Part shown: positions 1 to 64,000 of the stretch, one piece after another
Numbering within the stretch: the stretch's first letter is position 1
Layout of the letters: each line of letters starts with the position of its first letter
NCBI RefSeq assembly: GCF_024158035.1
Contig: NZ_JAMZEK010000001.1
Span: 1,096,001-1,160,000, forward strand
Source: Dyella lutea
GTDB lineage: Bacteria > Pseudomonadota > Gammaproteobacteria > Xanthomonadales > Rhodanobacteraceae
Direction: 5' to 3'
Length of the DNA stretch: 64,000 bases
Notes under the pieces: generated by a model
Seen by the model: the letters and a program-made list of their open reading frames with translations, nothing else
Database searches by the model: none
What the model was told of the DNA's origin: nothing
Program-made: the position numbers and the translations under genes

Positions 1-50
1 CCGCGCTCCGCCTCTGGCACGATCCGGGGACTTTCCGGGGCGAGACCACC

Positions 51-1559
51 ATGACCGACACGTCCACCGCCGCGCCGAACGCGGCGCCCGACTTCCCGCA
101 GCTGCTCGGCCACCCGCGCCCGCTGTGGATGCTGTTCATGACCGAGTTCTGGGAGCGCTTTGCGTATTACAGCGTCAGCTGGGCGCTGGTGCTCTACATC
201 GTCGCGCAGTTCTTCCACGGCGATCCGGCCGGGCAGGCCTGGGCGGCCGGCATCTATGGCGCCTACACCGCGCTGATCTACGCCGCGTCCATCTTCGGCG
301 GCTTCCTGGCCGATCGGGTGATCGGCTACCAGCGCTCGATCCTGCTGGGCGCGGGAGTGATGGCCGCCGGACTGTTCACCCTGCTGGTACCGAGCAAGCC
401 GCTGATGATGCTGGGACTGGCGCTGGTGATCGCGGGCGACGGCCTGTTCAAGCCGAACATCTCCACCATGGTGGGGCAGCTCTACGGGCGCGACGATCCA
501 CGGCGCGACCGCGGTTTCACCCTGTTCTACATGGGCATCAATGCCGGCGCCTTCGTGGCGCCACTCCTCACCGGCTGGATGGCCGGCCATTTCACCGACT
601 CGCCGATGCAGCAGAACTACCGCGTGGTGTTCGGTGCGGCAGGCGTGGGCATGCTGCTGAGCATGCTTTGGTTCTGGTTCGGGCGGCGCAGCCTGAAGGG
701 CGTGGGCCGGCCGCTGGCGGGCATGGAGGGGCGCGGCCGCGTGCTGTGGGTGCTGGTCGGTACGGTGCTGGCGGTGCCGCTGATCTACGCCATGCTCGCC
801 TATGTCGGTGCCGACGGCCTGCAGTGGTTGCTCGGCCTGCTGTTCGTGGGTGTGGCGGCCGCGTTGATCGTCGAGGCGCTGCGGCACGATCGCGTGCAAC
901 TGCACCGGGTGATCGCAATGCTGATCGTGTTCGTCTTCAGCGTGCTGTTCTGGACCTTCTACTTCCAGTTCGGGACCTCGCTCAACTTCCTGGCCGAGAA
1001 CTGGGTGGACCGGCAGATGTTCGGCGGCTGGACCTTCCCGGTCGGCTGGTTCCAGTCGGTCACGCCGCTGGCGATCCTGGTGTTCGCCCCGCTGGTGACG
1101 CTGGTGTGGAGCGCGCTAGGGCGCCGCAACGCGGAGCCGTCGATCCCGCGCAAGTTCGGCTTCGGCCTGATCTTCAACGGGCTGGGCTTCGTGGTGCTGG
1201 TGTATGCACTGAAGGATCTGCTCGGCCCGACCGGGCTGATCCCGTTCTGGCCGCTGGTGCTGTGCTACGTGATGCAGACGCTGGGCGAGCTGTGTCTGTC
1301 GCCGATCGGCCTGTCGATGGTGACCAAGCTGGCGCCGCCACGCTTGGTCGGCCTGGCGATGGGCGGCTGGTTCCTGTCGCTGGCGGCGGGCGGCGATTTC
1401 TCCGGGCTCGTGGCAGGCTCGATCAGCGGCGAGCACGGCATGACGGTGGCCTCGGCGCTGTCCGGTTTCAGCTTCTGCTTCTGGGCGCTGGTCGGCTCCG
1501 GCGTGCTGCTGCTGGCGATCTCACCGCTGATCAACCGGCTGATGCACGGGGTGAAATGA
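51..1559 (+). CDS. POT/PTR2-family proton-dependent oligopeptide transporter (copy A)
   Basis: This is an inner-membrane major-facilitator protein of 502 residues that should import di- and tripeptides with protons. The N-terminal ExxER motif of the family is visible at E32, E35 and R36. A PTR2 signature follows (FTLFYMGIN near residue 157), and hydrophobic helices run the whole length. The size is normal for the family. The start at 51 has a GGCGAG-like ribosome site a few bases upstream. A second copy, colinear over the full length and also starting MTDT, lies just downstream at 1838. Most differences are conservative, so this looks like a tandem duplication. The exact peptide specificity cannot be read from the sequence. 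Confidence 0.93.
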   Translation: MTDTSTAAPNAAPDFPQLLGHPRPLWMLFMTEFWERFAYYSVSWALVLYIVAQFFHGDPAGQAWAAGIYGAYTALIYAASIFGGFLADRVIGYQRSILLGAGVMAAGLFTLLVPSKPLMMLGLALVIAGDGLFKPNISTMVGQLYGRDDPRRDRGFTLFYMGINAGAFVAPLLTGWMAGHFTDSPMQQNYRVVFGAAGVGMLLSMLWFWFGRRSLKGVGRPLAGMEGRGRVLWVLVGTVLAVPLIYAMLAYVGADGLQWLLGLLFVGVAAALIVEALRHDRVQLHRVIAMLIVFVFSVLFWTFYFQFGTSLNFLAENWVDRQMFGGWTFPVGWFQSVTPLAILVFAPLVTLVWSALGRRNAEPSIPRKFGFGLIFNGLGFVVLVYALKDLLGPTGLIPFWPLVLCYVMQTLGELCLSPIGLSMVTKLAPPRLVGLAMGGWFLSLAAGGDFSGLVAGSISGEHGMTVASALSGFSFCFWALVGSGVLLLAISPLINRLMHGVK

Positions 1560-1573
1560 GTGGAGCTTGGGGT

Positions 1574-1757
1574 GAGTGAAGAGGAGTGAGAAGCGAGAGA
1601 AAGGCAGGCGCCGTGGCTTTGCTTCTCACCCCCTGGGCTTCACCGCTCTCCACTTGACTCTGCAGCCGCGCATGGCGGTCCGGGCGAGTGATGATGCCCG
1701 GGCGAGGTGGGACACCGACGCTGTTGCCCCTCTCTCAATCCTCACTTCTCTTCACTC
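1574..1757. repeat. Intergenic element bounded by inverted GA/CT-rich repeats (copy A)
   Basis: The 278-base gap between the two POT genes holds no convincing gene. At 1574-1605 there is a purine-rich tract (GAGTGAAGAGGAGTGAG...). A pyrimidine-rich tract at 1729-1757 is close to its reverse complement. The two arms could pair into a long stem around about 120 bases. The same arrangement recurs after the second transporter at 3342-3535. A 73-codon open frame (1576-1797) across the element is not believable as a gene. Confidence 0.6.
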
Positions 1758-1837
1758 GTTTCTCGCCCGTAATGCATTCCCGGCCCCAACCGGCTAGGGT
1801 TCGCAAAATATTGCGAATCCACCGAGGGGACGTCCGC

Positions 1838-3343
1838 ATGACCGACACCGCCGAACCCGCGCCGAACGCGCCGGACTATCCACAGACCCTGGGTCACCCC
1901 CGCCCGCTGTGGATGCTGTTCATGACCGAGTTCTGGGAGCGCTTCGCCTTCTACGGCATGCGCTGGGCGCTGGCGCTGTACATCGTGGCGCAGTTCTTCG
2001 ATGGCGATCCGTCCGGTCAGGCCTATGCCAGCCGCACCTACGGCGCCTACTTGGCGCTGGTTTATGCGGCGGCGGTGTTCGGCGGCTACGTGGCGGACAA
2101 GGTGATCGGTTACCAGCGCTCGATCCTGCTCGGCGCGGTGGTGATGGCCGGCGGCCTGTTCCTGATCATGTGGCCGGACCAGCGGGTGTTCCTGTTCGGT
2201 CTGGCCACGGTGATCGTCGGCAACGGCCTGTTCAAGCCGAACATCTCCTCGATGGTCGGTCAGCTCTACGGCCAGGGCGACCCGCGCCGCGATCGCGGCT
2301 TCACGCTGTTCTACATGGGCATCAACGGCGGCGCGCTGGTCGCGCCGCTGGTCACCGGCTGGCTGGCCGCCTATTTCAGCGACACGCCGATGCAGCAGAA
2401 CTACAAGGCGGTGTTCCTCGCCGCGGGCCTGGGCATGCTGGTGAGCCTGGCATGGTTCGAATGGGGACGCGGCGAGCTCAAGGGCGTGGGCCAGCCGACG
2501 CCGGAGCAGGCCTCGCCGGTCCGCGTGGTCTGGGTGGCGGTCGGCTGCGTGCTGGCGATACCGCTGGTCTACCTGCTGATGGCCAAGGCCGGCGCCATCG
2601 CGCTGCAGTGGTTGCTCAGCGCGATGTTCCTGGCGCTGGCGGTGATGCTGTTCGTCGAGGGCCTGCGCGAAGGCGCGGTGCAGCGCGACCGGGTGATCGC
2701 GATGCTGATCATCTTCGCCTTCAACGTGTTGTTCTGGATGTTCTACGAACAGGCCGGCAGCTCGTTCAACTTCCTTGCGCAGAACCTGGTGGACCGGACG
2801 ATGTTCGGCGGCTGGATGTTCCCGGTCGGCTGGTTCCAGTCGGTCGCGCCGCTGGCGATCGTGCTGCTGGCGCCGTTTGTGTCGCTGGCCTGGGGCTGGC
2901 TGGACCGGCGCAAGGCGGAGCCGTCGATCCCGCGCAAGTTCGGCCTCGGCCTGCTGTTCAACGCGCTGGCCTTCGTGGTGCTGATGTTCGCGCTGTCACG
3001 GCTGGTCGGCGGCAGCGGCCACATCCCGTTCTGGCCGCTGGTGCTGGTCTACGTGCTGCAGGTGGTCGGCGAGCTGTGCCTGTCGCCGATCGGGCTGTCG
3101 ATGGTGACCAAGCTGGCGCCGGTGCGCATGGTCGGCTTCGCGATGGGCGGCTGGTTCCTCTCCACTGGCATCGGCAACAACCTGTCCGGAATCTTCGCCG
3201 GCCATGTCAGCGGCGAGAGCGGCATGACCGTGGCCTCGGCGCTGTCCGGCTTCACTTTCAGCTTCTGGCTGCTGGTAGTGCCGGGAGCCCTGCTGTTCCT
3301 CGCCGCGCCGTTGGTCGCGAGGTTGATGCATGGGGTGAAGTAG
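1838..3343 (+). CDS. POT/PTR2-family proton-dependent oligopeptide transporter (copy B)
   Basis: This is a paralogue of the gene at 51-1559, with 501 residues when read from the ATG at 1838. That start is preferred over the upstream in-frame start at 1688 because it has a GAGGGGA ribosome site and gives the same MTDT N-terminus as copy A. The ExxER proton-coupling motif (E31, E34, R35) and the FYMGIN signature are intact. It is an inner-membrane symporter for small peptides by family. Both copies keep the conserved N-terminal and signature residues, so both are probably functional. The 3' end runs straight into the second GA-rich repeat element. Confidence 0.93.
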   Translation: MTDTAEPAPNAPDYPQTLGHPRPLWMLFMTEFWERFAFYGMRWALALYIVAQFFDGDPSGQAYASRTYGAYLALVYAAAVFGGYVADKVIGYQRSILLGAVVMAGGLFLIMWPDQRVFLFGLATVIVGNGLFKPNISSMVGQLYGQGDPRRDRGFTLFYMGINGGALVAPLVTGWLAAYFSDTPMQQNYKAVFLAAGLGMLVSLAWFEWGRGELKGVGQPTPEQASPVRVVWVAVGCVLAIPLVYLLMAKAGAIALQWLLSAMFLALAVMLFVEGLREGAVQRDRVIAMLIIFAFNVLFWMFYEQAGSSFNFLAQNLVDRTMFGGWMFPVGWFQSVAPLAIVLLAPFVSLAWGWLDRRKAEPSIPRKFGLGLLFNALAFVVLMFALSRLVGGSGHIPFWPLVLVYVLQVVGELCLSPIGLSMVTKLAPVRMVGFAMGGWFLSTGIGNNLSGIFAGHVSGESGMTVASALSGFTFSFWLLVVPGALLFLAAPLVARLMHGVK

Positions 3344-3535
3344 AGAAGTGAGAGACGAGGAGTGAGAAGTGAGAGAGGAGCCAGAGCGTCGGCCGCCGTC
3401 TACGCTCTGCCTATGTCGCTCACCGGCGCGTGTCGCACGAGTTCAGAACCGGGTGCGGAATCAGGAATGTGAGAGGAGTGGCCGGTTCCGGCGCCGGCTT
3501 TTCTCTCACTTCTCACTCCTCTCCACTCACTCCCC
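3342..3535. repeat. Intergenic element bounded by inverted GA/CT-rich repeats (copy B)
   Basis: A GA-rich arm at about 3342-3380 and a CT-rich arm at about 3499-3535 are near reverse complements (core GAGGAGTGAGAAGTGAGAG). They enclose about 120 bases without a gene. The right arm's reverse complement matches the left arm of copy A at most positions, so this is one repeat family in two places. The element separates the transporter from the convergent MarR gene and could act as a bidirectional hairpin. Confidence 0.6.
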
Positions 3536-3538
3536 GCT

Positions 3539-4003
3539 CTAGCGCTCCTGCAGCCTGTCGAGGATGCGCATCAACCAGGTGCGCTCCTCGGCGTTGAGCT
3601 TGTCCAGCAGCGCCTGCTCGCGGGCGCGGGCCATCGGCGCGACCACGTCGTGGATCGCCCAGCCCTCTTCGGTGAGGTCGAGCACCGAGCGGCGCTTGTC
3701 GTTGTCCGCCATGTGCCGGCTGACCCGGCCGGCTTCCACCAGGCGCGCCAGCGCGCGGCTCACCGCCACCTTGTCCATCGCCGTGCGGTCGGCGACTTCA
3801 CGCGCCGACAGTCCCTCGAACCGGGCCAGCACCGCCATCACGCGCCACTCGGTCATGCTGAGGTCGTAGCGCTGCTGGTAGTCGTCGGCGATGCCCTGGC
3901 TGACCGTGTTGGACAGGATCGACAGGCGATAGGGCAGGAAGTGCTCAAGCTCCAACGGGGCGTGCTTGATGCCGGGCGGGGTGGCTTTGCGAGGGGTGGA
4001 CAC
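3539..4003 (-). CDS. MarR-family transcriptional regulator, probable regulator of hppD-hmgA-fahA
   Basis: This is a winged-helix DNA-binding protein of 154 residues. The core MTEWRVMAVLARFEGLSAREVADR followed by the DKVAVSRALARLVEAG recognition-helix region and the DKRRS wing is typical of MarR. I chose the GTG at 4003 because an AGGAG ribosome site (4014-4018) stands ten bases upstream. The longer reading begins with TTG at 4033 and would overlap a palindrome that looks like an operator. The gene is divergent from hppD, an arrangement in which MarR proteins usually control both promoters, so it probably responds to homogentisate or a related aromatic acid. The ligand is inferred from context only. 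Confidence 0.85.
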   Translation of the reverse strand: MSTPRKATPPGIKHAPLELEHFLPYRLSILSNTVSQGIADDYQQRYDLSMTEWRVMAVLARFEGLSAREVADRTAMDKVAVSRALARLVEAGRVSRHMADNDKRRSVLDLTEEGWAIHDVVAPMARAREQALLDKLNAEERTWLMRILDRLQER

Positions 4004-4026
4004 TGCGGCGACGCTCCTTGCAGTTG

Positions 4027-4040
4027 GTTTCAAATGTAAC
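4027..4040. promoter_or_regulatory. Candidate MarR operator in the divergent marR-hppD region
   Basis: The sequence GTTTCAAATGTAAC reads GTT-N-CA-NN-TG-N-AAC, a dyad in which every non-N position is symmetric. It lies just upstream of the regulator's ribosome site, in the 130-base gap between the divergent regulator and hppD. MarR proteins typically bind short AT-rich palindromes in this position. The assignment is inference from symmetry and location. Confidence 0.5.
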
Positions 4041-4133
4041 TATAAAGAAGGGCTCATGCGGACTTTCGCACCGGCAGCGCATGCTGCAAAGCCGCATCCG
4101 TGACATTAGCGCAGCTGACGTAAGGAGAGCGCC

Positions 4134-5246
4134 ATGAACGCCCAGCCCCAGACCGCCGCCCAGCCCAATCTCGGCATGCAGGTGACCACGTTCGAGAACC
4201 CGATGGGTATCGACGGCTTCGAGTTCGTCGAGTTCGCCGCGCCGGCCGACCAGGCCGCCGCGATGCACGACCTGTTCCGCCGCATGGGCTTCAGCGCCGT
4301 GCTGCGTCACAAGCGCCGCGCGATCACGGTGTACCGCCAGAACGGCGTGAACTTCCTGCTCAACGAGGAACCGGACTCGTTCGCCGCCGACTTTGCCGCC
4401 CAGCACGGTCCGAGCGCCTGCGGTTTCGCGATCCGTTTCAGGAAGTCGGCGGCGGACGTGCTCGACACCGTGCTCGGCAACGGCGGCGAGGCGGTGGGGC
4501 ACAAGGCCGATACCCGCGCGGTCGATGCGCCGGTGGTCAAGGGCATCGGCGACTGCATGCTCTACCTGGTGGACCGCTACGGCGAGGCCGGCAGCATCTA
4601 CGACGGCGACTACGAGCCAGTGCCCGGCGCCGAGCCGAACCTGAAGGGCTTCGGGCTCACCTTCATCGACCACCTCACCCACAACCTCTACTTCGGCAAC
4701 ATGCAGAAGTGGTCGGACTACTACGAGCGGCTGTTCAACTTCCGCGAGATCCGCTACTTCGACATCAAGGGCGCCAAGACCGGCCTGGTGTCCAAGGCGA
4801 TGACCGCGCCGGACGGCATCGTGCGCATCCCGCTCAACGAGTCGAACGATCCGAAGAGCCAGATCAACGAGTACCTCGACGCCTATCACGGCGAGGGCAT
4901 CCAGCACATCGCCTGCTTCACCGACGACATCTACGCCACGGTCGAGGCGATGCATGCGCAGGGGGTGGAGTTCCTCGATACGCCCGACACCTACTTCGAC
5001 GTGATTGACATGCGTATCCCCAACCACGGCGAAGACGTGCCGCGCCTGCGCGCGAACAAGATCCTGATCGACGCCGACCCGGAGACCAAGCAGCGCAAGC
5101 TGCTGCAGATCTTCACCCAGAACTGCATCGGCCCGATCTTCTTCGAGATCATCCAGCGCAAGGGCAACGAAGGCTTCGGCGAAGGCAATTTCCAGGCGCT
5201 GTTCGAGTCGATCGAGCGCGACCAGATGAAGCGCGGCGTGCTCTGA
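4134..5246 (+). CDS. hppD: 4-hydroxyphenylpyruvate dioxygenase
   Basis: The enzyme converts 4-hydroxyphenylpyruvate and oxygen to homogentisate and CO2, the second step of tyrosine catabolism, in the cytoplasm. The 370-residue protein has two vicinal-oxygen-chelate halves. The 2-His-1-Glu iron site is visible as H180 (FIDHLTHN), H258 (GIQHIA) and E338 (FFEIIQR). The C-terminal GFGEGNFQALF segment, which closes the active site in this family, is present. A strong AAGGAGAG ribosome site precedes the ATG. It is the first gene of the catabolic run hppD-(DUF559)-hmgA-fahA and is divergent from the MarR gene. Confidence 0.97.
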   Translation: MNAQPQTAAQPNLGMQVTTFENPMGIDGFEFVEFAAPADQAAAMHDLFRRMGFSAVLRHKRRAITVYRQNGVNFLLNEEPDSFAADFAAQHGPSACGFAIRFRKSAADVLDTVLGNGGEAVGHKADTRAVDAPVVKGIGDCMLYLVDRYGEAGSIYDGDYEPVPGAEPNLKGFGLTFIDHLTHNLYFGNMQKWSDYYERLFNFREIRYFDIKGAKTGLVSKAMTAPDGIVRIPLNESNDPKSQINEYLDAYHGEGIQHIACFTDDIYATVEAMHAQGVEFLDTPDTYFDVIDMRIPNHGEDVPRLRANKILIDADPETKQRKLLQIFTQNCIGPIFFEIIQRKGNEGFGEGNFQALFESIERDQMKRGVL

Positions 5247-5263
5247 CGGGAGGTTGAGTTTTT

Positions 5264-5299
5264 CCCCTCTCCCGCCGGGAGAGGGGCAGGGGTGAGGGT
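5264..5299 (+). repeat. Left 36-bp inverted repeat of the DUF559 cassette (REP-like)
   Basis: A short palindrome (CCCCTCTCCCGCCGGGAGAGG...) is followed by a GCAGGGGTGAGGGT tail. Its reverse complement recurs at 5663-5698 with two differences in 36 positions. The GAGGG at the end of this copy stands seven bases before the ATG of the DUF559 gene and probably serves as its ribosome binding site. Confidence 0.8.
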
Positions 5300-5305
5300 A
5301 CGCGG

Positions 5306-5719
5306 ATGAGAAAGCGCACCAACCCGCCGCTACCTACTCGATCCCTCCAGCATGCCCGAGACTTGAGGCAAGTCTCGACGGATTTGGAAAGGAGGCTCTG
5401 GTTTCACCTGCGCGCCGGACGGCTGCGTGGCCTGAAGTTCCGCCGTCAGCACCCGGTGCCACCATACATTGTTGATTTCTGCTGCGTGGCGGCCAAGCTG
5501 GTGATCGAACTGGACGGCTCGCAACATGGACCGGAGGCTGATCGCATCCGGACCCGATTCCTTGAGCGCAGTGGCTACCGGGTGCTGCGCTTTTGGGACA
5601 ATGAAGTGCTTAAGGATCTGGACGCGGTGCTTGAGGTGATCGGCGCCACCGCGAGCCAGCGAACCCTCACCCCAACCCCTCTCCCGGCGGGAGAGGGGCT
5701 TACGAGCGAAGAGCGATGA
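5306..5719 (+). CDS. DUF559 endonuclease-domain protein in an inverted-repeat cassette
   Basis: This 137-residue protein belongs to the DUF559 group of small PD-(D/E)XK (Vsr-like) nuclease-fold proteins. The core is [14 protein letters not shown], then [11 protein letters not shown], then the YRVLRFW-NE motif. D57, E69, D70 and H74 are the candidate catalytic residues. No substrate is known for the family. The last residues ([12 protein letters not shown], 120-131) are encoded by the right-hand repeat, and the ribosome site comes from the left-hand repeat. The stop overlaps the hmgA start by four bases (ATGA at 5716-5719), so translation of hmgA is probably coupled to it. It has no evident role in tyrosine catabolism and looks like an insertion into that operon. 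Confidence 0.82.
5663..5698 (-). repeat. Right 36-bp inverted repeat of the DUF559 cassette (REP-like)
   Basis: This is the inverted partner of 5264-5299, with two mismatches over 36 bases. It lies inside the 3' end of the DUF559 frame and encodes its Leu-Thr-Pro-Thr-Pro-Leu-Pro tail. Together the pair bounds the nuclease gene like the terminal inverted repeats of a small mobile element. No target-site duplication was recognised. Confidence 0.8.
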
Positions 5720-7023
5720 GCACGAGGCAATCGAGCCACTACCAATCCGGCTTCGGCAACGAGTTCGCCAGCGAGGCGCTGGCCGGCGTGCTGCCTATCG
5801 GGCAGAACTCGCCGCAGCGCGTGGCGCACGGTCTCTACGCCGAGCAGCTCTCCGGCACCGCATTCACCGCGCCGCGGCGCGAGAACCGGCGCAGCTGGTT
5901 GTACCGCATCCGCCCGGCGGCGATGCACAAGCCGTTCGCCCCGCTGGAGCACGCCAGCTTCCACAACCGCTTCGACGAGGCACCGGCGACGCCGAACCAG
6001 CTGCGCTGGGACCCGTGGCCGCTGCCGAGCGCGCCGACCGACTTCCTCGACGGGCTGGTCACCATCGCCGGCAACGGCGGTGCAGCCGAGCAGGGCGGCA
6101 TCGGCGTACACGTCTACGCCGCCAACCGCTCGATGGAAGGGCGGTATTTCTACGACGCCGACGGCGAGCTGCTGATCGTGCCGCAGCTGGGCCGGCTGCG
6201 CCTGCTCACCGAGCTGGGCGTGCTCGACGTGGCGCCGCTGGAGATCGCAGTGATCCCTCGCGGCATCCGCTTCCGTGTCGAGCTGCTCGACGCCGAGGCG
6301 CGCGGCTACGTGGCCGAAAACTTCGGCGCGCTGCTGCGCCTGCCGGACCTGGGGCCGATCGGCGCCAACTCGATGGCGCTGCCGCGCGACTTCCTGGTGC
6401 CCCACGCGGCCTGGGAAGACGTCGAGGGCGATTTCAGGCTGGTCGCCAAGTTCCAGGGTGCGCTGTGGCAGGCCGACATCGGCCACTCGCCGCTGGACGT
6501 GGTCGCCTGGCACGGCAACTACGCGCCCTACAAGTACGACCTGACCCGCTTCAACACCGTCGGCTCGATCAGCGTCGACCATCCGGACCCGTCGATCTTC
6601 ACCGTGCTGACCTCGCCCAGCGACACCCCCGGCACGGCCAACCTCGACTTCGTGATCTTCCCGCCGCGCTGGCTGGTGGCCGAACACACCTTCCGCCCGC
6701 CGTACTTCCACCGCAACGTGGCGAGCGAGTTCATGGGCCTGATCGAGGGTGCCTACGACGCCAAGGCTGGCGGCTTCGCCCCCGGTGGCATGAGCCTGCA
6801 CAACTGCATGAGCGGCCACGGCCCCGACGCGGCCAGCTTCGAGAAGGCGACCGCCGCGGACCTGAGCCAGCCGGAGCACCTGACCGGTACCATGGCCTTC
6901 ATGTTCGAGACGCGGAAGGTGTTCCGTCCCAGCGCGCAGGCGCTGTCCGCGCCGCAACTGCAGGACGACTACTACACGTGCTGGCAGGGCATCGCGAAGC
7001 ACTTCGACCCGACGAAGCCCTGA
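5716..7023 (+). CDS. hmgA: Homogentisate 1,2-dioxygenase
   Basis: The enzyme opens the ring of homogentisate to give maleylacetoacetate, using non-haem iron in the cytoplasm. The 435-residue length is usual. The iron site is recognisable as H332 and E338 ([14 protein letters not shown]) and H368 (MSGHGPD). The N-terminal [13 protein letters not shown] block is characteristic. The ATG overlaps the stop of the DUF559 gene and is followed 28 bases later by fahA, so it sits mid-operon. The product needs maleylacetoacetate isomerase, whose gene lies about 17 kb away at 24308. Confidence 0.97.
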
Positions 7024-7051
7024 CCGCATCCGTTCCAGGAGTATTGATTCG

Positions 7052-8038
7052 ATGAAGCTTGGCAGTCTCAAGGAAGGCGGCCGCGACGGCACGCTGATCG
7101 TCGTTAGCCGCGACCTGACCCACGCCGCCCGCGCCACCGGCATCGCGCCGACCCTGCAGGCCGCGCTGGACGACTGGCACAACGCCGCACCGCGCCTCAA
7201 CGCGCTGTACGACGAGGTGAATGCCGGTACCGCCGAAGGCCGCTTCGCGCTGGACCTCAATGCGCTGGCCGCGCCGCTGCCGCGCGCGTACGAGTTCGTC
7301 GACGGCTCGGCGTACCTGCCGCACGTGGAGCGCGTGCGCAGGGCGCGCGGCGCCGAGGTGCCGGCCAGCTTCTACACCGATCCGCTGATGTACCAGGCGA
7401 CCAGCGCCATGTTCCTGGGCCCGCGCGATCCGGTGGTAGTGCCCAGCGAGGACTACGGCATCGACCTGGAGGCCGAGGTGCTGGTGGTGACTGACGACGT
7501 GCCAATGGCGGTGACGCCGGAGCAGGCCGCGGAGCACATCCAGCTGGTCGGCCTGGTCAACGATGTCAGCCTGCGCGGCCTGATCCCGGCCGAACTGGCC
7601 AAGGGCTTCGGCTTCCTGCAGTCCAAGCCGCGCTCGGCGCTGTCGCCGGTGCTGGTGACGCCGGACGAGCTCGGCGACGCCTGGCAGGACAGCAAGCTGC
7701 ATCTGCCCATGCGTACCTGGATCAACGGTCAGTGGTTCGGCGAGGCCGAGTGCGGGGTGGACATGCAGTTCAACTTCGCCCAGCTGGTGGCGCACGCGGC
7801 CAAGACCCGCCCGCTGACTGCCGGCACCCTGGTCGGTTCGGGCACCATTGCCAACCAGGACACGGCCAAGGGCGCTTCCTGCCTGGCCGAGCAGCGCACC
7901 GTGGAAACCCTGCGCGACGGCCAGCCGTCCACGCCGTTCCTGAAGTACGAAGACACCGTACGCATCGAGATCACCGATGCGGCCGGCCAGTCGATCTTCG
8001 GCGCCATCGAGCAGGTCATCGCGCCGCTCAAGCGCTGA
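7052..8038 (+). CDS. fahA: Fumarylacetoacetate hydrolase
   Basis: The 328-residue protein belongs to the FAH superfamily and should split fumarylacetoacetate into fumarate and acetoacetate, the last step of tyrosine breakdown. Metal-binding acidic residues typical of the fold are visible (DLEAEVLVV near residues 137-145, LVNDVSLR near 170). The GSGTIANQD motif and an N-terminal AYEFVDGSAYLPHVERVRRARG substrate-side block also fit. An AGGAG ribosome site lies ten bases before the ATG. The position behind hmgA supports the specific function over other FAH-family hydrolases. Confidence 0.94.
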   Translation: MKLGSLKEGGRDGTLIVVSRDLTHAARATGIAPTLQAALDDWHNAAPRLNALYDEVNAGTAEGRFALDLNALAAPLPRAYEFVDGSAYLPHVERVRRARGAEVPASFYTDPLMYQATSAMFLGPRDPVVVPSEDYGIDLEAEVLVVTDDVPMAVTPEQAAEHIQLVGLVNDVSLRGLIPAELAKGFGFLQSKPRSALSPVLVTPDELGDAWQDSKLHLPMRTWINGQWFGEAECGVDMQFNFAQLVAHAAKTRPLTAGTLVGSGTIANQDTAKGASCLAEQRTVETLRDGQPSTPFLKYEDTVRIEITDAAGQSIFGAIEQVIAPLKR

Positions 8039-8046
8039 AGTTCGCG

Positions 8047-8071
8047 CCGCGCTGCCCATGGGGCGGCGCGG
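8047..8071 (+). terminator. GC-rich hairpin after fahA
   Basis: An 11-bp stem (one G-T pair) with a three-base ATG loop begins eight bases after the fahA stop. There is no T-run, so it is at best a weak or Rho-assisted terminator, or a transcript-stabilising hairpin for the catabolic operon. Confidence 0.4.
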
Positions 8072-8117
8072 TATATCCATAGGCGAAGTGGTTATCACCC
8101 GTACGGACGGCGCTGGC

Positions 8118-8123
8118 TAGAAT
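8118..8123 (+). promoter_or_regulatory. Candidate -10 box (TAGAAT) of cysD-cysNC
   Basis: TAGAAT ends six bases before the first ATG of cysD, which has no recognisable ribosome site. Transcription from this box would begin at or next to the start codon, giving a leaderless mRNA. No convincing -35 box is seen at 16-18 bases, so the call is tentative. Confidence 0.35.
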
Positions 8124-8129
8124 GGTCGG

Positions 8130-9071
8130 ATGATGACTGTTCTCCAGACCAATCCCGACGATGCGTTGGCTGCCCGCCAGTCGCACCTCAAGCGCCTCGA
8201 AGCCGAGAGCATCCACATCCTTCGCGAGGTGGCGGCCGAGTTCCGCCATCCGGTGATGCTGTATTCCATCGGCAAGGATTCCTCGGTGCTGCTGCATCTG
8301 CTGCAGAAGGCCTTTTATCCGGCGCCGCCGCCGATCCCGCTGCTGCACGTGGACACCACCTGGAAATTCCGCGAGATGATCGCCTTCCGCGATCGCCGCG
8401 CGGCCGAGGTGGGCGCGAAGCTGATCGTTCACATCAACCAGGAAGGCGTGCACCAGGGGGTCGGCCCGTTCACCCACGGCGCCACCGTGCACACCGACAT
8501 CATGAAGACCCAGGCGCTGAAGCAGGCGCTGGACGCGCACGGCTTCGACGCGGCGATCGGCGGCGCCCGTCGCGACGAGGAGAAGTCGCGCGCCAAGGAG
8601 CGCGTGTTCTCGTTCCGCACCGCGCAGCATCGCTGGGATCCGAAGCGACAGCGGCCCGAGCTGTGGAACCTCTACAACGGCCGCATCGCCAAGGGCGAAA
8701 GCGTGCGCGTGTTCCCGCTGTCGAACTGGACCGAGCTGGATATCTGGCTCTACATCTACCGCGAGGCGATCGAGGTGCCGTCGCTGTACTTCGCCGCGCC
8801 GCGCCCGGTGGTCGAGCGCGACGGCATGCTGCTGATGGTCGATGACGAGCGCCTGCCGCTCAAACCCGGTGAACAGCCCGAAATGCGCAAGGTGCGTTTC
8901 CGCACGCTGGGCTGCTACCCGCTCACCGGCGCGATCGAATCGGAGGCCGACGACCTGCCCAAGGTGATCCAGGAGATGCTCATCGCACGCACCTCCGAGC
9001 GGCAGGGGCGGGCGATCGACCACGATCCGTCCGCTTCGATGGAAAAGAAGAAGCAGGAGGGCTACTTCTGA
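8130..9071 (+). CDS. cysD: Sulfate adenylyltransferase subunit 2
   Basis: CysD is the catalytic subunit of ATP sulfurylase, making adenosine 5'-phosphosulfate from ATP and sulfate in the cytoplasm. The 313-residue protein shows the ATP-pyrophosphatase loop [12 protein letters not shown] near residues 49-60, the [20 protein letters not shown] block, and the C-terminal [12 protein letters not shown] motif of the family. Two ATGs are adjacent at 8130 and 8133. Its stop overlaps the start of cysNC by one base (TGATG), so the two are translationally coupled. The pathway supplies sulfide for cysteine, and PAPS for any sulfotransferase such as the one at 42520. Confidence 0.97.
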
Positions 9072-10954
9072 TGGGCCGCGAACCGAACCTCTCGGTGGAC
9101 GAGTACCTCGCCCGCCACGAATCGAAGGACCTGCTGCGCTTCATCACCTGCGGCAGCGTCGACGACGGCAAGAGCACCCTGCTCGGTCGCCTGCTGTACG
9201 ACACTAAGCTGCTGTTCGATGACCAGCTCGCGGCACTGGAGGGCGACTCGCGGCGCCACGGCACGCAGAACGGCGAGCTGGATTTCGCGCTGCTGGTCGA
9301 CGGCTTGTCGGCCGAGCGCGAGCAAGGCATCACCATCGACGTGGCGTACCGCTTCTTCACCACCGAGCGGCGCAAGTTCATCGTCGCCGACTGCCCGGGC
9401 CACGAGCAGTACACCCGCAACATGGCCACCGGTGCCAGCACGGCTGACCTTGCCGTGGTGCTGATCGACGCGCGCAAGGGCGTGCTCACGCAGACCCGCC
9501 GGCATACCTACATCGCCGCGCTGCTGGGCATCCGCCATGTGCTGCTGGCGGTGAACAAGATGGATCTGGTCGGCTACGACGAGGCGACCTTCCGCGCCAT
9601 CGAAACCGAGTACGCGGCGCTCGCCGCGGGCATGGGCATTCCCCAGGTCAGTGCGATCCCGGTGTCGGCGCTGCGCGGCGAAAACATCAGCGCGCGCGCC
9701 ACGGCGATGCCCTGGTTCGACGGTCCGAGCCTGCTCGAGCACCTGGAGACGGTGGTGATCCAGCCGCCGGCGCGGACGCTGGGCTTCCGCCTGCCGGTGC
9801 AGTGGGTATGCCGGCCGGACCAGAATTTCCGCGGCTACGCCGGGCCAGTGGTGGCCGGATCGATCGCCCCGGGTGATGAGGTCGTGGTGCTGCCTGGCGG
9901 CGCGCGCTCGCGCGTGGCGCGGATCGTCACCGCCGACGGCGATCGCACGCAGGCGGTGGTCGGCGACGCCGTCACGCTGACCCTGGAAGACGAGCGTGAC
10001 ATCAGTCGCGGCGACGTGATCGCCGCGGCGGGCGATCCGCCGCAGGTGGCCGACCAGTTCGCTGCCCACCTGCTGTGGATGGACGAGGCGGCGCTGCTGC
10101 CCGGACGCGGCTACTGGCTGAAGATCGGCACGCGCACGGTCGGTGCGCAGGTCACCGAGATCAAGCACAAGGTCGACGTGAACACCCAGGAAGAGCTGGC
10201 CGCCAAGCGGCTGGAGCTCAACGAGGTGGGTTACTGCAACCTGTCGCTTGACCAGCCGGTGGCGTTCGAGCCCTACGCGGCATGCCGCGAGCTGGGCGCC
10301 TTCATCCTGATCGACCGGCAGACCAACGCCACGGTCGGTGCCGGCACGCTGGACTTCGCCCTGCGCCGCGCCGACAACATCCACTGGCAGCACCTGGACA
10401 TTGATCGCGCCGCCCGCGCGCGGCTGAAGGGCCAGTCGCCGGCCTGCCTGTGGTTCACCGGCTTGTCCGGCTCCGGCAAATCCACCGTGGCCAACCTGGT
10501 GGAGAAACGGCTGTTCGCGCTGGGCCGACACACCTACCTGCTCGACGGCGACAACGTGCGCCACGGGCTCAACCGCGACCTGGGCTTCACCGACGAGGAT
10601 CGCGTGGAGAACATCCGCCGCGTGGCGGAGGTCGCCAAATTGATGGTCGATGCCGGGCTGATCGTGCTGGTCTCCTTCATCAGTCCGTTCCGCGAGGAGC
10701 GTCGGATGGCGCGCGAGCTGTTCGCGCCCGGCGAGTTCCACGAGGTGTTCGTCGACACGCCGCTGGCGGTGTGCGAGGCGCGCGACGTGAAGGGTCTGTA
10801 CGCCAAGGCACGTGCCGGCGGCATCAGGAACTTCACCGGTATCGATTCTCCATACGAGGCACCCGAGGCGCCGGAAGTGCATCTGCATGGCGGTGACCAG
10901 GCTCCGGAACAGCTCGCCGAGCGGGTGATCCGGGAGCTGCTTGGCGAGCACTGA
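9071..10954 (+). CDS. cysNC: Bifunctional sulfate adenylyltransferase subunit 1 / adenylylsulfate kinase
   Basis: This 627-residue fusion joins the GTP-driven regulatory subunit of ATP sulfurylase to APS kinase. The N-terminal half is an EF-Tu-like GTPase: P-loop GSVDDGKST at 28-36, DCPGH at G3, NKMD at G4, then beta-barrel domains. The C-terminal part from about residue 457 is APS kinase, with its own P-loop GLSGSGKST and the FISPFREER and GLYAKAR blocks. It yields PAPS from APS. Fused CysNC proteins are common in Xanthomonadales, so the fusion is expected. No separate cysC is seen in the window. Confidence 0.97.
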
Positions 10955-10981
10955 GTGCGCGACACGGGAGCGGTCAGCCTC

Positions 10982-10987
10982 TAGGAT
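10982..10987 (+). promoter_or_regulatory. Candidate -10 box (TAGGAT) of tpx
   Basis: TAGGAT lies in the 65-base gap between cysNC and tpx, 32 bases before the tpx start and upstream of its CGAGG ribosome site. The surrounding sequence resembles the other -10 candidates here (TAGAAT before cysD, TAGACT before 16269, TATAAT before the aldolase gene). No clear -35 box. Confidence 0.3.
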
Positions 10988-11019
10988 GGCGCTCCCGACT
11001 TATCCGCACGAGGCATCCC

Positions 11020-11523
11020 ATGTCGCAGAACGTTACGCTCAAGGGCAATCCGGTCGAGGTCCAGGGCGACTTCCCCGCCGTGGGCGACAAGGCTCCCGGC
11101 TTCCGCCTGGTCGCCAAGGATCTGGCCGACGTCTCGCTGGCCGACTTCACCGGCAAGCGCAAGATCCTGAACATCTTCCCCAGCGTCGATACGCCGGTGT
11201 GCGCCGCGTCGGTGCGCCACTTCAACCAGGATGCCTCCGAACTCGCCAACACCGTGGTGCTGTGCATCTCGGCCGACCTGCCGTTCGCGCAGGCGCGCTT
11301 CTGCGGCGCCGAGGGCCTGGACAACGTGGTGACGCTGTCGACCCTGCGCGGCGCCGATTTCCTCAAGACCTACGGCGTGGCGCTGTCCAGCGGCCCGCTG
11401 GCCGGCCTGGCGGCGCGCGCGGTGGTGGTGCTGGATGAGCACGACCACGTGAAGCATGCCGAGCTGGTGCCGGAAATCACCCAGGAGCCGGACTACGACG
11501 CGGCGCTGGCCGCGCTGAAGTAA
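11020..11523 (+). CDS. tpx: Thiol peroxidase, atypical 2-Cys peroxiredoxin
   Basis: Tpx reduces hydrogen and alkyl peroxides using thioredoxin. The 167-residue protein has the peroxidatic cysteine C61 in SVDTPVC and the resolving cysteine C95 in ARFCGAEGL, both as expected; a third cysteine lies at C82. The N-terminal [12 protein letters not shown] is typical of the family. A GAGG ribosome site lies ahead of the ATG. It is monocistronic by spacing and is followed by a palindromic repeat and then the convergent gapA. Confidence 0.96.
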
Positions 11524-11586
11524 GGCGATCGACTCGATCAGGCCCCCGCGGTAGCTCGCTGCTCAGGGTCTGGTCCTTCCCTTGTC

Positions 11587-11670
11587 GTCATTCCAGCGAA
11601 CGCTGGAATCCAGCGTCTGCCCGGGCATCGCGTGCCAGGGCACTGGATTTCGGCTTGCGCCCGAATGACG
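11587..11670. repeat. Dispersed palindromic repeat (GTCATTCCAGC...GAATGAC type)
   Basis: A strong inner palindrome (ATTCCAGCGAACGCTGGAAT) opens the element, and CCGAATGAC closes it, complementary to the opening GTCATTC. The ends read GTCATTCC and GAATGAC. Elements of this look are scattered through many high-GC proteobacterial genomes. It fills the gap between the convergent tpx and gapA genes. Confidence 0.65.
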
Positions 11671-11715
11671 TGTCGTTGGAAGTTTCATGGTGAGGCGGCC
11701 GTCCCGCCCACCGAA

Positions 11716-11748
11716 CCAAAAAGAAAGGCGCCCTGGGGCGCCTTTCTT
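11716..11748 (-). terminator. Rho-independent terminator of gapA
   Basis: Read on the minus strand, a perfect 13-bp stem (AAGAAAGGCGCCC paired across a two-base loop) is followed by a TTTCTTTTT run. It sits 20 bases after the gapA stop. Confidence 0.85.
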
Positions 11749-11767
11749 CGTATCGCGGCGGCAGGTC

Positions 11768-12811
<1,044 letters not shown>

Positions 12812-12941
12812 TTATTCTAGCAGGCCGTCGGGCCGCTTCGACGGCGGGGACAAGCGGCGCCGGGCCCCGCCTGGTGTCATCCGGCGGAGCACGGGGCTGT
12901 GGCAGACTCCCGGCCTTTCCCATCACGGCCCTGATGATCCG

Positions 12942-13817
12942 ATGAAGCTGCGTCCTTCCCGCCTGAGCCTGCTGTCTCTTGCCCTCACCCTCGGGTTCGC
13001 CGCCCCGCACGCCATGGCCTGGGGCCCGGAAGGTCACGCGATCGTGGCGGACATCGCCCAATCGCACCTGGATCCTGCCGCCGCCGCGCAGGTGCAGGCG
13101 TTGCTCGGGTTGGAGGGCTACGACCGGCTCGACCAGATCGCCTCGTGGGCTGACCAGCACCGCAAGGAGATGCCCGGGACGGCGGGCTGGCACTACGTCG
13201 ACATCCCGCTCCAGACACCGGATTACCAGGCAGCGCGCGACTGTCCCCGGGGCAACTGCATCGTGGCCCAGCTGGAGCATTTCACTCGCGTCCTTGCCAA
13301 CCGCTCGGCCAACCCGCGGACACGGCTGGAGGCGTTGAAGTGGGTGGTCCACCTGGCCGGCGACATCCACCAGCCGATGCACGCGGTGGACGATGACGAC
13401 AAGGGCGGCAACACCGTCCAGGCGCAGTTCTTCGGTATCGGCACCAACCTGCATTCGGTCTGGGACGGTCGCGTGATCGAGCACCAGCTCGACCTCAAGC
13501 TGGGTCCGAACTATTCGATCGACCGGACGGCGGTGGCCGCGCGCGCGAAGCAGCTGGAAGCGGGGATCACCCCGGCCGAGCTTGCGCAGTGGGCGCCTGC
13601 CGGGACGCTCGCCACGCTCGATACGCGTGTCGTGGACTGGGCCAACGAGTCGCACCACATCGCTCGGACCATCGCCTACACCGATCTGGCCAAGCCGTCC
13701 GGCGTGGCCTGGTCCGAGCGCTACCAGGCCAAAGCGTGGCCGGTGATACGCGAGCGGCTCGAGCAAGGCGGTGTGCGCCTCGCCGAGATATTGGACGAGG
13801 CGCTGGGCAGCCGCTGA
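12942..13817 (+). CDS. Secreted S1/P1-type zinc nuclease
   Basis: This 291-residue protein has a signal peptide (MKLRPSRLSLLSLALTLGF... ending in AMA). Cleavage would expose an N-terminal tryptophan followed by GPEGHAIVADIA. In the S1/P1 family this mature N-terminal Trp is itself a zinc ligand. Further ligands appear as the W-ADQH region, WHYVDIP, HLAGDIHQPMH and the NLHSVWDG block. It should cut single-stranded DNA or RNA, or remove 3'-phosphates, in the periplasm or outside the cell. The start at 12942 is chosen because it begins the signal peptide; the longer open frame runs antisense to gapA. Confidence 0.9.
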   Translation: MKLRPSRLSLLSLALTLGFAAPHAMAWGPEGHAIVADIAQSHLDPAAAAQVQALLGLEGYDRLDQIASWADQHRKEMPGTAGWHYVDIPLQTPDYQAARDCPRGNCIVAQLEHFTRVLANRSANPRTRLEALKWVVHLAGDIHQPMHAVDDDDKGGNTVQAQFFGIGTNLHSVWDGRVIEHQLDLKLGPNYSIDRTAVAARAKQLEAGITPAELAQWAPAGTLATLDTRVVDWANESHHIARTIAYTDLAKPSGVAWSERYQAKAWPVIRERLEQGGVRLAEILDEALGSR

Positions 13818-14155
13818 GGCATCGCTGCTCGTGCCGTCGCGGCGACCGGTCGTGACGGTGCAGGCTCAGGGTTCGGGACGCCCGCCGGGCCTGGCTGTGC
13901 ACCGATAAGCCGGCAGGGCGGTCAGCCGGGAAAATTTTTTTACCGGGGTTGCTGCGACGCAGCACATCGATGCCGCATCGCGGGGCGTTACGTGGTCTGC
14001 ATCGTTGTAGACCGCAGATTGCTGGTCGACGCCGACTGGTATCTTCATGCCGCGTTTTCATGGCCGGCGACGCACGTCGCACAGCCGTCCAAACGGCTGA
14101 AAATTAGCGATTTGAATCGTGGCGATGCAGCTCGCGTTGTTGCTACGCTTCCAGG
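13818..14155. other. 338-base gap between nuclease and pyk; no gene recognised
   Basis: The stretch contains an A4T7 run near 13930, a short dyad GGTCT...AGACC near 13994-14013 and a GTTGCTGC/GCAGCAC hairpin just before it. A 60-codon minus-strand frame (13866-14048) has no homology I recognise and no convincing ribosome site. The right end should hold the pyk promoter. A TACGCT element at 14144-14149 ends six bases before the pyk ATG, but this is weak. Confidence 0.4.
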
Positions 14156-15637
14156 ATGACTACCCAATCCCTGCAAGTCCGCCGTACCAAGATCGTCGCC
14201 ACGCTCGGCCCCGCCACCGATGCGCCGGGGATGCTCGAGAAGATCATCGCCGAGGGCGTCAATGTCGCCCGCCTCAACCTGTCGCATGGCACGCCCGACG
14301 ACCATCGCGCCCGCGCCGAGGCGGTGCGGGCCGCTGCCGCCAAGGTCGGCGTGGAGGTCGGCATTCTGGCCGACCTGCAGGGCCCGAAGATCCGCGTCGA
14401 GAAGTTTGCGGACGGTCCGGTGCAACTGGAAGTCGGTGACGCGTTCACGCTCGACTGTCGTGACGATGCGCCGGACGGCGATGCCACCCGCGTCGGCGTG
14501 AGTTACCTCGGCCTGCCGAAGGACGTGAGTCGCGGCGACATCCTGCTGTTCGACGACGGACTGGTCGCGATGCGGGTGGAGTCGATCGACGGCACCGAGA
14601 TCCACTGCACGGTCACCGTCGGTGGCAAGCTGTCCAACCGCAAGGGCCTGAACCGGCAGGGCGGTGGACTCACCGTCGATGCGCTGTCGGACAAGGATCG
14701 CAACGACATCAAGCTGGCCGCCGAGCTCGGCGCCGATTTCCTGGCCGTGTCGTTCGTGCGCTCGGCCGAGGATATGCATACCGCGCGTCGCCTGATGCGC
14801 GAGGCCGGCGGCCACGCCGTGATGGTGGCCAAGATCGAGCGTGCCGACGCGATTCCGGTGCTGGGCGAGATCATCGACGCCACCGACGTGGTGATGGTGG
14901 CGCGCGGCGACCTGGGCGTGGAGATCGGCGACGCCGAGCTGCCGGGACTGCAGAAGAAGATCATCCGCGAAACGGTGCAGCGCAACCGCGCGGTGATCAC
15001 CGCCACGCAGATGCTGCAGTCGATGGTGCGTTCGCCGATCCCGACCCGTGCCGAAGTGCTCGACGTGGCCAATGCGGTGATCGACGGCACCGATGCGGTA
15101 ATGCTGTCGGAAGAATCCGCGGCCGGCGCGCATCCGGACAAGGCGGTGGCGGCGATGGTGCGCATCTGCCTGGGGGCCGAGCGCCAGTTCGAGCCGAAGG
15201 ACGAGCGCATGCTCGATGCGGCGCTGCAGCTGGACCGGGCCGATCAGGCGATCGCCCTGGCCGCGATGGTGCTGGCCGGACACCTGGGCGTGCGCGCGAT
15301 CGTTGCGTTGACCGAGTCCGGCGCCACCGCCCAGTGGCTGTCGCGCTACCGCAGTGCGGTGCCGATCTACGGCATGTCGCCGTTCGGCGAGGCGCGCCGC
15401 CGCATGCAGGTGCTGCGCGACGTGCATCCGGTGGAGTTCAGCCACGGCGAGCAGCAGAGCATGGCCGCGTCCACCCGCGCCGCCGTGCGCATGCTGTTCG
15501 AGCAGGGCAAGCTGGCCGAGGGCGACCGCGTGGTGATCACCTACGGCGACCGGGTCGGCCAGGCCGGTGGTACCAATACGCTGAAGCTGCTCTCGGTCGG
15601 CGCTGACGGCATCGTCGACAGCCTGCGCGAGCTCTGA
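14156..15637 (+). CDS. pyk: Pyruvate kinase
   Basis: The enzyme converts phosphoenolpyruvate and ADP to pyruvate and ATP. Of 493 residues, the N-terminal barrel includes RTKIVATLGPA, RLNLSHG, the VMVAKIERADAI segment with the catalytic lysine, and VMVARGDLGVE. The B-domain inserts after LADLQGPKIR. The C-terminal half ends in the GDRVGQAGGTNTLKL block. The start codon follows AGG directly with no normally spaced ribosome site, so initiation may be weak or leaderless. The next gene begins 38 bases after the stop. Confidence 0.96.
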   Translation: MTTQSLQVRRTKIVATLGPATDAPGMLEKIIAEGVNVARLNLSHGTPDDHRARAEAVRAAAAKVGVEVGILADLQGPKIRVEKFADGPVQLEVGDAFTLDCRDDAPDGDATRVGVSYLGLPKDVSRGDILLFDDGLVAMRVESIDGTEIHCTVTVGGKLSNRKGLNRQGGGLTVDALSDKDRNDIKLAAELGADFLAVSFVRSAEDMHTARRLMREAGGHAVMVAKIERADAIPVLGEIIDATDVVMVARGDLGVEIGDAELPGLQKKIIRETVQRNRAVITATQMLQSMVRSPIPTRAEVLDVANAVIDGTDAVMLSEESAAGAHPDKAVAAMVRICLGAERQFEPKDERMLDAALQLDRADQAIALAAMVLAGHLGVRAIVALTESGATAQWLSRYRSAVPIYGMSPFGEARRRMQVLRDVHPVEFSHGEQQSMAASTRAAVRMLFEQGKLAEGDRVVITYGDRVGQAGGTNTLKLLSVGADGIVDSLREL

Positions 15638-15674
15638 GGTAGGCGGCCCGCATCGGGCGGCAGCGAGGGAACGC

Positions 15675-16229
15675 ATGAAGACCAGTGTCTACACGGTGCT
15701 GTGCACCGCCATCCGGCTGGGTGCCGTGCTGTTGTCGGTGCATGCGCTGGAGGACGTGGCGGCGGTGGTTGCCGCCTCCGATGGCAACACGCATCGCCTG
15801 CTCGGTAGCCTGCTGTTCGCCGGCTTGTACCTCGTTGTCGGTGCCGTGCTCTGGCTATGGCCCGGCATGCTGGCCTGGTGGGCCAGCAGTCGCTCGAACG
15901 GGCAGGTGCTGGAGATGCCGATCGGCGCGGATGAGTTGCAGCGCGTGGCGCTCTCGGTGCTTGGTGTATGGCAGGTGGTGCAGGGGGTGTCCGGTTTGCT
16001 GAGCCATGGCGTCGTGATGGTCTTCCTGCATGACCGGATGACCGATTACTCCACCGGCCACCTGCCACCTGCCGAGTGGCGCTGGATGGTCTTCTACGTC
16101 CTGCAGGCGATGGCCGGCGCTGCGGTGGCCCTGGGGGCAGCCGGATTGGTGAATCTGTTCCACCGGCTGCGCCGGTTCCCCGAGGCGTCGCCGGCGGCAA
16201 CGGAGATCGACGCCGATGCCGTGCGCTGA
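15675..16229 (+). CDS. Hypothetical four-helix membrane protein
   Basis: I do not recognise this 184-residue protein. It shows four hydrophobic segments at roughly residues 10-35, 43-66, 90-115 and 135-162, with a charged C-terminal tail. It lies between pyk and a small TonB-like protein and runs in the same direction. No catalytic motif is evident. A GAGGGAA ribosome-like site precedes the ATG. The function is unknown. Confidence 0.7.
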   Translation: MKTSVYTVLCTAIRLGAVLLSVHALEDVAAVVAASDGNTHRLLGSLLFAGLYLVVGAVLWLWPGMLAWWASSRSNGQVLEMPIGADELQRVALSVLGVWQVVQGVSGLLSHGVVMVFLHDRMTDYSTGHLPPAEWRWMVFYVLQAMAGAAVALGAAGLVNLFHRLRRFPEASPAATEIDADAVR

Positions 16230-16232
16230 CGC

Positions 16233-16238
16233 TAGACT
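16233..16238 (+). promoter_or_regulatory. Candidate -10 box (TAGACT) before the TonB-like gene
   Basis: TAGACT lies 30 bases before the ATG at 16269, with the GGAGG ribosome site between them. The flanking bases resemble the TAGAAT and TAGGAT boxes before cysD and tpx. No -35 match. Confidence 0.28.
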
Positions 16239-16268
16239 GGGCTACCACCCCATCCCCGGAGGCGACCG

Positions 16269-16709
16269 ATGAAGAAGAACATGCTTCGCTTGCAACTGCC
16301 GTTGTGCCTGCTGGCGCTGGCCGTTTCCTCCCCGCTGATGGCCCAGGCGCGACGTGTGTCGCCGGACAAGATCAACGGCTACTGGATCCTGCTCAATCGC
16401 AGCGTGGACGTGGACGTGCCGAACAGCGGCAAGAACATCTACAAGCCGGGCTGCGTGGCTGTCACCTTCACCATCGGCTCGGACGGCATCCCGCGCGACA
16501 TCAAGGCGGTCAAGACCGTCCCGGCGAGTGATCTGACGCCGGTGGCGGTCAATGCGGTCAAGCACTTCACCTATGGCCCCTCGCTTACCAACCGGGCCGG
16601 CGAGCCGGTGGACACCTACTATGTGGTGCCCTTCAACGGGCCGTCCGACAAGGCCGGCCAGCAGGCCCTGATGGCTCCCTGCCAGCTGCCCGGCTACGAC
16701 CAGAACTGA
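16269..16709 (+). CDS. Periplasmic TonB C-terminal-like domain protein
   Basis: This 146-residue protein has a signal peptide ending near ALAVSSPLMAQ and then a domain resembling the TonB C-terminal fold (CVAVTFTIGSDGIPRDIKAVKT, AVNAVKHFTYGPSL). It lacks the transmembrane anchor plus proline-rich spacer of true TonB, so it is unlikely to energise receptors alone. Xanthomonadales carry many such small energy-transducer-like proteins of unknown role. A GGAGG ribosome site precedes the ATG. Two cysteines (near 58 and 138) could form a disulfide in the periplasm. Confidence 0.72.
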   Translation: MKKNMLRLQLPLCLLALAVSSPLMAQARRVSPDKINGYWILLNRSVDVDVPNSGKNIYKPGCVAVTFTIGSDGIPRDIKAVKTVPASDLTPVAVNAVKHFTYGPSLTNRAGEPVDTYYVVPFNGPSDKAGQQALMAPCQLPGYDQN

Positions 16710-16751
16710 GCCGGTCTTCCGGTCGCCCCGGTGCTGTCGGGCGATCTGGCC

Positions 16752-16757
16752 TATAAT
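16752..16757 (+). promoter_or_regulatory. -10 box (TATAAT) of the class I aldolase gene
   Basis: A perfect TATAAT consensus lies in the 137-base gap ahead of the aldolase gene, 90 bases before its start. The -35 region is not recognisable. The implied leader is about 80 bases and GC-rich. Confidence 0.5.
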
Positions 16758-16846
16758 CCGCCGCTTTCAGCCTTGCCGCTCCCGGTTTCGGGGGCGGCGT
16801 GTCCTTTGCGCGGCCTGGCGGCCGCTGTCGTTTCCACGGAGTCGTC

Positions 16847-17857
16847 ATGAGCATCGAAGATCTGGAAAGCATCGCGCTGGCGATGGTCGCGCCCGGCAAG
16901 GGCATCATCGCCATCGATGAGTCGACCAAGACGATCGCCAAGCGGTTCGAATCGGTCGGCATCGAGAACACCGAAGAGAACCGCCGCGCCTACCGCGAGC
17001 TGCTGCTGACCGCGCCCGGGCTGAACGAGCACATCTCCGGCGCGATTCTTTACGACGAGACGATCCGCCAGTCGACCAGGGACGGTGTGCCGTTCACCCA
17101 GGTGATGAAGAAGCTCGGCATCATCCCTGGCATCAAGGTCGACAAGGGCCCGGTGCCGCTGGCCGGCTTCCCCGGCGATGTGGTCACCGAGGGCCTGGAC
17201 GGCCTACGCGAGCGCCTGGCCGAGTACGCCAAGCTCGGCGCGCAGTTCGCCAAGTGGCGCGCAGTGATCAACATCTCCGAGGACAACCCCAGCTCCACCG
17301 CGATCGAGGCCAATTGCCACGCGCTGGCCCGCTACGCCGCGCTGTGCCAGGAAGCCGGCCTGGTGCCGATGGTCGAACCGGAAGTGATCATGGACGGCGA
17401 CCACAGCATCGACGTCAGCTACGAAGTGCACGAGGCCGTGCTGCGCAGCCTGTTCAACGCGCTGTACGAGCAGAACGTGATGCTCGAGGGCGCGATCCTG
17501 AAGGTGTCGATGGTGATCCCTGGCAAGGACGCCGAGGAGCAGGCCGAGGTCGAGGAAGTTGCCGAGGCCACGGTGCGCGTGCTCAAGTCCACCGTGCCGG
17601 CCTCGCTGCCGGGCATTGTTTTCCTCTCCGGTGGCCAGACCGACGAGCAGTCCACCGCCCACCTCAATGCGATGAACCGCATCGGCCCGCATCCGTGGCC
17701 ACTGTCGTTCTCCTACGGCCGCGCCATGCAGCAGGCTGCATTGAAGTTGTGGGCCAAGGACATGAAGGCGAACTACGCCGAGGCGCAGAAGACGGTCGCC
17801 GCGCGCGCGAAGGAAAACGGTCAGGCCGCGCTGGGTCGCTGGACCGGCGGCAAGTAA
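16847..17857 (+). CDS. Class I fructose-bisphosphate aldolase
   Basis: The enzyme cleaves fructose 1,6-bisphosphate to dihydroxyacetone phosphate and glyceraldehyde 3-phosphate through a Schiff base and needs no metal. The 336-residue sequence follows the classical eukaryote-like class I family: GKGIIAIDESTKTIAKRF, LYDETIRQ, the Schiff-base lysine in GAILKVSMVIPG, then FLSGGQTDEQ and the WPLSFSYGRAMQ block. The start at 16847 has GGAG five bases ahead. A strong terminator follows 20 bases after the stop. No class II aldolase is seen in the window. Confidence 0.95.
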   Translation: MSIEDLESIALAMVAPGKGIIAIDESTKTIAKRFESVGIENTEENRRAYRELLLTAPGLNEHISGAILYDETIRQSTRDGVPFTQVMKKLGIIPGIKVDKGPVPLAGFPGDVVTEGLDGLRERLAEYAKLGAQFAKWRAVINISEDNPSSTAIEANCHALARYAALCQEAGLVPMVEPEVIMDGDHSIDVSYEVHEAVLRSLFNALYEQNVMLEGAILKVSMVIPGKDAEEQAEVEEVAEATVRVLKSTVPASLPGIVFLSGGQTDEQSTAHLNAMNRIGPHPWPLSFSYGRAMQQAALKLWAKDMKANYAEAQKTVAARAKENGQAALGRWTGGK

Positions 17858-17876
17858 GCCGGGTTCCCGATCCACG

Positions 17877-17909
17877 AAAAAGGGCGCCCCGAGGGGCGCC
17901 CTTTTTTTT
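17877..17909. terminator. Strong bidirectional terminator between aldolase and outer-membrane barrel gene
   Basis: A perfect 14-bp stem (AAAAAGGGCGCCCC, GA loop, GGGGCGCCCTTTTT) ends in eight T residues on the plus strand. It has an A-run on the other side, so it can serve the converging transcripts from both directions. Confidence 0.92.
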
Positions 17910-17924
17910 GCCTTGCAGCGTGGA

Positions 17925-18518
17925 TCAGAAGCGGTATTCGGCGCTGACCGAGACCATGTCGGTGCTCAGGTCGACGTTGTGCTTCTTGGCGTCGAAGTAG
18001 TCGTAGTTCAGACCGACGCTGAGGTTGTTGCTGAAGTCGTAGCCGAAGCCGGCGCCGGCATACCAGCTGGTCTTGTCCAGGCTCTCGCGGATCGGGTTGG
18101 AGTCGTTGCTCAGGCCATGGCCCTTCCACGCGTACAGGCCGGTACGGGCGCTGATATACCAGTTCGGGTTGAGGTTGAAATGGCCATTCACGCCAGCGGT
18201 CCAGCCGTGCAGCTGGGAGCGGCCGCTGTCGACGACGTTGTTGCTGTTGAAGATGTTCTTGACGTGGATGTTGCCAAGGTCGTTGTAGCCGGCCTCGACA
18301 CCCAGCGCCACATTCGGATTCACCGACCAGCGGTAGCCGCCGTTGAGGGCGTAGCCGGTGTCGTGACCGTCGTACGGGCCCTTGTTGATGGACGTGCGGC
18401 CCACGTTGCCGTTGATGAACCAGCCGCCGTTGTCGGAGGGGGCGCTCTGTGCGAACGCGGCAGGTGCGGCCACCAGGCCGGCGGACACCAGGGCAAGGGC
18501 AAGCAGAGTCTTCTTCAT
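17925..18518 (-). CDS. Outer-membrane beta-barrel protein, OmpA/OmpW-like (paralogue 1)
   Basis: This 197-residue protein has a typical signal peptide (MKKTLLALALVSAGLVAAP... cut after AFA) and alternating amphipathic strands ending in SVSAEYRF. The terminal phenylalanine is the usual signal for outer-membrane barrel assembly. The length fits a small eight-strand barrel without a peptidoglycan-binding domain. A close relative lies upstream at 18710 in the same orientation. Shared blocks are GPYD, GYRW, EAGYNDLGN and GWTAGVNG. The function is not known; such barrels often affect envelope stability or adhesion. Confidence 0.82.
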   Translation of the reverse strand: MKKTLLALALVSAGLVAAPAAFAQSAPSDNGGWFINGNVGRTSINKGPYDGHDTGYALNGGYRWSVNPNVALGVEAGYNDLGNIHVKNIFNSNNVVDSGRSQLHGWTAGVNGHFNLNPNWYISARTGLYAWKGHGLSNDSNPIRESLDKTSWYAGAGFGYDFSNNLSVGLNYDYFDAKKHNVDLSTDMVSVSAEYRF

Positions 18519-18641
18519 CGTGATGTTCCTCTTGTTGTTATCGCAGCCGGGCTGCTTGGGGGGATGCCCGGGCTGTCGTGGGGCGTGCCGGCCGTTCTGG
18601 CCGGCACAGGGGCTTAGATGGATGGGTGCCCCGAAAGATTC

Positions 18642-18662
18642 AATACTTATCAGTACAGTATT
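18642..18662. promoter_or_regulatory. AT-rich dyad upstream of the outer-membrane barrel gene
   Basis: AATACT and AGTATT face each other across nine bases about 125 bases upstream of the start at 18518. The AT-rich stretch stands out from its GC-rich surroundings. It is a plausible regulator site or promoter region for the minus-strand gene. No regulator can be named. Confidence 0.4.
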
Positions 18663-18709
18663 AATCTCGGGTTAAGCGTGTCCACTCGCGCATACCCGCT
18701 GGCGGGGGT

Positions 18710-19348
18710 TCAGAACCGGTATTCGGCGGTCAGCGAGGCCGCATCGGTGGTCAGCTTCACCCCGCTCTTGGCGGCGTGGTAGTAGTCGTAGGACAGGCCG
18801 AGGCCGAAATGGTTGTTGATGTCGTAGCCGATGCCGGCTCCGGCGTAGTAGTCGACCTTGCTCAGATCGCGGCGGTTGCCTGCATCCGGATCCTGCATGC
18901 CCGGCGCATGCCAGCCATACAGGCCGGTGCGCCCGCTCAGGTACAACCCGCGATAGATGTCGATACGACCGTTGACGCCCGCCGTCCAGCCGCGCAGGGC
19001 GTGACGCTGCGAGGTCAGGTTGACGTCGTTGCTGTTGAAGACGTTCTTGACCTTGAAATTGCCGAGATCGTTGTAGCCGGCCTCGAGGCCCAGTCCCATG
19101 TCCTGGCCGACCTTCCAGCGATAGCCGCCGTTGATGCCATAGGTCGTCGGGTGGTCGTCGTATGGGCCCTGGGAAACGTGCGCCTGGCCGACGCTGCCGC
19201 CAATGAACCAGTTGCCGGTGCCGACCGCCTGACCGGGCTGATAGTTGCCTGCCGTCTGCGGCGAGGCATTGCCTGCATCCTGGGACATGGCGGGGAGGGC
19301 GCAGGCACTGGCGGAAACGAAAGCAAGGGCGAGCAGTGACTTCTTCAT
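18710..19348 (-). CDS. Outer-membrane beta-barrel protein, OmpA/OmpW-like (paralogue 2)
   Basis: This 212-residue paralogue of 17925-18518 has a signal peptide (MKKSLLALAFVSASACALPAMSQ), an extra linker (residues about 24-45, rich in Gly, Asn and Gln), and the same barrel strands ending in SLTAEYRF. It is probably an outer-membrane eight-strand barrel. The two genes are separated by about 190 bases that include an AT-rich dyad, so each may have its own promoter. The pair probably arose by tandem duplication. Confidence 0.8.
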   Translation of the reverse strand: MKKSLLALAFVSASACALPAMSQDAGNASPQTAGNYQPGQAVGTGNWFIGGSVGQAHVSQGPYDDHPTTYGINGGYRWKVGQDMGLGLEAGYNDLGNFKVKNVFNSNDVNLTSQRHALRGWTAGVNGRIDIYRGLYLSGRTGLYGWHAPGMQDPDAGNRRDLSKVDYYAGAGIGYDINNHFGLGLSYDYYHAAKSGVKLTTDAASLTAEYRF

Positions 19349-19626
19349 CGGGACTTCTCCTTTTTTATGCTTTTCGCTGTACGGCCGGGGATGCCGTAAT
19401 CAGGGCGCCTGGGGAAGGGCGCGGGGGCATTGAACGGCGGCGAGCCTGAAGCGGGCCGATATCCAGCCCCAAAAAGTTAAGCGGCAATTAATCGCCGTTG
19501 TCCTACGCGTGCGCGCCCGGCGCATCCGGTCGCCGCTGCGCCGGTCGGCGGGTCGCGGCGGTCGCGCGACTCGGGTCGCCGAATCGGCGACAATGGCGTC
19601 TTTTCATGCCCCTTCCGGAGACGCCG

Positions 19627-21636
19627 ATGACCACCCGCCGCGAACTCGCCAATGCCGTGCGCGCCCTCGCCATGGACGCCGTGCAGGCGGCCAATTCCGG
19701 CCACCCGGGCATGCCGATGGGCATGGCCGATATCGCCGAAGTGCTGTGGAACGATTTCCTGCACTTCAACCCGGCCAATCCAAAATGGCCAAACCGCGAC
19801 CGCTTCTTGCTCTCCAACGGCCACGGCTCGATGCTGCAGTACGCGCTGCTGCATCTGACCGGCTTCGACCTGCCGATGAGCGAGCTGAAGCGCTTCCGCC
19901 AACTGCACTCCAAGACCGCCGGCCACCCGGAAGCCAGCGAGACCCCCGGGGTGGAGACCACCACCGGCCCGCTCGGCCAGGGCTTGGCCAACGCGGTGGG
20001 CATGGCCCTGGCGGAGAAGGTGCTGGCGGCGCACTTCAACCGCCCCGGTCACGCCGTGGTCGACCACCACACCTACGTGTTCCTTGGCGATGGCTGCCTG
20101 ATGGAAGGCATCTCGCATGAAGTGGCCTCGCTGGCCGGCACCTGGGGCCTGGGGAAGCTGGTCGCGGTCTACGACGACAACGGCATCTCCATCGACGGCG
20201 AGGTGCACGGCTGGTTCACCGACGACACGCCGGGCCGTTTCGAAGCCTATGGCTGGAACGTGATCCGGGGTGTGGACGGCCACGACGCCGAGGCGGTCAA
20301 GGCGGCGATCGCGCAGGCCACCGCGCAGTCCGCCAAGCCGACCCTGATCTGCTGCAAGACCATCATCGGCTTCGGCTCGCCGAACAAGCAGGGCAAGGAA
20401 GAGAGCCACGGCGCCGCGCTGGGCAAGGACGAGGTGGCCGCCGCGCGCGAGCAGCTCGGCTGGAAGTACCCGCCGTTCGAGATCCCGGCCGAGATCTACG
20501 CTGGCTGGGACCACAAGGCCAAGGGCGCTGCTGTCGAGCAGTCCTGGAAGGACGCCTTCGCCGCCTACGCCAAGGCGTACCCGGAACTGGCCGCCGAGTT
20601 CGAGCGCCGCCAGCGCGGCGAACTGCCGGCGGACTGGGCCGAGAAGTCGCAGGCCTACGTGGCCAAGCTGCAGCTCGAGGGGCCGGAAGTGGCTTCGCGC
20701 AAGGCCTCGCAGATGACGCTGGACGCATTCGGCCCGCTGCTGCCGGAACTGATCGGCGGTTCGGCTGACCTGGCCGGCTCCAACCTCACCAAGTGGAAGG
20801 GCAGCAAGGACGCCGGCAACGGCGACAGCGCCGGTGGCCAGGGCAACTACGTCTACTACGGCGTGCGCGAGTTCGGCATGAGCGCGATCGCCAACGGCCT
20901 GGCGCTGCACGGCGGCTTCATCCCGTACGACGCGACCTTCCTGGTGTTCTCCGACTACGCGCGCAACGCGGTGCGGATGAGCGCGCTGATCCCGGCGCAG
21001 GCGATCCACGTCTACACCCACGACTCGATCGGCCTGGGCGAGGACGGTCCGACCCACCAGCCGGTCGAGCACCTGGCCAGCCTGCGCTACATCCCGAACA
21101 ACCACGTGTGGCGTCCCTGCGATGCGGTCGAGTCGGCGGCTTCGTGGAAGGCGGCGATCGAGCGCAAGGGCCTGCCCAGCTGCCTGGTGTTCTCGCGCCA
21201 GAACCTCAAGCACCAGCAGCGCACGACCGAGCAGGTCGCGGACATCGAGCGCGGGGGCTACGTGCTGTCCGATCCGGCCGACGCGCGCTTCCAGGCGATC
21301 CTGATCGCCACCGGCTCGGAAGTGGAACTGGCGATGGAGGCGATGCGTACCCTGGCCCAGCAGGGCATGGCGGTGCGCGTGGTCTCGATGCCGTGCACCG
21401 AGGTGTTCGATGCCCAGCCGCAGGCCTACCGCGAGGCGGTGCTGCCCGCCTGGTGCCGCGCCCGCGTGGCGGTAGAGGCGGCCACGGCCGACTTCTGGCG
21501 CAAGTACGTCGGACTGGATGGCGAGGTGGTCGGTATGCACTCGTTCGGTGCGTCGGCGCCGGCGCCCCAGCTGTTCGAGCACTTCGGCTTCACCGTCAGC
21601 CACGTGGTGGACGCAGTCAAACGCGTGGTCCATTGA
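19627..21636 (+). CDS. tkt: Transketolase
   Basis: Transketolase moves two-carbon units between sugar phosphates in the pentose phosphate pathway using thiamine diphosphate. The 669-residue protein shows [17 protein letters not shown], the cofactor motif [18 protein letters not shown], and the C-terminal half with [18 protein letters not shown] and [15 protein letters not shown]. The ATG at 19627 has GGAG six bases ahead and gives the family N-terminus. The frame remains open further upstream, but nothing there looks coding. Confidence 0.96.
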
Positions 21637-21704
21637 CCGCAAATGATGTTTTGATGACGGGCCGCGCAAGCGGCCCGGCGCTTCCTTCTTTAGGATTGTC
21701 GGGC

Positions 21705-22874
21705 ATGGTCGATCAGGAACGTTTCATCGTCTTCGGTGCGCCGGGCATCGGCGAAGAAGAGATCGCCGAAGTCGTGGCCTGCATGCGCTCCGGCTGGCTG
21801 GGTACCGGACCGCGGGTCGCACGCTTCGAGCAGGCCTTCGCCGAGTACAGGCAGGCCGGCGCCGAGTGCGTCGCGGCGGTGAATTCCTGCACCGCGGCCC
21901 TGCACGTGAGCATGGTCGCGGCCGGCCTCGAGCCGGGAGCCGAAGTGATCACCACGCCGCTCACGTTCTGCGCGACCGTCAATGCGATCGAGCATGCCGG
22001 GTTGGTGCCGGTGCTGGCGGACGTCGATCCGGTCACCCAGAACATCGATCCGGATGCGATCGAGGCGGCGATCACCCCGCGCACCCGCGCGATCCTGCCG
22101 GTGCACTTCGCCGGTCGGCCCTGCGCGATGGACCGGATCATGGACATCGCCCAACGGCACGGCCTGGTGGTGATCGAGGACTGTGCCCATGCGATCGAAA
22201 CCACCTTTCGCGGCCAGCCGGCCGGCACGTTCGGGGATTTCGGCTGCTTCAGCTTCTACGTGACCAAGAACGTGGTCACCGGCGAGGGCGGCATGATCCT
22301 CGGCCGCGACCGCGAACGCATTGCCCGTGCCCGCATGCTCGCCCTGCACGGCATGAGCAAGGATGCCTGGCATCGCTTCGGTGACAGCGGCTACAAGCAC
22401 TATCAGGTGCTGGAGTGCGGCTTCAAATACAACATGATGGACCTGCAGGCGGCAATCGGGCTGCCGCAGCTGGCCAAGGTTGAAGCCCACTGGGCGCGTC
22501 GCCAGGCGATCTGGCGACGTTACGAGGCGGCCTTTGCCGACCTGCCGATCGGCCTGCCGGCGGCGCAGGAGGCGGATACCCGGCACGGTCTGCACCTGTA
22601 CACCGTGATGATCGACGAGGCGCGATGCGGTATTTCGCGCGACGCCTTCCTCGACGCCATGAACGCAGCGCGGATTGGTACGGGCGTGCATTACCTGGCC
22701 GTTCCCGAACACCCCTACTACCAGCGGCGCTACGGCTGGTCGCCAGAGCGGTGGCCGAACGCAATGCGTCTGGGCCGGCAGACCGTCAGCCTGCCGCTCT
22801 CCCCCGCCTTGTCCGACGGTGACGTGGAGCGCGTGATCGCCGCCGTGCGGGGCATCCTGCGCGACAGAGGCTGA
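21705..22874 (+). CDS. DegT/DnrJ/EryC1-family sugar aminotransferase
   Basis: This is a PLP-dependent aminotransferase of 389 residues that should aminate a nucleotide-linked keto-sugar. Family features include the N-terminal GxxEIAEVVACMRSGWLGTGPRV, SCTAALHVSM, the VIEDCAHAIET aspartate that binds the PLP nitrogen, and the Schiff-base lysine in FYVTKNVVTGEGGM. The start at 21705 follows an AGGA; an in-frame ATG at 21654 is an alternative. No sugar dehydratase or transferase sits beside it, so the substrate sugar is unknown. It resembles ArnB/PseC-type enzymes and may feed surface polysaccharide or lipid A modification. Confidence 0.85.
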   Translation: MVDQERFIVFGAPGIGEEEIAEVVACMRSGWLGTGPRVARFEQAFAEYRQAGAECVAAVNSCTAALHVSMVAAGLEPGAEVITTPLTFCATVNAIEHAGLVPVLADVDPVTQNIDPDAIEAAITPRTRAILPVHFAGRPCAMDRIMDIAQRHGLVVIEDCAHAIETTFRGQPAGTFGDFGCFSFYVTKNVVTGEGGMILGRDRERIARARMLALHGMSKDAWHRFGDSGYKHYQVLECGFKYNMMDLQAAIGLPQLAKVEAHWARRQAIWRRYEAAFADLPIGLPAAQEADTRHGLHLYTVMIDEARCGISRDAFLDAMNAARIGTGVHYLAVPEHPYYQRRYGWSPERWPNAMRLGRQTVSLPLSPALSDGDVERVIAAVRGILRDRG

Positions 22875-22879
22875 GCGTT

Positions 22880-22959
22880 GCAGGAGCCCGCTCGCGGGCG
22901 ATGCTTCTGCTCCTGATTCACAGTGGGGTCGGAAGCATCGCCCGCGAGCGGGCTCCTAC
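22880..22959. repeat. Dispersed palindromic repeat, GTAGGAGCCCGC family (copy 1)
   Basis: A nearly perfect inverted repeat of about 28 bases (GGAGCCCGCTCGCGGGCGAT and its complement) encloses a short centre containing GATTCACAG. A second copy with a related centre is at 54915-54994. It fills the gap between the convergent aminotransferase and pgk genes and could act as a shared terminator-like hairpin. Confidence 0.8.
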
Positions 22960-22971
22960 GAGAGGGGAGTC

Positions 22972-24150
22972 TCAGCCCTTGGCGCGGGCCTTGAGTGCCG
23001 CCACCGCCGGCAGTTCCTTGCCCTCGAGGAACTCGAGGAACGCGCCGCCGCCGGTGGAGATGTAGGACACGTCCTTCTCGATGCCGTACTTGTCCACGGC
23101 CGCCAGGGTGTCGCCGCCACCGGCGATCGAGAACGCCGGGGAGGCGGCGATCGCGCGGGCGAGGGTCTCGGTGCCCATGCCGAAGGCGTCGAACTCGAAC
23201 ACGCCGACCGGGCCGTTCCACACCACCGTGCCGGCCTTGGCGATCAGCGCGGCGTAGCGTTTGGCGGTCTCCGGGCCGATGTCCAGGATCATCTCGCCGT
23301 CCTTGACCTGGTCCACCGCCTTCACCGTCGGCGTCGCCTGCGCGGAGAACTCGGGGGCGACCACCACGTCGACCGGCAGCGGCACCTCGGCACCGCGCCG
23401 CTTGGCGTCGGCGATGACCCTCTTCGCCGCGTCGATCAGGTCGGGTTCGTACAGCGAGTTGCCGACGCCGTGGCCGGCGGCGGCGATGAAGGTATTGGCG
23501 ATGCCTCCGCCCACGATCAGCTGGTCGACCTTGCCGATCAGGTTCTCCAGCAGGGTGAGCTTGGTCGAGACCTTGGAGCCGGCGACGATCGCCAACAGCG
23601 GCTTGGCCGGGTGCTCCAGCGCCTTGCCCAGCGCGTCGAGTTCGGCGGCCAGCAGCGGCCCGGCGGCAGCCACCTGGGCGAAGCGGATCACGCCGTGGGT
23701 GGAGGCCTGGGCGCGGTGTGCGGTGCCGAAGGCGTCCATCACGAACACGTCGCACAGTGCGGCGTACTTCTTCGACAGCGTCTCGTCGTCCTTGCCCTCG
23801 CCGACGTTCATGCGGCAGTTCTCCAGCACCACCACCTCGCCCTCGGCGACCTCCACGCCGTCGAGGTAGTCGCGCACCAGTCGCACCGGCTTGCCGAGCT
23901 TGTCGCCCAGCCAGGCGGCGACCGGAGCCAGCGAGGAGGCCTCGTCGAACTGGCCTTCCTTCGGCCGGCCCAGGTGCGACAGCACCATCACCCGGGCGCC
24001 GGCATCGCGCGCGGCCTTGATCGTGGGCAGCGAGGCGCCCAGGCGCTGGGTAGAGGTAATCCGGCCGTCCTCGATCGGCACGTTCAGGTCTTCGCGGATC
24101 AGCACACGCTTGCCGCGCAGATCGAGGTCGCTCATGCGGAGGAAGGACAC
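22972..24150 (-). CDS. pgk: Phosphoglycerate kinase
   Basis: The enzyme makes ATP from 1,3-bisphosphoglycerate. The 392-residue protein contains the [16 protein letters not shown] start, [10 protein letters not shown], the substrate-binding arginine segments, and the C-terminal [30 protein letters not shown] nucleotide site. The GTG at 24150 is preferred because AGGAG lies seven bases upstream; an ATG at 24135 is in frame but lacks a ribosome site. It is convergent with the aminotransferase gene and divergent from maiA. Confidence 0.96.
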
Positions 24151-24307
24151 GTCGGGACTCCTGGGTTGGGCTGCTGCATGGCGGGTCGGCCGGCGTGGCC
24201 GATCCCGGATAGGGATACCGTAGCCAGCTCATTTTCGTGCCGCCCCTCCGGCGATGCAAACGCGGCCGTATATGCTTGGCGCCCACCGGCCCGGCAGGAG
24301 ACAGCCC

Positions 24308-24976
24308 ATGCTTCAGGATCTCGCGCTTTACGGCTACTGGCGTTCGACCGCCGCCTACCGCGTGCGCATCGCGCTGGCGTTGAAGGGACTGGACTGGGAA
24401 AACCACCCGGTCCACCTGGTGCGCGACGGCGGCGAGCAGCACGGGGCCACCTACCGGGCGATCAACCCGCAGGAGCTGGTCCCCGCGCTGGTCGACGGCG
24501 AGCGGGTGTTCACCCAGTCGCTGGCGATCGTCGAATACCTCGACGAGATGGTGCCGGAGCCGCCGCTGCTGCCGGTGGACCCGCGCGGCCGGGCGCGGGT
24601 ACGCGCGCTGGCGCAGACCATCGCTTGCGACATCCACCCGCTGGGCAACCTGCGGGTGCTGCAGGCGCTGGAGGCGCGCTTCGGTGCCACCGAGGCGCAG
24701 CGGGCCGACTGGAACCGTCACTGGATGGCCGTGGGCCTGGCTGCGTTCGAGGCGATGCTGGCCGACAACGTCGCCACCGGTACGTTCTGCCACGGCGACG
24801 AGCCGGGGCTGGCCGATATCTGCCTGATCCCGCAGCTCTACAATGCCGCGCGCTGGCAGCTGCCGCTGGATGCGTACCCCACGATCCACCGCATCCAGGC
24901 CGAGTGCATGGCCTTGCCGGCGTTTCAGGCAGCGGCGCCGGAGCGGCAGCCGGATGCACCGCCTGCCGGCGCCTGA
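24308..24976 (+). CDS. maiA: Maleylacetoacetate isomerase (zeta-class glutathione transferase)
   Basis: This 222-residue protein has a thioredoxin-like N-terminal domain with the zeta-class active-site pattern YWRSTAAYRVRIAL, then NPQELVPALVDG, the SLAIVEYLDE glutathione-binding block, and an all-helical C-terminal domain with GDEPGLADICLIPQ. It should isomerise maleylacetoacetate to fumarylacetoacetate with glutathione, linking HmgA to FahA. An AGGAGA ribosome site precedes the ATG at 24308. Being about 16 kb from fahA, it is probably not controlled by the same operator. Confidence 0.93.
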   Translation: MLQDLALYGYWRSTAAYRVRIALALKGLDWENHPVHLVRDGGEQHGATYRAINPQELVPALVDGERVFTQSLAIVEYLDEMVPEPPLLPVDPRGRARVRALAQTIACDIHPLGNLRVLQALEARFGATEAQRADWNRHWMAVGLAAFEAMLADNVATGTFCHGDEPGLADICLIPQLYNAARWQLPLDAYPTIHRIQAECMALPAFQAAAPERQPDAPPAGA

Positions 24977-24999
24977 GGCGCCGACGACGGGGCAGGGGT

Positions 25000-26118
25000 C
25001 TAGAAGCCCAGGCCGTAGGGATCGTTGCCGGCCAGTTCGGTGTCGGTGTTGGATCCACCGCCCTCGGCCAGGCGGATCTTCAGCGCCAGGCCATCGCGCG
25101 AGTCGGCCTTGGCCAGCGCCTCGTCCAGTTCGATCCGGCCGCTCTTGTAGAGCCGGTACAGCGACTGGTCGAAGGTCTGCATGCCTTCCTGCAGGCTGCG
25201 GTCCATCGCTTCCTTTACCTCGTGGATCTGGCCGCGGCGGATCATGTCGCGGATCAGCGGGGTGTTCAGCAGCACCTCGACCGCCGGCAGGCGGCGGCCG
25301 TCCTTGCCGATCACAAGGCGCTGGCTGATCACCGCGCGCAGGTTGAGCGACAGGTTCATCAGCACGTTCTTGTGCGCCGACTCGGGGAAGAAGTTGAGGA
25401 TGCGTTCCAGCGTCTGGTCGGCGTTGTTGGAGTGCAGGGTGGCCAGGCACAGGTGACCGGTTTCGGAGAAGGCGATCGCCGCCTCCATCGTGTCGGTGTC
25501 GCGGATCTCGCCGATCATGATCACGTCCGGCGCCTCGCGCATCGCGTTCTTCAGCGCCTCGTGGTAGCTGTGCGTATCCAGGCCCACCTCGCGCTGGTTG
25601 ATGATCGACTTCTTGTGCCGGTGCAGGTACTCGATCGGATCCTCGATGGTGAGGATGTGGCCGGGCGAGTTGGAGTTGCGGTGGTCGAGCATCGCCGCCA
25701 AGGTGGTCGACTTGCCCGAGCCGGTGGCGCCGACCACCAGGATCAGGCCGCGCTGCTCCATGATCAGCTCGCGGAAGATCGAGGGCAGCTGCAACTGCTC
25801 GACGTTGGGGATCTCGCTCTTGATCGCGCGGATCACCATGCCGACCTCGCCGCGCTGCTTGAACACGTTGATGCGGAAGCGGCCCGCTTCCTTCACCGCC
25901 AGCGCCATGTTCAGCTCGAGATCGCGCTCGAACTGGGGCACCTGGCCCTCGTCCATCAGCGAGTAGGCGATCTTCTTGACCATGCCGCCCGGCAGGCCGG
26001 TATTGCCCAACGGGTAGAGCTTGCCCTCGACCTTGATGTTCACCGGAGCGCCCGTGGTCAGGAACATGTCCGACGCGCCCTTGTCCACCATCAGCTTGAG
26101 GAAGTAACCGATATCCAC
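25000..26118 (-). CDS. pilU: Type IV pilus retraction ATPase PilU
   Basis: PilU is a hexameric cytoplasmic ATPase that helps retract type IV pili with PilT. The 372-residue protein has the PilT/PilU N-terminal domain (DIGYFLKLMVDKGASDMFL), Walker A GATGSGKST, the Asp box region EDPIEYLH, Walker B VIMIGEIRD and the His box ATLHSNNA. The tail past the AEGG motif is longer than in PilT, as expected for PilU. The GTG at 26118 with GGGGA six bases ahead is preferred over the upstream start at 26184. No pilT is found in the window. Confidence 0.9.
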   Translation of the reverse strand: MDIGYFLKLMVDKGASDMFLTTGAPVNIKVEGKLYPLGNTGLPGGMVKKIAYSLMDEGQVPQFERDLELNMALAVKEAGRFRINVFKQRGEVGMVIRAIKSEIPNVEQLQLPSIFRELIMEQRGLILVVGATGSGKSTTLAAMLDHRNSNSPGHILTIEDPIEYLHRHKKSIINQREVGLDTHSYHEALKNAMREAPDVIMIGEIRDTDTMEAAIAFSETGHLCLATLHSNNADQTLERILNFFPESAHKNVLMNLSLNLRAVISQRLVIGKDGRRLPAVEVLLNTPLIRDMIRRGQIHEVKEAMDRSLQEGMQTFDQSLYRLYKSGRIELDEALAKADSRDGLALKIRLAEGGGSNTDTELAGNDPYGLGF

Positions 26119-26200
26119 CTGAAGTCCCCTGGATTCAACTACATTGCACCGGCGATTATGCCCACGGACAATACGACGCAACACTACGAGGTACTGAGTG

Positions 26201-26785
26201 ATGGTGCACAGCTTTTCCCGGCCTGAGGCCGGTGCCCCCCGTTCTTGCGGGTGGACGCGCAGCCTGCCCCTGGTCGCCCTGATGATGCTGGGCGGCTGCG
26301 CAAGCGTACCGCCTCCGGATGCTGCGATGAGCGCTGCCCAGACGCAATTGCAGGCTGCCCGCGATGCCGATGCGGCCGATTACGCCCCGGTGGACCTGAC
26401 TTTCGCCCAGAACAAGTTCCAGCAGGCCCAGGCGGCCATGACCTCCCGCAAGTACGCCGATGCCGCCGATCTGGCCACCGAGGCCCAGGCCGATGCCGAG
26501 CTGGCTACGGCCAAGGCGCGGCTGGGCGACGTCCGGGCCAGGATCCAGACCAAGACCGACGAAAACGCGCGGCTGCGCAAGGCCATGGAGCAGGCCCACC
26601 CCGAGCTCTCCAGTCGCTCGCAGATGCCGGCCACTCTTCCTGCCGCGGCGCCGACCGGAGACATGCCGGCCCCCTCCGCCTCGGTGCTGTCGGCGCCCAT
26701 GCCAAGCGGTGATGGTGGCTTCCAGACCGTGCCCCAGCCAGCCACGTCGTCCTCGGCAGGCAATGCCCAGGAGGGTCAGCCATGA
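26201..26785 (+). CDS. DUF4398 lipoprotein
   Basis: This 194-residue protein has a lipoprotein signal with lipobox LGGC-AS, so it should be lipidated and held at the membrane facing the periplasm. The following domain, with ADYAPVDLTFAQNKFQQAQAAM and repeated Ala-rich helices, matches DUF4398. The C-terminal part is Pro/Ser/Ala-rich and probably unstructured. ATG at 26201 is favoured over the in-frame GTG at 26198. Its stop overlaps the next gene by four bases (ATGA), so the two are coupled. It is divergent from pilU. The function is unknown; related proteins often sit with OmpA-type genes. Confidence 0.78.
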   Translation: MVHSFSRPEAGAPRSCGWTRSLPLVALMMLGGCASVPPPDAAMSAAQTQLQAARDADAADYAPVDLTFAQNKFQQAQAAMTSRKYADAADLATEAQADAELATAKARLGDVRARIQTKTDENARLRKAMEQAHPELSSRSQMPATLPAAAPTGDMPAPSASVLSAPMPSGDGGFQTVPQPATSSSAGNAQEGQP

Positions 26786-27420
26786 AGCGACTCACGACCG
26801 CCCTGTTCGCCCTGGGCCTGTTGCTTGGCAGCGGTGTCGCCAGCGCCGCCAAGGACGACATCGATCTCGCCCGGCTGACCACCAGCCTCGACCAGCTGGC
26901 CCATGACCCGGTGCTCGGACATTACGCCACGGCCGAGCAGGCGCGCGCCCGCGATGCCCTGGCACAGTTGGCCGACGCCCGCTCGAAGGAGCGCCCGCAT
27001 GCCCTCTACCTGGCCGAGCGCCGGGTCGATCTGGCCCGGGCGGCCGCTCAGCTGCAGGACGCCCAGGCCCGGCTGTCCAAGCTCGACCGTGAGCACGACC
27101 AGATCATGCTGGAGTCGGCCCGGCGCGACGCCGAGGCGGCCCGGTTGGAGCTGGAGCGCCAGCGCCTGCAGTACCAGCTCGCCCAGGAAGAGGCCCAGCG
27201 CCTGCAACAGCAGGGCATGGAGGCCGCCCAGGCCGCCGAACAGGCCAAGGCCGAGGCCGAGCATGCCAAGAAGCTGGCAGCGGCGCAGAGCCGGGTCGCG
27301 AATGCCGCCCGTCGGGAGGCAGCCCTGGCGGCCCAGGCAGCTCGGGCCCTGCGCTCCCAGATGGAGGGCGATCAGGCACCGGCCAAAGCCAAGCCGGCGA
27401 GGAAGAAGGGCAAGCCCTGA
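26782..27420 (+). CDS. Periplasmic Ala/Gln-rich coiled-coil protein, partner of the DUF4398 lipoprotein
   Basis: This 212-residue protein starts with a signal peptide (MKRLTTALFALGLLLGSGVASA). The rest is almost wholly helical and Ala, Gln, Arg and Glu-rich, with a long predicted coiled coil from about residue 85 to 195 and a basic tail (KAKPARKKGKP). No enzyme motif is visible. The four-base overlap with the DUF4398 gene suggests the two act together in the periplasm, perhaps binding the cell wall through the basic tail. That role is inference. Confidence 0.72.
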   Translation: MKRLTTALFALGLLLGSGVASAAKDDIDLARLTTSLDQLAHDPVLGHYATAEQARARDALAQLADARSKERPHALYLAERRVDLARAAAQLQDAQARLSKLDREHDQIMLESARRDAEAARLELERQRLQYQLAQEEAQRLQQQGMEAAQAAEQAKAEAEHAKKLAAAQSRVANAARREAALAAQAARALRSQMEGDQAPAKAKPARKKGKP

Positions 27421-27426
27421 GGGGCC

Positions 27427-27454
27427 GGGGCGACCCTTTCCGGAGGGTCGCCCC
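27427..27454 (+). terminator. Hairpin after the DUF4398 pair
   Basis: A perfect 11-bp stem (GGGGCGACCCT) with a six-base loop begins seven bases after the stop. There is no T-run, so it may be a weak terminator or an mRNA-protecting hairpin. The rest of the 312-base gap up to 27732 shows nothing gene-like. Confidence 0.5.
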
Positions 27455-27732
27455 CGAGTGCAACAAGCTGTTTCGGCAGGTTTTTCGCCTGTCCTCTACT
27501 AAGCATCAGTCGTGCCACGGCACGATCTTGCACCCACCCCGGCGGCGGAGTAGCGTCGGTCATCCGCGGGGCACATGCGCCGCGCGGACAACCTGACCCG
27601 TCGCATGCGCCCACCGTATCCCCAGCCGTCCTTGTCACGCACCATTTCCCCGGTGCGGGCGGTTTGCGCATGCCTCACCACGCCGCGGGCGCACCGGTCA
27701 CGCGCCCGCTTTCCCAGCGAGGAGGTCGACCC

Positions 27733-27960
27733 ATGTTCGAAAACCAGTCGCGTGATGACGTCGAAGCATTGCTGAAGTCCAACAAGGAGTTCCGCGCGCT
27801 GTACCAGCGCCACCGGGAACTCGACAGCAAGGTGCACGATGCGGATATCGGCGTGCTCCCCATTCCCGAAACCAAGCTCGCGGTGATGAAGCGCGAGAAG
27901 CTCTACGCCAAGGACCGCCTGCAACGCATCTGGGATGCGCAAACGCAGCGACAGCACTGA
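27733..27960 (+). CDS. Small DUF465 (YdcH-like) protein
   Basis: This 75-residue helical protein matches the YdcH/DUF465 pattern: EFRALYQRHRELDSKVHD followed by LKREKLYAKDRL-type charged helix (here VMKREKLYAKDRLQRIW). It should form a short helical hairpin or coiled coil in the cytoplasm; the family has no settled function. The ATG at 27733 is preceded by a strong AGGAGG. The frame continues upstream but that part is not convincing. A terminator follows, so the gene is monocistronic. Confidence 0.8.
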   Translation: MFENQSRDDVEALLKSNKEFRALYQRHRELDSKVHDADIGVLPIPETKLAVMKREKLYAKDRLQRIWDAQTQRQH

Positions 27961-27986
27961 CGTCACGCCGGTTGGCAGCGGCAAGG

Positions 27987-28020
27987 GCCCGGTATCCGAT
28001 GGATGCCGGGCTTTTTTCTT
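27987..28020 (+). terminator. Rho-independent terminator after the DUF465 gene
   Basis: The stem GCCCGG(T)ATCC pairs with GGAT(G)CCGGGC across a GAT loop and is followed by TTTTTTCTT. Confidence 0.85.
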
Positions 28021-28107
28021 GCCCGGTGTCGGTCGGAGGGACTCGGTTATCATGGCGACCCGCGGGTCGGCCGGTTGCCTGGCCCGGTTCTTTGCCACGG
28101 AGCTTCC

Positions 28108-29478
28108 ATGACGGTTCACGCCAGCGTTCTCGACCTGATCGGCCACACCCCCATGGTGCGCGCCAACCATCTGGAGACGGGGAGCTGCGAGCTGTTCCTG
28201 AAGCTCGAGAGCGCCAACCCGGGCGGCTCGATCAAGGATCGCATCGGCCTGTCCATGATCGAGGCGGCGGAAAAGGCCGGCAAGATCCGCCCCGGCGCCA
28301 CCCTGGTCGAGGGTACGGCTGGCAACACCGGCATCGGCCTGGCGCTGGTCGCCCAGCAGAAGGGCTACAAGCTGATCCTGGTGGTCCCGGACAAGATGAG
28401 CCGGGAGAAGATCTTCAACCTCAAGGCGATGGGCGCCGAGGTGGTGCTGACCCGTTCGGACGTGGCCAAGGGGCATCCGGAGTACTACCAGGACATGGCC
28501 CAGCGGATCGCCCGCGAGACCCCGGGCGCCTATTTCATCAACCAGTTCGGCAACCCGGACAACCCCCGCGCGCACTACGAGACGACCGGTCCGGAGATCC
28601 TCGAGCAGATGGATGGCCGGGTCGATGCGATCGTGTTCGGCTGCGGTTCGTCGGGCACCATGACCGGCCTGTCGCGCTTTCTCGCCGAGCACTCGCCGCA
28701 CACCGAGCTGGTGCTGGCCGACCCGGTCGGTTCGATCCTCGCCCAGTACATCAACGAGGGCACGCTGTCGGAGAAATCCGGCAGTTGGATGGTCGAGGGC
28801 ATCGGCGAGGACTTCCTGCCCTCGATCAGCGATTTCTCTCGCGTGAAGAAGGCGTACGCGATCTCCGACCGCGAGAGCTTCCTTGCCGGCCGCGAGCTGC
28901 TGGCGAAAGAGGGCATCCTCGGCGGGTCGTCGTCCGGCACCCTGCTGGCGGCGGCGCTGAAGTATTGCCGCGAGCAGGCCACGCCCAAGCGCGTGGTGTC
29001 GCTGGTGTGCGACACCGGCAACAAGTACCTGTCGAAGATGTACAACGACTACTGGATGCTGGACAACGGCTTCCTCGAGCGCGAGCAGCACGGCGACCTG
29101 CGCGACCTGCTGCTGCGTCCCTTCGCCCAGCGCGACACGGTGGTGGTCGGACCCAACGAGCTGCTGATGACCGCCTACACGCGGATGAAGCTCTACGACG
29201 TCTCGCAGTTGCCGGTGATGGACGGAGATCAGCTGGTCGGCATCGTCGACGAATCGGATGTGCTGATGCACGTGCATGCCGACCAGTCGCGGTTCCGCGA
29301 CCCGGTGTCCACCGCGATGATCACCACGTTGCAGAAGATCGACGTGCACTCGCCGATCGAGTCGCTGCTGCCGGTGTTCGAGCGCGGGCTGGTGGCGATC
29401 GTGATGGATGGCGAGCGCTTCCTGGGCCTGATCACGCGCATCGACCTGCTCAATTACCTGCGCCGGCGGGTGCCCTGA
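28108..29478 (+). CDS. cbs: Cystathionine beta-synthase with C-terminal CBS domains
   Basis: The enzyme condenses serine and homocysteine to cystathionine with PLP, the first step of reverse transsulfuration. Of 456 residues, about 1-325 form the PLP fold, with the Schiff-base lysine K43 in NPGGSIKDR, the phosphate loop GTAGNTG and GGSSSGT near residue 272. Two CBS motifs occupy about 335-456 and may sense adenosyl compounds. The paired gene metB lies 9.6 kb away at 39125. A cysteine synthase role is possible, but the two C-terminal CBS motifs favour this call. Confidence 0.9.
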   Translation: MTVHASVLDLIGHTPMVRANHLETGSCELFLKLESANPGGSIKDRIGLSMIEAAEKAGKIRPGATLVEGTAGNTGIGLALVAQQKGYKLILVVPDKMSREKIFNLKAMGAEVVLTRSDVAKGHPEYYQDMAQRIARETPGAYFINQFGNPDNPRAHYETTGPEILEQMDGRVDAIVFGCGSSGTMTGLSRFLAEHSPHTELVLADPVGSILAQYINEGTLSEKSGSWMVEGIGEDFLPSISDFSRVKKAYAISDRESFLAGRELLAKEGILGGSSSGTLLAAALKYCREQATPKRVVSLVCDTGNKYLSKMYNDYWMLDNGFLEREQHGDLRDLLLRPFAQRDTVVVGPNELLMTAYTRMKLYDVSQLPVMDGDQLVGIVDESDVLMHVHADQSRFRDPVSTAMITTLQKIDVHSPIESLLPVFERGLVAIVMDGERFLGLITRIDLLNYLRRRVP

Positions 29479-29574
29479 CGGCAGCTGTCTCACGCGCGAA
29501 AGGATGTTGGAAACCATCGCCGCCACCATGCGGCCGTCGGGCTCCGGGCCCGACCCCAGCTAAGGAATGACGAC

Positions 29575-31404
29575 ATGTGTGGAATCGTTGCAGCCGCAGC
29601 CCAGCGCGACGTCGCGCCCCTGCTGATCGCGGGGCTCAAGGCGCTCGAGTATCGCGGTTACGACTCGGCCGGCCTGGCCGTGCTGGACGATGGCGAGATC
29701 CACCGCGTACGCGCCAAGGGCAAGGTGCGCGAGATGGAGGCGCTGTATCTGGCCGATCCGCTGCCGGGCGGCACCGGCATCGCGCATACCCGCTGGGCCA
29801 CCCATGGCGTGCCGAACGAGGCCAACGCCCATCCGCACATGGCCGGTCGTGTCGCGCTGGTGCACAACGGCATCATCGAGAACTACGCGCCGCTGCGTGC
29901 GGAGCTGCAGGCGAAGGGACACGTGTTCACGTCCGAGACGGACACCGAGGTCATCGCCGCGCTCGTCGAGTCGCGCCTTAGCCAAGGCGGCAGCCTGCGC
30001 GAGGCGGTGCTGGCAGTCGCCCGTGAACTGGAAGGTGCCTATGCGATCGCGGTGATCAGCCGGGACGAGCCCGGTCACGTGGTCGGCGCGCGGCGCGGTG
30101 CGCCGTTGCTGGTCGGCGTGGGCATCGGCGAGCACTTCCTCGGCTCCGATGCCCAGGCGCTGATCCAGGTGACCAACCGCATGATCTACCTGGAAGAAGA
30201 CGACGTGGTGGAGATCACCCGCGAGTCGGCCCAGGTGTTCACGCTCGACGGCCAGCCCGCCGAGCGCGCGGTGCACGAGAGCGAGCTGTCCACCGATGCG
30301 GTGGAACGTGGCGAATACCGCCATTACATGCAGAAGGAAATCTTCGAGCAGCCGCGCGCGGTGGCCGACACGCTGGAATCGCGCATCGGCCCGCACGGCG
30401 TGCTGCCGAACATCTTCGGCGTGGGCGGCGACGAATTGCTGGCGAAGGTGCAGGGCATCCACATCGTCGCCTGCGGCACCAGTTACCACGCCGGCATGGT
30501 GGCGCGTTACTGGATCGAGGAATTCGCCCGCCTGCCGGTCAGCGTCGAGGTGGCCAGCGAGTACCGCTACCGCGAGGTGGTGGTGTCGCCAGGCACCCTG
30601 TTCGTGGCCATCTCCCAGTCCGGCGAGACCGCCGACACGCTGGCAGCGATGCGCGAATCGCGTCGGCGCGGCTACCTCGGCACGCTGGCGATCTGCAACG
30701 TGCCGGAATCCTCGGTGGTGCGCGAGGCCGACCTCAAGCTGATGACCCGGGCCGGCCCGGAGATCGGCGTGGCCTCGACCAAGGCGTTCACCACCCAGCT
30801 CACCGCGCTGGCGCTGCTCACGCTGCAGCTGGCCCAGCAGCGCGGGCTGGATGCCACGCGTTACGCCGACCTCTGCCAGCAGCTGATCTCGTTGCCGCGA
30901 GCGATCGAGCGCGCGCTGGCGCTGGAGCCGCAGGTGGTGGAGCTGTCGGCACGCTTCATCCACCGCCAGCACGCGCTGTTCCTCGGTCGTGGCGCGCAGT
31001 ACCCGGTGGCGCTGGAGGGCTCGCTCAAGCTCAAGGAAATCTCCTACATCCACGCCGAGGCCTACCCGGCCGGCGAGCTCAAGCATGGCCCGCTGGCCTT
31101 GGTCGACGAGGAGATGCCGGTGGTGGCGGTCGCCCCGAGCGGTCCGTTGCTGGACAAGCTCAAGTCCAACCTGCAGGAAGTGAAGGCCCGCGGTGGCGAG
31201 CTGATCGTGTTCGCCGCCGGCGACGCCGGCATGGATGCCGAAACCGGCAAGGGCGTGGCCCTGCGGCTCGACCCGGTGGGTGAGTTCATCGCCCCGGCCG
31301 TGTTCACCATCCCGCTGCAGTTGCTCGCCTACCACGTGGCGGTGCTGCGCGGCACCGACGTGGACCAGCCGCGCAACCTCGCCAAGTCGGTGACAGTGGA
31401 ATAA
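29575..31404 (+). CDS. glmS: Glutamine-fructose-6-phosphate aminotransferase (isomerizing)
   Basis: GlmS makes glucosamine 6-phosphate from fructose 6-phosphate and glutamine, feeding UDP-GlcNAc for cell wall and LPS. The 609-residue protein starts MCGIV, so removal of Met exposes the catalytic N-terminal cysteine of the glutamine amidotransferase domain (LEYRGYDSAGLAVL follows). Two SIS sugar-isomerase domains fill residues about 290-609, with ACGTSYHAG, SQSGETADT and the C-terminal NLAKSVTVE. An AAGGAA ribosome site lies eight bases ahead. No glmS ribozyme fold is evident upstream. Confidence 0.97.
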   Translation: MCGIVAAAAQRDVAPLLIAGLKALEYRGYDSAGLAVLDDGEIHRVRAKGKVREMEALYLADPLPGGTGIAHTRWATHGVPNEANAHPHMAGRVALVHNGIIENYAPLRAELQAKGHVFTSETDTEVIAALVESRLSQGGSLREAVLAVARELEGAYAIAVISRDEPGHVVGARRGAPLLVGVGIGEHFLGSDAQALIQVTNRMIYLEEDDVVEITRESAQVFTLDGQPAERAVHESELSTDAVERGEYRHYMQKEIFEQPRAVADTLESRIGPHGVLPNIFGVGGDELLAKVQGIHIVACGTSYHAGMVARYWIEEFARLPVSVEVASEYRYREVVVSPGTLFVAISQSGETADTLAAMRESRRRGYLGTLAICNVPESSVVREADLKLMTRAGPEIGVASTKAFTTQLTALALLTLQLAQQRGLDATRYADLCQQLISLPRAIERALALEPQVVELSARFIHRQHALFLGRGAQYPVALEGSLKLKEISYIHAEAYPAGELKHGPLALVDEEMPVVAVAPSGPLLDKLKSNLQEVKARGGELIVFAAGDAGMDAETGKGVALRLDPVGEFIAPAVFTIPLQLLAYHVAVLRGTDVDQPRNLAKSVTVE

Positions 31405-31410
31405 CGACCG

Positions 31411-32031
31411 ATGATCGAAAAGCTGATCGCCGCGCTGGCCGGCTTCGTCATCGCGGTGATCTCGCGGTTCCAGTACGCCGGTATCGCGCTATTGATGGCG
31501 GTGGAGAGCGCCTGCGTGCCGCTGCCCTCGGAGATCATCATGCCGTTCTCCGGGTACCTGGTTTCCCGGGGCGAGCTCAAGCTGTGGCTTGTCTCGCTGG
31601 CCGGGGCCGTGGGTTGCGTGATCGGCTCCTGGCTGGCCTACGCGATCGGTGCCTGGGGTGGGCGCCCCCTGGTCGAGCGCTACGGCAGGTACCTGCTGGT
31701 CTCGCACCGCGACCTGGACCTGGCCGACCGCTGGTTCCAGCGACATGGCGACATCACGATCTTCATCGGCCGCCTATTGCCGGTGGTGCGCACCTTCATC
31801 GCGTTCCCTGCCGGCGTCGCGCGCATGCCACTGTGGCGATTCACCGCCTACACCTTTATCGGCTCGCTGATCTGGTGCTGGGGACTGGCGTGGATCGGCG
31901 TGAAACTGGGCGAGCACTGGGACACGCTGGGCGTGTACTTCCATCGCTTCGATGCCGTGATCGTGGCGCTGATCGCGCTGGGCGCCGGGCTCTATGTCTG
32001 GCGGCACGTTCGCCACGCGCGCCGGCCCTGA
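31411..32031 (+). CDS. DedA-family membrane protein
   Basis: This 206-residue integral membrane protein has the family hallmarks: the early ESACVPLPSEIIMPFSG block, GSWLAYAIG, and the F-GR-PVVRTF-A-PAG motif (FIGRLLPVVRTFIAFPAG). DedA proteins are linked to undecaprenyl-phosphate or phospholipid recycling across the inner membrane. It begins six bases after glmS stops, so the two are probably co-transcribed. A lipid-carrier recycling role would fit the surrounding envelope polysaccharide genes, but that is inferred from the family. Confidence 0.9.
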   Translation: MIEKLIAALAGFVIAVISRFQYAGIALLMAVESACVPLPSEIIMPFSGYLVSRGELKLWLVSLAGAVGCVIGSWLAYAIGAWGGRPLVERYGRYLLVSHRDLDLADRWFQRHGDITIFIGRLLPVVRTFIAFPAGVARMPLWRFTAYTFIGSLIWCWGLAWIGVKLGEHWDTLGVYFHRFDAVIVALIALGAGLYVWRHVRHARRP

Positions 32032-32058
32032 TCGACGCCGGCAGCCCCCTGAATCGGA

Positions 32059-33417
32059 ATGCCCATGAAGTGCTTCAAGGCCTATGACATCCGCGGGCGG
32101 ATGCCGGACGAGCTCAATCCCGATATCGCCTACCGGATCGGGCGCGCTTATGCCGAAGTCGTCGGCGCCGGGGCGGTGATCGTCGGCTACGACGTGCGCC
32201 TGGACAGCCCGGCGCTGGCCGCGGCCGTCACCCGGGGACTCAACGAAGGCGGCTGCGACGTCATCGACATCGGCCTGTGCGGCACCGAAGAGGTCTATTT
32301 CCAGACCGCCCGCCGCGGCGTGGCGGGCGGCATCATGGTGACCGCCAGCCACAATCCGATCGACTACAACGGCATGAAGCTGGTGCGCGAGGGTGCGCGG
32401 CCGATCAGTGGCGATACGGGTTTGCGCGACATCGAGCGCGCGGTCGAGGCAAATGCCTTCGGGCCGGCGGCGGCCACCGTCGGAGCGGTGGTGCGCGACC
32501 ACGACAAGTCGGCCTACATCGAACACCTGCTCGGCTACCTGGATCGCCCCGCGTTACGCCCGCTGAAGATCGTGGTCAATGCGGGCAATGGCGGGGCCGG
32601 CGCGATCATCGATCTGCTGGCACCGCATCTGCCGTTCGAGTTCGTGCGCATCCAGCACGCGCCGGATGGTCGATTCCCCAACGGCATTCCCAATCCGCTG
32701 CTGCCGGAGAACCGCGCGGCGACGGTGCAGGCGGTGATCGACTCGGGCGCGGACCTGGGCATTGCCTGGGACGGCGACTTCGACCGCTGCTTCCTGTTCG
32801 ATGCGGCCGGGCGTTTCATCGAGGGCTACTACATCGTCGGCCTGCTTGCTGCGCAGATGCTCGAAAAGCATCCGGGAGCGAAGATCATCCACGACCCCCG
32901 GCTGACCTGGAACACGATCGACATGGTGCACGCGGCCGGCGGCGTGCCGGTGGAAAGCAAGACCGGTCATGCCTTCATCAAGGAGCGCATGCGCGCCGAG
33001 GATGCGGTGTACGGCGGCGAGATGAGTGCGCACCACTATTTCCGCGACTTCGCCTACTGCGACTCCGGCATGATCCCGTGGCTGCTGGTGGCCGAGTGGA
33101 TGTGCCGCAGCGGACAACCGCTGGCCGCGATGCTGGACGAGCGCATGCGCGCGTTCCCGTGCAGTGGCGAGATCAATTTCCGCGTGGACGACGCGGCGGC
33201 GACGGTGGAGCGCGTGCTCGCTTTCTACGCCGACCAGCGCCCCGAACTGGATCGCGTCGACGGCATCAGCGCCTCGTTCGGCAGCTGGCGCTTCAATCTG
33301 CGTTCGTCCAACACCGAGCCGCTGCTGCGGTTGAACGTGGAAGCTCGTGGTGACGAAGCGCTGATGCGGGAAAAGACGGCCGAGCTGGAAGCGCTGATCA
33401 AGCAGGGAGCTCGATAG
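32059..33417 (+). CDS. manB: Phosphomannomutase / phosphoglucomutase
   Basis: This 452-residue alpha-D-phosphohexomutase interconverts mannose 6- and 1-phosphate, and in Xanthomonas XanA also the glucose phosphates. The start [16 protein letters not shown], the phosphoserine loop TASHNP, the metal site WDGDFDRCF and the sugar-binding [10 protein letters not shown] and phosphate-binding RSSNTEP are all intact. In-frame ATGs at 32059 and 32065 are both possible. It supplies ManC (34011, convergent) with mannose 1-phosphate. The repeat array follows right after its stop. Confidence 0.93.
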
Positions 33418-33435
33418 GCCCGGTCCGCCCGGAAC

Positions 33436-33970
33436 GTCGGGGCTGAAGCCCCTCCCACATACAGCGGCGAAGCCTGCGGCTTATGGTGGGAGCGACTTCA
33501 GTCGCGACGTCGGGGCTGAAGCCCCTCCCACATACAGCGGCGAAGCCTGCGGCTTATGGTGGGAGCGACTTCAGTCGCGACGTCGGGGCTGAAAGCCCCT
33601 CCCACATACAGCGGCGAAGCCTGCGGCTTATGGTGGGAGCGACTTCAGTCGCGACGCCGGGGCTGAAAGCCCCCCACACATACAGCTGCGAAGCCTGCGG
33701 CTTATGGTGGTAGCGACTTCGGTCGCGACGTCGGGGCTGAAAGCCCCTCCCACATACAGCTGCGAAGCCTGCGGCTTGTGGTGGGAGCGACTTCAGTCGC
33801 GACGTCGGGGCTGAAAGCCCCTCCACATACAGCTGCGAAGCCTGTGGCTTGTGGTGGGAGCGACTTCAGTCGCGACGCCGGGGCTGAAAGCCCCTCCCAC
33901 ATGCAGCCACGAAGCCTGCGGCTTATGGTGGGAGCGACTTCAGTCGCGACGTCGGGGCGGAAGCCCCCCG
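33436..33970. repeat. Tandem array of seven 73-74 bp palindromic repeat units plus a partial eighth
   Basis: Units start at 33436, 33509, 33582, 33656, 33730, 33804 and 33877, and a truncated eighth starts at 33951. Each unit has three hairpins: GGGGCTgaaAGCCCC, AAGCCtgcGGCTT nested inside CTCCCAC/GTGGGAG, and GCGACTtcAGTCGC. Units 4-6 share GCTGCG where units 1-3 have GCGGCG, so the array seems to have grown by stepwise duplication. In unit 4 the last hairpin becomes GCGAC-TTCG-GTCGC, still paired. The array fills the 593-base gap between the convergent manB and manC genes. Frames read through it are artefacts. Another unit begins at the window end (63980). Confidence 0.95.
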
Positions 33971-34010
33971 CAAGCCTCTTCCGAAGCGCCGCGATAACGT
34001 CCGGCCAAGC

Positions 34011-35423
34011 TCAGGCGCGCCCGTAGACGTCGTCGAAGCGGACGATATCGTCCTCTCCCAGGTAGCTGCCCGACTGCACCTCGATCAATTCCAGCGGCAC
34101 CTTGCCCGGGTTGCGCAGGCGGTGGACGCTGCCCAGCGGGATGTAGGTGCTCTGGTTCTCGCCGAGCAGGAACACCTTGTCGTCGCAGGTGACCTCGGCG
34201 GTGCCGGAGACCACGATCCAGTGCTCGGCCCGATGGTGGTGCTTCTGCAGACTCAGCGAAGCGCCCGGCTTCACCACGATGCGCTTGACCTGGAAACGCT
34301 CGCCGGCCTCCAGTGAGTCGTAGCTGCCCCAGGGGCGCCGTACCACCCGGTGGAACGAATGCTCGGTGCGGCCCGACGCCTTGAGCTGGTCCACCACCTT
34401 CTTCACGTCCTGCGCGGCATCGCGGTGGGCGACCAGCGTGGCATCCGGGGTGGACACGACGACCAGGTTGTCCACGCCGACAGCGGCGATCAGGTGGCGC
34501 TCGTGCGAGCGCAGCAGACAGCCGTGGGCGTTGACGGTGAGCGTGTCGCCTTCGCGCAGGTTGCCGTCGGCGTCGCGCTCGCCGGCCAGCCACAGCGCCG
34601 ACCACGAACCGATGTCGCTCCAGCCGCAGCTCACCGGCAGCACGGCGGCGCGGCGGGTCTTTTCCATCACCGCGTAGTCGATCGAGTCGTCCGGACTGCG
34701 GGCGAACAGGTCGGCGTCGATGCGTACGAAGTCCAGGTCGGCCTTCGCGGCGGCGTGGGCGGCGCGCACCGCCGCGAGCATCTCCGGCGCATGCCCGGCC
34801 AGTTCCTCGAGATAGCGCGAGGCCTTGAACAGGAACATGCCGGAGTTCCAGTCGTAGCCACCGTCCTCGAGATATGCCTGGGCCGTGGGCAGATCGGGCT
34901 TCTCCACGAAGCGCTCCACCCGGAAGCCCCCTTCGGGAAGCTGTTCGCCGCGGCGGATGTAGCCGAAGCCCGTTTCCGGTCGATCCGGGCGGATGCCGAA
35001 TGTGACCAGCCACCCGGCCGCGGCCGTCGGCAGGGCGCGCGTCACGGCATCCACGAAGTTCGCCGTATCGCCGATCAGGTGATCGGCGGGAAGCACCAGC
35101 AGGATGGCGTCGGGATCCTGCTCGACGGCGTGCAGGGCACCCAGCGCGATCGCCGGCGCGGTGTTGCGGGCCATGGGTTCGAGGATGATGGTGGCACCCT
35201 CGACGCCGGCCTCCATCAGTTGCTCCGCGGCGAGGAACCGGTGGTCCTCGCTGGCCACCACGATCGGCGCGGTCACGCCCGGCAGCTCGCGGGTGCGGCG
35301 GATGGTCTGCTCGAATAACGTGCCGCTACCGGCCAGCGAGAGGAACTGCTTGGGCAGGTTGCGTCGCGACACCGGCCACAGGCGGGTGCCGCTGCCGCCG
35401 CTGAGGATGAGGGGGGTCAGCAT
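34011..35423 (-). CDS. manC: Mannose-1-phosphate guanylyltransferase / mannose-6-phosphate isomerase
   Basis: This 470-residue bifunctional enzyme makes GDP-mannose. The N-terminal nucleotidyltransferase shows LILSGGSGTRLWPVSR and the FVEKPD block. The C-terminal cupin domain (RPWGSYDSLE, HHHRAEHWIVVSGTAEV) carries the isomerase activity. The length fits the XanB/ManC type. It is the last gene of the minus-strand run rfbB-rfbA-rfbC-rfbD-manC, 120 bases after rfbD. GDP-mannose may be used directly or converted to GDP-rhamnose or GDP-fucose, but the enzymes for that (gmd, rmd, fcl) are not in the window. Confidence 0.96.
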   Translation of the reverse strand: MLTPLILSGGSGTRLWPVSRRNLPKQFLSLAGSGTLFEQTIRRTRELPGVTAPIVVASEDHRFLAAEQLMEAGVEGATIILEPMARNTAPAIALGALHAVEQDPDAILLVLPADHLIGDTANFVDAVTRALPTAAAGWLVTFGIRPDRPETGFGYIRRGEQLPEGGFRVERFVEKPDLPTAQAYLEDGGYDWNSGMFLFKASRYLEELAGHAPEMLAAVRAAHAAAKADLDFVRIDADLFARSPDDSIDYAVMEKTRRAAVLPVSCGWSDIGSWSALWLAGERDADGNLREGDTLTVNAHGCLLRSHERHLIAAVGVDNLVVVSTPDATLVAHRDAAQDVKKVVDQLKASGRTEHSFHRVVRRPWGSYDSLEAGERFQVKRIVVKPGASLSLQKHHHRAEHWIVVSGTAEVTCDDKVFLLGENQSTYIPLGSVHRLRNPGKVPLELIEVQSGSYLGEDDIVRFDDVYGRA

Positions 35424-35543
35424 GGATTCCAGATCCTGGTCGGGACTCCCGGAGGCGTATCGCCATCGATTGCGCCCAGGGAATTCGGTCCCGGGATTCT
35501 CGCCTACTCGCCCCGTGGCTGCCAGCCAGTTGCCGGGAAGCGA

Positions 35544-36473
35544 TCAGCGCGCGGCGAGCCGGTCCATCACGGTGGCGAGCGCATCCTGCCAGGCCGGCGG
35601 TCGGTAACCGAAGCGACGGGTCAGTTCGCTCGTGTCCAGCACCGACCAGGCGGGGCGCTTCGCGGGCGTCGGGAACTGCGTCGTATCGATGGCCCGCACT
35701 TCCGGCGTGCACATAAGCAGGCCGCGCTCCCTGGCGGCAGCGAAAATGGCCTCGGCGAAGCCGTGCCAGGTCGTAGTGCCGCCGGCGACCAGGTGGTGGA
35801 TGCCACGCATCGAGCTGCGGCCGGCGTCGTCGGCGGCAAGCCAGGTTCCCAGCACGGCAAGCGTGCCCTCGACGATGACGTCGGTGCTGGTCGGGGCACC
35901 GTGCTGGTCCGACACCACGCTCAGCGTGTCGCGTTCGCTGCCGAGTCGGAGCATCGTCCTGAGAAAGTTGTGCCCATGCTCGGAATAGACCCAGGCGGTG
36001 CGGAGCACCAGGTGGTCGGCTTCGCTCGATGCCAGCGCTCGCTCGCCCGCCAACTTGCTGCGGCCGTAGGCCCCGAGCGGTCCGGTGGCATCGGTAGTCC
36101 GGTAAGGCACGCTGGATGAGCCGCCGAACACGTAGTCGGTGGAAAAGTGCACGATCAGGGCGCCGTGCCGTTTTGCCCACCGGCCGAGTACGCCCACGGC
36201 GTCGGCGTTGACGAGCGTGGCCAGCTCCTCCTCCTGCTCGGCCCGGTCCACCGCGGTGTAGGCGGCGGTATTGACGACAATGTCCGGCCTGATCCGGTCG
36301 AGCACGTCGACCAGGGTATCCGGTGCAGCCAGGTCGGCGGTCTCGACCGATGTGCCGTCGAAGCGCTGTCCGTCCCGGCAGGCGGTGACCAGGCTGCCCA
36401 ACCGGGCCAGACGGCCGTCGCCGACGAAGCTGCGGCCGAGCTGGCCGTTGGCACCCAGCAGCAGGATCTTCAT
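35544..36473 (-). CDS. rfbD: dTDP-4-dehydrorhamnose reductase
   Basis: RmlD reduces dTDP-4-dehydro-L-rhamnose to dTDP-L-rhamnose with NADPH. The 309-residue short-chain dehydrogenase starts with the ILLLGANGQLGRSF nucleotide site. It contains NTAAYTAVDRAE, the FSTDYVFGG motif and the catalytic YGRSKLAGE. Its start overlaps the end of rfbC by four bases, giving tight coupling. This is the fourth gene of the rmlBACD order typical of Xanthomonadales. Confidence 0.95.
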   Translation of the reverse strand: MKILLLGANGQLGRSFVGDGRLARLGSLVTACRDGQRFDGTSVETADLAAPDTLVDVLDRIRPDIVVNTAAYTAVDRAEQEEELATLVNADAVGVLGRWAKRHGALIVHFSTDYVFGGSSSVPYRTTDATGPLGAYGRSKLAGERALASSEADHLVLRTAWVYSEHGHNFLRTMLRLGSERDTLSVVSDQHGAPTSTDVIVEGTLAVLGTWLAADDAGRSSMRGIHHLVAGGTTTWHGFAEAIFAAARERGLLMCTPEVRAIDTTQFPTPAKRPAWSVLDTSELTRRFGYRPPAWQDALATVMDRLAAR

Positions 36474-37027
36474 GCGACGAAAGCCGGCAGGCGCTCCGCA
36501 GCCACTTCGCGCAGCAGCGGCGCCCTGGTGTCCTTGTCGGAGAGCAGCGGGTCGGAGATCGGCCAGTCTATGCCGATCTCGGCGTCGTTCCAGCGGATGC
36601 CCGCATCCGCCTTGGCGTCATACAGGGCGGTGCACTGGTAGGCGAAGGTGGCGTAGTCGGAGAGCACGCAGAAGCCGTGCGCGAAACCCTCCGGTACCCA
36701 GAAATGCCGGTGGTTCTCCGCCGTGAGCATGACCCCGGCCCACTGCCCGAACGTGGGCGACCCGCGGCGGATGTCCACGGCCACGTCGAACACCTCGCCT
36801 TCCAGCACGCTGACCAGCTTGCCCTGCGGGTTCGGCCACTGGTAGTGCAGGCCACGCAGTACGCCCCTGGCGGAGCGCGACACGTTCGACTGCACGAATC
36901 GGCGGTCGATGCCGGCCTCGCGGTACTTGGCCTCGTTGTAGCTTTCGTAGAAAAAGCCCCGGGCGTCGCCGAACACCTGCGGTTCGATCACCACCCCACC
37001 CGGCAGGCGGGTTTCGATCACCTTCAT
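36470..37027 (-). CDS. rfbC: dTDP-4-dehydrorhamnose 3,5-epimerase
   Basis: RmlC epimerises carbons 3 and 5 of the 4-keto sugar. The 185-residue cupin protein shows [12 protein letters not shown], the [14 protein letters not shown] block with the catalytic histidine, [18 protein letters not shown], and the FAHGF motif. Its ATG overlaps the stop of rfbA (ATGA at 37024-37027), and its stop overlaps the start of rfbD, so the operon is strongly coupled. Confidence 0.96.
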
Positions 37028-37914
37028 CGGGCGTGGCCCTCGCTCACCAGCTTGCGCAGGTACTGGCCGTAGCCGGTCTTGGCCAGCGGCTCGGCCAGCT
37101 TCAGCAGTTGTTCGTCGTCGATCCAGCCACGGAAGTGCGCGATTTCCTCGGGGCAGCAGACCTTGAGTCCCTGTCGATTCTCGATGGTCTCGATGTAGTT
37201 GCCCGCCTCCATCAGCGACTCATGCGTGCCGGTATCGAGCCAGGCGAACCCGCGACCAAGCTGTTCCAGGTGCAGCGAGCCATCGTCGAGGTAGCAGCGG
37301 TTGAGATCGGTGATCTCCAGTTCGCCGCGGGGTGACGGCCTCAGTGCGGCGGCATAGTCGCAAACGCGGTTGTCGTAGAAGTACAGTCCGGTGACGGCGT
37401 AGTGCGATTTCGGCCTGGCGGGCTTTTCCTCCAGGCCGATCACGCGCCCTTCGGCGTCGAACTCGGCCACGCCGTAGCGCTCCGGATCCTTGACCCAGTA
37501 TCCGAATACGGTAGCGCCCGCATCGCGCGCGCTGGCCCGGCGCAGACTGTCGGTCAGTCCATGCCCGTAGAAGATGTTGTCACCCAGTACCAGGCAGCTC
37601 GGGTCGTTGCCGACGAAGTCGCGGCCAATCAGGAACGCCTGCGCCAACCCGTCCGGCGAAGGTTGGACGGCATACTGGATGTCGATCCCCCACTGCGAGC
37701 CGTCTCCGAGCAGCCGCTGGAACAGCGCCTGCTCGTGCGGCGTGTTGATGATCAGGATGTCGCGGATACCGGCCAGCATCAGCGTGGCCAGCGGGTAATA
37801 GATCATCGGCTTGTCGTACACCGGCAGCAACTGCTTGCTGATCGCCTGGGTGATTGGATACAGCCGCGTTCCGGAGCCGCCGGCGAGGATGATGCCCTTG
37901 CGCTTCGTGCTCAT
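37024..37914 (-). CDS. rfbA: Glucose-1-phosphate thymidylyltransferase
   Basis: RmlA joins glucose 1-phosphate and dTTP to form dTDP-glucose. The 296-residue protein carries the signature [32 protein letters not shown], and the [19 protein letters not shown] block. ATG at 37914 overlaps the rfbB stop and gives the canonical N-terminus, so the longer in-frame reading to 37965 is rejected. Confidence 0.96.
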
Positions 37915-38960
37915 GATCCCAGTCGCTCCATGCGGTAGCTGCCATCGAGTACGCGCTGCACCCACGGCTGGTTGGCGAGGTACCAGTCCACCGTCTGCGC
38001 GATGCCGCTCTCGAAGGTCTGGGACGGCTTCCAGCCCAGTTCGCTCTGCAGCTTGGTGGCGTCGATGGCGTAACGGCGGTCGTGGCCCGGGCGGTCCTTG
38101 ACGTAGGTCATCAGCGATTCGCGCGCGCGACCGTCAGCGAGTAGCTGGCGCTGATCGAGCAGCGCGCAGATCGTCTTGACCACAGTGAGGTTGGTGCGCT
38201 CGGCATTGCCGCCGACGTTGTAGGTTTCACCGACGCGGCCACTCTCGAGCACGCGCCGGATCGCGCTGCAGTGGTCGCCAACAAACAGCCAGTCGCGGAT
38301 ATTCAGGCCGTCGCCGTAGATCGGCAGCGGCTCACCGGCAAGTGCCTTCTGGATCACCAGCGGGATCAGCTTCTCCGGGAACTGGTACGGACCATAGTTG
38401 TTCGAGCAGTTGGTGGTGAGTACCGGCAGCCCGTAGGTGTGGTGGAACGCGCGTACCAGATGGTCCGATGCCGCCTTGGAAGCGGAATACGGCGAATTGG
38501 GGGCATAGGCGGTCAGTTCGGTGAACTTGCCCTCGTCGCCCAGCGAGCCATAGACCTCGTCGGTCGACACATGCAGGAAGCGAAATGCGTCCCGTGCATC
38601 GCCTTCGAGGCTGCGCCAGTAGTCGCGGGAACACTCCAGCAGGCCCAGGGTGCCGACCACGTTGGTCTCGACGAACGCAGCCGGCCCGTCGATCGACCGG
38701 TCCACGTGGGACTCCGCAGCGAAATTCACCACCGCGTCGGGCTTGTGCTCGGCCAGCAGGCGCGCGACAAGGCTGCGGTCACCGATATCACCGTGCACGA
38801 AGATGTGACGGTCGTTGCCGGCAAGACTGGCGAGCGTGTCGGGGTTGCCCGCGTAGGTGAGCTTGTCCAGATTGATCACGCGCAGGCCATCGGCGATCGC
38901 CTGCAATACGAAGTTGGCACCAATGAAGCCGGCGCCGCCGGTGACAAGTAGAGTTTTCAT
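37911..38960 (-). CDS. rfbB: dTDP-glucose 4,6-dehydratase
   Basis: RmlB converts dTDP-glucose to dTDP-4-keto-6-deoxyglucose with bound NAD. The 349-residue short-chain dehydrogenase has the [13 protein letters not shown] nucleotide site, [11 protein letters not shown], the [10 protein letters not shown] motif with the Asp-Glu pair, and the [12 protein letters not shown] catalytic Tyr-Lys. An AGGAA ribosome site precedes ATG 38960. It is the first gene of the minus-strand rml-manC operon and is divergent from metB. Confidence 0.96.
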
Positions 38961-39124
38961 GCGGTTCCTGCATTCTTTCTTGGGGCAAACGTCAGCCATT
39001 CTCGCATGCGCGGGGCAGGGATAACCCCGGTCCCGCGGATACGCCGAACCCGTATTCATGTAAGCCCCTTGCAGCCGGGTACTATATCGGGCTGACGTCA
39101 CGCCCACCCACAAGGACACACTCC
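38961..39124. promoter_or_regulatory. Divergent promoter region between rfbB and metB
   Basis: The 164-base gap must drive the rml-manC operon leftward and metB (with the LPS genes behind it) rightward. A TACTAT at 39080-39085 is a possible -10 box for metB, but no good -35 is present. No clear operator palindrome was found. Confidence 0.35.
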
Positions 39125-40291
39125 ATGGCGACAAAGCCGAATTCGGGCGCTCTTGGGCTCGGTACCCGAGCTATCCATGCTGGACAATCCCCCGATCCGG
39201 CCACCGGGGCGATCATGACCCCGATCTATGCCACGTCGACTTACGTTCAGGACAGTCCAGGGCGGCATAAGGGGTACGAATATTCCCGGACGCAGAACCC
39301 CACCCGGATGGCGTACGAACGCTGCGTGGCGGATCTCGAGGGTGGTGTTGGTGGTTTCGCCTTCGCGTCAGGGCTTGCCGCGGCTGCGACGGTGCTCGAC
39401 TTGCTCGATTCGGGCAGTCATGTCATCGCCATGGATGATCTTTACGGGGGTACGTATCGCCTGTTCGAACGTGTGCGCAGGCGCTCAGCCGGCTTGGACT
39501 TCAGCTTCGTCGATCTCAACGACCCGAAAACCCTGCGTGCAGCACTTCGGCCGAATACGCGAATGATCTGGGCGGAGACACCCACGAACCCTATGCTGAA
39601 GCTGGTGGATCTGGCGAAGATTGCAGCCTTCGCAAAAAAACACGATCTCCTGCTGGTGGTCGACAACACCTTTTGCTCTCCGATGATCCAGCGTCCGCTA
39701 GAACTCGGTGCGGACTTGGTACTGCACTCGGCGACCAAATATCTGAACGGGCATTCCGACATGGTTGGGGGTGTTGTTGTCGCGGGCGCAGCGGAACTTG
39801 CCGAGCGCATGGCTTTCCTTCAGAACTCGGTGGGCGCCGTGGCCGGTCCGTTCGATTCCTTCCTCGCCATGCGGGGGCTCAAGACCTTGCATCTGCGCAT
39901 GAAGGCGCATTGCGCCAGCGCTTTGGAGCTGGCGGGCTGGTTGGAAAAGCATCCGGCGATCGAGCGCGTGATCTATCCGGGGTTGAAGAGCCATCCGCAG
40001 CACGCTTTGGCCAAACGGCAGATGGATGGCTTTGGCGGCATCATCAGCGTGGAAGTCAAGGGCGGGTTGCGTCGTGCGCGCCGTATGCTCGAGCGCTGCG
40101 AGCTTTTTGCACTAGCCGAGTCGCTCGGTGGCGTTGAGAGCCTAATCGAGCATCCGGCGATCATGACTCATGCGTCGGTACCCGCTGCCAATCGCAAGCG
40201 GCTGGGAATCAGCGATGGGCTGGTGCGGTTGTCGGTGGGTGTGGAAAATGTAGATGACCTGCAGCGAGAGTTGTCCCTCGCCCTGGGGTGA
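39125..40291 (+). CDS. metB: Cystathionine gamma-synthase/lyase-type PLP enzyme
   Basis: This 388-residue enzyme belongs to the Cys/Met-metabolism PLP family. Signatures include [24 protein letters not shown], the [10 protein letters not shown] block and the Schiff-base lysine in [14 protein letters not shown]. It either makes cystathionine from activated homoserine or cleaves cystathionine to cysteine; sequence alone does not decide. With cbs at 28108, a lyase role in reverse transsulfuration is attractive. In Xanthomonas this gene marks one edge of the variable LPS locus, and here too wzm follows at once. Confidence 0.9.
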
Positions 40292-40320
40292 GTCTCTCCT
40301 TAGTCTGCTCAGGTATAAAG

Positions 40321-41151
40321 ATGGAAAAGTTAATCCGCAACTCCTCGAGTTGGCCTCGGGGGATTTTCACTACGGCCTTCGCTCACCGATCCCTCGTCGC
40401 CGAGTTGACCAGGAGAGAGATTCAGGGCAAGTACCGTGGTGCCAACTTTGGCATGCTCTGGACGCTAATCAGTCCGTTCTTAATGCTTGCCGTTTATGCA
40501 CTCGCTTTTGGAAATATCTTGCGAAGCCGATGGCCTCAGGCTGATTCCGGGGGGAACAGCTTTGCGTTGATTCTTTTTGTGGGGTTGATCATTCACGGAT
40601 TTTTTGCCGAATGCATCAGTCGCGCGCCACTGCTCGTGGTTGGTAACCCAAACTACGTCAAGCGGGTTGTATTTCCGCTTGAGGTCCTTCCTTGGCCGAT
40701 GGTTTTATCGGCCCTCTTTCATTTGTTCACGAGTCTGATCGCGTTTCTGGTTCTTCAGATCTTAGTTGACCATAGGTTTGCTTGGCAGGTTGTACTGTTT
40801 CCCGTGACCATCGCCCCGCTATTCGTTCTCGCCATGGGCGTGTCCTGGTGGCTAGCAGCCCTTGGGGTCTATTTCCGGGATATCGGGCAGGTCACAAGCG
40901 TAGTCGTGACTGCCTTGCTCTTCACCTCGACGGCGATCATGCCGCTGTCTGCGGTTGCACCGGGTATTCGCTGGCTGTTCGAGCTCAACCCATTGACCTT
41001 CATCATCGATCAATCTCGCGCGGTGGCGCTCTGGGGGCACTTTCCCGATTGGGTGGGGCTTGGTCTGTACGGCCTCGTCGCCTTGCTTTTTGCCTACCTG
41101 GGTTATGGCGTCTTTATGGTGACCAAGCGAGGGTTTGCTGATGTCATCTGA
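40321..41151 (+). CDS. wzm: O-antigen ABC transporter permease Wzm
   Basis: This 276-residue ABC-2 type permease has six hydrophobic segments. The family block LTRREIQGKYRGANFGMLWTLISPF stands near the N-terminus and the NPLTFIIDQSRAVALWG segment near the C-terminus. Together with Wzt it exports a completed polysaccharide on undecaprenyl diphosphate across the inner membrane. ATG 40321 is chosen; an upstream GTG at 40288 overlaps the metB stop and is possible. The GC content is visibly lower than in the flanking housekeeping genes, as usual for LPS loci. Wzt overlaps its 3' end by 11 bases. Confidence 0.92.
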   Translation: MEKLIRNSSSWPRGIFTTAFAHRSLVAELTRREIQGKYRGANFGMLWTLISPFLMLAVYALAFGNILRSRWPQADSGGNSFALILFVGLIIHGFFAECISRAPLLVVGNPNYVKRVVFPLEVLPWPMVLSALFHLFTSLIAFLVLQILVDHRFAWQVVLFPVTIAPLFVLAMGVSWWLAALGVYFRDIGQVTSVVVTALLFTSTAIMPLSAVAPGIRWLFELNPLTFIIDQSRAVALWGHFPDWVGLGLYGLVALLFAYLGYGVFMVTKRGFADVI

Positions 41152-42523
41152 GATTTCCATCCGGGTCGACGATGTCAGCAAGAGCTTCCCGATCTATGCA
41201 CAGCCGCACCATCGGCTGATGCAGATGTTCTCGGTGGGCGAAGCCAAGAATCGCTGGTTCAGCGAGTTTCATGCGCTCTCGAAGGTCTCTTTCGAGATCC
41301 GAAAGGGCGAGACCGTTGGCATCATGGGCCGAAATGGATCGGGTAAATCGACGCTCTTACAGATCATCTGCGGAACGTTGGCCCCTTCCGCGGGACAGGT
41401 TCAGGTCAGTGGCCGTGTCGCTGCGCTCCTGGAGCTGGGCGCCGGTTTCAATCCAGAGTTCACCGGGAGAGAGAACGTCTTTCTTAACGGGACACTTCTC
41501 GGCCTGACCCGCGAACAGATCGAGGCCAAGCTGGACGAGATTTTTGCCTTTGCGGATATCGGCCAATTCGTCGACCAACCGGTGAAAAGCTATTCCAGCG
41601 GCATGTATATCCGGCTGGCCTTCGCCGTCGCGATCAACGTGTCGCCGGACATCCTGATCGTGGACGAAGCACTCTCTGTTGGAGACGAGGCGTTCCAGAG
41701 GAAGTGCTTTGCCCGGATCGAGCGAATCCGGAACGAAGGGGCCACCATCCTGTTCGTTTCGCATTCGGCCGGTACCGTACTGGAGCTGTGTAACAGGGCG
41801 ATCATGCTTGATGGTGGTGAGCTGTTGGCAATCGGCGCCCCGAAGGAGGTCGTATCCCGCTACCAGAAGCTTCTGTACGCGCCAGCAGACATGGTGAGCG
41901 GAATTCGCGAGCGCTATCGAAAAGAACTTCACGCAATCCCCGGTGGCAAGGTCGAGCCGGCCCAATCAATTGGGCGGAACGGAGCCGCTTCTTCCATTGC
42001 TGAGGCTGCCGAACTGGCAGACGCTTACTACGACCCGGGATTGCAGTCGCAAAGTCAGCTTCGTTTCGCATCCCAGGGGGCGACGATCGAGGCGCCGTGC
42101 CTGGAGACTCTGGCGGGTGAACGCGTAAACGTCGTCCGTTCTGGGGCGGAGTATGTCTTTTCCTACTGCGCGTCATTTGCCCAACTCGGTACCGGCGTGC
42201 GTTTCGGGATGCTGATCAAGTCCGTTTCCGGGCTGGAGCTCGGGGGGGCGGTAACTTCGGGTACCTTGGATGCCATCGACGTCGTCGAGCCGGGAACTTC
42301 GGTGCGAGTACGCTTCCGCTTCCGTTGCCTTCTCGCCCCAGGGACCTATTTCCTGAACGCAGGGATCCGTGGCCGGGTCGGAGAGGAAGAGACATTTCTC
42401 GACCGCGTGGTCGATGCGTTCACCTTTAGGGTGCTGCCGGATCCTGGGCGATTGGCGACCGGCTTCATCGATTTTCACGTGCAACCGCAGGTCGAATCGG
42501 TTCAGCCAGGGGACGGGGCATGA
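41141..42523 (+). CDS. wzt: O-antigen ABC transporter ATPase Wzt with C-terminal recognition domain
   Basis: This is a 460-residue ATPase. Walker A GRNGSGKST is at 63-71, the signature YSSGM is followed by Walker B ILIVDEAL, and the H-loop is SHSAG. The part after about residue 300 matches the Wzt C-terminal beta-sandwich that, in E. coli O9a, binds the chemically capped end of the glycan before export (ASFAQLGTGVRFGMLIKS, GTYFLNAGIRG). A GAGGG ribosome site precedes ATG 41141. The stop overlaps the next gene (ATGA), so the sulfotransferase is translated with it. The C-terminal domain suggests that chains are capped. Confidence 0.92.
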   Translation: MSSEISIRVDDVSKSFPIYAQPHHRLMQMFSVGEAKNRWFSEFHALSKVSFEIRKGETVGIMGRNGSGKSTLLQIICGTLAPSAGQVQVSGRVAALLELGAGFNPEFTGRENVFLNGTLLGLTREQIEAKLDEIFAFADIGQFVDQPVKSYSSGMYIRLAFAVAINVSPDILIVDEALSVGDEAFQRKCFARIERIRNEGATILFVSHSAGTVLELCNRAIMLDGGELLAIGAPKEVVSRYQKLLYAPADMVSGIRERYRKELHAIPGGKVEPAQSIGRNGAASSIAEAAELADAYYDPGLQSQSQLRFASQGATIEAPCLETLAGERVNVVRSGAEYVFSYCASFAQLGTGVRFGMLIKSVSGLELGGAVTSGTLDAIDVVEPGTSVRVRFRFRCLLAPGTYFLNAGIRGRVGEEETFLDRVVDAFTFRVLPDPGRLATGFIDFHVQPQVESVQPGDGA

Positions 42524-43812
42524 GCGAGAGCAGCACAGCCATCCTCGTGCTCGGTATGCATCGCAGCGGCACGTCTGCCTTGACTCGGGTGCTGAACCTT
42601 CTGGGAGCCCATGTCGGAGACGATCTGCTGGCTGCCAAGGCCGACAATGCACGAGGCTTCTGGGAGCACGCCGAGGCGGTTGCCATCCATGATCGGCTGC
42701 TTACTGCGCTCGGGATGAGTTGGCACGATCCCAGAGAGCTCCCGGCAGGATGGCTGGCTTCGTCCGCCGGGAGAACGGCTGCGGGAGAGGTCGCGCGGCT
42801 GATCGAGCGGGACATGAAGGGTAAAAGGCTTTGGGCGGTCAAGGACCCCCGCATGTGTCGGCTGGCCCCTTTGTGGATTGAGGCGTTGCGTAGTCTAGGA
42901 ATTGGAGCCAAGGCGGTTCTGGCCGTCCGCGACCCCTACGAAGTGGCAAGCTCCCTGCATGTACGTGACGGGTGGAGCCACCAGCACACCTATCTGATGT
43001 GGGCAGAACACCTGCTCGAGGCACTGCGCGCGACGGCGGATATTCCCCGGGCTCTGGTTTCCTACGAGCAACTTTTGGGGAACTGGCGCATGCACATAGG
43101 CCGCTTGGCTGATCAGCTTGGAATAAGCTGGGACCCGGGCCCGGAACACGCTGGTCCTGCGATCGAAGCATTCCTTACGCCTGATGAGCGGCATCATGAT
43201 GTGTCGCATTCGGGGCTGGATGTCCAGTTTGGATATGTGCCTCCGACCTTTCTGAAGCGCTTGCACGCGGCTTGCGTCGAAACCAGCCTGGACGCGAATT
43301 GGCGACGACTGGATGAGTTCGATCGGCAATTCAGCGCTGTGGCCGAGGTGTTCGCCGGTCCTATGGATGAAGTGACCACCAGCCGCGACAAGGCTGCTCA
43401 GGTCGGGCTTGAGCAAGGACATCTTGCTCAGGAGCGGCTGGAGCGTATCCACCAGTTGCAGGTCGAATTGGAGGAGGCTGTCCGCAATCAGGCCAACCTT
43501 CAAACTCTTGCTGTGGAGAGAATAGAACGCATCCACCAGTTGGATGCCGCATTGGCGACTGCCACAACTGAGCGGGGTGCCTTCGAGGCACTCTCTGCGG
43601 AGAGGATTGAACGAATTCACCAGCTGCAGGCCGATCTCGCTCGGCTACAGCATGTGGAGTTGGATCTGGCATCCCGCACCAGCGAGATGCACAGCGTCAG
43701 GGATCAGCTCAAGGACCTCTCGAATCTGGCCGGTAGCCGCTGGTGGGCTTTGAAGCGTGTCGTGCGACCGCTACGACCATCACAATCCCTAAGCGCACCA
43801 GTAAAAGGATGA
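42520..43812 (+). CDS. Sulfotransferase domain fused to a 28-residue-repeat coiled coil (possible O-antigen cap and ruler)
   Basis: This 430-residue protein has two parts. Residues 1-280 form a sulfotransferase-type domain: the PAPS 5'-phosphosulfate loop GMHRSGTS (12-19) and the 3'-phosphate site RDPYEVASS (137-145). From about 285 the chain is a coiled coil. The ten residues ERIERIHQLQ recur at 305, 333 and 361, spaced exactly 28 residues or four heptads. A basic, aromatic end (SRWWALKRVVRPLRP, 406-420) could touch the membrane. It overlaps wzt by four bases. By analogy to WbdD, it may sulfate the growing chain end while the coiled coil sets length. That role is inference; sulfation of another sugar position is the simpler alternative. 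Confidence 0.78.
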   Translation: MSESSTAILVLGMHRSGTSALTRVLNLLGAHVGDDLLAAKADNARGFWEHAEAVAIHDRLLTALGMSWHDPRELPAGWLASSAGRTAAGEVARLIERDMKGKRLWAVKDPRMCRLAPLWIEALRSLGIGAKAVLAVRDPYEVASSLHVRDGWSHQHTYLMWAEHLLEALRATADIPRALVSYEQLLGNWRMHIGRLADQLGISWDPGPEHAGPAIEAFLTPDERHHDVSHSGLDVQFGYVPPTFLKRLHAACVETSLDANWRRLDEFDRQFSAVAEVFAGPMDEVTTSRDKAAQVGLEQGHLAQERLERIHQLQVELEEAVRNQANLQTLAVERIERIHQLDAALATATTERGAFEALSAERIERIHQLQADLARLQHVELDLASRTSEMHSVRDQLKDLSNLAGSRWWALKRVVRPLRPSQSLSAPVKG

Positions 43813-43883
43813 GCGCAGGCGGTGTTTCGAGCCGGCCCTATTGTTGAGTCGCCGCAAGATGCCCTTTTGCAATGGAGTAGTGT

Positions 43884-45197
43884 GTGAATCTGTTTGAGAA
43901 AATCGCCTGGTATTACCGACACCGTGGCCTCGGGGCGCTAATCGCAAGGGTGATCAATGGCCGGCCGTTGACGGCAGATCAGATATTGGGCGGCGACGTT
44001 GGAGCGACTAACCAAGGCGGTGCTCCGGCAAAATCGGGGCAGGGCTTTGCCTCGGCTCACGCCGTTTTGTCCAGGCGTTTCCTCGCGATCCAGCCCATGC
44101 GCGTGTACAGCGTACCGGGTACTGAGGAGCGCCTTAACCTGGTCACCGACAGTATCAACATGGGTTCGCTGTTCGGCGGTGTTGGTACCGCGATCCTGCT
44201 GGCTGCCATGTTGGCAACCCGTCGCGGGGCGAAACTTCGTGTCGTCACGCGGACGGAAGCACCTGATGAGCGGGGTTTTGCCCAGGTCCTAGAGTGCAAC
44301 GGCCTGATGGTGCCCGGGAACGTGGAGTTCGTGCATCTCAACGTGGCCGATAGCAAGGCGCAGCTGGACGTCTGCGATGGCGACAGGTTCCTCACCACGT
44401 CCTGGTGGACTACCGCCTCGGTGCTGGGCAGCGTGGCAGCCCGCAAGGTGGACTATCTGCTCCAGGAAGATGAGCGGATGTTCTATCCGTATGGCGATGA
44501 CTGGATCCGTTGCAACGAGATCATGCTGCGAAGTGATATCCGCTTCGTGATCAATACCGAGTTGCTGTACCGCCACCTGCTTGAAACGGGTATGACGCAT
44601 CTGCGGGATACGGCCGTATGGTTCGAACCGGCTTTTCCGGCGCCACCTGTCCGGCAACGCCAGGGTCGGCTGGATCAAGCCAAGCGCAAGCTGTTTTTCT
44701 ATGCGCGCCCCAACAATGTCCGCAACCTCTTCTATCGCGGCCTGGAGGTCCTGGACAGGGCTGTATCGGAGGGCGTGCTCGCCCCTGAGCTATGGGAGGT
44801 GGTCTTGGTCGGTAAGGACGTACCCAAGGTGCGGCTGGGCGACTCGGTCGAGCCCACGGTGCTGCCCACCATGGGATGGCGCGAATACCGGGATTTCATT
44901 GCCGGAGTGGATGCCGGGTTCTGCCTGATGTCGACTCCGCACCCCAGTTACCCGCCGCTGGACCTGGCGTCCGCGGGCTCCTTCGTGCTCACCAACAAGT
45001 TCGGCATCAAGCAGGACCTGGGTAACTACTCGCCACGCATCGTGTGTGCGGATCTCAGTACGGCGGCGCTGCTGGACGGGTTGCGGACGGTTATTGCTAT
45101 GGCGGAGGGTGCTGCAGTTGGGCCAGGCGATGACGACTGGAAGGGGGCGCGGTGCTGGAAGACCAGCTTGGGCGGCGTCATCGAGTTCCTGAGGTAG
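43884..45197 (+). CDS. WsaF-like glycosyltransferase (probable rhamnosyltransferase)
   Basis: This 437-residue protein resembles the WsaF rhamnosyltransferase family. It has the VTDSINMGSLFGGVGTAILL segment near residue 90, DYLLQEDERMFYPYGDDW in the middle, and a C-terminal GT-B half with FYARPNNVRNLFYRGLEVLD and the HPSYPPLDLASAG nucleotide-binding region. It should be cytoplasmic and use dTDP-rhamnose made by the rfb operon. The start is a GTG with GGAG six bases ahead. The gap of 71 bases to the sulfotransferase has no feature I can name. Confidence 0.8.
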   Translation: MNLFEKIAWYYRHRGLGALIARVINGRPLTADQILGGDVGATNQGGAPAKSGQGFASAHAVLSRRFLAIQPMRVYSVPGTEERLNLVTDSINMGSLFGGVGTAILLAAMLATRRGAKLRVVTRTEAPDERGFAQVLECNGLMVPGNVEFVHLNVADSKAQLDVCDGDRFLTTSWWTTASVLGSVAARKVDYLLQEDERMFYPYGDDWIRCNEIMLRSDIRFVINTELLYRHLLETGMTHLRDTAVWFEPAFPAPPVRQRQGRLDQAKRKLFFYARPNNVRNLFYRGLEVLDRAVSEGVLAPELWEVVLVGKDVPKVRLGDSVEPTVLPTMGWREYRDFIAGVDAGFCLMSTPHPSYPPLDLASAGSFVLTNKFGIKQDLGNYSPRIVCADLSTAALLDGLRTVIAMAEGAAVGPGDDDWKGARCWKTSLGGVIEFLR

Positions 45198-45203
45198 TCG
45201 CCG

Positions 45204-46382
45204 ATGTTTATCGTTTCTGAGCAACCCCACGCCTACAAGGACCCGTGGGACATTCCGTTTTCCGAGCGGTTCAGGGCCCTTTGTGCGGGAAGTCGCCGGG
45301 TGGCGTATTTCTACGAGCGGCCCGATACCAGTACGTTCCGTTACCGTGTCTACAACATGATCCAGGTACTACGAAGCCTGGGCCAGGACATCGGTGCCGG
45401 GTTCTTCGGCAACGACGACAAGGACGACTTGACGCGGGTGGTGGATGCGGCCGACGTCATCGTGATCTGCCGGGCGCGCTACAACCAGCACATCAACCAG
45501 ATGATCACCCGGGCCCGTGAGCAGGGTAAGCGGGTCGTCTTCGATGTGGACGACCTAGTCTTCAATACGGACTACGTGCACCTGATTCTGCGCACGCTGG
45601 ACCAGGATATCGAAGTCCCTCAGGCCTGGGACACCTGGTTCGGTTTGATCGGCCGGATCGGCGCGACGCTGCGCATGTGTGACTCAGCCATCGCCACCAA
45701 CGCCTACCTCGCCAACAAGATCAGCGAATATTCCGGCCTGCCTACGGAAGTGATCCCCAATTTTTTGAACCGGGAGCAACTGGCCATCTCCGACCGCATC
45801 TTCAAAGAGAAGGTGGACTCAGGGTTTCGGCGGACCGACGCGATCCACATCGGCTACTTCAGTGGTACGCCAACCCATAATCACGACTTTGCAGTTGCAG
45901 CCAAGGCGCTTGCCGCCGCGATGAAGGAAGACACAAGGCTCCGGCTGCTTGTTGTGGGCTTTCTGGAGCTGAAAGGGGGGCTTGAGGCGTATTCCGACCG
46001 CATCGAGTTCTATCCATTGCATGATTTTGTCAATCTGCAGCGGATCATGTCGTTGGTAGAGATAAACATCGTTCCGCTAGTCGATAACGGTTTCACCAAC
46101 TGCAAGTCGGAGCTGAAATACTTCGAAGCCGCTGCGGTCGGAACGTTGACCGTTGCCACGCCCATCCACAGCTACGCAAGCGCCATAACGCCAGGGGAGA
46201 ACGGCTATCTCGCCAGGAGTACGGATTGGGGTGACTGCATTGGCCGGCTGTCAGATGACTTCAGAGGTTATGCGGCGATGGCGGAAAGGGCGCATGCTCA
46301 CACCATGGCAACGTATGGTTGGTTCAACCAACTGGAGCGTATCGAGCGGGTGCTGTTTGGTGGCAACAGCCGTCGACGGTAG
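45204..46382 (+). CDS. Glycosyltransferase, GT-B fold (GT4-like)
   Basis: This 392-residue protein has the pattern of glycosyltransferases in rhamnan-type clusters: VAYFYERPDTSTFRYRVYNM, VIVICRARYNQHINQMI, VFDVDDLVF, then the C-terminal domain with IGYFSGTPTHNHDF and the acceptor-proximal ELKYFEAAAVGT motif. It starts six bases after the WsaF-like gene stops, so the two are probably translated as a pair. Donor and linkage are not readable from the sequence. It is the last plus-strand gene of the locus; a convergent block follows. Confidence 0.82.
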   Translation: MFIVSEQPHAYKDPWDIPFSERFRALCAGSRRVAYFYERPDTSTFRYRVYNMIQVLRSLGQDIGAGFFGNDDKDDLTRVVDAADVIVICRARYNQHINQMITRAREQGKRVVFDVDDLVFNTDYVHLILRTLDQDIEVPQAWDTWFGLIGRIGATLRMCDSAIATNAYLANKISEYSGLPTEVIPNFLNREQLAISDRIFKEKVDSGFRRTDAIHIGYFSGTPTHNHDFAVAAKALAAAMKEDTRLRLLVVGFLELKGGLEAYSDRIEFYPLHDFVNLQRIMSLVEINIVPLVDNGFTNCKSELKYFEAAAVGTLTVATPIHSYASAITPGENGYLARSTDWGDCIGRLSDDFRGYAAMAERAHAHTMATYGWFNQLERIERVLFGGNSRRR

Positions 46383-46582
46383 CCTAAATGACGCAGGAGG
46401 CGGACACCGGACGGCCCAAGGCGATCAAGCCACGGCACTCGCCGGGGTAGGGTCCCGTTGCCGGCAGCTTGATACATCAAGCATCGCTACTTGGTGACAA
46501 CGCGTAGTACACATGGACAGTGGTCGCAGTATGTGAGTTGGAAGTATGCGTTGAAGCCCGAGAATGAAAGGTCGGTTCATGC
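46383..46582. other. Convergent gap inside the LPS locus
   Basis: This 200-base stretch separates the plus- and minus-strand halves of the locus. It contains a perfect short palindrome GCTTGATACATCAAGC at 46466-46481 but no T-run and no credible gene. Confidence 0.4.
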
Positions 46583-47224
46583 CTAGGACAGCGCGGGCGG
46601 TCTCATAGCGAGCAGCGCAGCGACGCTGATCAACACCGATACCAGCCAGCCAAAGAAATAAGCGCCCCCGTCTAGGGCCATGATGTGCTGGGGGGACACT
46701 TCGCGGATAGAAGCAAACCGCAGTGACAACGATCGCTTCTGGTCGGCTCCATTCATTGCTGCAACTCCTAACCTAGTGTCTGCCGTCAGCCAGGCGGTTG
46801 GGGCATGTCCGGATTTGATGCCGACGCCGGTAATGGCAATTTCGAATTTCTGCCCTGCGGCGATGCCTTTGCTCGGGCAAAAGTACTTGAACTCGTTGTC
46901 CTTGAGACGGACGGACCGGATGGCCCATTGGTCGAGGTCTTTCCCTTGTCGCCAAGTGATTTCTAGAGCGCCATGATTGGTCCGCGCATAAGTGGCAAAC
47001 TGAATGCCGAAGCATAGGTGACGGCCCAACTCGGCAATGATGTTCGAAGCGGGGATATCTCCTTCTTGAAGTACCTTGGTTCCATCGACGAACTCCCCCG
47101 CAGGAACCGGATGCTGGGGCTCACTCCCAACGACTCGATCAGCGACATTAAACGGTGCCAACACAGTCAATGTGAGGATACAAAGTACGATTATGGCAGC
47201 AAATCGACGCATTTCAGGTCTCAA
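46583..47224 (-). CDS. Hypothetical membrane protein with extracytoplasmic domain
   Basis: I do not recognise this 213-residue protein. It has one N-terminal hydrophobic helix (about residues 8-25), a periplasmic stretch of about 160 residues containing two cysteines (HLCFG, KYFCPS), and a second helix near the C-terminus (about 190-207). Its start overlaps the stop of the GT-C gene by four bases (47221-47224), so the products probably work together at the periplasmic face, perhaps as an accessory or acceptor-binding subunit. Base composition is less GC-rich than in flanking genes. Confidence 0.68.
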   Translation of the reverse strand: MRPEMRRFAAIIVLCILTLTVLAPFNVADRVVGSEPQHPVPAGEFVDGTKVLQEGDIPASNIIAELGRHLCFGIQFATYARTNHGALEITWRQGKDLDQWAIRSVRLKDNEFKYFCPSKGIAAGQKFEIAITGVGIKSGHAPTAWLTADTRLGVAAMNGADQKRSLSLRFASIREVSPQHIMALDGGAYFFGWLVSVLISVAALLAMRPPALS

Positions 47225-48714
47225 AGTTGACCATAAAACTTAAGCACGTGGTGGAGGTAGAAGTTGTCGACGACAAGCATCGCTCCGATTGATGCGTAAA
47301 GGGCAGCTCGCGAGAGATGGTGTCCTCGCATCGGGTAAGCCAGAACTACCGCAAGAAACGGTATGACTGGATAAAAATAGCGCCCTTGGGCAGCTCGGAG
47401 CTCCCCATAGTAGGCGGCCCATACTTGCTGATACAGGAGCAGGGCAAGGAACATCACACATAAACTTCCTGTGACCAGCAGCCATGCAGTACCCGTTGCG
47501 CTTGAAATTTCACGCACTCGGATAATCACCGTCGCTAGGAGCGCAAGCAAAATAGTGCCACAGTCGATGGCCGCGAACTGCGCATGCGTTTTGGTAAGTG
47601 CGATGACTGTGGTTGCTCCTACTGCGAGAACGATTGATGTCACCCATGCCCGCCGCGAAATACGACCCGCCAGAATGCGAAAGAGGACCAGCATCGCGCT
47701 CAGAAAGAAAGTGGCCTCAAAATAAACTAGGGCGAAACCGCTGACTTGCATGGCTGTTGGTAATGCATGGATCTTATATCCCCAGTCAACGAAAATGCCC
47801 ACGTAGTTGATCAGGCATTGCTGCCAAAACGGCTGCACATGCATGTATTCAAAAAATCCGACTGCGACATGGGTGTGTTGTTGGGAGGGGTCGTCAAACG
47901 ACGGAATAAGGTGATGCAGTAGAAGTATGTTTCTTATCATCCAGATGCATATGGGGAGAAACATGGTCAGCCAAAGTCCGCTGGCCTGCTTAATCACTTG
48001 AAGGACAGTGGTTGTCGTTGATTTGCGGTGCCAAAGCCGGTAGCTCATGGCGAAATAGAGTGGTATTGCCAAAGCCAGGACCGTGGCTTTCGTGATCAAG
48101 CCGAGCGCAATAAAAATGGCACACCAGATCGCGTGCCGGAAGTCATTTGTGGTCGACCAGCGAGCGCACCAGAATGTGGCCCATGCAGCCAAGCAAGCCA
48201 CAAGCGTGTCGTGCGACACGCCGCTGGCCTGCTGGATGAACATCGGCGTGCAGCCGAAGAAGATGGCGCAGGCGAGTGCAAGTATTCCGTTGCCGGTCGC
48301 TTCGGTGATCAGGCAAATGAAACCAAAGATGGTCATTGCCCCGAACAGTGCGCTGACCAAGCGAACGCTGCGCACTTGAGACTCGAAGCTCAACCCCATG
48401 GCGCGGGCGGCGACCAATGACGGCGCTGCGAGCATATAGTAGAGAGGCGGGTGCTGTGCGATCCAGTTAAGGCCAGGTGTTTGATTCGGCCCGAATTGGG
48501 AGGCTGTTACATCTTCTCCCATCTGGGCCTGGCCCAGAACCGGTATATCTCCGTGGGAGATATCTTCCACATACGAATAATGGCCGGTTTCATCGGGAAT
48601 TACCCACAAGGGAGTAATGAAAAATGCATAGGCCGCGTATTTCAGGAAAAAAGCGAGAACAATCACCCCGACGAGCGCGGGATGCAGAGCTTTGCGCTTT
48701 TGGCTTGATTCCAT
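47221..48714 (-). CDS. Multispanning GT-C-type glycosyltransferase (DUF2142/PMT-like)
   Basis: This 497-residue protein has about 10-12 membrane helices. The first periplasmic loop has PDETGHYSYVEDI, the acidic motif typical of GT-C enzymes that take sugars from polyprenyl phosphate. A conserved QHPPLYY stretch follows. It should transfer a sugar to the O antigen on the periplasmic side. The GT2 gene just upstream could make the lipid-linked donor. The line 47701-47760 has only 29 G/C of 60, well below the window's norm, so the gene is probably a recent import. Confidence 0.78.
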   Translation of the reverse strand: MESSQKRKALHPALVGVIVLAFFLKYAAYAFFITPLWVIPDETGHYSYVEDISHGDIPVLGQAQMGEDVTASQFGPNQTPGLNWIAQHPPLYYMLAAPSLVAARAMGLSFESQVRSVRLVSALFGAMTIFGFICLITEATGNGILALACAIFFGCTPMFIQQASGVSHDTLVACLAAWATFWCARWSTTNDFRHAIWCAIFIALGLITKATVLALAIPLYFAMSYRLWHRKSTTTTVLQVIKQASGLWLTMFLPICIWMIRNILLLHHLIPSFDDPSQQHTHVAVGFFEYMHVQPFWQQCLINYVGIFVDWGYKIHALPTAMQVSGFALVYFEATFFLSAMLVLFRILAGRISRRAWVTSIVLAVGATTVIALTKTHAQFAAIDCGTILLALLATVIIRVREISSATGTAWLLVTGSLCVMFLALLLYQQVWAAYYGELRAAQGRYFYPVIPFLAVVLAYPMRGHHLSRAALYASIGAMLVVDNFYLHHVLKFYGQL

Positions 48715-48762
48715 GACCTTGGGGCCGCCTTCTTTATGTTTATGCTGGATGACTGCCGGTTC

Positions 48763-49722
48763 TTATAAACCCTTTGCTTCTCGGTGCGGAATAAACTCCT
48801 GCTTTTGATGGACGCGAACTTGTTCCAGCAGCTTGCGGTTAGTGGTGATCAGGTCGGCAATGAATCCCATCATGTAAAAAAGCATCCCAAGAGTGATGCA
48901 TAGAGATGCAAGGATGACCGACTGGATATGCCCCGCGCCGCCATCTACCGAATAGAAGTATAGGAAGCGTACGCCGCCGAGAAGACCTAGGCACATGAAC
49001 ATGGAACCCACCCAAAAAAACAAGGTGAGCGGGCGATAGATGACGAACACACGTAGTATGGTCAACAACGAGCGCCGCACGTAGCTGGAGATGCTCTTGA
49101 CCAGCCGCGACGGGCGCAGATCACCATTGGTGCGGATAGGCACCGAGGCGATCCGCAGGTTGCTCTGCCCCGCCTGGATGATGGTTTCCAGCGTGTAGGT
49201 ATAGGCGCTGAAGACATTCAGTCGCATGGCGGCCTCGCGGGACATGGCGCGAAAACCGCTTGGCGCATCCGCAACATCGGTGTTGCTGGCGACGCGCACG
49301 GCCCAGCTTCCCAGCCGCTGCAGCTTTTTCTTGATCCAGGAGAAATGCTCCGTGTCGTCAATCGGCCGTGCGCCAATCACGATATCGGCTTGTTGCGCGA
49401 GCACGGGCGCCGTGAGCTTGGGGATGTCAGCGCCGCAGTACTGGTTGTCAGCGTCCGTGTTCACAATGACGTCTGCACCGAGTTTGAGGCAGGCGTTCAA
49501 TCCACTCATGAAGCCGACGGCCAGACCCCGGTTGACGGGATGGCGAACCACGTGATGAACCCCATTTTCTCTGGCCACTTCCGCGGTGTTGTCCGTAGAG
49601 CCGTCATCGATGATCAGCCACTCGACGGAGTCGAAGCCCTCGACCTCCCGGGGCAGGTCCGCCAGTGCGATCGCCAGTGTCTCGGCTTCGTTGAGGCAGG
49701 GGATCTGGATGATGAGTTTCAT
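48763..49722 (-). CDS. GtrB-like polyprenyl-phosphate glycosyltransferase (GT2)
   Basis: This 319-residue protein has the GT2 catalytic domain: IPCLNEAETL, LIIDDGSTDNT, NTDADNQY with the metal-binding Asp pair. Two C-terminal membrane helices follow (about residues 230-250 and 265-290). That layout matches GtrB/DPM1-type enzymes that place a sugar from a nucleotide donor onto undecaprenyl phosphate. It lies 48 bases ahead of the GT-C gene in the same direction, which fits a donor-maker plus periplasmic transferase pair. Confidence 0.85.
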   Translation of the reverse strand: MKLIIQIPCLNEAETLAIALADLPREVEGFDSVEWLIIDDGSTDNTAEVARENGVHHVVRHPVNRGLAVGFMSGLNACLKLGADVIVNTDADNQYCGADIPKLTAPVLAQQADIVIGARPIDDTEHFSWIKKKLQRLGSWAVRVASNTDVADAPSGFRAMSREAAMRLNVFSAYTYTLETIIQAGQSNLRIASVPIRTNGDLRPSRLVKSISSYVRRSLLTILRVFVIYRPLTLFFWVGSMFMCLGLLGGVRFLYFYSVDGGAGHIQSVILASLCITLGMLFYMMGFIADLITTNRKLLEQVRVHQKQEFIPHREAKGL

Positions 49723-49884
49723 CGCTCTTCCTTGGTACTGGGAGACGCAGGGGCGTCGATCTGGCGTATGTGACGCCCTTCTCCGGTAAGGTGCCGTGGC
49801 CCACCATTCTGGCGGCCACCCGATTTTGGCTCAATGGCCGATGCGTCATTCAGGCAGGCCCGGGCGGGCCGGGGCCATGGCGCG

Positions 49885-50853
49885 TTATTCGTCAACTCTA
49901 CCGGCAGGGCGTCGCAGAACAAATGCGCTGCCCCATGCAAAATTGAGCAGGTCGCCCAGCGTGGTTGCGATACGCAGCATGACCACGAGAAGAACCACGT
50001 CTGCCGGTGCGAGAACGCCGCTGAGCCAGGCGCTCAGCAGAGCCTCGCGAATGCCGAGGCCCGCGGGAGCCCCCGGTGCGATGAAGCCTAGTATCCAGCT
50101 GCTTGCGAAGGCCCCCACGAAGAACAGCACGCCCGGAATCGTGGCCGTTCCGGCGACTAGCGCATGGGCGACAAACCAGAGGCCGGTGCCGATCAACACG
50201 AAGCTGCTGCCGTAGAGCGCATAGCAGGCAATAACAGTGCCCGGGTCCAGGTGCAGGCGGGCCGGTGCCGCGTCGATGCCGGACGATGGTCCCGATCGCA
50301 TCCGTCCAAGCCAGACCGCGAACCGAGGCGCCAGCCACAGGGCCGCCACCGCGAACAAGGTGACGGCGACGAGCAGTGGCAACCGATACTCGGTCATTCG
50401 CCATGTCAGTATCGCTGCCGGTGGCGACCACAGCAGAGTAAGCGCACCAATGTGCGCGCTGGCCACGAGGGCGAGCAGCAGCTCGTATGCAACCGAGAAG
50501 ACGGCTGCCGACAATGTCACGCCAGCGCTGCGCGCAAGCGCGATTCTGCCGAGATGCTGGGCTACGTTGCCGGGAAGGTACTTGCCGAACTGCGTCGTTG
50601 CGACAATCGGCAGCAGGCGGCCCAGGCGGGCCGGCTGCCGCAGCGACCGGAGCAGGCGAGTCCAGGCCAGCGACGTCGTGAGAATGGACGCGGCATACAG
50701 CAGCGTCAGACATGCTCCTGCGAGCACGACCTTGCCGTCGAGCAGGGCGGAGAGGTCCTTGCCGGCAAGAGCACGGTGCGCATACAGGACGAAATAGGCG
50801 CCCGCGGCGAGCGCCAGCAAAATGCCGAAGGCCTTCAGAAGATGCTTCATCAT
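49885..50853 (-). CDS. Flippase-like membrane protein (UPF0104/LPG synthase TM family)
   Basis: This protein of about 322 residues has eight or so hydrophobic segments and the family blocks TTQFGKYLPGNVAQHLGRI and FIAPGAPAGLGIREALL. Relatives include the transmembrane part of lysylphosphatidylglycerol synthase and proteins near glycolipid genes. No synthase domain is attached, so a lipid or lipid-linked sugar translocation role is the usual guess. The start is uncertain: ATGs at 50880, 50853 and 50850 and a TTG at 50919 are in frame, and none has a strong ribosome site. Confidence 0.75.
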   Translation of the reverse strand: MMKHLLKAFGILLALAAGAYFVLYAHRALAGKDLSALLDGKVVLAGACLTLLYAASILTTSLAWTRLLRSLRQPARLGRLLPIVATTQFGKYLPGNVAQHLGRIALARSAGVTLSAAVFSVAYELLLALVASAHIGALTLLWSPPAAILTWRMTEYRLPLLVAVTLFAVAALWLAPRFAVWLGRMRSGPSSGIDAAPARLHLDPGTVIACYALYGSSFVLIGTGLWFVAHALVAGTATIPGVLFFVGAFASSWILGFIAPGAPAGLGIREALLSAWLSGVLAPADVVLLVVMLRIATTLGDLLNFAWGSAFVLRRPAGRVDE

Positions 50854-50922
50854 GAAAAGTGCCGGGGCGAGTTCGGGCATGCGCAGCGACCGGGCGGCAT
50901 CGGCTGGTCGCTGGTGCAAGGC

Positions 50923-51849
50923 TTATTTGGCGGCACGACGGAACTGCTCCCAGGTTTGTCGCAGGCCCGCTTCCAGTGATGTCCGGTGATGCCAGCCGAA
51001 TACCTGTGCCGCCAGGCCGGGGTCCATGGCAATGCACGAGGCATCGACAGCGCGGCCCTGGTCATAGGTGCGCTGCAGCGTCTTGCCCGTGACAGATTCG
51101 ATGGCGGAAAGGAGTTCGTTGAGGCTGATGCTGGTGCCGCTGCATGCATTGAACGTGCGTACGCCCGCTGTTGTCGGGCTGGTCAGCGCTAGGGCACACA
51201 GTTCGACCAGATCATCAATGTAGATGTAATCGCGCCGGGCGGACCCATCCCCCCAAATGTGCATCACATCGCCGCGCAGCAGAGTGCCGAACGCTGCAGG
51301 AATGACGCCGAACCCCTGGCGCTCGGGTTGGCCTGGGCCGTAGACGTTGGAGGGCCTGAGAATCGTCGCGCCGCCGCCGACCTGATGGCTCCAGGCGGAG
51401 ATGAAAGTCTCGGCGGCGAGCTTGGCCGCGCCATGGTAAGAGCGCGGCTGAAGCCTCGCCGATTCACTTGAAGGTTCGGTAGTCGTGTCGGCGTACAGCG
51501 AGCCACCGGAGGACATGTACAGAAGACCGACCTGCGGATGTCGGTGCAGGGCCTGCAGCAAGGCGGCGGTGAAGTGAAGGTTTGTCTCGATTTCCTGGAG
51601 GGGCCGCGCGGCCGATGTTCCTGGGGTGGACGTCGTGGCCAGATGCACGACTGCCCGACTTCGCCGCAGCAGTGGTTCAAATTGCTCAGGTTCCCGAAAG
51701 TCCCCGGCGACCGTCTCGATCAGGGCGTGGGAGGTGTCACCACCGCTGTGGCTCACCGCAATCACGGGTACGCCCCGCTTCGCCAGCGTTTGCGTGAGAC
51801 TCCGGCCGATAAAGCCACCCGCCCCGAGAATCAGGATCGCGTCAGGCAC
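50923..51849 (-). CDS. NAD-dependent epimerase/dehydratase
   Basis: This is a 308-residue extended short-chain dehydrogenase. The nucleotide site LILGAGGFIGRSL starts at once when the GTG at 51849 is used. The catalytic S-YxxxK pattern appears as YMSSGGSLY and YHGAAKLAAE. RRDYIYIDDLVELC is typical of sugar-nucleotide epimerases. GGGGAC lies upstream of the GTG, which overlaps the 3' end of the GT4 gene by eight bases. It probably edits a nucleotide sugar for this locus; the substrate is unknown. Confidence 0.83.
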   Translation of the reverse strand: MPDAILILGAGGFIGRSLTQTLAKRGVPVIAVSHSGGDTSHALIETVAGDFREPEQFEPLLRRSRAVVHLATTSTPGTSAARPLQEIETNLHFTAALLQALHRHPQVGLLYMSSGGSLYADTTTEPSSESARLQPRSYHGAAKLAAETFISAWSHQVGGGATILRPSNVYGPGQPERQGFGVIPAAFGTLLRGDVMHIWGDGSARRDYIYIDDLVELCALALTSPTTAGVRTFNACSGTSISLNELLSAIESVTGKTLQRTYDQGRAVDASCIAMDPGLAAQVFGWHHRTSLEAGLRQTWEQFRRAAK

Positions 51850-52963
51850 GTCCGCTGTCCCCGAGCAACTGCTCGTAGACCGTGACGTAGCGCCTGGCGC
51901 AGTCGTCCCACGTCCCCAGCTCGTCGCTGACATGCCGACGTGCGGCCAAGCCGAACTGGCGATTGGTCGAAGCTTCTTCCAGCGTCCGCAGTGCTTCGTC
52001 GTAGCTCTGCGGCGAATCGCATAGCAGCCCGGTTTCCCCGTCGATCACCACCGTGGCATGCGCCGGCATGCGTGACGCGACAATCGGCAGCCCCGCGGCC
52101 ATCGCTTCAAGCATGACCTGGGGGCGTCCTTCGGCGTGACGACTCAGCGTAATCAATCCGCAAGCCTGCGGAAACCACTCGGCGGCGAGCTGTTCCGGTG
52201 CGGCCGGACCGTGGTAATGCACCCACGACGGCACGTCGATGGTCTGCTCCATCGGGCCGAACAGGTGCAGCTCGCGAGAGCCGCCTTCGAAGAGCGGGCG
52301 CGACCACTCGAAAAGCGGCCCCATCTTGTCTTCGGTCAACCGAGCGACAACGAGCCAGCGCGTGGGTGCTTCGGTGACAGCCTTGCGCTCAATCGCGTAC
52401 CAGACCGGATCGATTCCGAACGAAATGGGGTGGATCGTGGCGATATCGCCAAATGCCTTCTGAAGTGGTTCCGCCATCCATTCGGCATTGGGGCAGATGG
52501 CCACCTTTCGCTTGCGCATCACGCGGCGCAGAAGCGGGCGCATCAGTGGCAGGCTGAGCAATTTCAGGTCATTGCCCAGCACCGTGATCAAGGCCGGCTT
52601 ACCGTCATCTGGCAGGGGTAGGGCCGACTGCAGCCAGTTGATGTGATAGATGTCGACATCTCGCTGCCGGCGATACGCCGAAGCCAGCAGCTGCAGCAGT
52701 TTGATCGGTGAAAGCAGTGCGCGGATGCCGCCGCTACGCATCATGTGCGAAATGCCGCCCTTGTCGACGAGCTCGCCCAGCCATTTGCTGTCCGCGGGCG
52801 TGGTGGCCCTGACGACACCCTCGGGCAACTCGCCCGGCGGCGCCCATACATCAAGCGCGAGCCCCGGCGTGCGAGCCAGTCCGAACACCATGTTCCTGAT
52901 GAATACGCCACGCCAACCGGCTGCATCGCGGGGATACATGGTGCTTGTCAGGAAAACCTTCAT
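51842..52963 (-). CDS. Glycosyltransferase family 4
   Basis: This 373-residue GT-B protein has an N-terminal acceptor domain starting [19 protein letters not shown] and a C-terminal donor domain with WLVVARLTEDKMG and the E-x7-E type segment (SRHAEGRPQVMLEAMAAGLPIVAS). It should add a hexose or deoxyhexose from a nucleotide donor in the cytoplasm. Its start overlaps the methyltransferase stop by four bases and its end overlaps the epimerase start, so three genes are tightly coupled. Confidence 0.87.
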   Translation of the reverse strand: MKVFLTSTMYPRDAAGWRGVFIRNMVFGLARTPGLALDVWAPPGELPEGVVRATTPADSKWLGELVDKGGISHMMRSGGIRALLSPIKLLQLLASAYRRQRDVDIYHINWLQSALPLPDDGKPALITVLGNDLKLLSLPLMRPLLRRVMRKRKVAICPNAEWMAEPLQKAFGDIATIHPISFGIDPVWYAIERKAVTEAPTRWLVVARLTEDKMGPLFEWSRPLFEGGSRELHLFGPMEQTIDVPSWVHYHGPAAPEQLAAEWFPQACGLITLSRHAEGRPQVMLEAMAAGLPIVASRMPAHATVVIDGETGLLCDSPQSYDEALRTLEEASTNRQFGLAARRHVSDELGTWDDCARRYVTVYEQLLGDSGRA

Positions 52964-53697
52964 TTCGTGCTTCCATCACTCGCCGCGGGCTCTGCACGCT
53001 TGCGCAGTTCCAGATGGTGTCCGGTGGCGATATTTTTCCAGTCCGGCCAAACGATCGACATTAGCCAGGCCAATACATTGGTCGCGACGATCGCGAGTAG
53101 CGCAAAGGGCAGCAGGAGAGTCTTGGATACGCCTCTCCTCGCATCCACGCCGCCTGCAATCGCCAGGCACATCATCAGACCGGCCGCACGGATCGCATGC
53201 CCTGTCCGGTCGAGCGAAACCACCTCCAGCGAAGCGCGCGACACGTCCCGCCGCAAGCCGAACTCGGTGTACCGCTGGAAGTCGAAAGGCTCGTTGTGGA
53301 GTGGATACAGGAACGGCATCGACACCCACGCCCTGCCGCCGGGCTTGAGCACGCGTGCGATTTCAGTGATTGCCCGCGCCGGATCGGGTACATGCTCGAT
53401 GACTTCCAGACACACCACGCCGTCCACGCATTGGTCGGCCAGGGGCAGGCTGCAGGCATCGGCGAAAATATCCGGACGCGCACCGTAAAACTCGTTGCCG
53501 GTGGCTGGATAGTCGAGCGCGACATAGCTTGTAGCCGGGGGCAGGTGGGCCGAGATCCAGCGGTCGGCGGCGCCGATGTCCATGATCACGCCGGTGGCCT
53601 GATCCAGTCCGCGGGGGGGCTTGCGTCGGCCCAGCAGCCATTGCGGATGAATCGGAGTGCGTCGGAGTAGCCGCGCCCATTCACGTACCAGGCTCAT
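52960..53697 (-). CDS. SAM-dependent methyltransferase with C-terminal membrane segments
   Basis: This 245-residue protein has a class I methyltransferase core: motif [12 protein letters not shown], acidic motif YVALDYP, and [16 protein letters not shown] with the post-I region. After the core come two hydrophobic stretches (about residues 168-185 and 195-215), which would attach it to the membrane. ATG 53697 has GGAG eight bases ahead; longer readings lack one. It may methylate a sugar of the lipid-linked chain. It is the first gene of the minus-strand LPS block. The 252 bases on its other side, up to etfA, hold no feature I can name. Confidence 0.8.
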
Positions 53698-53949
53698 GTG
53701 TTGCACTCCGCCAGGCATTGCGATGTTGCATCCGTCCTGGCTTGCGATGCCGGACACTTGGAGTGGATGGACCCTCGCGACGCGAGACCGTGTTGATTCA
53801 TCGACTGTTCCGACCCGGGGCGAAATGGGCGTTCATGCTAGACCAATCGCCAGGACTGTGGGCGCCACGCGGTGGCGCCGATCAGTGACCGGCATTAGGG
53901 CAAGCTGTTGTTCGGTCTCCAGCGGTGAGGGTGAGGCGCGCGACTCGAC

Positions 53950-54894
53950 TCAGCTCAGCGCCTGCTCGAGTTCCGGGATGATCTTGAACAGGTCCCCGAC
54001 GAGGCCGATGTCCGCTACCTCGAAGATCGGCGCCTCGCCATCCTTGTTGATCGCCACGATGGTGCCGGCGTCCTTGATGCCCGTGAGGTGCTGGATGGCG
54101 CCGGAGATGCCGATGGCCATGTACAGCTCGGGGGCGATGATCTTGCCGGTCTGGCCCACCTGCATTTCGTTCGGGCAGTAGCCGGCGTCGACAGCGGCGC
54201 GCGAGGCGCCCACGGCGGCGCCGATCCTGTCGGCGAATTTGTAGATGATGTCGAAATTCTCCTTCGAGCCGACGCCGCGGCCACCGGACACCACCTTGCT
54301 TGCGCTCTGCAGGTCGGGGCGGTCGCTCGAGCCCTGCTGCAGTTCCACGAAGCGGGTATGCGACGGCAGCGTCGTGTCCACGGTCAGCGTCTCGATCGGT
54401 GCGTTGTTCGCGCCGCTGGCGGCGGCGCCCCAGGATGCCGTACGGATGGTCGCGACCACGGTGTGCGAGGCATCGGCTTGGACAGTGACGATGGCGTTGC
54501 CGGCGTAGATCGGTCGGGTGAAGGTGTGTGCGCCTTCCACGGTCATCACGTCGCTGACCTGGGCCACGCCGAGCAGGGCGGCCACGCGGGGGGCGAGGTC
54601 CTTGCCGAAGGTCGTCGACGGCGCGAGGACGTGGCTGTAGCCGTTGGCCGCCTTGGCGATCTGTGGCGCCAGCACGGCCGCCAGCGGGTGCGCGTTCTCG
54701 GCCCGGGCGACGGTCAGCACTCGGCTGACACCTTCGATCTTTGCCGCTTCACCGGCGATGGCATCGACGCTGTCAGCCAGTACCAGCACGTCGATGGCTT
54801 CGGGCTTGATGGCGGCGGCGGCGCTCACGGCGCGCGCGGTAGCGGGGTTGAGCTTGCCGTGCAGGTGCTCGGCGATGACGAGGATCTTGCTCAT
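53950..54894 (-). CDS. etfA: Electron transfer flavoprotein, alpha subunit
   Basis: EtfA binds FAD and, with EtfB, carries electrons from acyl-CoA and other dehydrogenases to ETF-ubiquinone oxidoreductase. The 314-residue protein starts [20 protein letters not shown] and has the C-terminal FAD site: [26 protein letters not shown] and [31 protein letters not shown] precedes the ATG. In Xanthomonas this gene marks the far border of the LPS locus. It follows etfB after a 113-base gap holding a palindromic repeat. Confidence 0.97.
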
Positions 54895-54914
54895 GGATGT
54901 CTCCGGTTTTCCGA

Positions 54915-54994
54915 GTAGGAGCCCGCTTGCGGGCGATGCTGTTGATCTGATGCCGATTCAGAGCGAAGAGCATCGCCCGCGAGCGGGCTCCTAC
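54915..54994. repeat. Dispersed palindromic repeat, GTAGGAGCCCGC family (copy 2)
   Basis: Long inverted arms (GTAGGAGCCCGC...GCGGGCTCCTAC) surround a short centre with GATTCAGAG. It matches the copy at 22880-22959. It sits between etfB and etfA within one transcription unit, where a stable hairpin could lower downstream expression or stabilise the upstream mRNA. Confidence 0.8.
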
Positions 54995-55007
54995 AGATGA
55001 TGGGGGG

Positions 55008-55754
55008 TTACAGCAGGCCTTTCTGCTTGAGCGCCGCGACCAGCTCGGCCGCGTCCTTCACCATCACGCCCTTGCTGCGCTTGGCGGGCGCGGCGTAGCG
55101 GGTGGTGGTGAGGTGGTCGTGCGCTTCCACGCCCAGCGAGGCGAATTCGATCGTGTCGATCGGCTTGGACTTGGCCTTCATGATGTCCGGCAGCTTGATG
55201 AAGCGCGGCTCGTTGAGGCGCAGGTCGGTGGTCACCACGGCGGGCAGTTCGGCCTCGATCACTTCCAGGCCGGCATCCACTTCGCGCGTTACCGTGGCCT
55301 TGCCGTCGGCGATCTCCAGCTTGCTGGCGAAGGTGGCCTGCGGACGGTCCCACAGCGCAGCCAGCATCTGGCCGGTCTGGTTGGCGTCGTCGTCGATCGC
55401 CTGCTTGCCCATCAGCACCAGGCCCGGCTGTTCCTTCTCCACCAGCTTGAGGAAGGTGCGCGCGGCGGTGAGCGGCTGCACGGCCTCGCTGGTGACCACG
55501 TGGATGGCGCGGTTCGCGCCCATCGCCAGGCCGTTGCGCAGGTGTGCGGTGAGGTCGGCCGGGCCGATACCGACGACCACGACCTCGGTCGCGATGCCCT
55601 TTTCGCGCAGGCGCAGGGCTTCTTCCAGTGCGATGTCGTCGAAGGGATTGGCGGAGAGCTTGACGCCGTCGGTCACCACGCCGGTGCCGTCGGGCTTGAC
55701 CTGGATGCGGACGTTGTAGTCCACGACGCGCTTGTAGCCGACCAGAATCTTCAT
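55008..55754 (-). CDS. etfB: Electron transfer flavoprotein, beta subunit
   Basis: EtfB holds AMP and forms the docking side of the ETF heterodimer. The 248-residue protein shows MKILVGYKRVVDYNVRI, ANPFDDIALEEALRL, the VLMGKQAIDDDANQTGQMLAALW motif and the C-terminal MVKDAAELVAALKQKGLL. It comes before etfA in transcription order. A gap of about 180 bases separates it from the glycosyltransferase gene further upstream. Confidence 0.97.
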   Translation of the reverse strand: MKILVGYKRVVDYNVRIQVKPDGTGVVTDGVKLSANPFDDIALEEALRLREKGIATEVVVVGIGPADLTAHLRNGLAMGANRAIHVVTSEAVQPLTAARTFLKLVEKEQPGLVLMGKQAIDDDANQTGQMLAALWDRPQATFASKLEIADGKATVTREVDAGLEVIEAELPAVVTTDLRLNEPRFIKLPDIMKAKSKPIDTIEFASLGVEAHDHLTTTRYAAPAKRSKGVMVKDAAELVAALKQKGLL

Positions 55755-55932
55755 TCGCGTTTCCTTGGGAGTTGCCGGCCGCAGGGGCCTGAAATCGAAC
55801 GCCCATTGTAACCCGATAGCGCTTTCCGTGCGCCCGCGTATGGTTGCTCTGGACGAGCGCCCGGCAAGACTGTCTGTCCTGTCGCCCGGTAGCGACCGCG
55901 CAGCGGGGGCTTTCTATTGGCGACCGGCGCGC

Positions 55933-57990
55933 TCAGCTGCGCCGCGCGTAAGGGAAGGGACGATCATCCGGCGTCGACTCGCCGCAGACTCGTCCGGCCG
56001 TATCGGTCCGGTAGCCGGCGTGCCGCGCGGAGAGGAGGAATACACGCTCCACCGCGTGGGCCAGGGTGCCGTCCACCTGACCGGCCTCGGCCTCGAATTC
56101 GTCGATGCCAAGGTGTGCGTCGAACAGCGGCCGCAAGGCATCCAGCCGCAGCCAGAACATGCTTCCGGCGATGAAGTGCTCATTATCGAGGTCGAGGGGA
56201 GGCAGGCCGAGCCGGGCGACCAGGTATTCGCTGGCTTCGCGGTTCGCTCCCCAGTAATGGCCAAGACGTTGAATATGACCGTCCGCTGCAACCAACCCCA
56301 GCGAGGCATCGTCGCCGAAGGCTTGAAGCATCCTCTGTGCACGCTGTCGCTCCAGCAGGCCTTGGAGCAGCTCGTGTCGCCAGGTCTCGCCGTCCTGCCG
56401 GTGCAGCGAGCGCTTGGTGTGGAGCTTCAGCACGACCTGCACCCCTTCGTCGAGCAGACGGTCGGCGAGCCGGAGAAAAGGCAGGATGTCGCGGCCGCGG
56501 TTCTCCCCCGTCACGATCTCGCCGTCGGTGCCTGCGCGTGCCATGGCCAGGCGTACGGCATCCGACTTGTCCGGGGTCGTGGTCACGAACAGCCGCCAGT
56601 CCAGGCCCGAGGCTTTGAGGCGATCGAGGATCTCGCCCAGTACCTCCGGGTACCACGCGTGGATCACGGCGCAGGGGCGCGGGTCAGGTTCTACGGGGGG
56701 CTGCATCGCGGCGCGCGTGGCATGCAGCCACGCATGTCCGAGCCGCGCATCCGGTTCGAGCACGGCGCCCTCGGCCCACTCGTTCCACGCATTGATGAAC
56801 ACCAGCGGCGACCGATCAGGAGGCTGCGTGGCGGAGGCGTGCGCGATGCTTCGGCGCAGCCATTCACCGTACGAGCGAGGCGACGCGTGCATGAAAACGC
56901 GGCCCCGCCCGGAGCGACGCGGCTCGTTGTCCCAGCCCGGGTTGACCGCCGGATAAAGCGTATAAGACGGCTTCGGCAGCTCGGTGGCCGCGAGCTCGCG
57001 CCAGTCGTGGATATCGCCGCGGAAGTCGGGGTTGATCAGCCGGAAGCGGTCGGTGATCGGCCTGGGCGTGATGTTGTTCGGCGGGAAAGCCACGGCCGCG
57101 TCGAAGCCGATGTCCGCCGGATCCACGTTGTCGAAACTCCGCACGTAGGCGAGATGGATCTCGCCGATGCCGTGCTCGCGGCACCAACGGCGCCAGCGTT
57201 CGGCGGTCATCCGTGGCTCGGGCAGCAGCCCCGGGCGGTAGACCAGCAGCATGGGCTTGCCGCCTACGCGCAGGTAGCGCGGGTCGAGCAGGTATTCCGC
57301 CGCGTGCGCGATGAAGGCGAGGTCGTCCTCCGGACTGTGCCGCTGCGCGATCAGTACGTGATCGGTACGGCCATCCCATCGCCGCGACCAGTTCTCGTTC
57401 GCCCAGCACAGGCAGATCGGGAGGTCCAGCGTCGGATCGTCCAGCCATTGCCGCAACGGTTGCTCGAGCAGGGTCGTCCCTGCGAACCAGTAGAAGTAGC
57501 TGCAAAACGCGCCGATGCCGTACTCGCGCGCCAGGCGCATCTGCTGGCGCATGGCGTCGGGCAGTCGCAGGTCGTAGAAGCCCAGTGCACCGGGCAGCCG
57601 GGGCTGGATGTGGCCTTCGAACTGCGGCAGCGCGCGCGTCACGTTGCGCCATTCGGTGAAGCCTTCGCCCCACCACGCATCGTTCTCCGGGATCGGATGG
57701 AACTGCGGCAGGTAGAACGCCACCAGCGTGGCCGGGAGTGGCTCGGGCAGGGCGCCGGGAACGTGCTCCCGATAGCCGAGCGCACGACCGCCCGCATGGC
57801 GGAAAGGCCTCCGCGAGGTTGCATCCGCAGGTGCGTCCTGCCCGCGCGGTCCCTCCGGCACCAGCCCGGTGTACCGGTCAAGGAAGCGCTGACGCCAGCG
57901 GTCGCGCACGCCCGTTGGCAACGGAAGCAGGCGGAATGCCTGGCGCAGGGCCGAGAACAAGGGGCGGCGGAGGCGGTCGGGAAGCGGCAT
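55933..57990 (-). CDS. WbsX-like (GH99-like) domain protein fused to an RgpF-like rhamnan synthesis domain
   Basis: This 685-residue protein begins with a basic segment. A WbsX/GH99-like domain follows at roughly 85-440: AFYLPQFHPIPENDAWWGEGFTEW, ICLCWANENWSRRWDG and FINAWNEWAEGA. The C-terminal part (about 440-650) has the RgpF pattern (KLHTKRSLHRQDGETWR, FIAGSMFWLR). RgpF-type proteins take part in rhamnose-glucose polysaccharide synthesis, so rhamnan assembly is likely. It is separated from the GT2/GT4 gene upstream by 48 bases and is probably co-transcribed with it. It lies outside the metB-etfA interval. Confidence 0.82.
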   Translation of the reverse strand: MPLPDRLRRPLFSALRQAFRLLPLPTGVRDRWRQRFLDRYTGLVPEGPRGQDAPADATSRRPFRHAGGRALGYREHVPGALPEPLPATLVAFYLPQFHPIPENDAWWGEGFTEWRNVTRALPQFEGHIQPRLPGALGFYDLRLPDAMRQQMRLAREYGIGAFCSYFYWFAGTTLLEQPLRQWLDDPTLDLPICLCWANENWSRRWDGRTDHVLIAQRHSPEDDLAFIAHAAEYLLDPRYLRVGGKPMLLVYRPGLLPEPRMTAERWRRWCREHGIGEIHLAYVRSFDNVDPADIGFDAAVAFPPNNITPRPITDRFRLINPDFRGDIHDWRELAATELPKPSYTLYPAVNPGWDNEPRRSGRGRVFMHASPRSYGEWLRRSIAHASATQPPDRSPLVFINAWNEWAEGAVLEPDARLGHAWLHATRAAMQPPVEPDPRPCAVIHAWYPEVLGEILDRLKASGLDWRLFVTTTPDKSDAVRLAMARAGTDGEIVTGENRGRDILPFLRLADRLLDEGVQVVLKLHTKRSLHRQDGETWRHELLQGLLERQRAQRMLQAFGDDASLGLVAADGHIQRLGHYWGANREASEYLVARLGLPPLDLDNEHFIAGSMFWLRLDALRPLFDAHLGIDEFEAEAGQVDGTLAHAVERVFLLSARHAGYRTDTAGRVCGESTPDDRPFPYARRS

Positions 57991-58038
57991 GGTCGTGGCG
58001 TGGGTGAGCCCGGATGGTTGCCGAGCGGGTGCGGTCGG

Positions 58039-60120
58039 TCAATCCAGCGCTTGCCGCAGCGCGGCGGCCGCCAGCTCCGGCGAGAAGTGGCGACGGATGT
58101 TGTCCATGCCGTGGCGAGACAGTGCGTCCCACAGTGCGGCATCGCCGTGCAGCCGGCGCACGGCGTCGGCGAACGCGGAGGCGTCGTCGGCCACCAGCAC
58201 GTCATGGCCGTGCCGCAGCTGCATGCCCTCGACGGCCAGGGTGGTGGCGACGACCGGTACGCCGTGGCTCATTGCCATGTTGATCTTGCCTTTCACGCCC
58301 GCGCCGAAGCGCAGTGGCGCGATCGAAGCCAGGCAGTGATCCAGCCACGGGGCGAGGTCCGGTACGCGGCCGTGCAGCTCCAGCCCGGGCGTGGCCAGCT
58401 CGCGGCGCAGCGCCTCGGGCATGTCGCCCAAGGCATGCACGCACAGGTCCGGGATGACATTGCGCAGTCGCGGCAGGATCCCGGTGGCGATCCAGCGCAG
58501 CGCATCGACGTTCGGCGGGTGGCCGGCGCCGCCGATGAACACCAGGTCGCGGCGTTCCTCGTGACCGCGGCGGCCATCGTGTGCGCGGTGGATGTTGGAC
58601 AGCAGCGACACTTTTGCCGAGGGGGCCAGCTGCGCCAGCAACTCCCTTTCGTAGGGACTGACGACGAAACTGGTGTCCGCCTGTTCAATCAGGGCGAGTT
58701 CGCTGCGGCGCGAGTGTCCCGCCTGCTGGGCCATGCCGTTATGGCCGGCCAGTGCGGCGGCGCGCTCTTCGCGCAGGAAATGCAGGTCCACCGTGTCGAA
58801 CAGCAGCCGGGCCTGCGGCGCCAGCCGCCTCACCAGATCGGCATACTGTCCGGCGACCGTGTGCCGACAGAGCATGACGGCGTGCAGCTCACGGCCGTGC
58901 CGGCGCAGCCAGTCGGGCAGCCGGCCGATGTCGCGGTTGGCGAGTACCTCGCAACCGAGCGCGCCGAGGCGGTCGATACCGGCCTCGTCCGCCCGACCGT
59001 CATCGGGATGGAACGCGACGCTCCAGCCCAGCTCGTCGAGCATCCGCAGGATCTCGGACAGCCGCAGCGAGCCCGAGTCGCGCGTGGGGTCGGGCAGCGT
59101 GGCGTCCACCACCAGCACGCGGCCACGGCGATGCCAGCGCACGGCGCGATCCAGCGGTGTGCCGGGTGGCGGCAGCTCGGCGAGTTCGGCCTTCCACTTG
59201 TCGACGAACTTCGCCTGGTTCGGGCGCTGATGGCGCTTCATGCCGGCGTCCAGGTCGGTGCCGGCGCTGATGCCCTCGCAGTGCACGACCGTGCTGGCCG
59301 GCTCGTACCAGACATCGAGGCCGAGGCGGCGCACGGCGAAGGCGAGATCGGCGTCTTCGTAGTAGGCCGGTGCATAGCGTGTGTCGAAGCCACCGATGCG
59401 CTGGAACACCTCGCGCCGGATCATCAGCGAAGCACCGGAGACGTAGCTCGTGCGTCGCCGATAGCGAAAGGCCGTCGCATCGCGCGGTTCGAAGCGCCCG
59501 TAGTTCCAGGCGCTGCCATCGCTGAACATCAGCGCGCCAGCTTCCTGTAGTCGGCCATCCGGGTAGACCAGACGACTACCGGCGATGCCGCAGTCGGGGC
59601 GCTCGGCGAAGCAGCGCAGCAAGGCATCCATCCACCCGTCGGTGACCTGGGTGTCGTTGTTGAGGAACACCAGGTACTCGCCGCGCGCCAGGCCCGCACC
59701 AGCGTTGCAGCTGCCGATGAAGCCCAGGTTTTCGGTATTGCCATGCAGGTGCAGTCCGTGGACCGAGGCGAGAAGCGTGGCGGTGTTGTCTGGCGAGGCA
59801 TCGTCGACCACGATCGTCTCGAACGGCACCGCGGCGCCATGCCGGGCCAGCGAGCGCAGGCAGGCCACGGTGTACTCGCACTTGCCATGCACCGGGATCA
59901 CCACCGAAACCTTCGGTGTGTCCGGATCGGGCAGGGCAAACAGCGCGAAGGGTTCGTCCAGGGCGATCAGCGCGAGCGAATCATCCCGCGAGGCGACCGG
60001 CTGGAACTCCAGCCGTACGCGTGCCAGGGTACCGCGCCAACCGCGCAACGCCACGCTGCCGCGCAGGCGCTGCAGCAGGTAGGCGACGCGCTTGAGCCGC
60101 CAGGAGAGCTTGCCGGCCAA
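58039..60120 (-). CDS. Two-domain glycosyltransferase (GT2 plus GT4-like)
   Basis: This 693-residue protein has an N-terminal GT2 domain (about 68-310): VSVVIPVHGKCEYTVACL, IVVDDASPDNT, FLNNDTQVTDGW, GGFDTRYAPAYYEDADLAFAVRR. The C-terminal GT-B domain (about 330-690) has FIGGAGHPPNVDALRW and the donor-site APLRFGAGVKGKINMAMSHGVPVVAT. Such fusions occur in rhamnan and O-antigen loci and can add two successive sugars. Its start lies only 18 bases after the stop of the ETF-ubiquinone oxidoreductase gene, so it may depend on that gene's promoter. Confidence 0.88.
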   Translation of the reverse strand: MAGKLSWRLKRVAYLLQRLRGSVALRGWRGTLARVRLEFQPVASRDDSLALIALDEPFALFALPDPDTPKVSVVIPVHGKCEYTVACLRSLARHGAAVPFETIVVDDASPDNTATLLASVHGLHLHGNTENLGFIGSCNAGAGLARGEYLVFLNNDTQVTDGWMDALLRCFAERPDCGIAGSRLVYPDGRLQEAGALMFSDGSAWNYGRFEPRDATAFRYRRRTSYVSGASLMIRREVFQRIGGFDTRYAPAYYEDADLAFAVRRLGLDVWYEPASTVVHCEGISAGTDLDAGMKRHQRPNQAKFVDKWKAELAELPPPGTPLDRAVRWHRRGRVLVVDATLPDPTRDSGSLRLSEILRMLDELGWSVAFHPDDGRADEAGIDRLGALGCEVLANRDIGRLPDWLRRHGRELHAVMLCRHTVAGQYADLVRRLAPQARLLFDTVDLHFLREERAAALAGHNGMAQQAGHSRRSELALIEQADTSFVVSPYERELLAQLAPSAKVSLLSNIHRAHDGRRGHEERRDLVFIGGAGHPPNVDALRWIATGILPRLRNVIPDLCVHALGDMPEALRRELATPGLELHGRVPDLAPWLDHCLASIAPLRFGAGVKGKINMAMSHGVPVVATTLAVEGMQLRHGHDVLVADDASAFADAVRRLHGDAALWDALSRHGMDNIRRHFSPELAAAALRQALD

Positions 60121-60138
60121 CGGACGGGATGCCTGCGC

Positions 60139-61740
60139 TCAGAGGTTCTGGTAGTTGGGTCCCGACCCACCTTCCGGCGTGACCCAGTTGATGATCTGGT
60201 ACGGGTCCTTGATGTCGCAGGTCTTGCAGTGCACGCAGTTGGCGGCATTGATCTGCAGGCGCTTGCCTGCCTCGTCGTCGACGATCTCGTAGACGTTGGC
60301 AGGACAGAAGCGGGTGCAGGGGTTGCCGTATTCCTCGGCGCACTTCGTGACGCAGACCGAGGTGTCGGCGATCTGCAGGTGCACCGGCTGGTCCTCGTCG
60401 TGCTCGGTCGCGGCGAAATAGACCGCGGCGAGGCGGTCGCGCGGCGGCAGCTCGCGCTGCACGTAGTCGCGCTTCGGCTCCTCCTGCTGGCCGAGCTTGT
60501 GCAGCATGGACCAGTCGGCCTTGTTCTTCAGGGTCCACGGCGAGGCGCCGCCGACGGCGGTCTCCCACGCGGCATTCACCATGCCGAACCACAGACCCTT
60601 CTTGAAGCCGGGCTTGATGTTGCGGACCTTCTTCAGCTCGGCCATCACCTCCGAGCCGCGCAGCTTCGCGTCGAAGCCGGCGGGCTTGAGATCGTGGGCC
60701 ACGAGGTGTTCGGCGGCGAGCATGCCGCTCCTGATCGCCTGGTGGGTGCCCTTGATCTTCGGCACGTTGAGCAGGCCGGCGGTGTCGCCGATCAGCAGGG
60801 CGCCGGGCATCTCCACCTTCGGCAGCGACTGGTAGCCGCCGGTGACGATGGCGCGTGCGCCGCCCGAGAGGATGCTGCCGCCCTCGAGCAGCGGCTTGAC
60901 CATCGGGTGGTTCTTCCACTGCTGGAAGGCTTCCCACGGCTGGTAGTTCGGGTCGGTGTAGTCCAGGCCGCTGACGTAGCCCAGCGCGATACGGTCACCG
61001 TCCAGGTGATAGAGGAAGCTGCCGCCGTAGGTGCGGCTGTCGGCCGGCCAGCCCACGCTGTGCACGATCTTGCCCGGCGTCACGCGACCGGCCGGCACCT
61101 GCCACAGCTCCTTGATGCCGATCGAGTAGCCCTGCGGGTCGCTGTCCGCATCGAGCCTGAAGCGCTTGATCAGCTGCTTGGTCAGGCTGCCGCGCGCGCC
61201 CTCGGCCAGCACGGTGACCTTGGCCCTGATGTCGATGCCCTGGGTGTAGCCGCTCTTGTGCGAACCGTCCTTCGCCACGCCCATGTCGCCGATGCGTACG
61301 CCGGCGACCGAACCGTCCTCGTTATAGATGGTGTCGGCGGCGGCGAAGCCGGGGAACACGTCCACGCCCAGCGCCTCGGCCTGCGGCGCCAGCCAGGCGC
61401 ACATCGCGCCGAGCGAGACGATGAAGTTGCCGTGGTTGTTCATCCCCGGCGGCACTGGCAGCTTGCGTCCGCCGGTCTTGCTGAGCAGCCAGAACTCGTC
61501 GTCGGCGGCCGGCACGCAGATCGGCGGCGGATGGTCGCGCCAGCCCGGCAGCAGGGCGTCCAGCGGCTGCGGCTCGATCACCGCGCCGGAGAGGATCTGC
61601 GCGCCGATGGTCGAGGCCTTCTCGATCACGCATACAGATGTGTCCGGCTGCAGCTGCTTGAGCCGGATGGCGAAGGACAGGCCGGCGGGGCCTGCACCCA
61701 CCACCACCACGTCGTATTCCATCGTCTCGCGTTCGCTCAT
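60139..61740 (-). CDS. Electron transfer flavoprotein-ubiquinone oxidoreductase
   Basis: ETF-QO is a membrane-bound FAD and 4Fe-4S enzyme that passes electrons from ETF to ubiquinone. The 533-residue protein has the FAD site DVVVVGAGPAGLSFAIRL, the VLAEGARGSLTKQLI block, and C-terminal cluster cysteines (CVTKCAEEYGNPC and CPANVYEI, then NAANCVHCKTCDIKDP). ATG 61740 with GGAG six bases ahead is preferred over the in-frame ATG at 61752. It runs in the same direction as etfBA, but two glycosyltransferase genes lie between them. Confidence 0.96.
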   Translation of the reverse strand: MSERETMEYDVVVVGAGPAGLSFAIRLKQLQPDTSVCVIEKASTIGAQILSGAVIEPQPLDALLPGWRDHPPPICVPAADDEFWLLSKTGGRKLPVPPGMNNHGNFIVSLGAMCAWLAPQAEALGVDVFPGFAAADTIYNEDGSVAGVRIGDMGVAKDGSHKSGYTQGIDIRAKVTVLAEGARGSLTKQLIKRFRLDADSDPQGYSIGIKELWQVPAGRVTPGKIVHSVGWPADSRTYGGSFLYHLDGDRIALGYVSGLDYTDPNYQPWEAFQQWKNHPMVKPLLEGGSILSGGARAIVTGGYQSLPKVEMPGALLIGDTAGLLNVPKIKGTHQAIRSGMLAAEHLVAHDLKPAGFDAKLRGSEVMAELKKVRNIKPGFKKGLWFGMVNAAWETAVGGASPWTLKNKADWSMLHKLGQQEEPKRDYVQRELPPRDRLAAVYFAATEHDEDQPVHLQIADTSVCVTKCAEEYGNPCTRFCPANVYEIVDDEAGKRLQINAANCVHCKTCDIKDPYQIINWVTPEGGSGPNYQNL

Positions 61741-61913
61741 GGCGGGCTCCATCGGGTCGGGCTGGGGCGCCGGATTGACCGTGCGCGCGGGTATCGAACA
61801 GGAGGCGCATTGTCCGGATTACCGCGCTGTCGGGCAAACGTGCTGCGGCAGGCCTTGCATTCACTTCACGTGGCGCGGGGATAATCCCGGCACGTCTTTT
61901 ACAGGGAGCCCGC

Positions 61914-63311
61914 ATGAATTCGTTGCCGCCGATCTCCGAACGGGACATGCGCCGGGCGACCCTTTGCCAATTGTTGCACTGGCTGGCGATCGACCGCGTG
62001 CAGCCGCAGGTGCTGGCCGACGCCTACCTGCAGGCGATCGAGCGCATCGATGCGCAGCTCAACTGTTACGTGGACGTGCGCGGCAGCCTGGTGCAGGAGC
62101 AGGCACGCACGGCCAGCAAGCGCCGGCGTGATGGCGTGATCGGGCGGCTCGACGGCATTCCAATCGCGATCAAGGACAACTTCGATGTGGCTGGCTGGCC
62201 GACCCGCGCCGGGCTGCCGGGGCGCCTGGTGCCGGCCGAGGACGACGCCCACATCGTCGCGCGCCTGCGTGCTTCCGGCTCCGTGCTGCTGGGCAAGACC
62301 AACATGGACGAGGGCGCACTGGGCGCCGTGACCGACAATCCGCATTTCGGCGCCACCCACAATCCGTGGAAGCACGGTTACAGCGCGGGTGGCTCGTCCG
62401 GTGGCGCAGCGGCGGCGGTGGCGGCTGGACTGGCGGTGGCGGCGGTCGGCTCGGACAGCCTCGGGTCGATCCGCATTCCGGCCAGCTACTGCGGCGTTTT
62501 CGCGCTCAAGCCCACCCACGGCGAGATCTCCGCCCGCGGCCTGGTGCCTGCCGCTCGGCGCCTCGATGCGGTGGGCCTGCTGGCGCGCGGCGTGGACGAC
62601 CTCACGGTGCTGCTGCAGGTGCTCGCCGGCTACGACGCCGACGATGCCCGCTCGCGCCGCCGGCGCGTTGCCTTCGATCTGCCGGACTGGGAACCGGGAC
62701 GGTTGCGCGCCGGCTTGCTGCCGGACCTGGCCGCGGTCGGCGTGGCACCGGAGGTGATCGACGTGTTCGACGCGGCGATGGCGAAGTTGCCGCGCGAGCT
62801 GGGCGAGCGCCGCTCCGTGGATTTCAGCGACTGGGATTTCGCCCGCACCCGCCGCGCCGGACTGCTGCTGATGGAAGCGGAGATGCTGGGCACCTTCGCT
62901 GCCGACCTGGTGAACACCGAGCGTCCGGTCTCGCCGCGCTTCCGCGAAATGCTCGACTACGCCGCACGCAAGTCCTCCGGCGACTATGCCAACGCCGACC
63001 GCGTGCTCGATGCAGCCACCCTGAAGATGCGCCGGCTGTTCTCGCAGGTGGATGTGCTGGTGCTGCCGACCACGCCGCAGGGGGCGTTTCCGCTCGATGG
63101 CCCGGTGCCGGATTCGATCGCCGACCTCACCAGCTTCGCCAGCCTGGCCGGCTGCCCGGCGGTGAGCATCCCGATGGGCACGTTGCCGGACGGCCTGCCG
63201 ATCGGCCTGCAGCTGGTCGGTGCGCGCGGTTCGGACCTGCGCCTGCTGGAGCTGGCCAGCGTGGTCGCCGCCACGCTCGATGCCGAGCCGGTATACCCGG
63301 CGATCGCCTGA
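61914..63311 (+). CDS. Amidase-signature family amidohydrolase
   Basis: This 465-residue protein has the Ser-cisSer-Lys triad of the amidase signature family: Lys in PIAIKDNFDV, the cis-serine in GYSAGGSSGGAAA, and the nucleophile in GSDSLGSIRIPA. It may cleave a small amide. It resembles GatA in fold, but no gatB or gatC lies near, so a tRNA role is unlikely. A GGGAG ribosome site precedes the ATG. It is divergent from the ETF-ubiquinone oxidoreductase gene and followed closely by the AlkB-like gene. The substrate is unknown. Confidence 0.88.
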   Translation: MNSLPPISERDMRRATLCQLLHWLAIDRVQPQVLADAYLQAIERIDAQLNCYVDVRGSLVQEQARTASKRRRDGVIGRLDGIPIAIKDNFDVAGWPTRAGLPGRLVPAEDDAHIVARLRASGSVLLGKTNMDEGALGAVTDNPHFGATHNPWKHGYSAGGSSGGAAAAVAAGLAVAAVGSDSLGSIRIPASYCGVFALKPTHGEISARGLVPAARRLDAVGLLARGVDDLTVLLQVLAGYDADDARSRRRRVAFDLPDWEPGRLRAGLLPDLAAVGVAPEVIDVFDAAMAKLPRELGERRSVDFSDWDFARTRRAGLLLMEAEMLGTFAADLVNTERPVSPRFREMLDYAARKSSGDYANADRVLDAATLKMRRLFSQVDVLVLPTTPQGAFPLDGPVPDSIADLTSFASLAGCPAVSIPMGTLPDGLPIGLQLVGARGSDLRLLELASVVAATLDAEPVYPAIA

Positions 63312-63321
63312 GTCGTTCAGG

Positions 63322-63924
63322 GTGGGCGAAGTCGTATGGCAGGTGCTGCCGCTGCCGGGCGCGGAGCTTGCGATCATCGAGGACTGGCTCGCGCCGACCG
63401 AGGCCGACAGGCTGCTCACCGACCTGCTGTCGTCGATTCCCTGGGAAATCCACCGCATCCGCATGTTCGGTCGCGAGGTCGCCTCACCGCGGCTGAGCTG
63501 CTGGATTGGCGACCCCGGTGCCAGCTACGTCTACTCGCGTACGCGCTTCGAGCCGCATCCTTGGCCGGGCGCCCTGGGCGCACTGCGCGCGCGGGTGGAG
63601 CAGGCCTGCGGTGTGCGTTTCAACAGCGTGCTGGCCAATCTCTACCGCGATGGCAGTGACGCGATGGGCTGGCACAGCGACGACGAGCCGGAGCTGGGTG
63701 CGCGTCCGGTGATCGCCTCGCTGAGCCTGGGGGCGGAGCGGCGGTTCGTGTTCCGTCCGCGGCGGCGCGATGAACCCGGCCGCCGCGCGTCGGAGCTGCG
63801 CCTGGCGCACGGCAGCCTGCTGCGCATGGCCGGCGATACCCAGCAGCTTTACCAGCACGCGCTGCCGCGCACGACGCGGGTGACGATGCCACGCATCAAC
63901 CTGACCTTCCGGCACATTTCCTAG
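63322..63924 (+). CDS. alkB: AlkB-like 2-oxoglutarate/Fe(II) dioxygenase
   Basis: This protein of about 200 residues belongs to the AlkB family that removes alkyl groups from DNA or RNA bases. Visible are the substrate-side PRLSCWIGDPGASYVYS, the iron-binding HSDDE (GWHSDDEPELG), the distal histidine in LYQHALPRT and the 2-oxoglutarate arginine in RINLTFR. It resembles the AlkB homologue 2/3 pattern rather than E. coli AlkB. The GTG at 63322 is the most likely start after the amidase stop, but it lacks a clear ribosome site; the true start may lie slightly downstream. Confidence 0.87.
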   Translation: MGEVVWQVLPLPGAELAIIEDWLAPTEADRLLTDLLSSIPWEIHRIRMFGREVASPRLSCWIGDPGASYVYSRTRFEPHPWPGALGALRARVEQACGVRFNSVLANLYRDGSDAMGWHSDDEPELGARPVIASLSLGAERRFVFRPRRRDEPGRRASELRLAHGSLLRMAGDTQQLYQHALPRTTRVTMPRINLTFRHIS

Positions 63925-63979
63925 AGTCATCGCGCTGTTCGCTCAGCGAGCCGCATCGCTGGCAATGCGCGACCGGTGT

Positions 63980-64000
63980 GTCGGGGCTGAAGCCCCTCCC
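63980..64000. repeat. Start of another unit of the manB-manC repeat family, cut by the window end
   Basis: GTCGGGGCTGAAGCCCCTCCC is identical to the beginning of the units at 33436 and 33509. Whether an array follows cannot be seen. The 55 bases between the AlkB-like stop and here hold no feature. Confidence 0.75.

Follow-up and report, generated by a model that had tools for sequence, protein, structure and literature searches.

The length and export of O-antigen chains are decided by chain termination and cap recognition, and the known export caps are methyl, methyl-phosphate or Kdo. The Wzm/Wzt locus of Dyella lutea raises the question of what a sulfotransferase-like gene is doing directly 3' of wzt. 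The first-pass annotation of the window (the whole stretch of 64,000 nucleotides that was analysed) had proposed that its product caps the chain with sulfate and sets its length. We regard this reading, a sulfate cap-and-ruler terminator of a Wzm/Wzt O-antigen system, as the best one and, judging from sequence comparisons, as probably correct.

The candidate terminator gene (42520..43812, + strand) has an ATG start and encodes 430 aa, with an N-terminal sulfotransferase, a long helix and a basic C-terminus. It overlaps wzt by four bases (42520-42523), as annotated. The wzt gene (41135..42523, +) encodes an ABC ATPase (ABC_tran) and a C-terminal cap-binding domain (hereafter CBM; Wzt residues 308-446, 42056..42472, +, PF14524, E 2e-27), and is preceded by the permease gene wzm (40288..41151, +, PF01061). 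Downstream of the candidate gene are encoded a WsaF-type (rhamnosyl)transferase (43884..45197, +, PF22772/PF21374) and a GT4-type glycosyltransferase (45204..46382, +, PF13692). The rmlDCAB-like dTDP-rhamnose genes, recognised in translations, occupy 35544..39134 on the - strand. PAPS would be supplied by CysNC (9071..10954, +), which carries the sole APS kinase domain found in the genome. APS kinase genes showed no general enrichment near the loci of the three sets that we compared (2/80, 6/80 and 0/60 loci).

A Pfam scan of the 430-aa protein matched residues 8-206 (42541..43137, +) to two sulfotransferase families above their cut-offs, PF13469 (35.4 bits for a cut-off of 27, E 1.7e-8) and PF00685 (24.2 for 22, E 2.5e-5). 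These families were its only result, and the methyltransferase or kinase domain of WbdD sensu stricto is absent. The NCBIfam scan returned nothing beyond weak coiled-coil look-alikes, and phmmer found no match in the PDB. Both PAPS-type motifs of the first-pass annotation were recovered: GMHRSGTS (residues 12-19, 42553..42576, +), which we take to be the 5'-phosphosulfate loop, and RDPYEVASS (residues 137-145, 42928..42954, +), presumably the 3'-phosphate site via R137 and S145. The loop is present in all 29 rows of alignment A1, which were excised using it as the anchor. R137 and S145, which played no part in the choice of these rows, are invariant in 29/29 of them and in 57/57 of a second set of rows. 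The A1 profile matched PDB entries weakly (tyrosylprotein sulfotransferase, E 0.0017; aryl sulfotransferase, 0.004). Foldseek placed only sulfotransferases at ranks 1-14 (E 2e-6 to 3e-5), with tyrosylprotein sulfotransferases as the nearest fold and TM-scores that are low (0.29-0.36) when normalised by the length of a query that includes the helix. Among six wzt-linked homologues scanned, PF13469 was below the cut-off in two (L031, L060) and unlisted in four (L034, L035, L048, L066). From these predictions, the 430-aa protein is a PAPS-type sulfotransferase followed by one predicted helix of 143 residues. Tyrosylprotein, heparan 3-O- and cytosolic sulfotransferases share its fold and motifs, but they have other acceptors, no coil and no tie to an exporter.

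In Rhodanobacteraceae loci, the slot 3' of wzt is filled by swappable enzymes: methyltransferases, WbdD and sulfotransferases. We chose by hand 60 other Wzt_C loci among the matches listed, including five with weaker or more distant sulfotransferase matches (G007, G207, G208, G224, G228), and defined the slot ORF as the longest same-strand ORF within 900 bases. Such an ORF followed wzt in 58 of these 60 hand-picked loci. We classified 48 slot ORFs: 46 lie within 150 bases of wzt, and 46 have a predicted coil. Two slot proteins are WbdD-like, one with 35% identity over 678 aa to E. coli O9 WbdD (L266, E 2e-118) and one with 26% over 650 aa (L271). The gene order in E. coli HS (O9) is wzm, wzt and a 708-aa methyltransferase, which we take to be WbdD. 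The comparison shows that the predicted sulfotransferase occupies the position of WbdD and that the two slots are equivalent. It also bears out the suggestion that a sulfotransferase replaces the WbdD catalytic domain, since in relatives this slot is taken by WbdD-like proteins or by methyltransferases with a coil. The likeness to WbdD of E. coli O9/O9a, a kinase-methyltransferase terminator with a coiled-coil ruler, extends from the gene position directly 3' of wzt to the putative N-terminal cap enzyme, the long coil and an Arg at the same column of Wzt. The proteins differ in length (708 aa for WbdD, 430 for the Dyella protein) and in the Dyella enzyme being a predicted sulfotransferase with no methyltransferase or kinase domain.

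The CBM of Wzt follows the sulfotransferases. In 233 genomes, 48 of the 51 strong matches to the CBM type of the window had a sulfotransferase within 5 kb, a proportion favoured by the make-up of the CBM models, which derive from sulfotransferase-linked rows. The three remaining loci carry DUF4915 proteins, and neither the P0001 search, PF13469 nor the SULF model found a sulfotransferase near them. On the CBM model, six of seven distant sulfotransferase-linked Wzts (Sulfuricella, Paenibacillus, Desulfonema and others) scored 6e-40 to 4e-60; the scores were 2e-16 or weaker for Wzts of the same family as the window whose neighbours are methyltransferase or WbdD-like genes. In a tree of 99 Wzt_C rows, one branch (SH-aLRT 100, length 2.34) sets the sulfotransferase group apart, our trees being "quick" builds with long branches that are prone to false joins. 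On one side of this branch are every row linked to this sulfotransferase (41), three linked to a second subfamily, two in which a sulfotransferase follows a few kb later, and a single DUF4915 row. Terminator type is also reflected in the ATPase domain (12 changes versus nine for the CBM, with ten unclassified slots excluded), hence whole-operon co-transfer accounts for part of the pairing.

Outlying members of this CBM type show other arrangements. Two of them (L301, L303) have Sulfotransfer_2 proteins two genes 3', for which blastp detects no relation, and the L301 cluster includes an APS kinase gene. In L301 and L302 a methyltransferase lies directly 3' of wzt and the sulfotransferase one gene beyond. 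ORFs in L299 and L300, which we presume to be sulfotransferases from their loop motifs, had no match in Pfam. The AF2 model of the window CBM (pLDDT 91) has 5hno and 2r5o as its nearest structures. It shares the fold (TM ~0.8) and family PF14524 with the CBMs 2r5o (O9a), 5hno (O12, Kdo) and 6o14/8dky (A. aeolicus, methyl), but falls in a group of its own with conserved N332, Y340, Y/F342, Y344, R356, N408 and R424. That the CBMs linked to predicted sulfotransferases form one group is well supported, and the coupling of the sulfotransferase to Wzt that was claimed for this locus holds in this respect: the partner CBM is a distinct type that tracks sulfotransferases.

Under the cap-and-ruler reading, the N-terminal domain would transfer the sulfate of PAPS onto a lipid-linked glycan as it grows, at the non-reducing end, and this sulfation would halt elongation. 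The coiled-coil helix of 143 residues would keep the active site at a distance from the polymerase near the membrane, a role probably filled here by the WsaF-type and GT4 transferases of the two following genes. Only sufficiently long chains would then reach the sulfotransferase domain. The C-terminal domain of Wzt would recognise the sulfate cap and admit the chain for export. We infer that the sulfate is on the terminal sugar, that it contacts the CBM via Arg424 and neighbouring conserved residues, and that the helix is a length ruler. Overall, this interpretation of the candidate terminator is well supported by comparison.

AF2 predicts an unbroken helix, the candidate ruler, over residues 262-404 (143 residues, 43303..43731, +), with 10-residue pLDDT means of 76-97 up to residue 390 and of 66 for residues 391-400; pLDDT is below 50 for residues 404-430, where a WbdD-type terminator would have its membrane-proximal region for anchoring and polymerase recruitment. 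The exact 28-residue repeat described in the first-pass annotation stood in its spacing but not in its letters. The three copies start exactly 28 residues apart and read ERLERIHQLQ (residues 305-314, 43432..43461, +), ERIERIHQLD (333-342, 43516..43545, +) and ERIERIHQLQ (361-370, 43600..43629, +), and we rejected a letter-exact repeat. Only about ten residues per unit of 28 are repeated. Self-identity over the helix at lag 28 is 0.26; in 5000 shuffles it averaged 0.08 and peaked at 0.174, and across lags 5 to 79 none of them attained 0.26. Copies 2 and 3 have five synonymous codon differences among nine identical residues, so the repeat is not a recent duplication. A fixed ruler unit of 28 residues was also rejected: the nearest homologue (L031) has a single motif copy, and related motifs in L032/L033 are, by eye, 28 and ~21 residues apart. 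Multiples of seven are the best lag in 11 of the 14 homologues with self-similarity of at least 0.25, and in 36/68 over all those scored. The basic aromatic C-terminus is present as annotated: SRWWALKRVVRPLR spans residues 406-419 (43735..43776, +) at the end of the coil. Patterns like SRWWALKRVVRPLR, basic/aromatic and defined after the sequences were seen, occur in 17/40 sulfotransferase and 29/41 methyltransferase slot proteins, versus 7/417 other ORFs of at least 300 aa.

The helix could instead be a mere scaffold for dimerisation and polymerase recruitment, with length set otherwise and sulfate still capping the chain end, the half of the proposal common to both explanations. This would agree with the COILS-type score (from our own version of the matrix, here and for the homologues), which points to coil at 301-341 and 373-402 and whose maximum of 1.45 does not exceed composition shuffles, being within one sd of them (mean 1.36, sd 0.11). 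It would also agree with the great variation of coil length among homologues. We nevertheless find a scaffold unlikely, given that AF2 predicts one unbroken 143-residue helix and that indels concentrate in the coil. Between close relatives (L060/L071/L078, L089/L091/L095) the transferase domains can be aligned and large indels are mostly found in the coil, and L063 and L082 are separated by a single 42-residue indel within a run of 14-residue repeats, as suits an adjustable spacer. Coiled coils of varying length are also described, in excerpts on E. coli group 3 capsules, for putative methyltransferase genes (PMC13171606).

The linkage with wzt was assessed in 80 homologue regions from 73 genomes (seven used twice), which are mainly better-scoring matches with the weakest left out. 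A named scan retained the 80 top-ranking of 571 confirmed relatives. Homologues are not consistently found without wzt: 42/80 loci have one with this CBM type, in 40 cases directly 5' of the sulfotransferase gene and in two no more than 3.6 kb away. In the remaining 38, the region retrieved contained no wzt that matches this CBM type, so the link, though common, is not general. The exact four-base overlap recurs in 22 of the 40 wzt-linked homologues; ORF starts were set mechanically (longest ORF), and larger overlaps, from tens up to hundreds of bases, are artefacts of start choice. A predicted coil is absent in three of these 40, one of them interrupted by a contig end. Beyond the coil, 22/40 extend to 1025-1704 aa, and all four long homologues scanned (L034, L035, L060, L066) have GT2/GT4 domains. 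These four join a sulfotransferase-type N-terminus, a coil and glycosyltransferases, as in the terminator-coil-polymerase fusions described in excerpts on WbbB and O7 ORF6 (PMC11231755). The cap enzyme of WbbB (K. pneumoniae O12) and ORF6 (O7) is, however, a Kdo transferase or a methyltransferase-kinase, not a sulfotransferase, and the window copy, unlike them, has no fused glycosyltransferases.

The 38 loci lacking such a wzt would be expected if the sulfotransferase decorated internal or side-chain residues and its adjacency to wzt were ordinary clustering. So would six stand-alone homologues of 322-338 aa, which have no wzt with this CBM type and of which three lack a predicted coil. We hold internal decoration to be improbable: it leaves unexplained the slot common to WbdD-like and methyltransferase proteins, the glycosyltransferase fusions and the CBM type that follows the sulfotransferases. 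Given the shared slot and this CBM type, we also rejected an accidental linkage with wzt. One published case counts against the sulfate-cap reading. According to excerpts of its description, ORF19 of the wbsalmo cluster of A. salmonicida (a hypothetical protein of 216 aa with a sulfotransferase domain) lies between wzt and wbbB, and the authors, who left its function open, noted that sulfate does not appear in the O-antigen structure as known (PMC4483657). ORF19 is likewise part of an ABC-transporter O-antigen cluster, but it has 216 aa and no coil is mentioned in these excerpts. Excerpts on cyanobacterial export genes present nearby sulfotransferases as possible modifiers (PMC4390846).

The Wzt of the window has Arg424 (42404..42406, +) at the alignment column of Trp362 of A. 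aeolicus Wzt, the residue that stacks on the methyl cap there, so the methyl-stacking Trp is absent. This column is Trp in 35 of the 41 methyltransferase-linked Wzts (FkbM 19/19, EFTGERY 9/9, HIPFA 7/7); the other six, YSDGD-type Wzts beside a methyltransferase domain, carry Arg. It is Arg in all 51 sulfotransferase-linked Wzts (41/41, 3/3 and 7/7) and in the two beside WbdD-like proteins (2/2); L301 and L302, with their methyltransferase directly 3' of wzt, show Arg as well. E. coli O8 has Trp and E. coli O9, whose cap is methyl-phosphate, has Arg. Phylogenetically independent Trp/Arg contrasts number only two (sign test p 0.5), in a pair test that excludes the YSDGD and DUF4915 rows and the ten unclassified slots. 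A phosphate cap made by a P-loop-like domain acting as a kinase is very improbable: PFKFB kinases are among the weaker Foldseek matches and Arg424 is common to this CBM and E. coli O9, but sulfotransferases pass the Pfam cut-offs and top the fold search, the RSGTS loop stands at the position of the Walker A lysine, R137/S145 are invariant, and a Sulfotransfer_2 protein and an APS kinase gene lie near a related CBM.

A broader proposal goes beyond the cap-and-ruler reading of this locus. Sulfate would be a fourth, widespread class of export cap, with several sulfotransferase families and a dedicated CBM group, and Trp (methyl) versus Arg (acidic) in Wzt would predict the charge of the cap. We see the case for and against it as evenly balanced, the Arg of the six methyltransferase-linked YSDGD Wzts having weakened it. 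They would fit an acidic-cap rule only if the YSDGD proteins also contain an unrecognised kinase.

We found no description of a sulfotransferase-type chain terminator in the open-licence literature. The natural protein pairs that differ mainly in coil length would lend themselves to judging the idea of a ruler. If the candidate is indeed a sulfate terminator, it would represent a new chemistry of termination and place a charged tip on every O-chain in many bacteria, and the class of cap might be predictable from the sequence of Wzt.

The ORF at 42520-43812 (+) encodes 430 residues, comprising a sulfotransferase domain (residues 8-206, Sulfotransfer_3/Sulfotransfer_1 in the Pfam scan), a long helical stretch and a basic/aromatic tail, and the genome holds a single match to this protein. 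It lies downstream of wzm (40288-41151) and wzt (41135-42523), the latter encoding an ABC ATPase with a PF14524 (Wzt_C) cap-binding domain (CBM) according to Pfam, and we confirmed that the two genes share four bases, at the wzt stop and the sulfotransferase start. Downstream, Pfam identified a WsaF-type transferase and then a GT4 transferase. Further upstream, on the opposite strand, rmlDCAB-like genes were recognised by reading translations, with ManC encoded beyond them. The window also carries CysNC (9071-10954), the sole APS kinase found in the genome. A PMT_2/DUF2142-like membrane protein encoded close to the O-antigen genes on the opposite strand (47221-48714, -) could be a periplasmic glycan modifier.

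The first-pass annotation described an exact 28-residue repeat in the helix. Copies of ER(I/L)ERIHQL(Q/D) begin at residues 305, 333 and 361, and the 28-residue periodicity is well beyond that of shuffles, but "exact" fits the spacing alone, because only about 10 residues recur per unit and the motif copies vary by one or two letters. Five synonymous codon differences separate copies 2 and 3 and point to an old motif under selection rather than a fresh duplication. AlphaFold2 (57-row alignment, mean pLDDT 88) predicts a single helix at 262-404; residues 404-430 are outside the resolved part of the model. A COILS-type score supported a coil, yet was not beyond composition shuffles. The coil assignment therefore leans mainly on the AlphaFold2 model and on the repeats at heptad multiples seen in some homologues. 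The basic/aromatic C-terminal tail is present as annotated, its copy of the end-of-coil motif reading SRWWALKRVVRPLR.

PF14524 was found in at least 199 of the 233 genomes of the family (Rhodanobacteraceae). We compared the gene position 3' of wzt (the slot) in 60 Wzt_C loci besides the 40 wzt-linked ones, chosen among the matches listed. A same-strand ORF lay within 900 bases downstream of wzt in 58 of them (none in two), of which 48 had a known N-terminal type and ten were unclassified. Representatives were scanned with Pfam. The types were FkbM methyltransferases (19 of 48), a class I methyltransferase ('EFTGERY', 9), Methyltransf_24 ('HIPFA', 7), another methyltransferase type ('YSDGD', 6), a second sulfotransferase subfamily (3), WbdD-like proteins (2) and DUF4915 (2). 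Among these ORFs, 46/48 were at most 150 bases from wzt and 46/48 had a predicted coil. Alignments of the two WbdD-like proteins with WbdD of E. coli O9 span 678 and 650 residues; one of them, L271, gave Pfam matches to a methyltransferase and, at a score below the cut-off, to a protein kinase. The end-of-coil basic/aromatic motif occurred in 17/40 sulfotransferase and 29/41 methyltransferase occupants, versus 7 of the 417 other ORFs of the 60 loci. Judged from these comparisons, the position of the window protein is a terminator slot with an exchangeable catalytic domain, because WbdD-like and methyltransferase types occupy it too. This bears out the earlier suggestion that a sulfotransferase stands in WbdD's place.

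Matches to the window protein were found in 101 of the 233 genomes. Among 80 fetched places, 40 homologues directly follow a wzt of the window CBM type (22 with a four-base overlap), two more have such a wzt 3.2-3.5 kb upstream, and 38 have none within the fetched stretch. A coil is predicted after the sulfotransferase domain in 37 of the 40 wzt-linked homologues. These include 22 long proteins (1025-1704 aa counted from the domain start), and all four that were scanned (L034, L035, L060, L066) carry GT2/GT4 domains, L034 with an additional C-terminal methyltransferase. Their order of terminator, coil and polymerase matches that described in K. pneumoniae O12 and O7 (PMC11231755). Pfam is weak on the relatives' sulfotransferase domain, which scores under the cut-off in L031 and L060 and goes unlisted in L034, L035, L048 and L066; these relatives were found using the window protein as query. 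Three ORFs of 880-902 aa (L106, L109, L110) show the reversed order, with a C-terminal sulfotransferase domain and no predicted coil; the two scanned (L106, L110) have GT2 first.

The exporter's CBM follows the terminator type. On a 99-row Wzt_C tree the eight named types required 9 changes (minimum 7; at least 39 in 200 shuffles), versus 12 when mapped onto the ATPase-domain tree. A branch supported by SH-aLRT 100 set apart 41/41 sulfotransferase-linked rows and 3/3 of the second subfamily, together with two loci whose sulfotransferase is encoded a few kb downstream and one DUF4915 row. A profile built from the sulfotransferase-linked rows gave 51 strong loci in the 233 genomes (E 3.8e-43 or better; next match 1.2e-26). 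Coordinate comparison placed a sulfotransferase within 5 kb of 48; the other three (genomes G009, G144, G190) have DUF4915-coil proteins, and no sulfotransferase was found near wzt there. Among 369 genomes drawn from the class, five outside the family passed 1e-25. Immediately 3' of wzt, G566 has a window-type sulfotransferase and G357 an ORF recognised by a sulfotransferase-like loop alone, on which Pfam is silent. One gene beyond the slot, G392 has a Sulfotransfer_2 with GT4 (Methyltransf_24 gene between; the cluster also encodes APS kinase), G330 a different Sulfotransfer_3 (methyltransferase gene between), and G298 an ORF with only the loop motif (GT-like ORF between). The sole family locus at 1.2e-26 (G168) has a Sulfotransfer_2 with GT4 and RgpF, also one gene beyond. 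Blastp detected no relatedness between Sulfotransfer_2 and Sulfotransfer_3 members. For six of seven distant sulfotransferase-adjacent Wzts (Sulfuricella, Paenibacillus sedimenti, Stenotrophomonas, two MAGs and Desulfonema; the exception is L158), the nearest CBM-tree row is sulfotransferase-linked. The solved folds nearest to the window CBM model are Kdo-cap and methyl-phosphate-cap readers, then a methyl-cap reader.

Some loci show further arrangements. An APS kinase gene (L301:4495-5100) within an O-antigen cluster also encoding a Sulfotransfer_2-GT4 protein is possibly a dedicated PAPS supply. In Paenibacillus periandrae, one protein (L168:13973-15829) combines a Wzt-like ATPase with TPR repeats and a Sulfotransfer_1 domain; a 654-aa ATPase ORF of Paenibacillus lutrae (L180:13809-15773) resembles it in size. 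DUF4915-type coil proteins (550-1102 aa) occupy the slot at L270:6615-8267, L297:3050-6283, L298:3393-6476 and L275:6229-9537, those of L297 and L298 with weak glycosyltransferase matches too. The CBM is of the sulfotransferase type in three of these four loci.

In A. aeolicus Wzt, Trp362 stacks on the 3-O-methyl cap, and LPS binding is essentially abolished in W362L (PMC9445017). Profile alignment puts this residue (chain index 363, offset one) in the column of window Wzt residue 424, a candidate read-out residue for the cap. The column holds Trp with FkbM (19/19), EFTGERY (9/9) and HIPFA (7/7) types, and Arg with window-type (41/41), second-subfamily (3/3) and distant sulfotransferases (7/7, including L158), as well as YSDGD (6/6), WbdD-like (2/2) and DUF4915 (2/2) types, although the ATPase-domain tree, with 88 rows, reduces this to no more than two independent contrasts. 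The ten unclassified slots gave eight Trp and two Arg, the latter in L277 and L279, where a sulfotransferase lies further along. In E. coli the residue is Trp for strain IAI1, annotated as O8 family, and Arg for strain HS, annotated as O9 family; the reported caps are methyl in O8 and methyl-phosphate in O9 (PMC11231755). Arg also occurs in 8/8 further loci (L297-L304); L297 and L298 are among the DUF4915 loci listed above, all four of which have Arg. Six diverged Wzts encoded close to unlinked homologues gave Arg in four (L072, L083, L088, L121) and His in L175, and L079 did not align. The DUF4915-type coil protein is possibly an unknown acidic-cap enzyme.

The YSDGD type (L253, L255, L262, L263, L268, L269) is the awkward case, having Arg despite a methyltransferase domain (seen in L262). 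An acidic cap would suit it only if the unannotated region preceding the coil were a kinase, as it is in K. pneumoniae O7, whose ORF6 these proteins resemble. L262 has a methyltransferase, about 330 residues without Pfam match, a coil and two glycosyltransferases, and its partner CBM, like that of L253, shares the sequence DRRYD with E. coli O9. YSDGD proteins are candidate methyl-phosphate terminators.

Most likely, the N-terminal domain would transfer sulfate from PAPS onto the chain end, as family, fold and motifs suggest; the helix would keep the sulfotransferase site at a distance from the polymerase, by analogy with WbdD and given the long predicted helix; and the matched Wzt domain would admit capped chains only, as co-variation with the known E. 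coli and Aquifex caps suggests. The logic would be that of WbdD and WbbB, and the proposed novelty is the sulfate chemistry with a dedicated Wzt reader. We found no description of a sulfotransferase terminator in the open-licence literature; the nearest published case comes from A. salmonicida, where a gene with a sulfotransferase domain sits between wzt and wbbB and the authors offer no explanation for it (PMC4483657). Between homologues closely related to one another, large indels fall mainly within the coil region. Two such homologues, L063 and L082, are separated by a single 42-residue indel inside a run of 14-residue repeats (VAQVESELSLSQTR), and would offer a natural pair differing in ruler length.
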